The notes: generated by a model from the letters alone, not told the origin. Counted from the stretch's first letter, positions 1 to 20,694 are shown. The stretch is 20,694 nt of DNA from a virus (IMGVR_UViG_3300042549_005055:1-20694), one strand, 5' to 3'. Made by a program: numbers and translations.

Positions 1-1537
1 CATAAGCTACTCCTGTTTTAGCAGGATCGTTTCCTTCAGTTTCAATTTGATCAATTCTAAATTTACGTTTAGCATCTTCAATTATCAATTCTCTATATTC
101 ATCATATTGATCTTCACTAAATTGGAATATATGATCATAAACCCAATCAGATGGAACAAGTTTATTTTGAATTAAATCAATAGCTAATGCTGTTTTTTCT
201 TTTAATAACGCTACTTTTTCTTGTTCATATATGATAGAAGGTGTAGTTAAAGATAATTCAAAATTAGTTAATGATTCTCCATCATACCCTTGAGCATATA
301 AATGAACTAATGCAATTTTTGTTAATTCTGATACTAATATCTTTTGTATTCTTTCTACTGTACGAGCAAATCTAATATCTTCAGCGGCTAATGTAGCTTT
401 ACCTGTTAAATCTTTTTCATATCCAAAATAAGCTTTTGGAACTTTTAAAGCAGCGAATAATTTATCTCTTAAGTATTGAACGTCTTCAATAGCTGCGTAA
501 TCTAAACCTTTAGTAGTTTCAATACGAGTTGTTGCGTCACCACCCCTTACAGGAATATAGAAATCCTCTAATATGTTTTGCATATTATATTTAAGGTTAT
601 ATTGACCCGTTTGAGGATCCATATAAGGTGTTTTTTTCATTTTGTTAATAGTACGTTGCATGTAATTCTCAACCTCATTAGGTGGAATATTACCAACATT
701 AACAAAGAATGTACGTTTTTCAGGTGCTCTAACAATACGATGTATTAACATCGCATCTTCCATTAAAGTTAATTGTTTAAAGATTTTACGACCTGGTTCT
801 ATATAAGATCTACCATAAGGTAAATAGTTAAAATCAGATAATAATCTAAAGTGAGCCATCTCAAAGTTATCAAACTCTATTTTATCATCTCTATTTACAG
901 ATATTTGAGACATCTGTTGGAATCCTAATGGTGAAGTTGAAGTTGAGAAAGTTGGATCGTATTTGAATTTTACTTCTTGTGGTTTTTGAGGATTACTTCC
1001 TTCTATTCTAAGAATTGAATAAGAAGAGAATGGTATTACATTATAAACCCCGAATTGTTCTGATATTTCTAATTTAAGATAAAAATCTCCATACTTACAC
1101 ATGTTACGAGTCCATGACCATAAGTTAAATTCGATATTTAATACATCATAAAATAAATTGTAAAGTATTTTTTGGATACTTTCATCAGAAGAACGTATTT
1201 GTAATACTTCTCCTAAGTCATTTCTTAAACAAGCTTCATCAGCTAATATATCTAATGTGGAAGCAATAATTGAATCTTGATCCATCATTTCATAATCAGC
1301 ATACAATTGGATTCTTTGTGTAGGATAAGTGGTATCAGTATTATAATTAAAATTTAAACCACCTGTTGTAGTATAGATTTTATTATATCTGTCAAATAAT
1401 GAATTTGTCTGTAATGTACCAAGTTGTTGGATACGGTCTGTATCCATTACTTTTAATTGATTACCACCAACGTTTCTTATAATAACGTCAGTAGAAAAAA
1501 TTCTCTTTAATCTACCAAATAATGAGGTATCTACCAT
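1..1537 (-). CDS. Portal protein, T4 gp20-like (3' end beyond the window)
   Basis: This is the portal (head-tail connector) subunit; twelve copies form the ring through which DNA is packaged and ejected. The frame is open from an ATG at 1535-1537 to the left edge, giving about 512 residues, close to the size of T4 gp20 (about 520), so only a short C-terminus is missing. The middle matches the gp20 family: a segment reading APEKRTFFVNVGNIPPNEVE, then YMQRTINKMKK, then ILEDFYIPVRGGDATTRIET, then IEDVQYLRDKLFAALKVPKAYFG. These correspond to the gp20 stretch in which the clip and stem region is followed by a conserved 'LEDYWLPR' and 'ALNVP' signature. It directly follows the terminase gene. The T4 tail sheath and tube genes, which lie between these two in T4, are absent here. 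The leader has no Shine-Dalgarno sequence. It lacks the (I/L)-x-E leader found on other genes of the window. Confidence 0.93.
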   Translation of the reverse strand, partial: MVDTSLFGRLKRIFSTDVIIRNVGGNQLKVMDTDRIQQLGTLQTNSLFDRYNKIYTTTGGLNFNYNTDTTYPTQRIQLYADYEMMDQDSIIASTLDILADEACLRNDLGEVLQIRSSDESIQKILYNLFYDVLNIEFNLWSWTRNMCKYGDFYLKLEISEQFGVYNVIPFSSYSILRIEGSNPQKPQEVKFKYDPTFSTSTSPLGFQQMSQISVNRDDKIEFDNFEMAHFRLLSDFNYLPYGRSYIEPGRKIFKQLTLMEDAMLIHRIVRAPEKRTFFVNVGNIPPNEVENYMQRTINKMKKTPYMDPQTGQYNLKYNMQNILEDFYIPVRGGDATTRIETTKGLDYAAIEDVQYLRDKLFAALKVPKAYFGYEKDLTGKATLAAEDIRFARTVERIQKILVSELTKIALVHLYAQGYDGESLTNFELSLTTPSIIYEQEKVALLKEKTALAIDLIQNKLVPSDWVYDHIFQFSEDQYDEYRELIIEDAKRKFRIDQIETEGNDPAKTGVAY

Positions 1538-1555
1538 AATGTAAATTGTATTTTA

Positions 1556-1568
1556 TATAAATATTAAA
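1556..1568. promoter_or_regulatory. TATAAATATTAAA junction motif, copy 1
   Basis: The plus strand reads TATAAATATTAAA, directly abutting the terminase stop codon and about 20 bases ahead of the portal start. TATAAATA is the T4 late-promoter core, but here it reads on the strand opposite to the genes. The same 13-mer recurs at 4300-4312 and 5864-5876. Its role (promoter, transcript leader element or other) is unknown. Confidence 0.4.
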
Positions 1569-3164
1569 TTATCTGATCAACCATGATATATCTTCGGTCC
1601 CTCCGCGCCCGTCATCCATTTGATATGGATTTTGAGCAAATGAGTTCGCTGAATATGCTCCCGGTGCCATTTGATTAACTACTCCAAAGTTTCCTAAAGT
1701 AGCTCTTGTTAATTCGATTCCTTGTTGTCTATTTCTTAAAGCAGTATCTCGTAAAAATAATGCTATTGCAAATGCCATCACTAAATCGTCATTATAACCT
1801 GATTGTGATTGAGCTTTACCGTTTTTCCAAACAAATACTCTCAATTCATCCATTAACCTTTTAGATTGAATTATAACTGATTTTTCATGTATGTAAGATA
1901 CTAATTTTGATACACATAATGGTCTAGTTTTCATGGAAGTTGTAAACCCAGGTACCATACCTTGACCATTTTCCATTCTAGCCATTTGAGACTCACTAGC
2001 CCCTAATGTAGTATCTGCTTTTGATGAGTAATATAAATTTCTATATCCTCTTTCTATTAATTGTTCAATAACACTCCAACCAATATTAGCATTTTCTACT
2101 ACTAATAAAGCATCATTATATTCAGTTGATATTGAAAATAAAATATTTGCAAAATCTTTAGTTGGTATTTGTGCTTTATATTCAGCTACTTGTTTAGCAG
2201 CTTCTACATCTAAAATATGAAAAGTAGAGTAGTCAGTTCCGTCACCTCTAGCAACGTCGGCTACTACCATATATGATTTAGTGTAATCTGGTGTTTCCCA
2301 TATCCATAAAGATCCGTCTACTCCTCTTCTTTCCATTGGATCTGAAGTAAATGAGTCTTCATAAAAATTAAGCATGTCAGGTTCAATAACAGTATCCCCT
2401 GATGTACTAAAATCACAATCACATTCTTGAGCAGCGTGTCTTATACCTAATATTTCATCTTGAGCATCTCTCCATACTTGGTCTCGTTCAGGGTGAACAG
2501 TCCATGGTAAAGATAGTGGGACAAATTTATTTTCTCTAGATTGCGCTTTAGTAAATGACTTATGGAACCAGTTACCTGTACCATAAGGTGTAGATAGGGC
2601 TAAACATTGACCCCCAGTAGCTAAGGTTTGTTGAGCAGAAGCAAAAATCTCATCAATACCTTCAATAAAAGCTGCCTCATCAATAATAAGGAATGAAACA
2701 GCTTCTGATCGACCTGCATCCGCTGTTGCTCCTACTGCTTTAATTTGTGATCCGTTAGCTAAACGTAGTGATAATTTGTTATGTTCCGCCGTTTTAATCT
2801 GCATCCATTTTGGAAGCGCGTCATATGCGAACCTAACCTTGGTAACCATGTTTTTCGCTGTTTCTTGTTTAGTAGCGATACATAGAACATTTTTATCTTT
2901 CTGAAATAACATTAACCATAAAGAATAAGCTGAGGCTAATGTTGAAATACCTAACTGTCTAGATTTATTAATAATCGTGTATTCATTCTTTTGAAGTTGT
3001 ATTAATACTTTTTCTTGGAACGGATAAAGATTAAACTGGATCCTACCCTTTTGAGGGTGTTGGATCCAGTAATATTTTTTCATCCAGTAAACTGGATCTT
3101 GAGCACATCTAAGCCACTCTTGTTTGATAATCTCCTTTAACGGGAGTTGAGTATTTTCAGACAT
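1569..3164 (-). CDS. Terminase large subunit, T4 gp17-like
   Basis: This is the DNA-packaging motor: an N-terminal ATPase that pumps DNA through the portal and a C-terminal RNase H-like nuclease that cuts the concatemer. At 531 residues it is shorter than T4 gp17 (610) but has all key motifs. Walker A is SRQLGIST at residues 68-75 (gp17 type SRQLGKTT, with Ile in place of the last Lys). Walker B is FLIIDEA at 158-164, and the coupling motif LALSTP is at 188-193. Nuclease acidic residues are Asp303 (VADVARGDGTD), Glu357 (LVVENAN) and Asp459/Asp460 (GYNDDLVMA). The conventional lysine is the Walker A residue that is not obvious; as in other large terminases, the basic residue Arg69 may serve. 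The gene starts at an ATG preceded by AAGTT without a Shine-Dalgarno site, 20 bases after the upstream gene. Confidence 0.96.
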   Translation of the reverse strand: MSENTQLPLKEIIKQEWLRCAQDPVYWMKKYYWIQHPQKGRIQFNLYPFQEKVLIQLQKNEYTIINKSRQLGISTLASAYSLWLMLFQKDKNVLCIATKQETAKNMVTKVRFAYDALPKWMQIKTAEHNKLSLRLANGSQIKAVGATADAGRSEAVSFLIIDEAAFIEGIDEIFASAQQTLATGGQCLALSTPYGTGNWFHKSFTKAQSRENKFVPLSLPWTVHPERDQVWRDAQDEILGIRHAAQECDCDFSTSGDTVIEPDMLNFYEDSFTSDPMERRGVDGSLWIWETPDYTKSYMVVADVARGDGTDYSTFHILDVEAAKQVAEYKAQIPTKDFANILFSISTEYNDALLVVENANIGWSVIEQLIERGYRNLYYSSKADTTLGASESQMARMENGQGMVPGFTTSMKTRPLCVSKLVSYIHEKSVIIQSKRLMDELRVFVWKNGKAQSQSGYNDDLVMAFAIALFLRDTALRNRQQGIELTRATLGNFGVVNQMAPGAYSANSFAQNPYQMDDGRGGTEDISWLIR

Positions 3165-3184
3165 AACTTATTTTTTGGTTTTTA

Positions 3185-4273
3185 TTATAGGTCTTCTCCA
3201 CCCATTAAGTCAGCAGCAGACATTTGTCTTGGAGTTGTTTTTTTCTCTAATGCTTTTTTCTCAGCTGTTAAATCTTTTAATTGAGCTACAATACCTGCTT
3301 CTTCTGGAGTACCTTTAGCTGCTTGATATGCTTTAGCTAATGATTTCATTTCTTGAGATACTTGAGCTAATTTTTCTACTGCGGTACCTAATCTTTTGTT
3401 ACCTTTAGCAGCTTTTAAAGCTTGTTTTTCCATATCTATTTCTTCATCATCCATACCTGCAAATACATCAGCAGGAGCTAAATCTTTTAATTTAGTTGAA
3501 GTAGATTTTGGTTTTGGGTTTGTAATTTTTAATTTTGGAGAAGCATCTGCTTTATCTGGATTAGCTGGTCTACCTGTTCTAACAGCTGAAGGTGATGAAC
3601 CTGCTTGTACAAATGCTGCTAAATCTTTTTCTAATACGTCTCTTGATTTTGGATTGTTGAATGTAGCCATATCTTTACCAGTTGATTTAGCTAATTCTTT
3701 ATAATCAATTTCACCTGTTTTTTCTAAAGTATCTAAGGTGTTATATAATGTAGTACCTGGTTTGTATTTTTCTTTTGCTGCTGCAATAGCGGCTTTAGCT
3801 TCTGGTGAATCGTCTGCTACTTTATAGAAAGAGGCCATTTCTTCTAATGTACCTTCATCTAATGCGTCTTCTTCAGCTACACCGTCAGATCCAACTTCAT
3901 CAGCTCTAGTCATTTTAACTTCACTTATAGTGTCAGGGAAAATAGTGTTAAAATCTGGTTCAGAAATAGTAGTAGTTAAACTATCATCACCATATAATAC
4001 TTCAGTATCAGTTCCAAATTGAGATGCTATTTGTTGAATAGCTTTTACTGCTCCTGCTCCTTCACCATCTAAAGTAGCCATTCCAGCTTTATTAACTCTA
4101 GCACCAATAGTATCACGATTCCCTCCTTGGATTTGGAAGACATAACCTCCAGGTCCTTTTAATACTTTCCAAGATGAAAGATATGATAGGTCTTCGTTTA
4201 TAGTATTTTCTTCAACTGATACACTCTCAGCTAGTAATTGGTTTCTAAATTTTAATAAATCAAATGAATTCAT
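3185..4273 (-). CDS. Unknown leader-bearing protein with coiled-coil C-terminus
   Basis: I do not recognise the family. The 362 residues fall into parts: an N-terminal leader (MNSFDLLKFRNQLLAE, then Ser) of the type shared by many proteins here; a small, probably globular segment around residues 30-110 rich in Gly and Ile; an acidic patch near 120-145; a helical segment at about 145-225; a Pro/Lys/Ser-rich linker near 225-265; and a Lys/Glu/Ala-rich helix from about 275 to 345 that looks like a coiled coil. LAE followed by Ser at 14-17, and INE followed by Asp at 25-28, fit the (I/L)-x-E cleavage rule of T4-type prohead proteases. Position just ahead of terminase and portal fits a head component, packaged or scaffold-like, but this is inference. 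Confidence 0.75.
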   Translation of the reverse strand: MNSFDLLKFRNQLLAESVSVEENTINEDLSYLSSWKVLKGPGGYVFQIQGGNRDTIGARVNKAGMATLDGEGAGAVKAIQQIASQFGTDTEVLYGDDSLTTTISEPDFNTIFPDTISEVKMTRADEVGSDGVAEEDALDEGTLEEMASFYKVADDSPEAKAAIAAAKEKYKPGTTLYNTLDTLEKTGEIDYKELAKSTGKDMATFNNPKSRDVLEKDLAAFVQAGSSPSAVRTGRPANPDKADASPKLKITNPKPKSTSTKLKDLAPADVFAGMDDEEIDMEKQALKAAKGNKRLGTAVEKLAQVSQEMKSLAKAYQAAKGTPEEAGIVAQLKDLTAEKKALEKKTTPRQMSAADLMGGEDL

Positions 4274-4299
4274 TTTATATAAGTTTAATTAGGTTTTAA

Positions 4300-4312
4300 T
4301 ATAAATATTAAA
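4300..4312. promoter_or_regulatory. TATAAATATTAAA junction motif, copy 2
   Basis: Identical 13-mer on the plus strand to the one at 1556-1568. It contains the stop codon of the upstream kinase gene and lies about 30 bases ahead of the start at 4273. It reads TTTAATATTTATA in the direction of the genes. Confidence 0.4.
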
Positions 4313-4838
4313 GAGAAATTACTTCCATAATTTGTTTAATTCTTTCCTCTGTTGTACCTGATATCATATTAAATCTTTTAATTCTATGATTATATAATTG
4401 ACAAAATCCTTTAATAGTAGTATCAATTTTATCTCTATACTCTGCATTAGTTTCTCTAACACCATTGTTTTCTATCTCTACTCCATCAGGAGACACATAA
4501 AAAATATAATCATATTCGTTAATAAAATTACGAGAATATTCTTCAAATGAGATTTTATCAGTTGGATGTATAGATTCAGCACATTGAGTAAAAGCCATTA
4601 CATCTATAATTGTTCTATCTGTAATTAAATTTTCATGCATTAATTCAGATACACGTTCAGCTAAAAATATAGTTTGACCTTTTAATGTTGAATCTGTATT
4701 TAATGGAATACCTAAATCTCTTAAATACTTGCTACGTTCAGTAGCAAAATGATAATCTTTAAATTGTGGTAATTCTGCTAAAGCATTAACTAATGTAGTT
4801 TTACCTACACTTACAGTACCTACTAATCCTATTTTCAT
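4308..4838 (-). CDS. AAA_28 / NadR-like P-loop kinase
   Basis: A 176-residue P-loop NTPase of the AAA_28 (NadR-kinase-like) type. Walker A is GTVSVGKTT at residues 7-15. A strand ending in Asp (LITDRTIID, 71-79) matches the Walker B/substrate Asp region. A basic segment further on (GVRETNAEYRDKID, near 125-138) looks like the lid that closes over ATP. Relatives phosphorylate nucleosides or the ribosyl group of nicotinamide riboside; the exact substrate cannot be read from the sequence. It lies just after a terminator-like hairpin (4873-4889), so it may start its own transcript. Start at ATG with the leader AAAGTTAT. No packaging-type leader is present, so it probably acts in the infected cell's cytoplasm on nucleotide or NAD metabolism. 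Confidence 0.8.
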   Translation of the reverse strand: MKIGLVGTVSVGKTTLVNALAELPQFKDYHFATERSKYLRDLGIPLNTDSTLKGQTIFLAERVSELMHENLITDRTIIDVMAFTQCAESIHPTDKISFEEYSRNFINEYDYIFYVSPDGVEIENNGVRETNAEYRDKIDTTIKGFCQLYNHRIKRFNMISGTTEERIKQIMEVISL

Positions 4839-4872
4839 ATAACTTTAATTTTATAATACATTAATATAATAA

Positions 4873-4889
4873 GGCTCCCTACGGGAGCC
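4873..4889 (-). terminator. Intrinsic-terminator-like hairpin
   Basis: Perfect 7-bp inverted repeat, GGCTCCC / GGGAGCC, with a 3-base loop, 11 bases past the stop of the gene at 4901-5143. On the minus strand the stem is followed by TTATTATATT, a broken U-tract. It is one of the few GC-rich spots in the window, which favours a real structure. It would end the transcript coming from the enzyme block. Confidence 0.7.
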
Positions 4890-4900
4890 AAACTTATTTA

Positions 4901-5143
4901 TTAGAATCTTGATTTTACTTGTGGATTTTTATCTGGTGGAACTCCGTTTCTATCTCTTCGAGCCTCTACCCATTCATCTTTTGTGTACTGAAAACCATAT
5001 AAGTAGTATTCAGGTTTTTGTTTTGCTTCTTTAGCCGGTTTAAGGGCAGGACCATCCCAGTTATGTAACTTACCGTCAAAGTAGGTAATTGTAGTACCTT
5101 CAGGTGTAGTTAGAGTTCTTGTCTTATAATCTTGATTGGACAT
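4901..5143 (-). CDS. Small unknown protein, 80 aa
   Basis: The protein is short, hydrophilic and rich in aromatic residues. It contains a pattern of the kind ITYFDGKLHNWDGPAL followed by EYYLYGFQYTKDEW, resembling short repeat units seen in some phage and bacterial proteins (text of the form 'G-x-LHxxDGPA...YxxGxxxxxxEW'). Function of those is not known to me. The start is preceded by AATGTT without a Shine-Dalgarno site. It ends just before a terminator hairpin, so it is the last gene of its transcription unit. The C-terminal 25 residues are charged and probably disordered. Confidence 0.65.
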   Translation of the reverse strand: MSNQDYKTRTLTTPEGTTITYFDGKLHNWDGPALKPAKEAKQKPEYYLYGFQYTKDEWVEARRDRNGVPPDKNPQVKSRF

Positions 5144-5147
5144 AACA

Positions 5148-5387
5148 TTATTTAATTTGGTTAAAATATTTTAAAAAGTCGGTAATAACTATTTGACTTT
5201 TTGGCTCTGACGCAGTAAATACTTCTTCAATTAATTGTTTAGTCGGTTTTTTAGATTCAGTTAATAGATTTTTAATTGGAGACAAAGCAGCTTCTGCTAA
5301 TACTAATTCGTCTGGTGTACCGTAATCCTCAATATCATTAAGGTATAACGTTAAAACTTCTTGTAATTTATTTTGAGAAATATTCAT
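5148..5387 (-). CDS. Small unknown helical protein, 79 aa
   Basis: No recognisable family. It is predicted by eye to be mostly helical. The N-terminus (MNISQNKLQE, then Val) is weakly like the leaders found elsewhere in this window, with LQE as a possible cut site, but it is less basic and I do not count it among the clear cases. It overlaps the end of the upstream DUF6884-like gene by 20 bases and is followed 4 bases later by the 80-aa gene, so all three are very likely co-transcribed and translationally linked. Confidence 0.6.
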   Translation of the reverse strand: MNISQNKLQEVLTLYLNDIEDYGTPDELVLAEAALSPIKNLLTESKKPTKQLIEEVFTASEPKSQIVITDFLKYFNQIK

Positions 5388-5850
5388 ATACTAATTTTTT
5401 AATATGTTTAGCTACTTCATGTAACTTTTTAATCTGACTGTTTAACCATTGTAATCTTTCTCCCATACGTCTGCCTTCCATTGGTTTTTCAATATTACCT
5501 TCAGGAATGTATTTTAATAGAGGTTTCATATACTCACTACCAGTTAAAAATATGAATTTATCTTTTTCAAGATTAATACCTGATGCTTTCATTTGAGAAA
5601 TTACCTTTTCACCCCAAGCATCTTTTTCATCTTTAGGCATTTCTTTTAAGGTTTTATCGTACGGAGCTAGTACCTTGTTTAGAGGTACTAGAAAATGTTT
5701 AGCTGATAAGATATACATTTTATCCGGTTTTAAAGACTTACCATACTCTAATGTCTTTTTAAACATAGGAGATGCTGAGTATAAATCTTGTGCCTGTGAT
5801 GGTTTATCTAATTTAGATTTTGTGCAGCTTAAAATTACAATTGAAGACAT
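5368..5850 (-). CDS. DUF6884-like protein
   Basis: A 160-residue protein with the pattern I associate with DUF6884: an N-terminal strand leading into SCTKSK (8-13), then LYSASPMFKKTLEYG (23-37), ILSAKHFLV (47-55), PYDKTL (63-68), and near the C-terminus a Gly-Arg-rich stretch GRRMGERLQWLN (about 126-137). The Cys-x-x-(S)-K, SAKH and PYD motifs probably line an active or binding site. The family is common in phages and actinobacteria, but its biochemical function is not firmly known to me. It has no packaging leader. Start at ATG 24 bases after the upstream gene, just after a TATAAATATTAAA motif. Confidence 0.75.
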   Translation of the reverse strand: MSSIVILSCTKSKLDKPSQAQDLYSASPMFKKTLEYGKSLKPDKMYILSAKHFLVPLNKVLAPYDKTLKEMPKDEKDAWGEKVISQMKASGINLEKDKFIFLTGSEYMKPLLKYIPEGNIEKPMEGRRMGERLQWLNSQIKKLHEVAKHIKKLVYEYFSK

Positions 5851-5863
5851 TTATGGTTTTAAT

Positions 5864-5876
5864 TATAAATATTAAA
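5864..5876. promoter_or_regulatory. TATAAATATTAAA junction motif, copy 3
   Basis: Third identical 13-mer on the plus strand, again containing the stop codon of the upstream gene and lying 14 bases ahead of the start at 5850. Confidence 0.4.
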
Positions 5877-6606
5877 ACTCTAACCATTTAACAAGTTCTT
5901 TTTCCTCATTTATTGGGCTCCAAGTATAATGTGCTAATTTTTGTTTAAAATGACCACTTTCAGATTTATATTCATCATATTTAGGTTGTATTTTTTTAAC
6001 AATTCCAAAATATTTTTTCCAATCAATTTTTTGTAAATCTTGAAAATGTTTAAATTGTTTACCTACTCTAGCATCATAAGCATACTTTGATTTATGAGAC
6101 AAAATATATGAAGGGTGTGATAATCTTAATTCATAACCTTTATAATCAATAACAACTAATTCTCTATTAGGTAAATAAACTGAATTAAAGAAATCAATAA
6201 TGTATTCCTTGTCCCAATGTTCATCTCCTGAAGGTGCTGGTAAGGGATCTTTATTAGGTTTATATAATTGAATAATATCTTTAGTTAAGAAATGTTGTAC
6301 AGATTTTGGTGTTTGTCTTTGTTCTACTAAATCATCCTCATGAGGAATCATTTCAACATTATAATCATTTCTTCTCATAACAAAACTTAACTCATAGAAA
6401 TCTTTAATCACAGATAATTCATGTTCTGTTAAGGCTTCTCTTAAACTAAAATCAATGTCAGGTTTACGATTTTCAAAATCATAATCCATTATATCTAATA
6501 TATGTAAAGCTAAACTTCCTCCTAATACTAGTTTATCAGACATAGTCATTAGAGGTAAAATTATACTTTCGTATTTTTCTGGTAAGTGATTTACTTTTAA
6601 ATCCAT
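5872..6606 (-). CDS. Nucleotidyltransferase-fold protein (pol beta superfamily, AbiEii-like)
   Basis: The 244-residue protein shows the signature of the DNA polymerase beta-type nucleotidyltransferase fold: GGS at residues 29-31 on a helix start, followed about 20 residues later by Asp50-Ile-Asp52, the two metal-binding aspartates. A candidate third acidic strand is VVIDYKGYELRL (151-162). After it, HPSYILSHKSKYAYDAR (164-180) resembles the 'K...A...R' helix of AbiEii/MenA-type enzymes. Such enzymes move nucleotides onto RNA, protein or small molecules; the AbiEii group are toxins that modify tRNA. The real substrate is unknown. It starts 2 bases after the stop of the VWA protein gene with the leader TTAGTT, so it is likely co-expressed with it. 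Confidence 0.7.
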   Translation of the reverse strand: MDLKVNHLPEKYESIILPLMTMSDKLVLGGSLALHILDIMDYDFENRKPDIDFSLREALTEHELSVIKDFYELSFVMRRNDYNVEMIPHEDDLVEQRQTPKSVQHFLTKDIIQLYKPNKDPLPAPSGDEHWDKEYIIDFFNSVYLPNRELVVIDYKGYELRLSHPSYILSHKSKYAYDARVGKQFKHFQDLQKIDWKKYFGIVKKIQPKYDEYKSESGHFKQKLAHYTWSPINEEKELVKWLEF

Positions 6607-6608
6607 AA

Positions 6609-7784
6609 CTAATTAATTTTTATTTTTGTTCCTGGTAAATCTTCATTTATGCTTGATCTTGAACTATGAACCCACAATATTGGTTTTCTTACTTGTGTTT
6701 TAGGAGCACTACATTCACCATCAGTTAAATAAATTAAATTATTAAACTCATTTCTATGTTCAAATAGATAATCAAATACTGGATCAAAACTAGTACCACC
6801 TCTACCTTTAACTGATATATCTTCTAATTTACCATTATATTCATATATTCTTTGAATAATAGAGTCACATTCTATTACAGTTACTTCAGTACCTGTCTTA
6901 TGCATGTGGTAGATTTCATTGAAAAATTCTAATACTTCAGCATCTGAAACTGAACCTGATGTATCAATAGCGACTAATGTACGTTTATTTTGTTTTATTT
7001 TTAAAGCAGGATTACCATAAAAACGTTTATTTGGTTTACGTCTTGTTTTTTTAGTAAATACTTTAGGTGATACAGATGCAAATCTTCTTAAGTAAGACTT
7101 CCAATCTAATACTGGCTCTTTAATTTCAAATAAACCATTAATGTAGCTTTCTAATTCAGATGGAACTAAACCTCTACCTTTTTTCTGCATTTCAGAGGCA
7201 ATCTCTTTTAATTGATGGTCAACTTGTTTTTGAATTAATTTACGTTCAGCCTCACTCATACCCTCCATTGCTTCCCATAAATCATGCCAATCCATTTCTA
7301 TACCATTAACAAATTGAGCTATATCTCCATCAGGATTATCATCCATTTCTTTCTGAATGGCATCATAATAGTATTTAGTACCTTGTTTAGGTAGTAATTT
7401 AAGATCTTTAAACATACCCTGATCATATTCTAAACCATCCCAACTATCACCTTTATATTCAGATTCAATAAATTGGTTGATTTCTAAGTCAGCAGCAATG
7501 TTTGATAACTTTTTATTATCAAAACGTTCAAAATTTTCTAAATGGAAGAATACAATGTGAAGTAACTCATGTTTTAATACTGCTAATCTAGTTTTCTCAT
7601 CTAAGCCTAACCAAAATTCAGGATTAATACAAAGTTTAATATTAATTTTATCAGGAGTGACACACGCAGTTTGAATGTCAGTTCTTAACTCCTTATTTAG
7701 AGCTATTAAAAATAAACCATAAAATGGTTCTTTTAACATAAGCAATTTGGATTGCTTTGCTACTTCTTGATACACATCTGTCAT
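6609..7784 (-). CDS. Metallopeptidase-like / VWA-domain protein (DUF2201 type)
   Basis: A 391-residue two-domain protein. The N-terminal part has a zincin motif HELLH (72-76) in the context LKHELLHIVFFH, followed by NIAADLEIN (95-103), the arrangement seen in DUF2201 putative metallopeptidases. The C-terminal part is a von Willebrand factor A-like domain with a complete MIDAS metal site: DTSGS (274-278), Thr331 in GRGGTSF, and Asp355 in LTDGE. In bacteria such VWA proteins work with MoxR-type AAA ATPases as remodelling chaperones for enzyme complexes. A MoxR ATPase is encoded two genes upstream (8924-10108), with one unknown gene between. The leader before ATG is AAAAAAGGTT, with no clear Shine-Dalgarno site. 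No packaging leader. Confidence 0.88.
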   Translation of the reverse strand: MTDVYQEVAKQSKLLMLKEPFYGLFLIALNKELRTDIQTACVTPDKINIKLCINPEFWLGLDEKTRLAVLKHELLHIVFFHLENFERFDNKKLSNIAADLEINQFIESEYKGDSWDGLEYDQGMFKDLKLLPKQGTKYYYDAIQKEMDDNPDGDIAQFVNGIEMDWHDLWEAMEGMSEAERKLIQKQVDHQLKEIASEMQKKGRGLVPSELESYINGLFEIKEPVLDWKSYLRRFASVSPKVFTKKTRRKPNKRFYGNPALKIKQNKRTLVAIDTSGSVSDAEVLEFFNEIYHMHKTGTEVTVIECDSIIQRIYEYNGKLEDISVKGRGGTSFDPVFDYLFEHRNEFNNLIYLTDGECSAPKTQVRKPILWVHSSRSSINEDLPGTKIKIN

Positions 7785-7809
7785 AACCTTTTTTATTTAA
7801 TATATGAAA

Positions 7810-8922
7810 TTAACCCTTAAGAGCCAAACTTTCTAATTTAATTTCTAAATATTGATTAGGATTAAATTCTTTTAGATACTGATTTATATTTTGTTGTATA
7901 AAATTGTTAATAATCTCTAAATTTTTAGGATTATTTTTATGCAATTTATATAAATTTGCACTAAAAGATCTCCAATCATGATCAAAGTTAATATTTTTAG
8001 ATTTAAAGTACTTTAATGTACTTTTAAAACTATTATTTTTAGTTATACTTAATCCACTACCCCAAGAAAATGTATTTTTATGTTTATTTAAAAATAAAGC
8101 AATGGTTAATGAATTTTTTTCAATATTAACATTTGAAAGCATTTCTAAAGCTAAATTAATATTATCTTGTGATTTACTTTCAAACATACCATCTAAAGTA
8201 GTTAAATACTCTTCATCTAATTCAAAACCATCTTCATTAAGTGGGTCCATTAGATTTTCATCAAATATAACTCTAACATTAGGGTTTTTTAAGATATATT
8301 CTAAATAATTATAAACTTCTACAAGATTTTTTTCTCTGTATAAACTTTTATAAAGAAGATCTTCTGATTCTCTATTTTGTAAAAAGTTTAAAAGTTTAGG
8401 TGTTATTTTATTTTTGTTATCTTCTCTAATCATTACCATAAAAGAATTTTCAAAAGTTATATCTTCACTATAATAAGGTTTAGAGTAATTTTTAATATAT
8501 TCTTTATCATGTTCAGAATCAAATTTATAAACTTTACATGGTTTTAATCTATACCATGATGTAGCTGATTCGAACATTCTATCAAATTCTACTAAATGCT
8601 CTTTATTTAAAATAATAATATCAGACTGATCTAGTCTTGAAGTCTTACTAACATTATTTTCTTTAAAGTAATCTTTTATCTTATGTCTTGGTAAAGAAGA
8701 TAATTTACCTAAATAAATTTTTCCAGTTAATGTAGTATTAACTTTCTGGTTGAATAAAGAATTAATTAAATTTTTATATTCTTTACTTTCTTTTTCATTG
8801 AAAAAAATGCCTCCTTCATTACCATTATGGTAACTTTTTTGTAAAAAAGTAGATTGATATTCAATTTTATCGTAACTACTAGGAATATATGGTTCAAAAA
8901 TAGTTGATTTTACTATACTCAT
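7810..8922 (-). CDS. Unknown protein between MoxR and VWA genes, 370 aa
   Basis: I do not recognise this protein. It is rich in Asn, Lys, Tyr and Phe, soluble, and has no signal peptide, membrane segment or clear nucleotide-binding motif. The C-terminal half (about 190-360) looks all-helical, with repeated short helices separated by Asn-rich turns, possibly a helical-repeat protein. An acidic patch lies near residues 225-250. Its place between a MoxR ATPase and a VWA protein, with gaps of 1 and 25 bases, suggests a third component: a partner, adaptor or substrate. Base composition is even more AT-rich than its neighbours, shown by heavy use of AAA, AAT and TTT codons. Confidence 0.75.
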   Translation of the reverse strand: MSIVKSTIFEPYIPSSYDKIEYQSTFLQKSYHNGNEGGIFFNEKESKEYKNLINSLFNQKVNTTLTGKIYLGKLSSLPRHKIKDYFKENNVSKTSRLDQSDIIILNKEHLVEFDRMFESATSWYRLKPCKVYKFDSEHDKEYIKNYSKPYYSEDITFENSFMVMIREDNKNKITPKLLNFLQNRESEDLLYKSLYREKNLVEVYNYLEYILKNPNVRVIFDENLMDPLNEDGFELDEEYLTTLDGMFESKSQDNINLALEMLSNVNIEKNSLTIALFLNKHKNTFSWGSGLSITKNNSFKSTLKYFKSKNINFDHDWRSFSANLYKLHKNNPKNLEIINNFIQQNINQYLKEFNPNQYLEIKLESLALKG

Positions 8923-8923
8923 A

Positions 8924-10108
8924 TTATTTCATTATATATTGAACTAAATCTTTATTCATCATCATGGTTTTGAATTTACTTGGATTGTTATTGTAAATTG
9001 ATCTAACCATGTTGTAGCAAATATCATTTGCAAATATTTTTTCATTTACAATTTTAGAAATTCTATCTACTACTGTTTTTTCTACTGGATTTTCTTTTGC
9101 AAATAAATCTAAGTAGTTAACAATTCTAGTTGATAAAGTTGATGCTAAATCAGCTCTGTAACTATCATCTTTACCTACAATTGATTTCAATGTATTTAAA
9201 ACATATTTTTCATCTTGTTCTATTACATGTTGTGGTGAAATCATTTTATCTAGTTTATTATTAATAAACATAGTAAACATAGAACTAAATTCTGGTCCAA
9301 CTGAACCTTCACCTACCATCTGAATTAATGGTAATGAATCATCAAAACTCTTAATTGAAGAAATTGAATTAAAGAACATTGAGACACTTCTACTGTTAAC
9401 ATCTTTAGTTACTAGTTCAGGATGTAGTAATAAAAAGTTAATACATCTACCATCAATTTGACTTTCTTCAGCCCATTTAGCCCAACATTCTGTATCAAAT
9501 TTTAATTGTACAGTAATAAATCGTGTTTTCTGAGCGTTATCAATACTTGAAACTAAATAATCTCCATTATCAGGATTGGCAGTTAAAATAATATGCCAAT
9601 CTTTAGGTAAAGACCAACTAATATATTGTTGTCTATCAATTAGCTCCATTACAGCTTGTATGAACCTCATATCAGCTCTATTCCAGTCATCTAATAATAA
9701 GATACCACCTTTTTCTTTACCACTAATCCATTCAGGCGGACAGTAACCCATTCTATTTAAACCAGTGGTGTAATATCCTTGTTTAAATTTTTCATCTAAT
9801 ACATTTTCATCAACCCAAATTTTCTCACTTTCTTCATTTCTTTGGATTTCAAACTGACGAATTGGAAAACCTACTAAATCACCAATTTCTTCAATTTGTG
9901 ATAAATTCAATTTAACAAAATTAAAATCTAATTCTTTAGCTAACTGAACAATAGCTGATGTTTTACCAATACCTGATTCACCAATTACTTCAATTGACAC
10001 AGGTGTTTTATTTTGTTCCTGTAAGAATCTGTTGTTTTCAATAATGTGATTTAAGAATTCTTTTAATTCTTTAGCATTTAATGCTACTAGATTTGTTTTT
10101 TTAGACAT
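8924..10108 (-). CDS. MoxR-type AAA+ ATPase
   Basis: A 394-residue AAA+ ATPase. Walker A is GESGIGKTS (43-51), Walker B is ILLLDDWNRA (136-145), sensor 1 is Asn178 in ILTANPD, and a candidate arginine finger is Arg197 in NAQKTRF. An inserted helix-hairpin region before Walker B, with LNLSQIEEIGDLVGFP near 67-82, matches the MoxR/AAA_5 arrangement. The open frame extends 23 codons upstream to an ATG at 10177, but that stretch crosses a terminator hairpin and reads as non-protein sequence. The start at 10108 has the AAAAGTT leader seen elsewhere, so I chose it. It opens a new transcription unit after the hairpin at 10152-10172. It probably partners with the VWA protein at 6609-7784. Confidence 0.9.
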   Translation of the reverse strand: MSKKTNLVALNAKELKEFLNHIIENNRFLQEQNKTPVSIEVIGESGIGKTSAIVQLAKELDFNFVKLNLSQIEEIGDLVGFPIRQFEIQRNEESEKIWVDENVLDEKFKQGYYTTGLNRMGYCPPEWISGKEKGGILLLDDWNRADMRFIQAVMELIDRQQYISWSLPKDWHIILTANPDNGDYLVSSIDNAQKTRFITVQLKFDTECWAKWAEESQIDGRCINFLLLHPELVTKDVNSRSVSMFFNSISSIKSFDDSLPLIQMVGEGSVGPEFSSMFTMFINNKLDKMISPQHVIEQDEKYVLNTLKSIVGKDDSYRADLASTLSTRIVNYLDLFAKENPVEKTVVDRISKIVNEKIFANDICYNMVRSIYNNNPSKFKTMMMNKDLVQYIMK

Positions 10109-10151
10109 AACTTTTATTTTTAATTTAATGGTATAATATATGAAAATAAAA

Positions 10152-10172
10152 ATGGAGGGCCAAGCCCTCCAT
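10152..10172 (-). terminator. Intrinsic terminator after the FAD dehydrogenase gene
   Basis: Perfect 9-bp inverted repeat ATGGAGGGC / GCCCTCCAT with a 3-base loop, 25 bases past the stop of the gene at 10197. On the minus strand it is followed directly by TTTTATTTTCA, a good U-tract. This is the best terminator in the window. Confidence 0.88.
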
Positions 10173-10196
10173 CTCAAAAGTTTTTAATACTTTTTA

Positions 10197-11495
10197 TTAT
10201 TTCAATAAATCTTCTGCAACATAAATTCCATGTGCACCACTTACTGTTATACCTCTAGCAGATAATGCATCACCTACAAAGTGAACATTTGGATATCTAG
10301 TTAATGCTAAGTTAGTATAATCAACAAGTGGCTCAGGAGATAGATATTTTACTTCAGGTATGTACATACCCCAATCGTCTTTTAATGTTGGGAATACTTT
10401 TTTCATATCATCAATAAAATCATCAATGTATCTAAAGTAACCTTCAAATGCTTCTCTTACTTCATCCATTACATAATCATTAATTTGAGTAGCTTCTACA
10501 AATTTACCTTCTGAAGTATATGATGGTACTCTAGATGGAGAATAATATAATCCTTTATCATCAACCTGTAATGTTTTAACTAAATTTCTTGACCATTCAA
10601 ATGGATTTTCAATACCATTTAACTCCATAATAATACCGAAGTTAGTCATATCATTTCTATACTTCTCATCTTTTTTAGCATGACCATTGTAAGTATAGTT
10701 TCCGTATGTTTCTTCTACTGCGACATAAGCAGCATTATTGTTAGTACAGAATGAACGTAATGATACTCCTTTATCTTCAAATTTTCTATATAACTTAAAG
10801 TCATATGAAATGTCAATTAGTTTTTGGAAGTGTTCTTGTGGTGCTTCAAATCTAACTCCAATTTGAACTGATTTAGGTTCAGTTGGTAAGTCATATTTGT
10901 CTGCTAATTTTTTACCAAAGTCAATACCTGATTTACCTACACCAAAGATAAGTTCATCATAAATACATAAAGTATTTAAATCATCAAAACGTAATAATTG
11001 TTTATTAAAATCAATATCTTTTACTTTAGTTTCCCATACAAATTTAACACCCTTATCAACTAAATATTCATACCAATTTTTACCTATTTCATGTAAATAA
11101 TCAGTTCCAACATGCCATACTGGGAATAATCTTAAACCAAAATGAGGTTTAATAAAATCAGGTTCTGCTTCAGGATTTGAACATTGTACTTCTTCAGGTT
11201 TAGGATGGAAACGTTTAAAGTTATTAATAACCTGATCCATCAATTCCATTGCTTTATCTTCACCACAGTATTTAGATAATTGACCTCCAATGGCTGTATG
11301 ATAAGTTAATTTACCATCAGACCAACCACCAGCACCTAACATACCAGTCATTACTTCACTTGGTAATCTTTTATATGGGTCTTTACCCATGTCAATAATT
11401 GTAATTAAATGACCCGGATAGCCATTATCTACTAATTTAGTAGCAGCATTAATACCTGCTACTCCTGCACCTACTATTACTATTTTTTTCTCCAT
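10197..11495 (-). CDS. FAD-dependent dehydrogenase, COG2509-like
   Basis: A 432-residue flavoprotein. The N-terminus is a Rossmann strand with GAGVAG (9-14) for the ADP part of FAD, and an acidic residue ends the second strand (IIDMGKD). GAGGWSDGKLT (54-64) matches the glycine-rich block of COG2509 uncharacterised FAD dehydrogenases. In the middle, VSLRSFCTNN followed by NGHAKKDEKYRNDMTNFGI resembles that family's 'LRTFCMCPGG...NGMS...' block, including the cysteine. The C-terminus NVHFVGDALSARGITVSGAHG (about 404-424) is the second FAD-binding motif. Substrate and electron acceptor are unknown. It is a cytoplasmic enzyme by sequence. Phage copies would count as auxiliary metabolic genes. It stands as a single-gene unit between the hairpins at 11526-11564 and 10152-10172. 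Confidence 0.88.
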   Translation of the reverse strand: MEKKIVIVGAGVAGINAATKLVDNGYPGHLITIIDMGKDPYKRLPSEVMTGMLGAGGWSDGKLTYHTAIGGQLSKYCGEDKAMELMDQVINNFKRFHPKPEEVQCSNPEAEPDFIKPHFGLRLFPVWHVGTDYLHEIGKNWYEYLVDKGVKFVWETKVKDIDFNKQLLRFDDLNTLCIYDELIFGVGKSGIDFGKKLADKYDLPTEPKSVQIGVRFEAPQEHFQKLIDISYDFKLYRKFEDKGVSLRSFCTNNNAAYVAVEETYGNYTYNGHAKKDEKYRNDMTNFGIIMELNGIENPFEWSRNLVKTLQVDDKGLYYSPSRVPSYTSEGKFVEATQINDYVMDEVREAFEGYFRYIDDFIDDMKKVFPTLKDDWGMYIPEVKYLSPEPLVDYTNLALTRYPNVHFVGDALSARGITVSGAHGIYVAEDLLK

Positions 11496-11525
11496 TTATA
11501 AAATTTTTAACTGTTAAATATAATG

Positions 11526-11564
11526 AAGGAATCCATGAACGCCAAACGGAGCCACAGATTCCTT
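11526..11564. other. Long imperfect hairpin in the intergenic region
   Basis: An 8-bp perfect outer stem (AAGGAATC / GATTCCTT) encloses a further imperfect stem with wobble pairs, one bulge and one mismatch, and a 4-base loop: about 17 pairs in all on the minus-strand transcript. It sits 31 bases ahead of the FAD dehydrogenase start. On the minus strand the bases after it are only moderately T-rich; on the plus strand they are strongly T-rich. It could be a weak terminator, a regulatory leader or a small structured RNA. Confidence 0.5.
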
Positions 11565-11582
11565 TAATTTATTTTTTATTTC

Positions 11583-11603
11583 GACTAGGCTATGAATCTA
11601 GTC
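11583..11603. other. Short hairpin just after the 517-aa gene
   Basis: A 6-bp perfect stem (GACTAG / CTAGTC) with a 9-base loop, 6 bases past the stop of the gene at 11610. The minus-strand sequence after it is A-rich rather than T-rich, so it is not a standard intrinsic terminator. It may protect the 3' end or act together with the larger hairpin next to it. The rest of the 114-base gap (11496-11609) holds only AT-rich sequence. Confidence 0.4.
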
Positions 11604-11609
11604 TGTATG

Positions 11610-13163
11610 TTATGCTATAATATCGTTGTAAGATAATTCAATTTTATTACCTGTTACAGCTCCGTCTTTATACAATAAGTTTTTAGGTTGTACTGTAGCT
11701 CTTAAACCACCAGTAGCACTTCTTGTTGAATCATGTCTGATGTTAAGTATAGGTTCTAAATCAAATTCTTCTACGTCTTGTAAATTTTCTATAATTTTAG
11801 AAACAGTAATAATTAAATTGTCTCCTTGCTGATTAAAATCACTTTCAGTATAAGTTTTGTAAATTACAACTGCTTTATCTGAACCAAATATAATAGATTC
11901 TTCTTCTTTATTAGGTAAATCTGTTACTAATACACCTGATACTTTAGTATCTGTAGTACCATTATACATGGTATTTATACCTGGTTTTTCATTACCTAAT
12001 TTATCAATAAAAGGTTTAAAAACTAATTCAGGACCAAAATCTCCATTTTTAATTTTAGCTACTAATTTAGTCATTAATTCTTTATATCTAGTATCAGCGC
12101 TTTCCCAGAAACCAGCGTTATCTTTTTTAATTGAGATTGGATAATTACCCTCAGCTCCTGTTATAACAATATCAGCTTTTTTACCTCCTGCTACATCATA
12201 TCCAACTCCAGTTACTCCAGTTGCATTTGGCACTGTATAGGATTTGTTTGGAGCTTTAAATATAATATTTTTAGCACCTAATGCTAAATATTTTTTAATC
12301 TCATTTTCTAATACATCTTCATTTTCGGTACCTGCTGAAGCTCTACCTTGAGCTCCTGATGGTTTAATAACAAAAAATGAATTTTTATATTTTATTGCTC
12401 CTATTGATGAACCTTTAGCGCTTGGATCATAATCAAAATCTTTAATTGCTTGAATTTTTTTAATGTATTCAATGCGTTCTGAACCTGGAACTAATAATTT
12501 ATATCTGTTACTTGATATTTTAGAGAAGTTTTCATCTGTTAAACCTAGTTTAGATTTTAAAATTTCAATACCTTCTTCAGCTTCAGTTACTTCATTTAGA
12601 GAAGTTTTTTTTGACAAACCTTCTTTAACAATTTTAAATCTTAAAGGAGATTTTGATTTAACTTCTTCAGTTTCTTTTAATTCTTCTTCAGGAGCCGGTT
12701 CTTCTGCTGGTACTTCTTCTGCTGGTACTTCTTCTCCTCCTTGTGTATTAGCTTCATTATCCATTGGCTCACCTGGGCCTTCAGATCCTGGAGGCATACC
12801 TAATTCTAATAAAGAAGCGATAGCATTAATAGCGAATTGCTCTTCACTTAAGTTAAGTAAGTAATATTTTTTACCCGATATTTTAGCAGTGTAAGATTGT
12901 GGTCCATAGATTAAATAAAATTCTTGACCATTATGAAGTAAAATTCTAAATGTAGTAGGTCTAGGTGCTATTACATAAACACCTGTAATATAATCTCTAT
13001 AATGGTCTGTCATTAAATCTACTAAAGCAGCATCTAATGAAGGATATTTTTGAAGAATATATTCAAGAGGATTATCTTCAAAAGATATAGTTTCACGTTG
13101 TTGTTGTGAAACAAAATCTTCAATACCCTCTTTAATTAAATTTTTTAATATATTTAAAGACAT
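11610..13163 (-). CDS. Leader-bearing protein with a PD-(D/E)XK-like nuclease signature, 517 aa
   Basis: The N-terminal leader MSLNILKNLIKE (then Gly) is of the type shared across this window. Residues 30-125 form a small unknown domain. Residues 128-170 are an acidic Pro/Glu linker with a tandem VPAEE repeat, followed by IVKE-Gly and LNE-Val near 178-191, further possible cut sites. The C-terminal domain (about 200-517) contains ENEDVLENEIKKYL (281-292), then KADIVI with Asp331, then PISIKKDNAGFWESADTRY (342-360). The spacing Glu286/288, Asp331, x, Lys346 matches the E...D...(x)xK pattern of PD-(D/E)XK nucleases, with Ser344 in place of the usual Glu/Asp. Function is therefore suggestive only. 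If packaged and injected, a nuclease could attack host DNA or block host restriction. Last gene of the leader-bearing block. Confidence 0.72.
   Translation of the reverse strand: MSLNILKNLIKEGIEDFVSQQQRETISFEDNPLEYILQKYPSLDAALVDLMTDHYRDYITGVYVIAPRPTTFRILLHNGQEFYLIYGPQSYTAKISGKKYYLLNLSEEQFAINAIASLLELGMPPGSEGPGEPMDNEANTQGGEEVPAEEVPAEEPAPEEELKETEEVKSKSPLRFKIVKEGLSKKTSLNEVTEAEEGIEILKSKLGLTDENFSKISSNRYKLLVPGSERIEYIKKIQAIKDFDYDPSAKGSSIGAIKYKNSFFVIKPSGAQGRASAGTENEDVLENEIKKYLALGAKNIIFKAPNKSYTVPNATGVTGVGYDVAGGKKADIVITGAEGNYPISIKKDNAGFWESADTRYKELMTKLVAKIKNGDFGPELVFKPFIDKLGNEKPGINTMYNGTTDTKVSGVLVTDLPNKEEESIIFGSDKAVVIYKTYTESDFNQQGDNLIITVSKIIENLQDVEEFDLEPILNIRHDSTRSATGGLRATVQPKNLLYKDGAVTGNKIELSYNDIIA
12700..12729. 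repeat. Two tandem 15-bp units inside the 517-aa gene
   Basis: TCTTCTGCTGGTACT occurs twice in direct succession, followed by a 6-base start of a third unit. It encodes the acidic VPAEE repeats of the linker, and is the kind of spot where length can vary by slippage. Confidence 0.85.
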
Positions 13164-13182
13164 ATTATTTTATTTTTATTTC

Positions 13183-13659
13183 TTAGCTTATATCTTGTTC
13201 TGATGAAAATGCCTCAATACCTTTTGCTTTTAAAGCATCTACAATATCAAGTACTTCTTTATCATCTGACCAAGCTCTTGTTGGAAGCTCTAATCCTGTA
13301 AGATTTTTTATAAATTCATTTGAAGCGTCAAATCCCGGTAATTTTTTACCGTCTATTTTTACTCCATAAAATCTATTACCAGGAACAGTATAAGTAATTT
13401 CAATAGTTTTTGTATCAGAATCTCCTTCTTTCATTGGCTTTTCTCCTCTTAAAATAGCGGCTACATTTTTAGGATTAGCTTTATCTAAAATTTTATTTCC
13501 TTTATCAGCGTCACCTACATATTTTTCATCCTCTTCAGCTTCAAACCCACGTTTAGCTATTTGCATTAATTTATCATTAATATTTTTATGTATTGGGTGT
13601 GTATCAACCATTTCTTTAATGATCTCAGAAACAATAGCTTTTAATTTTATTTTACTCAT
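13183..13659 (-). CDS. Unknown leader-bearing protein, 158 aa
   Basis: The leader MSKIKLKAIVSEIIKE (then Met) is nearly the same at the start as in the next gene upstream (MSKIQLKQLIKKELLKE). After it comes a charged helical part (20-75), then a small beta-rich part with KTIEITYTVPGNRFYGVKIDGKKLPGFDA (about 84-112), and a final helix. I do not recognise the family. A TATAAATA sequence lies 48 bases ahead of the start (13707-13714, minus strand), in the correct direction for a T4-type late promoter, so it may begin a late transcript. The role is unknown; the leader suggests packaging in the head. Confidence 0.7.
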   Translation of the reverse strand: MSKIKLKAIVSEIIKEMVDTHPIHKNINDKLMQIAKRGFEAEEDEKYVGDADKGNKILDKANPKNVAAILRGEKPMKEGDSDTKTIEITYTVPGNRFYGVKIDGKKLPGFDASNEFIKNLTGLELPTRAWSDDKEVLDIVDALKAKGIEAFSSEQDIS

Positions 13660-13705
13660 AGGTTTTATTTTTAATTTATTTTTTTATAGATACTGCAATT
13701 AGTTA

Positions 13706-13990
13706 TTATTTATATCCTAATTTAGTTAGTACTTTTTCAACTTCATTTCTAATAACAGTTTTAGAAACTTTACCAGGTTGAAATCCTAAAGATTTAAACC
13801 AAACTTCAAATGATCCTGGAAATTCTTGAATAGTATTAATGGATTTAGCTCTATTTTGTAATGAAGTAGAAGCTTGTTGAGCTCTATTTAGATTTTTAAC
13901 ATCTGAAGAAGTACTAGCAGTTGGAGTAGGTTTCTCAAACTCTTTTAATAATTCTTTTTTAATAAGTTGTTTTAATTGTATTTTGCTCAT
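13706..13990 (-). CDS. Unknown leader-bearing protein, 94 aa
   Basis: The leader MSKIQLKQLIKKELLKE is followed by a Thr/Ser/Pro-rich linker (18-30), a helical part with many Gln/Asn, and a compact C-terminal segment INTIQEFPGSFEVWFKSLGF (51-70) ending in a basic helix. No family recognised. Its ATG overlaps the stop of the cupin gene upstream (ATGA), showing translational coupling. Small size, leader and linker fit a packaged head protein similar in build to T4 internal proteins, but this is inference. Confidence 0.68.
   Translation of the reverse strand: MSKIQLKQLIKKELLKEFEKPTPTASTSSDVKNLNRAQQASTSLQNRAKSINTIQEFPGSFEVWFKSLGFQPGKVSKTVIRNEVEKVLTKLGYK
13707..13714 (-). promoter_or_regulatory. 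Possible T4-type late promoter (TATAAATA)
   Basis: TATAAATA on the gene strand, at the very end of the upstream gene (it encodes part of its last Tyr-Lys and stop), with a 47-base AT-rich leader to the next ATG at 13659. The match is exact, but 8-mers like this arise by chance in sequence this AT-rich. Confidence 0.35.
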
Positions 13991-14250
13991 TTTTCTTCTA
14001 TTTTAATTAGTAAGTCTGTTTTACCTTTTAATACTCTATGGTATTTTTGTTTAGGTATAAATATAACATCTTTTTTTCGAAGCTCCAAAGGTAATTCATT
14101 ATCTAATTGGAATTGCCAACCTTCCCCTTCTAAAACAGTGACATGGCGATCTTTCTTATCTCTATGCCACACTAGTTCTTTATTAGGGGTATTAACCTTA
14201 AACTCACGAACACGTGAATTATTATTTAAAACTTCTTTATAAGGTTTCAT
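13987..14250 (-). CDS. Small cupin-fold protein, 87 aa
   Basis: A single cupin barrel. Motif 1 runs through VWHRDKKDRHVTVLEGEGWQFQ (27-48), with His29, Asp31 or Asp34, His36 and Glu41 as candidate metal ligands. Motif 2 is VIFIPKQKYHRVLKG (62-76), with His71. It has no leader and is single-domain, and similar small cupins with a 'WHRD..DR' start occur in T4-like phages. Metal and substrate are unknown. It overlaps both neighbours by 1 to 4 bases (TAATG with the gene upstream, ATGA with the gene downstream), so it is translated as part of this operon. Confidence 0.78.
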   Translation of the reverse strand: MKPYKEVLNNNSRVREFKVNTPNKELVWHRDKKDRHVTVLEGEGWQFQLDNELPLELRKKDVIFIPKQKYHRVLKGKTDLLIKIEEK

Positions 14251-14969
14251 TATAGGTCTGTTGAGTATGGTTCAACTGTTTGTTTAAATCCTATTACTCC
14301 TGGGATTGTTTTTATATTATTTGCTACAGCTTCAAGTGTAGTTTTACCATCAAATTTATTTTGTTTGATATAAGGATAAGGATCTACTTTAATTTCAAGG
14401 GAACTTCTAAAATAACGAGAAGTAGCATCTTGTGGTATCTCTACATTACGTACAACAGTGATACCAGGTAAAGCTCTAACATCTGATAATACATCTTGAA
14501 CGTCACGTTTTTGGTTATCAATAATAATAGTTCCTTCTATATGGAATATTTTTTCTGAATCTAATTCCAGGATTAAGTCTTTTAATTTTATCATGTCTTC
14601 TTTAGTTTTACCCCAAGTTTTGCCTTTACCTTTACGTTTGCATCCAGCTGGAGTAGGTCTACAGGCAGGGTATTTAGAACGTTTTTCACCTTCTTTTCTA
14701 CCACAAGCCTTATATCCACCTTTACCATCAGGAGCGTTACAATCTACCCAACCACCTTCTTTACCTTTAGGACCTGAACGTTTAAACCATTTATGAAGTG
14801 ATTCATCTTCAGATAAAAGTTCATTAAGAGCTTCTTTTATCCCTTTCCATATATCTCCTCTTCTGCATCTAACTACAGCACCAGATTTATAAGCTGATGG
14901 TTTATCAAACTTACGATCAGCTATACGTAAACATCTATCACGTTTTTCTTTTTCGTTTAAATTATCCAT
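14250..14969 (-). CDS. Modular phage protein: Cys-rich DUF5872-like part plus leader-like segment and ferredoxin-like domain
   Basis: Three parts can be seen in 239 residues. First, a basic segment with RCLRIADRKFDKPSAYKSGA (12-31), seen in marine phage head-associated proteins. Second, a Cys/Gly-rich basic domain (55-112) with HKWFKRSGPKGKEGGWVDC, CGRKEGEKRSKYPACRPTPAGC and six cysteines over the two first parts, resembling DUF5872. Third, from Met126, MIKLKDLILE followed by a domain with two repeats of a beta-alpha-beta pattern (IFHIEGTIII...VRALPGITVVRNVEI and SLEIKV...NIKTIPGVIGFKQ), which looks like a ferredoxin-like fold. The internal MIKLKDLILE resembles the leaders on neighbouring proteins, so this gene looks like a fusion of two packaged proteins. 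Start at ATG overlapping the upstream stop (TAATG). Confidence 0.72.
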   Translation of the reverse strand: MDNLNEKEKRDRCLRIADRKFDKPSAYKSGAVVRCRRGDIWKGIKEALNELLSEDESLHKWFKRSGPKGKEGGWVDCNAPDGKGGYKACGRKEGEKRSKYPACRPTPAGCKRKGKGKTWGKTKEDMIKLKDLILELDSEKIFHIEGTIIIDNQKRDVQDVLSDVRALPGITVVRNVEIPQDATSRYFRSSLEIKVDPYPYIKQNKFDGKTTLEAVANNIKTIPGVIGFKQTVEPYSTDL

Positions 14970-15814
14970 TACCAGTATCCGCTAAAGTTTGAACCTCCAC
15001 CTAATGATTTCCAATAACGACCTATATTACAAGACCAGTATCCTGGTGTTGTTCTGTCTTTTTTTCTAGCACAGTTTTGACGAGATGCGAAAGCTCTTCT
15101 TGCTTTAGGGTCTCTAATTTTAACTGCTAAGTTTTGACCACCACCGGCAGCACCAAATTGTACTTTTTTTACTTTACCTGTTTTTGGGTTTTTAACATAA
15201 ACATAGAATTTTTTAGAACCACCACGTTTAGGTTTTCCAAGAGGTACTTCTTTACCTTGATATTCAGCCTCATTTAAAATTTCTTCTTCAACAAAAGGTA
15301 CATCTAAAGAAACTGTTTTGCCTTCAAATTCTCCATACTCACCAATACTAGTATTTTCTATTAACCATCTATCATGTGAGTTTAAATAAAGTAATCCTTT
15401 ACCATGCAATTCTCTTGCTTCTCTAAATAACTCTAATTGAGCATCTGAACCATATCTGAATATGTTTTCATGTAATGGTAATTGTTTATTTAAGTGGTAT
15501 CTTAAATTAGATGAAGTTTGAATACCTTCATGTAATAATACATTCTCATTTAAGCCTGTATCTATATCAGCATTCTTTTCTTCTTCTTCAGCGTCATCAA
15601 ATGGTCTTAGATCAGAAAAATGGTACGAATCAGTTGTACCAGTTTGATCAAATTTGATAGCATAAAAAGGATGTTTAGCTAAAACTACAGTACCAATACC
15701 ACCGCCTTCAGATGAATCTGTTTCTACTCTATCTCCTTCGACATATTGTATATCAGCTTCAAATATAGCTTGGATTGCTTCTTGAATTAATTCTTTGATT
15801 TGGTTAATCTTCAT
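14969..15814 (-). CDS. Modular leader-bearing phage protein, 281 aa
   Basis: The leader [12 protein letters not shown] (then Ala) is followed by three modules. Residues 22-73 form a small KOW-like barrel ([21 protein letters not shown]...SDLRPF). Residues 98-175 carry [20 protein letters not shown] and [16 protein letters not shown]...[18 protein letters not shown], a domain I associate with head proteins of marine T4-like phages. Residues 195-281 are a basic domain, [20 protein letters not shown] ... [11 protein letters not shown] ... TPGYWSC, with Cys248 and Cys262. Between modules lie LHE-Gly (94-97) and LNE-Ala (180-183), both fitting the (I/L)-x-E cut rule, so the product may be processed like a polyprotein. 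The start overlaps the upstream gene by 11 bases, and AGGAG 9 bases ahead is the only good Shine-Dalgarno match I see. Confidence 0.78.
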
Positions 15815-17453
15815 TGTTGGAGTCTCCTATTATAGTGTTATAATCTTCCATTGATAGCATTTCTTTACTTTTATTTAATGCTATAGCATTTTCAGCTACA
15901 TCATGTAAATCCATATCAGTTTGAGCATCTTCTTTAGCATACTCTAACATACGGATAAATAAAGGAATATCTAGTGTTACTGTATCTACTACATCACCTT
16001 CTTCATTTTCATTCATCATATAATCAATAGCAGCTGTTTTTTCTTCACCATCTAAGTACCCATAAGCACTTTGTAAGTAATCATATGCTTTAATAATTTT
16101 AGCTTGCCACCAGTGAGGAAAATCAACTTCTCCCATGTTATCATAGTTATTAAGTTGTTTGTATAACATAGCAGCCATTTTAGCTATTCTGTAAACATCA
16201 CTTTTTAACATTGATGGTTCATCATCTTGATGACCTACATCTAAATCTTCGTTTTTAAAGTCTACTCCTCTACCTTTTAAGATATCAGCTCTAGTTACTT
16301 TACCATCACCTGTTAAGTCAGGGAATTTTTTCTCAGCTAATTTTTTAGCTTTAGCAGTTGCAATAGCGTAAAGAGCAGGATCATCTTTTTTGAATCCTGA
16401 TTTCTTTAAACCCTTAACTATATCTTCTTTTTTATTAGTTTCAGCTTTAGTTAATTTCTTTTCATCTAATACCTCTTGAATTAATCTATGAACTTGATCT
16501 TTGATTGATTCTTTAACTGGTTTTTTAGTGTTGTCAGATATAAATTTTAATGCTGTTGCCATAAGGTTTTTCTTTTGGGCGTCTGTAATATCAGACACAG
16601 TTATTTTGGTATCTACCATATCAGTTTTAGGAGCGAAATCTTTAGGTATAAGACGCATAAATTTTTTCGCTAATTCAGGACTATCAAACGTTTTAACAAA
16701 ATTAATCTTCTCAACCGCACCCTGTGCATTAGAAGTAGTTGTTGGTTGATCATCCGCTTCTTTTTGAGCTAAATTGTATTGAAGTTTAGCATTACCCATT
16801 ATAGTTTTTAATACTTTAGTTAGGTAATCTTTAGTTTCAAATGGATTATTCTTTTGAGGGAAAATAACTTTATCTCCACTTACAACATAATCTTTATCTT
16901 TAGTCATAACACCACTATACTTTTTCAAGTTATCAGGTGTTTTCATTGGATAGTAATTAGCTCCTCTTGAACCAAAGAAACCATTACTTTTTACATTTCT
17001 TAAGTCAGTGGAAGATAATGTAGATATAAATTCAATAAATGAACCTTCACCTTCAGTAGCCATCCATTCTTCAAATTTACCTTGTAAATCAGATTCTAAT
17101 GCTTTCCAAGCTTCAGGTACTCTATTTCTAATGTCAGTTGCTTTAGCAAATCTTTCTTCATCATTTAAACCATCCCAAGTTCTCCAAGCAGTGTTTGCTT
17201 TTTGAGCTGGAATACTAGGTCCAAATATTTTGGTTATGATTTTAGGATCTCTTAAGTTATTAGCGTAAATGCCATAATTCTTAATATCACCTAACGCAGA
17301 TAGAGCAGACTGTAAGTCTGCTGGCTCTAATACTAAATCATAATTAACTTTCTCTAGTCCGGCTGGTTTTTCATCGCCTTCTCCTGATTCAAGTTCCTCT
17401 TTTATAAGTTTATGAAGTAGAGATTTAAAAGTATTTATCTGATTACTCTTCAT
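15804..17453 (-). CDS. Large modular leader-bearing protein with EF-hand loop, 549 aa
   Basis: Leader [19 protein letters not shown], then a helical domain (35-150), a mixed domain (155-310), and at 315-332 a second leader-like helix ([16 protein letters not shown]). After it comes a basic segment with [21 protein letters not shown] and an EF-hand loop [12 protein letters not shown] (379-390), with Asp379, Thr381, Asp383, Lys385 as an odd position 7, and Asp390. The C-terminal part (405-525) contains [19 protein letters not shown] (445-463) and [20 protein letters not shown] (496-515), segments found as separate short proteins in marine T4-like phages. It therefore appears to be several head-associated modules joined together. 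The EF-hand could bind calcium. It overlaps both neighbours by 11 bases, pointing to coupled translation. Confidence 0.75.
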
Positions 17454-18015
17454 CTTCTTTTTTTTCTTTTTTAGCTTTTTTAGGAGATTCTTTTTCTAAC
17501 GCACCTTTTAATTTTTCAACTGCATTCTCAATTTTTTCTAATTGAGCAAATAAAGTATCATTAGTTTCAGTTAACTCACCTCTTCTTTGTGGATCGTGAA
17601 CGGCTCTAGTAGAATTATCTTCAATAGTCTTTTTTAAACCTTCAATTTTAGCTTCTAATTCAGCTACTTTAGACTTACCAACTTCAATATTTTCTTTTAA
17701 TTTAGCATCTCTAGCTTTTAAAGCTTTTTTACCAGCAGCTGCTGCTTGACCAGTAGTAGGATAAGCACCAATATATTCATCACCTATAAGAGATTTAAGT
17801 GTAACAGCATTAACAATACCTCCCTCAGTTGTATCTTTAGTTGGTTTACGAACCAAGAAAATACTACCTTGTTCTTTAGTTACTTTATCTTCAAATTCTG
17901 CTGCTCCTTCTTCTAAGACTGGAGTTTCTTGAATTTCTTCTTTTTCAGTATTTAATTCAGTTAAATAATCTGTTATACTTTCTCTAATGATGTTTTTTAA
18001 GTTTGGTTTAGCCAT
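17443..18015 (-). CDS. Leader-bearing coiled-coil protein, 190 aa
   Basis: The leader [12 protein letters not shown] (then Ser) precedes an acidic linker (20-45), a small beta part ([27 protein letters not shown], 50-76), and a long Lys/Glu/Ala helix from about 96 to 175 that should form a coiled coil. The last 15 residues are almost all Lys, Glu and Asp. This build resembles prohead core (scaffold) proteins of T4-like phages, such as the small core proteins, but the sequence alone does not prove it. A palindromic TATAAATATTTATA lies 15 bases ahead of the start, with TATAAATA in the correct direction, so it could be the first gene of a late transcript. Confidence 0.72.
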
Positions 18016-18029
18016 GGTTTAAGTTTTTA

Positions 18030-18043
18030 TATAAATATTTATA
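18030..18043. promoter_or_regulatory. TATAAATATTTATA palindrome, possible late promoter
   Basis: A perfect 14-base palindrome at the junction of two genes; it overlaps the stop of the zinc-finger gene and gives the T4 late-promoter core TATAAATA on both strands. On the minus strand it would start a transcript with a leader of only about 12 bases ahead of the ATG at 18015. Confidence 0.45.
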
Positions 18044-18608
18044 TTTCTGTTTCTCTTAATCGTTTTATGTTATCTTTTACAGTTTTTATTAATTCTGGTG
18101 ATATGTCTCCACCTGTCCAACTTTCAATTGCCCCATCTTCAGTAACATATGTACTAGTTGGATTATTAATAAAATCTTCAAACATTTGTTCAGCATCATT
18201 TGCTGAGGTGTTTTTATTAGCGTTTAATAGCTTTTTTTCATACTCCTCATATTTACCTTCAATTCTAAGTTTAGTTTCCATTTCTACTACACAATCAGAA
18301 CACATCTTATGAATACTAAACATTTTTTTATTTAATGAATGATTCTTCATTGGTTGTTTACAATTTGGGCAAACTAATGGAAACTCAAACATTGATTTTA
18401 AAGTGTCATGTTTGGTGACGGTTTGTTTGATACCATTTTGAATAGTCCACTTTTTACCGTCTTCTTCCCATACATCACCCTCAACATGTTTTACTTCATT
18501 TTTACTATAACCGGCTTGAATTCTAGTACTATTAGCAGTATTACCTGTAACAATATTACGCATACGTTGTACGTCACGTTCTGAGAATTGTTTGTTTAAT
18601 TGTGTCAT
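18039..18608 (-). CDS. Zinc-ribbon protein of T4-like phage type, 189 aa
   Basis: A four-cysteine zinc site is clear: CPNC at residues 80-83 and CSDC at 103-106, in the context FPLVCPNCKQPMKNHSLNKKMFSIHKMCSDCVVEMETKLRIEGKYEEYE. Before it lies GDVWEEDGKKWTIQNGIKQTVTKHD (44-68), and after it a helical tail rich in Asn and Glu. I recognise this combination as a conserved protein of unknown role in marine T4-like phages. The N-terminus lacks the basic (I/L)-x-E leader. It starts directly after the stop of the HAD gene, with no gap, so the two are co-translated. Function is unknown; nucleic-acid or protein binding is possible. Confidence 0.76.
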   Translation of the reverse strand: MTQLNKQFSERDVQRMRNIVTGNTANSTRIQAGYSKNEVKHVEGDVWEEDGKKWTIQNGIKQTVTKHDTLKSMFEFPLVCPNCKQPMKNHSLNKKMFSIHKMCSDCVVEMETKLRIEGKYEEYEKKLLNANKNTSANDAEQMFEDFINNPTSTYVTEDGAIESWTGGDISPELIKTVKDNIKRLRETEI

Positions 18609-19148
18609 TTATAACCCTAATTGTTTTAATTCATTTATTACTTGGTCAGTTGTTCTATATACAATACCAATACCTCCTTTAGATTTCCAATTTAAAATAG
18701 TATCCTCTCTATCATCAATTAAAATAGCATTTGATTCTGCAAATTCAGGTTTGTTTTTAGCTTGTCTAAAGATAACTTTAGTACCTGGAATATGATCCTT
18801 AATCCACAATGATTTACCCATTTTACTTGATTGATCCCATGAAGGTGATGTTAGTAAAGTTGGGTTATATGGTTTAATATACTCCCATAATTGTTTACCA
18901 CCAGGCATCCAAGGTATTCCTCTCCAAAATCTTACTCCAATTTGTTTATCAATAAGGTCCCAAAACATTTTATCTACTTGTTTCTCACCATACTTTTTAG
19001 CTATTTCAGCTCTATAGGCATCAGGTGATAAACCAGCAAAATGTTCGAATCTAGCTTCAAAATCAGCTATAACCCCATCCATATCACAATAAATTTTGTA
19101 ATTTAATTTTGGTTTTTCCTCTTCAAATAATTTATTTAATGATATCAT
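18609..19148 (-). CDS. HAD-superfamily phosphatase, 5'-nucleotidase-like, with leader
   Basis: A 179-residue HAD hydrolase. Motif I is DMDGVIADF (22-30), with Asp22 as nucleophile and Asp24 as acid/base. Motif II is LLTSPS (98-103). Lys131 or Lys133 follows in FRQAKNKPEF, and motif IV is LIDDRED (143-149). The layout matches 5'(3')-deoxyribonucleotidase-like members, including the short helical cap with FWDLIDKQIGVRFWRGIPWMPG (62-83). It would remove phosphate from a nucleotide or similar compound in the cell. Unusually, it begins with MISLNKLFE (then Glu), a short form of the leader shared by packaged-type proteins here. It abuts the genes on both sides without gaps. Confidence 0.85.
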   Translation of the reverse strand: MISLNKLFEEEKPKLNYKIYCDMDGVIADFEARFEHFAGLSPDAYRAEIAKKYGEKQVDKMFWDLIDKQIGVRFWRGIPWMPGGKQLWEYIKPYNPTLLTSPSWDQSSKMGKSLWIKDHIPGTKVIFRQAKNKPEFAESNAILIDDREDTILNWKSKGGIGIVYRTTDQVINELKQLGL

Positions 19149-20063
19149 TTATTCAAATATTTCAGGATTTTCACGTCCAAATTTTCTCATTATAACTCCA
19201 GCCATAGCATTAGCTTCATTTTCAGTATCAGATCCATCTTCTCCATTTAACTCATCTCCATTTAATTTTTGATGATGGTGAACTAATTCATGTGCTAATG
19301 TTCTTAAAATATCAGCCATGTTTCTATTATGTACTACTACAAGTATTTTTTCTTCTGAAGGTATATAACCTCCAAAACTGTGATTTTCTTGAGAGTATGT
19401 TGGTGAATTTATAACACCAATTTGTGGTTCATTTATTTCTAATTCATTACAAGCATATTTAACAAATTTCTTCATTAAAGGTGCTTTCTGCGGGGTAAAT
19501 GACTCATGTAATATAGGACCTGGTTTAAACTCATTTTGAGTATAAATTGATAAAAATTGTTTAGGATCAATACTAGCAGGTAAGAATTTTTTAATATCTT
19601 CTAAATCTTTATTTCTAATAGCTGTTCTTAAATCAGTAGCATTTAAACTTTCAAAATTTCCAGCATCTACTATTTTAACATTAGGGTAAGTATTAGGATC
19701 TTTTTCTATAGCTCTGTATCTACCTTCTTCACCCTTACCATATAATACAATAAAGTCTGTTGATTTATCTTTTATAATATCAAATACTTCACTTACAGGT
19801 GAAGCTTTACCTGATATTATTACTTGAACATTTGAAGGTAAAATATCTTCATATAGTCTCCAAACTTTCATTGAGTCCTCAGCTGTAAATTCATCTTTAG
19901 AACCTTGAGACATTATCACAATAACTTTATCAGCAATATTAGCTGCCTTAGCTACTACATTAAAATGACCAGCATGTGGTGGTTTGAATTTACCTGGATA
20001 TAAAGCTATTATAGGAGTAGTTGACTCTATTAATTCTTGTACTATTTCTCTACCTATATTCAT
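19149..20063 (-). CDS. Nucleotidyltransferase fused to zinc metallopeptidase, with leader
   Basis: Two enzymes in 304 residues. Residues 15-165 are a cytidylyltransferase/NMN-adenylyltransferase-type domain: PGKFKPPHAGH (23-33) gives the HxGH nucleotide-binding motif (His30, His33), and LNATDLRTAI (140-149) matches the 'ISATxxR' motif. Residues 185-304 are a small zincin domain: HELVH (258-262) in RTLAHELVHHHQ, and ENEANA (281-286) as the likely source of the third zinc ligand, Glu283. The start MNIGREIVQELIE (then Ser) is leader-like, and LHE-Ser (185-188) lies exactly between the two domains, so the halves could be separated by a prohead protease. Substrates are unknown. Its ATG overlaps the upstream stop (TAATG). 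Confidence 0.85.
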   Translation of the reverse strand: MNIGREIVQELIESTTPIIALYPGKFKPPHAGHFNVVAKAANIADKVIVIMSQGSKDEFTAEDSMKVWRLYEDILPSNVQVIISGKASPVSEVFDIIKDKSTDFIVLYGKGEEGRYRAIEKDPNTYPNVKIVDAGNFESLNATDLRTAIRNKDLEDIKKFLPASIDPKQFLSIYTQNEFKPGPILHESFTPQKAPLMKKFVKYACNELEINEPQIGVINSPTYSQENHSFGGYIPSEEKILVVVHNRNMADILRTLAHELVHHHQKLNGDELNGEDGSDTENEANAMAGVIMRKFGRENPEIFE

Positions 20064-20694
20064 TATATAAAATTTTGGATTTTTGATTTAGCTGAATCGA
20101 CTGAATCGAATTCAGGTAATTGTTTAACCATAACTTCTATTTCTTTATTCAAAGCTTCTTTTTCAGCCCTAGATTTAGCCATTTCTTCAGGTGTTTTTGG
20201 TTTACCTACTGCTGCTGAGTCTTGAGTATAAGGTTTAATTAGCTCAGGTGAAAAGCCTTTATTAGTATTTTCAGGATTATTATCTAGTAAGATAAAATTA
20301 TCCCCAAAAGCCTGTCTATAAATGTCAATATTCTTATTAACATCTCTCCATGTACGTAAAACAATACCTGGCATTAAACTTCTATCACGTTGAGCGTTAC
20401 GTTCAAGTGAAGTTAGAGGAGAGACATAAACCATTAACATTAATGTCTCATACCCTAAATCTTCTAATTGTTGTTTTTTCTTTAATACTGGACCTGAAGC
20501 TGCACCTGTTCCATCAATAACAATATCATTTTTGTCTTCAATGGATTGAGCTAATTTATCTTGAGTAGTTTTTCTAGCTTGTGCTTGTAATTTAGCTGCT
20601 TGAGATAATTGATCGGGTGTAAAATCTTTTTGTTTTAGACCAATACCACTTGCTTTTAAAAGTTCCTCATAAGTGTCATCAGAATTGATAACTT
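20063..20694 (-). CDS. P-loop kinase, zeta-toxin-like (5' end beyond the window)
   Basis: The frame is open to the right edge (about 209 residues seen), so the apparent ATG at 20440 is internal. Visible features are a strand IVIDGTGAASG with the Asp typical of the substrate-binding or Walker B region, then ETLMLMVYVSPLTSLERNAQRDRSLMPGIVLRTWRDVN, which matches the arginine-rich lid region of zeta-toxin/polynucleotide-kinase-like P-loop enzymes. The ATP-binding Walker A motif must lie upstream, outside the window. The C-terminal 60 residues are charged and helical. Together with the adjacent nucleotidyltransferase and HAD phosphatase it suggests nucleotide or RNA-end chemistry, though the target is unknown. 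The name zeta-toxin-like describes the fold only. Confidence 0.75.
   Translation of the reverse strand, partial: VINSDDTYEELLKASGIGLKQKDFTPDQLSQAAKLQAQARKTTQDKLAQSIEDKNDIVIDGTGAASGPVLKKKQQLEDLGYETLMLMVYVSPLTSLERNAQRDRSLMPGIVLRTWRDVNKNIDIYRQAFGDNFILLDNNPENTNKGFSPELIKPYTQDSAAVGKPKTPEEMAKSRAEKEALNKEIEVMVKQLPEFDSVDSAKSKIQNFI

Follow-up and report, generated by a model that had tools for sequence, protein, structure and literature searches.

The internal proteins that T4 injects are few and small, and the three that have been studied block restriction enzymes. IPI–IPIII and Alt carry an N-terminal propeptide of 10–19 residues cut after L/I-x-E, are otherwise unrelated proteins, and are accompanied by an S77 protease encoded in the head cluster, features shared with the system described here (PMC9026906, PMC12373910). 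Type IV restriction is blocked by T4 internal proteins of this kind (PMC12373910). Earlier work has already described the capsid-targeting sequence and exploited it to locate internal-protein genes in T-even phages (PMC9026906, PMC12373910), and one review proposed that the sequence allows T4-like phages to package a variety of proteins (PMC9026906). Among the head proteins of T4, the vertex protein gp24 is known to lose its first 10 residues to the prohead protease (PMC9958956), and loss of nine N-terminal residues of gp21 is thought to activate the protease (PMC9026906, PMC9958956). The phiKZ-like giant phages (SPN3US, phiKZ) also process many head proteins with a gp21 relative and eject some of them (PMC5694885), but their cuts fall at A/S-x-E, with another residue at −2, and their propeptides often exceed 100 residues.

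Here we analyse a virus record of 20,694 bases (the window), related to the T4-like Flavobacterium phage immuto, whose genome is complete at 160 kb. Nine of its genes begin with short leaders that are very probably capsid-targeting propeptides of the T4 type, belonging to an expanded system for loading and trimming enzymes. In contrast to the T4 internal proteins, the cargo includes enzymes, is encoded by about ten genes in a block adjoining the terminase, and contains fused proteins with internal leader-like sites; the leader sequences also differ from that of IPI. In length and pattern, the MIKLxDLLxE and MISLNKLFE leaders found here have their closest counterpart in the gp24 propeptide, MAKINELLRE, although gp24 is a protein of the shell and not cargo. 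As far as the searched literature shows, the extension to the immuto group, the enzyme block beside the terminase and the occurrence of fused cargo containing internal sites are new: no paper on them, nor any virion proteomics of immuto, was found in the literature searched, which covered few subscription journals or preprints.

Leader-bearing genes of the window

All window features given below lie on the minus strand, on which the gene order runs from a truncated P-loop kinase at the right end to a truncated portal protein at the left end. The portal gp20 homologue (2–1537), assigned through the portal family of relatives, is an open-ended reading frame cut by the window edge, and the large terminase (1569–3164) is 61% identical to that of immuto. 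A VWA-like protein and MoxR ATPase pair (6609–7784 and 8924–10108) adjoins a FAD-dependent protein (10197–11495), and close relatives keep these genes between the cargo block and the terminase. A 79-residue protein (5148–5387) with LQE-10 and an internal NLLTE/S at residue 44 (score 9.4; a slash marks the predicted cut) is possibly another small core protein.

The nine leader N-termini that had been proposed from the sequence are all in frame, with start codons at 13163, 13659, 13990, 15814, 17453, 18015, 19148, 20063 and 4273. They are short (9–19 residues), N-terminal and amphipathic, stand on unrelated proteins and are conserved in relatives. Leaders are given up to the predicted cut. The 517-residue protein at 11610–13163 begins with MSLNILKNLIKE (13128–13163; PWM 12.3), which is conserved in three relatives of 86–94% identity; diverged relatives carry MTKLSILRQLIKE and MNKLSILKRLIKE as leaders. 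This protein matched uncharacterised viral proteins only, and its earlier description as nuclease-like found no support: there was no PDB fold match at E ≤ 0.001, the mean model confidence was 65.8, and a nuclease identity was rejected.

The leader MSKIKLKAIVSEIIKE of 13183–13659 (13612–13659; PWM 8.7) recurs in 7/7 relatives. MSKIQLKQLIKKELLKE, at the start of 13706–13990 (13940–13990; PWM 6.7), is the least supported cargo leader because that protein had no relatives among the related loci compared. The leader of 14969–15814 (15779–15814; PWM 10.9), conserved in four relatives, is accompanied by a second site, IFE-19 (PWM 8.5), and that of 15804–17453 (17397–17453; PWM 5.9) keeps KLIKEEL in five. 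The start of 17443–18015 (17980–18015) has PWM 14.0, with a leader of the LKN(I/L)I(K/R)E/S type in 12/12 relatives. MNSFDLLKFRNQLLAE (4226–4273) opens 3185–4273, the gene adjoining the terminase, whose 14 relatives all follow the leader rule, for example with MNINNDFDLKKAKNFLLTE.

The recognised cargo comprises a DUF5872 protein and three enzymes. The HAD/NT5C-like phosphatase (18609–19148) begins with MISLNKLFE (19122–19148); it had no match in a PDB sequence search and was recognised through a relative that matches PF06941 (NT5C). A CTP_transf_like nucleotidyltransferase with a metallopeptidase-like part (19149–20063; PF01467 match) begins with MNIGREIVQELIE (20025–20063), conserved in three relatives. 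The Zeta_toxin/AAA_33-type P-loop kinase (20063–20692; PF06414 match) has its start codon outside the window; 25/26 of its relatives follow the leader rule, typically with MIKLxxLLKE.

Motif statistics and discrimination

The preliminary description also held that the terminase, MoxR and VWA proteins lack the leader. At the level of the bare (I/L)-x-E motif this was wrong, as each has it near the N-terminus (LKE-11, LKE-17 and LKE-19, respectively), and so does a 370-residue protein outside the cargo set (IFE-10). The bare motif occurs in 8/12 genes from position 11610 on and in 8/11 of the others, and on these counts it was rejected as a classifier within the window. What does discriminate is the amphipathic pattern together with conservation in relatives and the position of the gene.

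The rule is followed by nearly every member of four leader families (25/26 kinases, 12/12 for the 17443 family, 7/7 for 13183 and 14/14 for 3185). Mixed families show intermediate fractions (HAD 0.70, nucleotidyltransferase 0.70, 11610 family 0.57), and the rule is followed by 0/68 FAD proteins and 1/50 members of the 18039 family, both within the same gene run. The latter, a conserved leaderless neighbour that serves as an internal negative control (18039–18608), is a 189-residue protein with CxxC pairs that sits among tagged genes in relatives. For the 12 genes from 11610 on, eight motifs were seen against 3.5 expected when residues 2–30 were shuffled (p = 0.004). In 18 related contigs, an [IL]xE with its E at residues 8–13 is about 2–4 times commoner than one lying deeper in the proteins. 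In immuto, the motif marks 20/29 cargo or head-block genes and 30/177 elsewhere (p = 3e-8).

Motif discovery was carried out on 1,144 distinct N-termini from related contigs, with the window and one close contig left out. Unseeded expectation-maximisation from random starts repeatedly returned an amphipathic L-x-K-K-[LI]-[LI]-x-E (log-likelihood 579 versus 171 for shuffled N-termini). A scoring matrix was also trained on these N-termini, with the motif as its starting point, and gave scores of 6–14 to six or seven of the nine held-out window leaders. Score 7 was reached by 20% of genes, by 1.8% of N-termini after shuffling and by 3.4% of stretches from protein interiors. At this score, a 168-kb related contig (G028) has 11/33 block genes and 10/189 genes elsewhere (p = 2e-5). 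Single matches are unreliable because the matrix also gives 9.4 to the terminase N-terminus and 8.0 to MoxR. The T4 vertex protein gp24 (MAKINELLRE/S) scored 11.7, the highest among the T4 proteins tested, and IPI only −0.3. The unseeded motif and this cross-match to gp24 both place the gp21 cleavage motif, L/I-x-E, at the leader end.

Short amphipathic, lysine-rich starts are frequent in phage proteins and (I/L)-x-E is common, and a composition artefact of this kind would explain why the bare motif fails to separate the two groups in the window and why phage 11b, which lacks S77, follows the bare rule in 13/56 genes. In the same phage, however, a matrix score of 7 leaves just 2/56; chance is exceeded by the shuffles, the internal windows and the block tests alike, and the near-absence of the motif from the FAD and 18039 families in the same gene run likewise argues against composition. 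We regard this explanation as close to negligible. A second alternative is that the leader remains uncut and serves as a docking helix for a common partner (scaffold, portal or replication complex), with the E in the binding face. A helix is predicted at residues 3–23 of the 11610–13163 model, with low confidence there, and the sequence after the E is sometimes conserved too, such as SITDYLxELN in the 17443 family, as docking would allow. Yet the most informative motif positions are −2 and 0, as in gp21 specificity, and the same pattern begins those head proteins of T4 and the clade for which cleavage is known or expected, which makes docking quite improbable.

Prohead protease and head proteins in relatives

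A cleaved capsid-targeting leader calls for a gp21-like protease, which the preliminary description suggested looking for to the left of the window. The window itself ends inside the portal gene; the protease was found in relatives. Past the terminase, the gene order of immuto is portal, core proteins, prohead protease, scaffold and major capsid protein, so the window ends just short of the protease. Peptidase_S77 (PF03420) matches exceed the Pfam cut-off in immuto, in one further related locus (L113) and in 15/21 additional contigs, the remainder possibly being fragments. In relatives the protease lies just downstream of the portal with all candidate catalytic residues present, and H85, S140 and D168 (T4 numbering) are invariant in the alignment; the PF03420 match together with the conserved H, S and D identifies it as peptidase S77. 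The contig G029, near-syntenic to the window and with cargo proteins 74–93% identical to those of the window (compared via L235), contains cargo, terminase, portal, S77 (29909–30532) and capsid protein in one continuous run.

In G029 the protease and the major capsid protein both bear such leaders. Across the clade, the major capsid protein begins M..LNxLLE/S; in the protease, LLIE lies near residue 8 and LTE around residue 20, and the T4 gp21 site is LIE-9. Capsid-targeting leaders read by a gp21-like protease, as first proposed, are thus supported by S77 in relatives, by leaders on the capsid protein and protease, by the match to a site that is cut in T4, and by the absence of the leader from most homologues in unrelated phages. 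An initial idea, that the long T4 propeptide was gone from the clade's capsid protein and just a nine-residue leader was left, was dropped because a region resembling that propeptide (KWxKTGLLEG) follows the leader. In Microcystis phage Mel-JY01, a ribosomal protein S21 gene (L147:22183–22410) lies between the prohead protease and scaffold genes; it was rejected as tagged cargo, having no LxE leader.

Processing in the prohead need not entail delivery. The T4 core proteins gp22, gp67 and gp68 are also cut at L/I-x-E (PMC9026906), and some leader genes sit in the head cluster, as would be expected if the tagged proteins belonged to the core or scaffold and were retained in the head or degraded without ever reaching the host. 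Several of them are, however, recognisable enzymes (kinase, NT5C-type phosphatase, nucleotidyltransferase) that make unlikely scaffolds, and we consider this account of the tagged proteins doubtful.

Leader as an add-on tag and fused cargo

Among 27 standalone clade HAD homologues, the catalytic DxDG is preceded by about 20 residues in 23, with LxE in 20 of those 23, and four start at the domain without a leader. The HAD homologues of phiCbK, OLIVR1, Atu_ph07, XacN1, Cr30 and BUCT-ZZ01 begin directly at the domain; those of the Kyanoviridae HTVC008M and Melnitz-3 have an extension with no clear LxE. Also without leader are the Mendera cytidyltransferase and, for the 517-residue protein, its Vibrio and Mendera homologues, and PDB phosphopantetheine adenylyltransferases align to 19149–20063 from query residue 17–20 onward. 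Because most outside enzyme homologues start at the enzyme domain, the leader is an add-on tag on domains that most other phages encode untagged. Against the capsid-targeting reading stand the four leaderless clade HAD homologues, the two Kyanoviridae extensions and the nucleotidyltransferase of immuto, which lies inside a large protein that has no leader at its N-terminus.

In the proposed mechanism, an amphipathic helix of 9–22 residues would bind the prohead scaffold core and bring the attached protein inside. Peptidase_S77 of the gp21 family would then cut after (I/L)-x-E and so free the mature protein within the capsid; part or all of this cargo may then be delivered to the host along with the DNA. 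From these sequence comparisons we infer that the tagged proteins would be targeted, cleaved, packaged and injected, and that the cargo would function in the host. About ten different enzymes and other proteins of this virus bear the tag, and since it matches the known T4 head-loading signal, T4-like phages of this group probably carry an enzyme toolkit inside the particle. A leader that can be read from sequence would thereby flag an entire block of putatively injected enzymes in a widespread T4-like phage group, turn the question of which proteins a phage injects into a list checkable by proteomics, and point to pre-made enzymes at work before any phage gene expression. Natural leaders of this kind would also offer a broader range of tags with which to load proteins into capsids.

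Across all loci, 38 cargo families occur both as separate leader-bearing genes and within longer proteins. For 22/38 of these families, LxE stands at the internal junction in half or more of the instances, where 22% would be expected (p = 2e-6, a count in which fusion events are not fully independent). In the window, 14250–14969 contains an internal leader, MIKLKDLILE (residues 126–135; 14565–14594; PWM 13.5), and the part that follows it is a separate gene with the leader MISINKLLNE in a related locus (L146:15734–16075). Because leader-like sites are kept at internal junctions, fused genes would be split into separate proteins there; the pattern suggests cargo polyproteins cut inside the head, with internal translation starts also possible. 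More tentatively, and with somewhat less than even confidence, each domain of a fused protein may be preceded by a targeting and cleavage site, the prohead protease trimming and separating a packaged kinase, deoxynucleotidase and nucleotidyltransferase whose targets in the first minutes of infection would be nucleotides or NAD.

Several further arrangements were observed. The 14250–14969 protein appears to join two or three cargo modules (RDRCLRIADRK, DESLHKWFKRSG and the segment following MIKLKDLILE), which are separate leader-bearing genes in three other loci. At about residues 375–485, the 15804–17453 protein has a domain with an EF-hand/dockerin-like loop that is joined to several leaders in relatives, such as MINLENILNE (L165:7495–8097). 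A second, longer leader type, for example MKKQILSEQFxRMQxLAGIITE/S, occurs on several proteins of immuto and its relatives (L002:1676–2140, L003:25061–25456 and G029:15228–15743).
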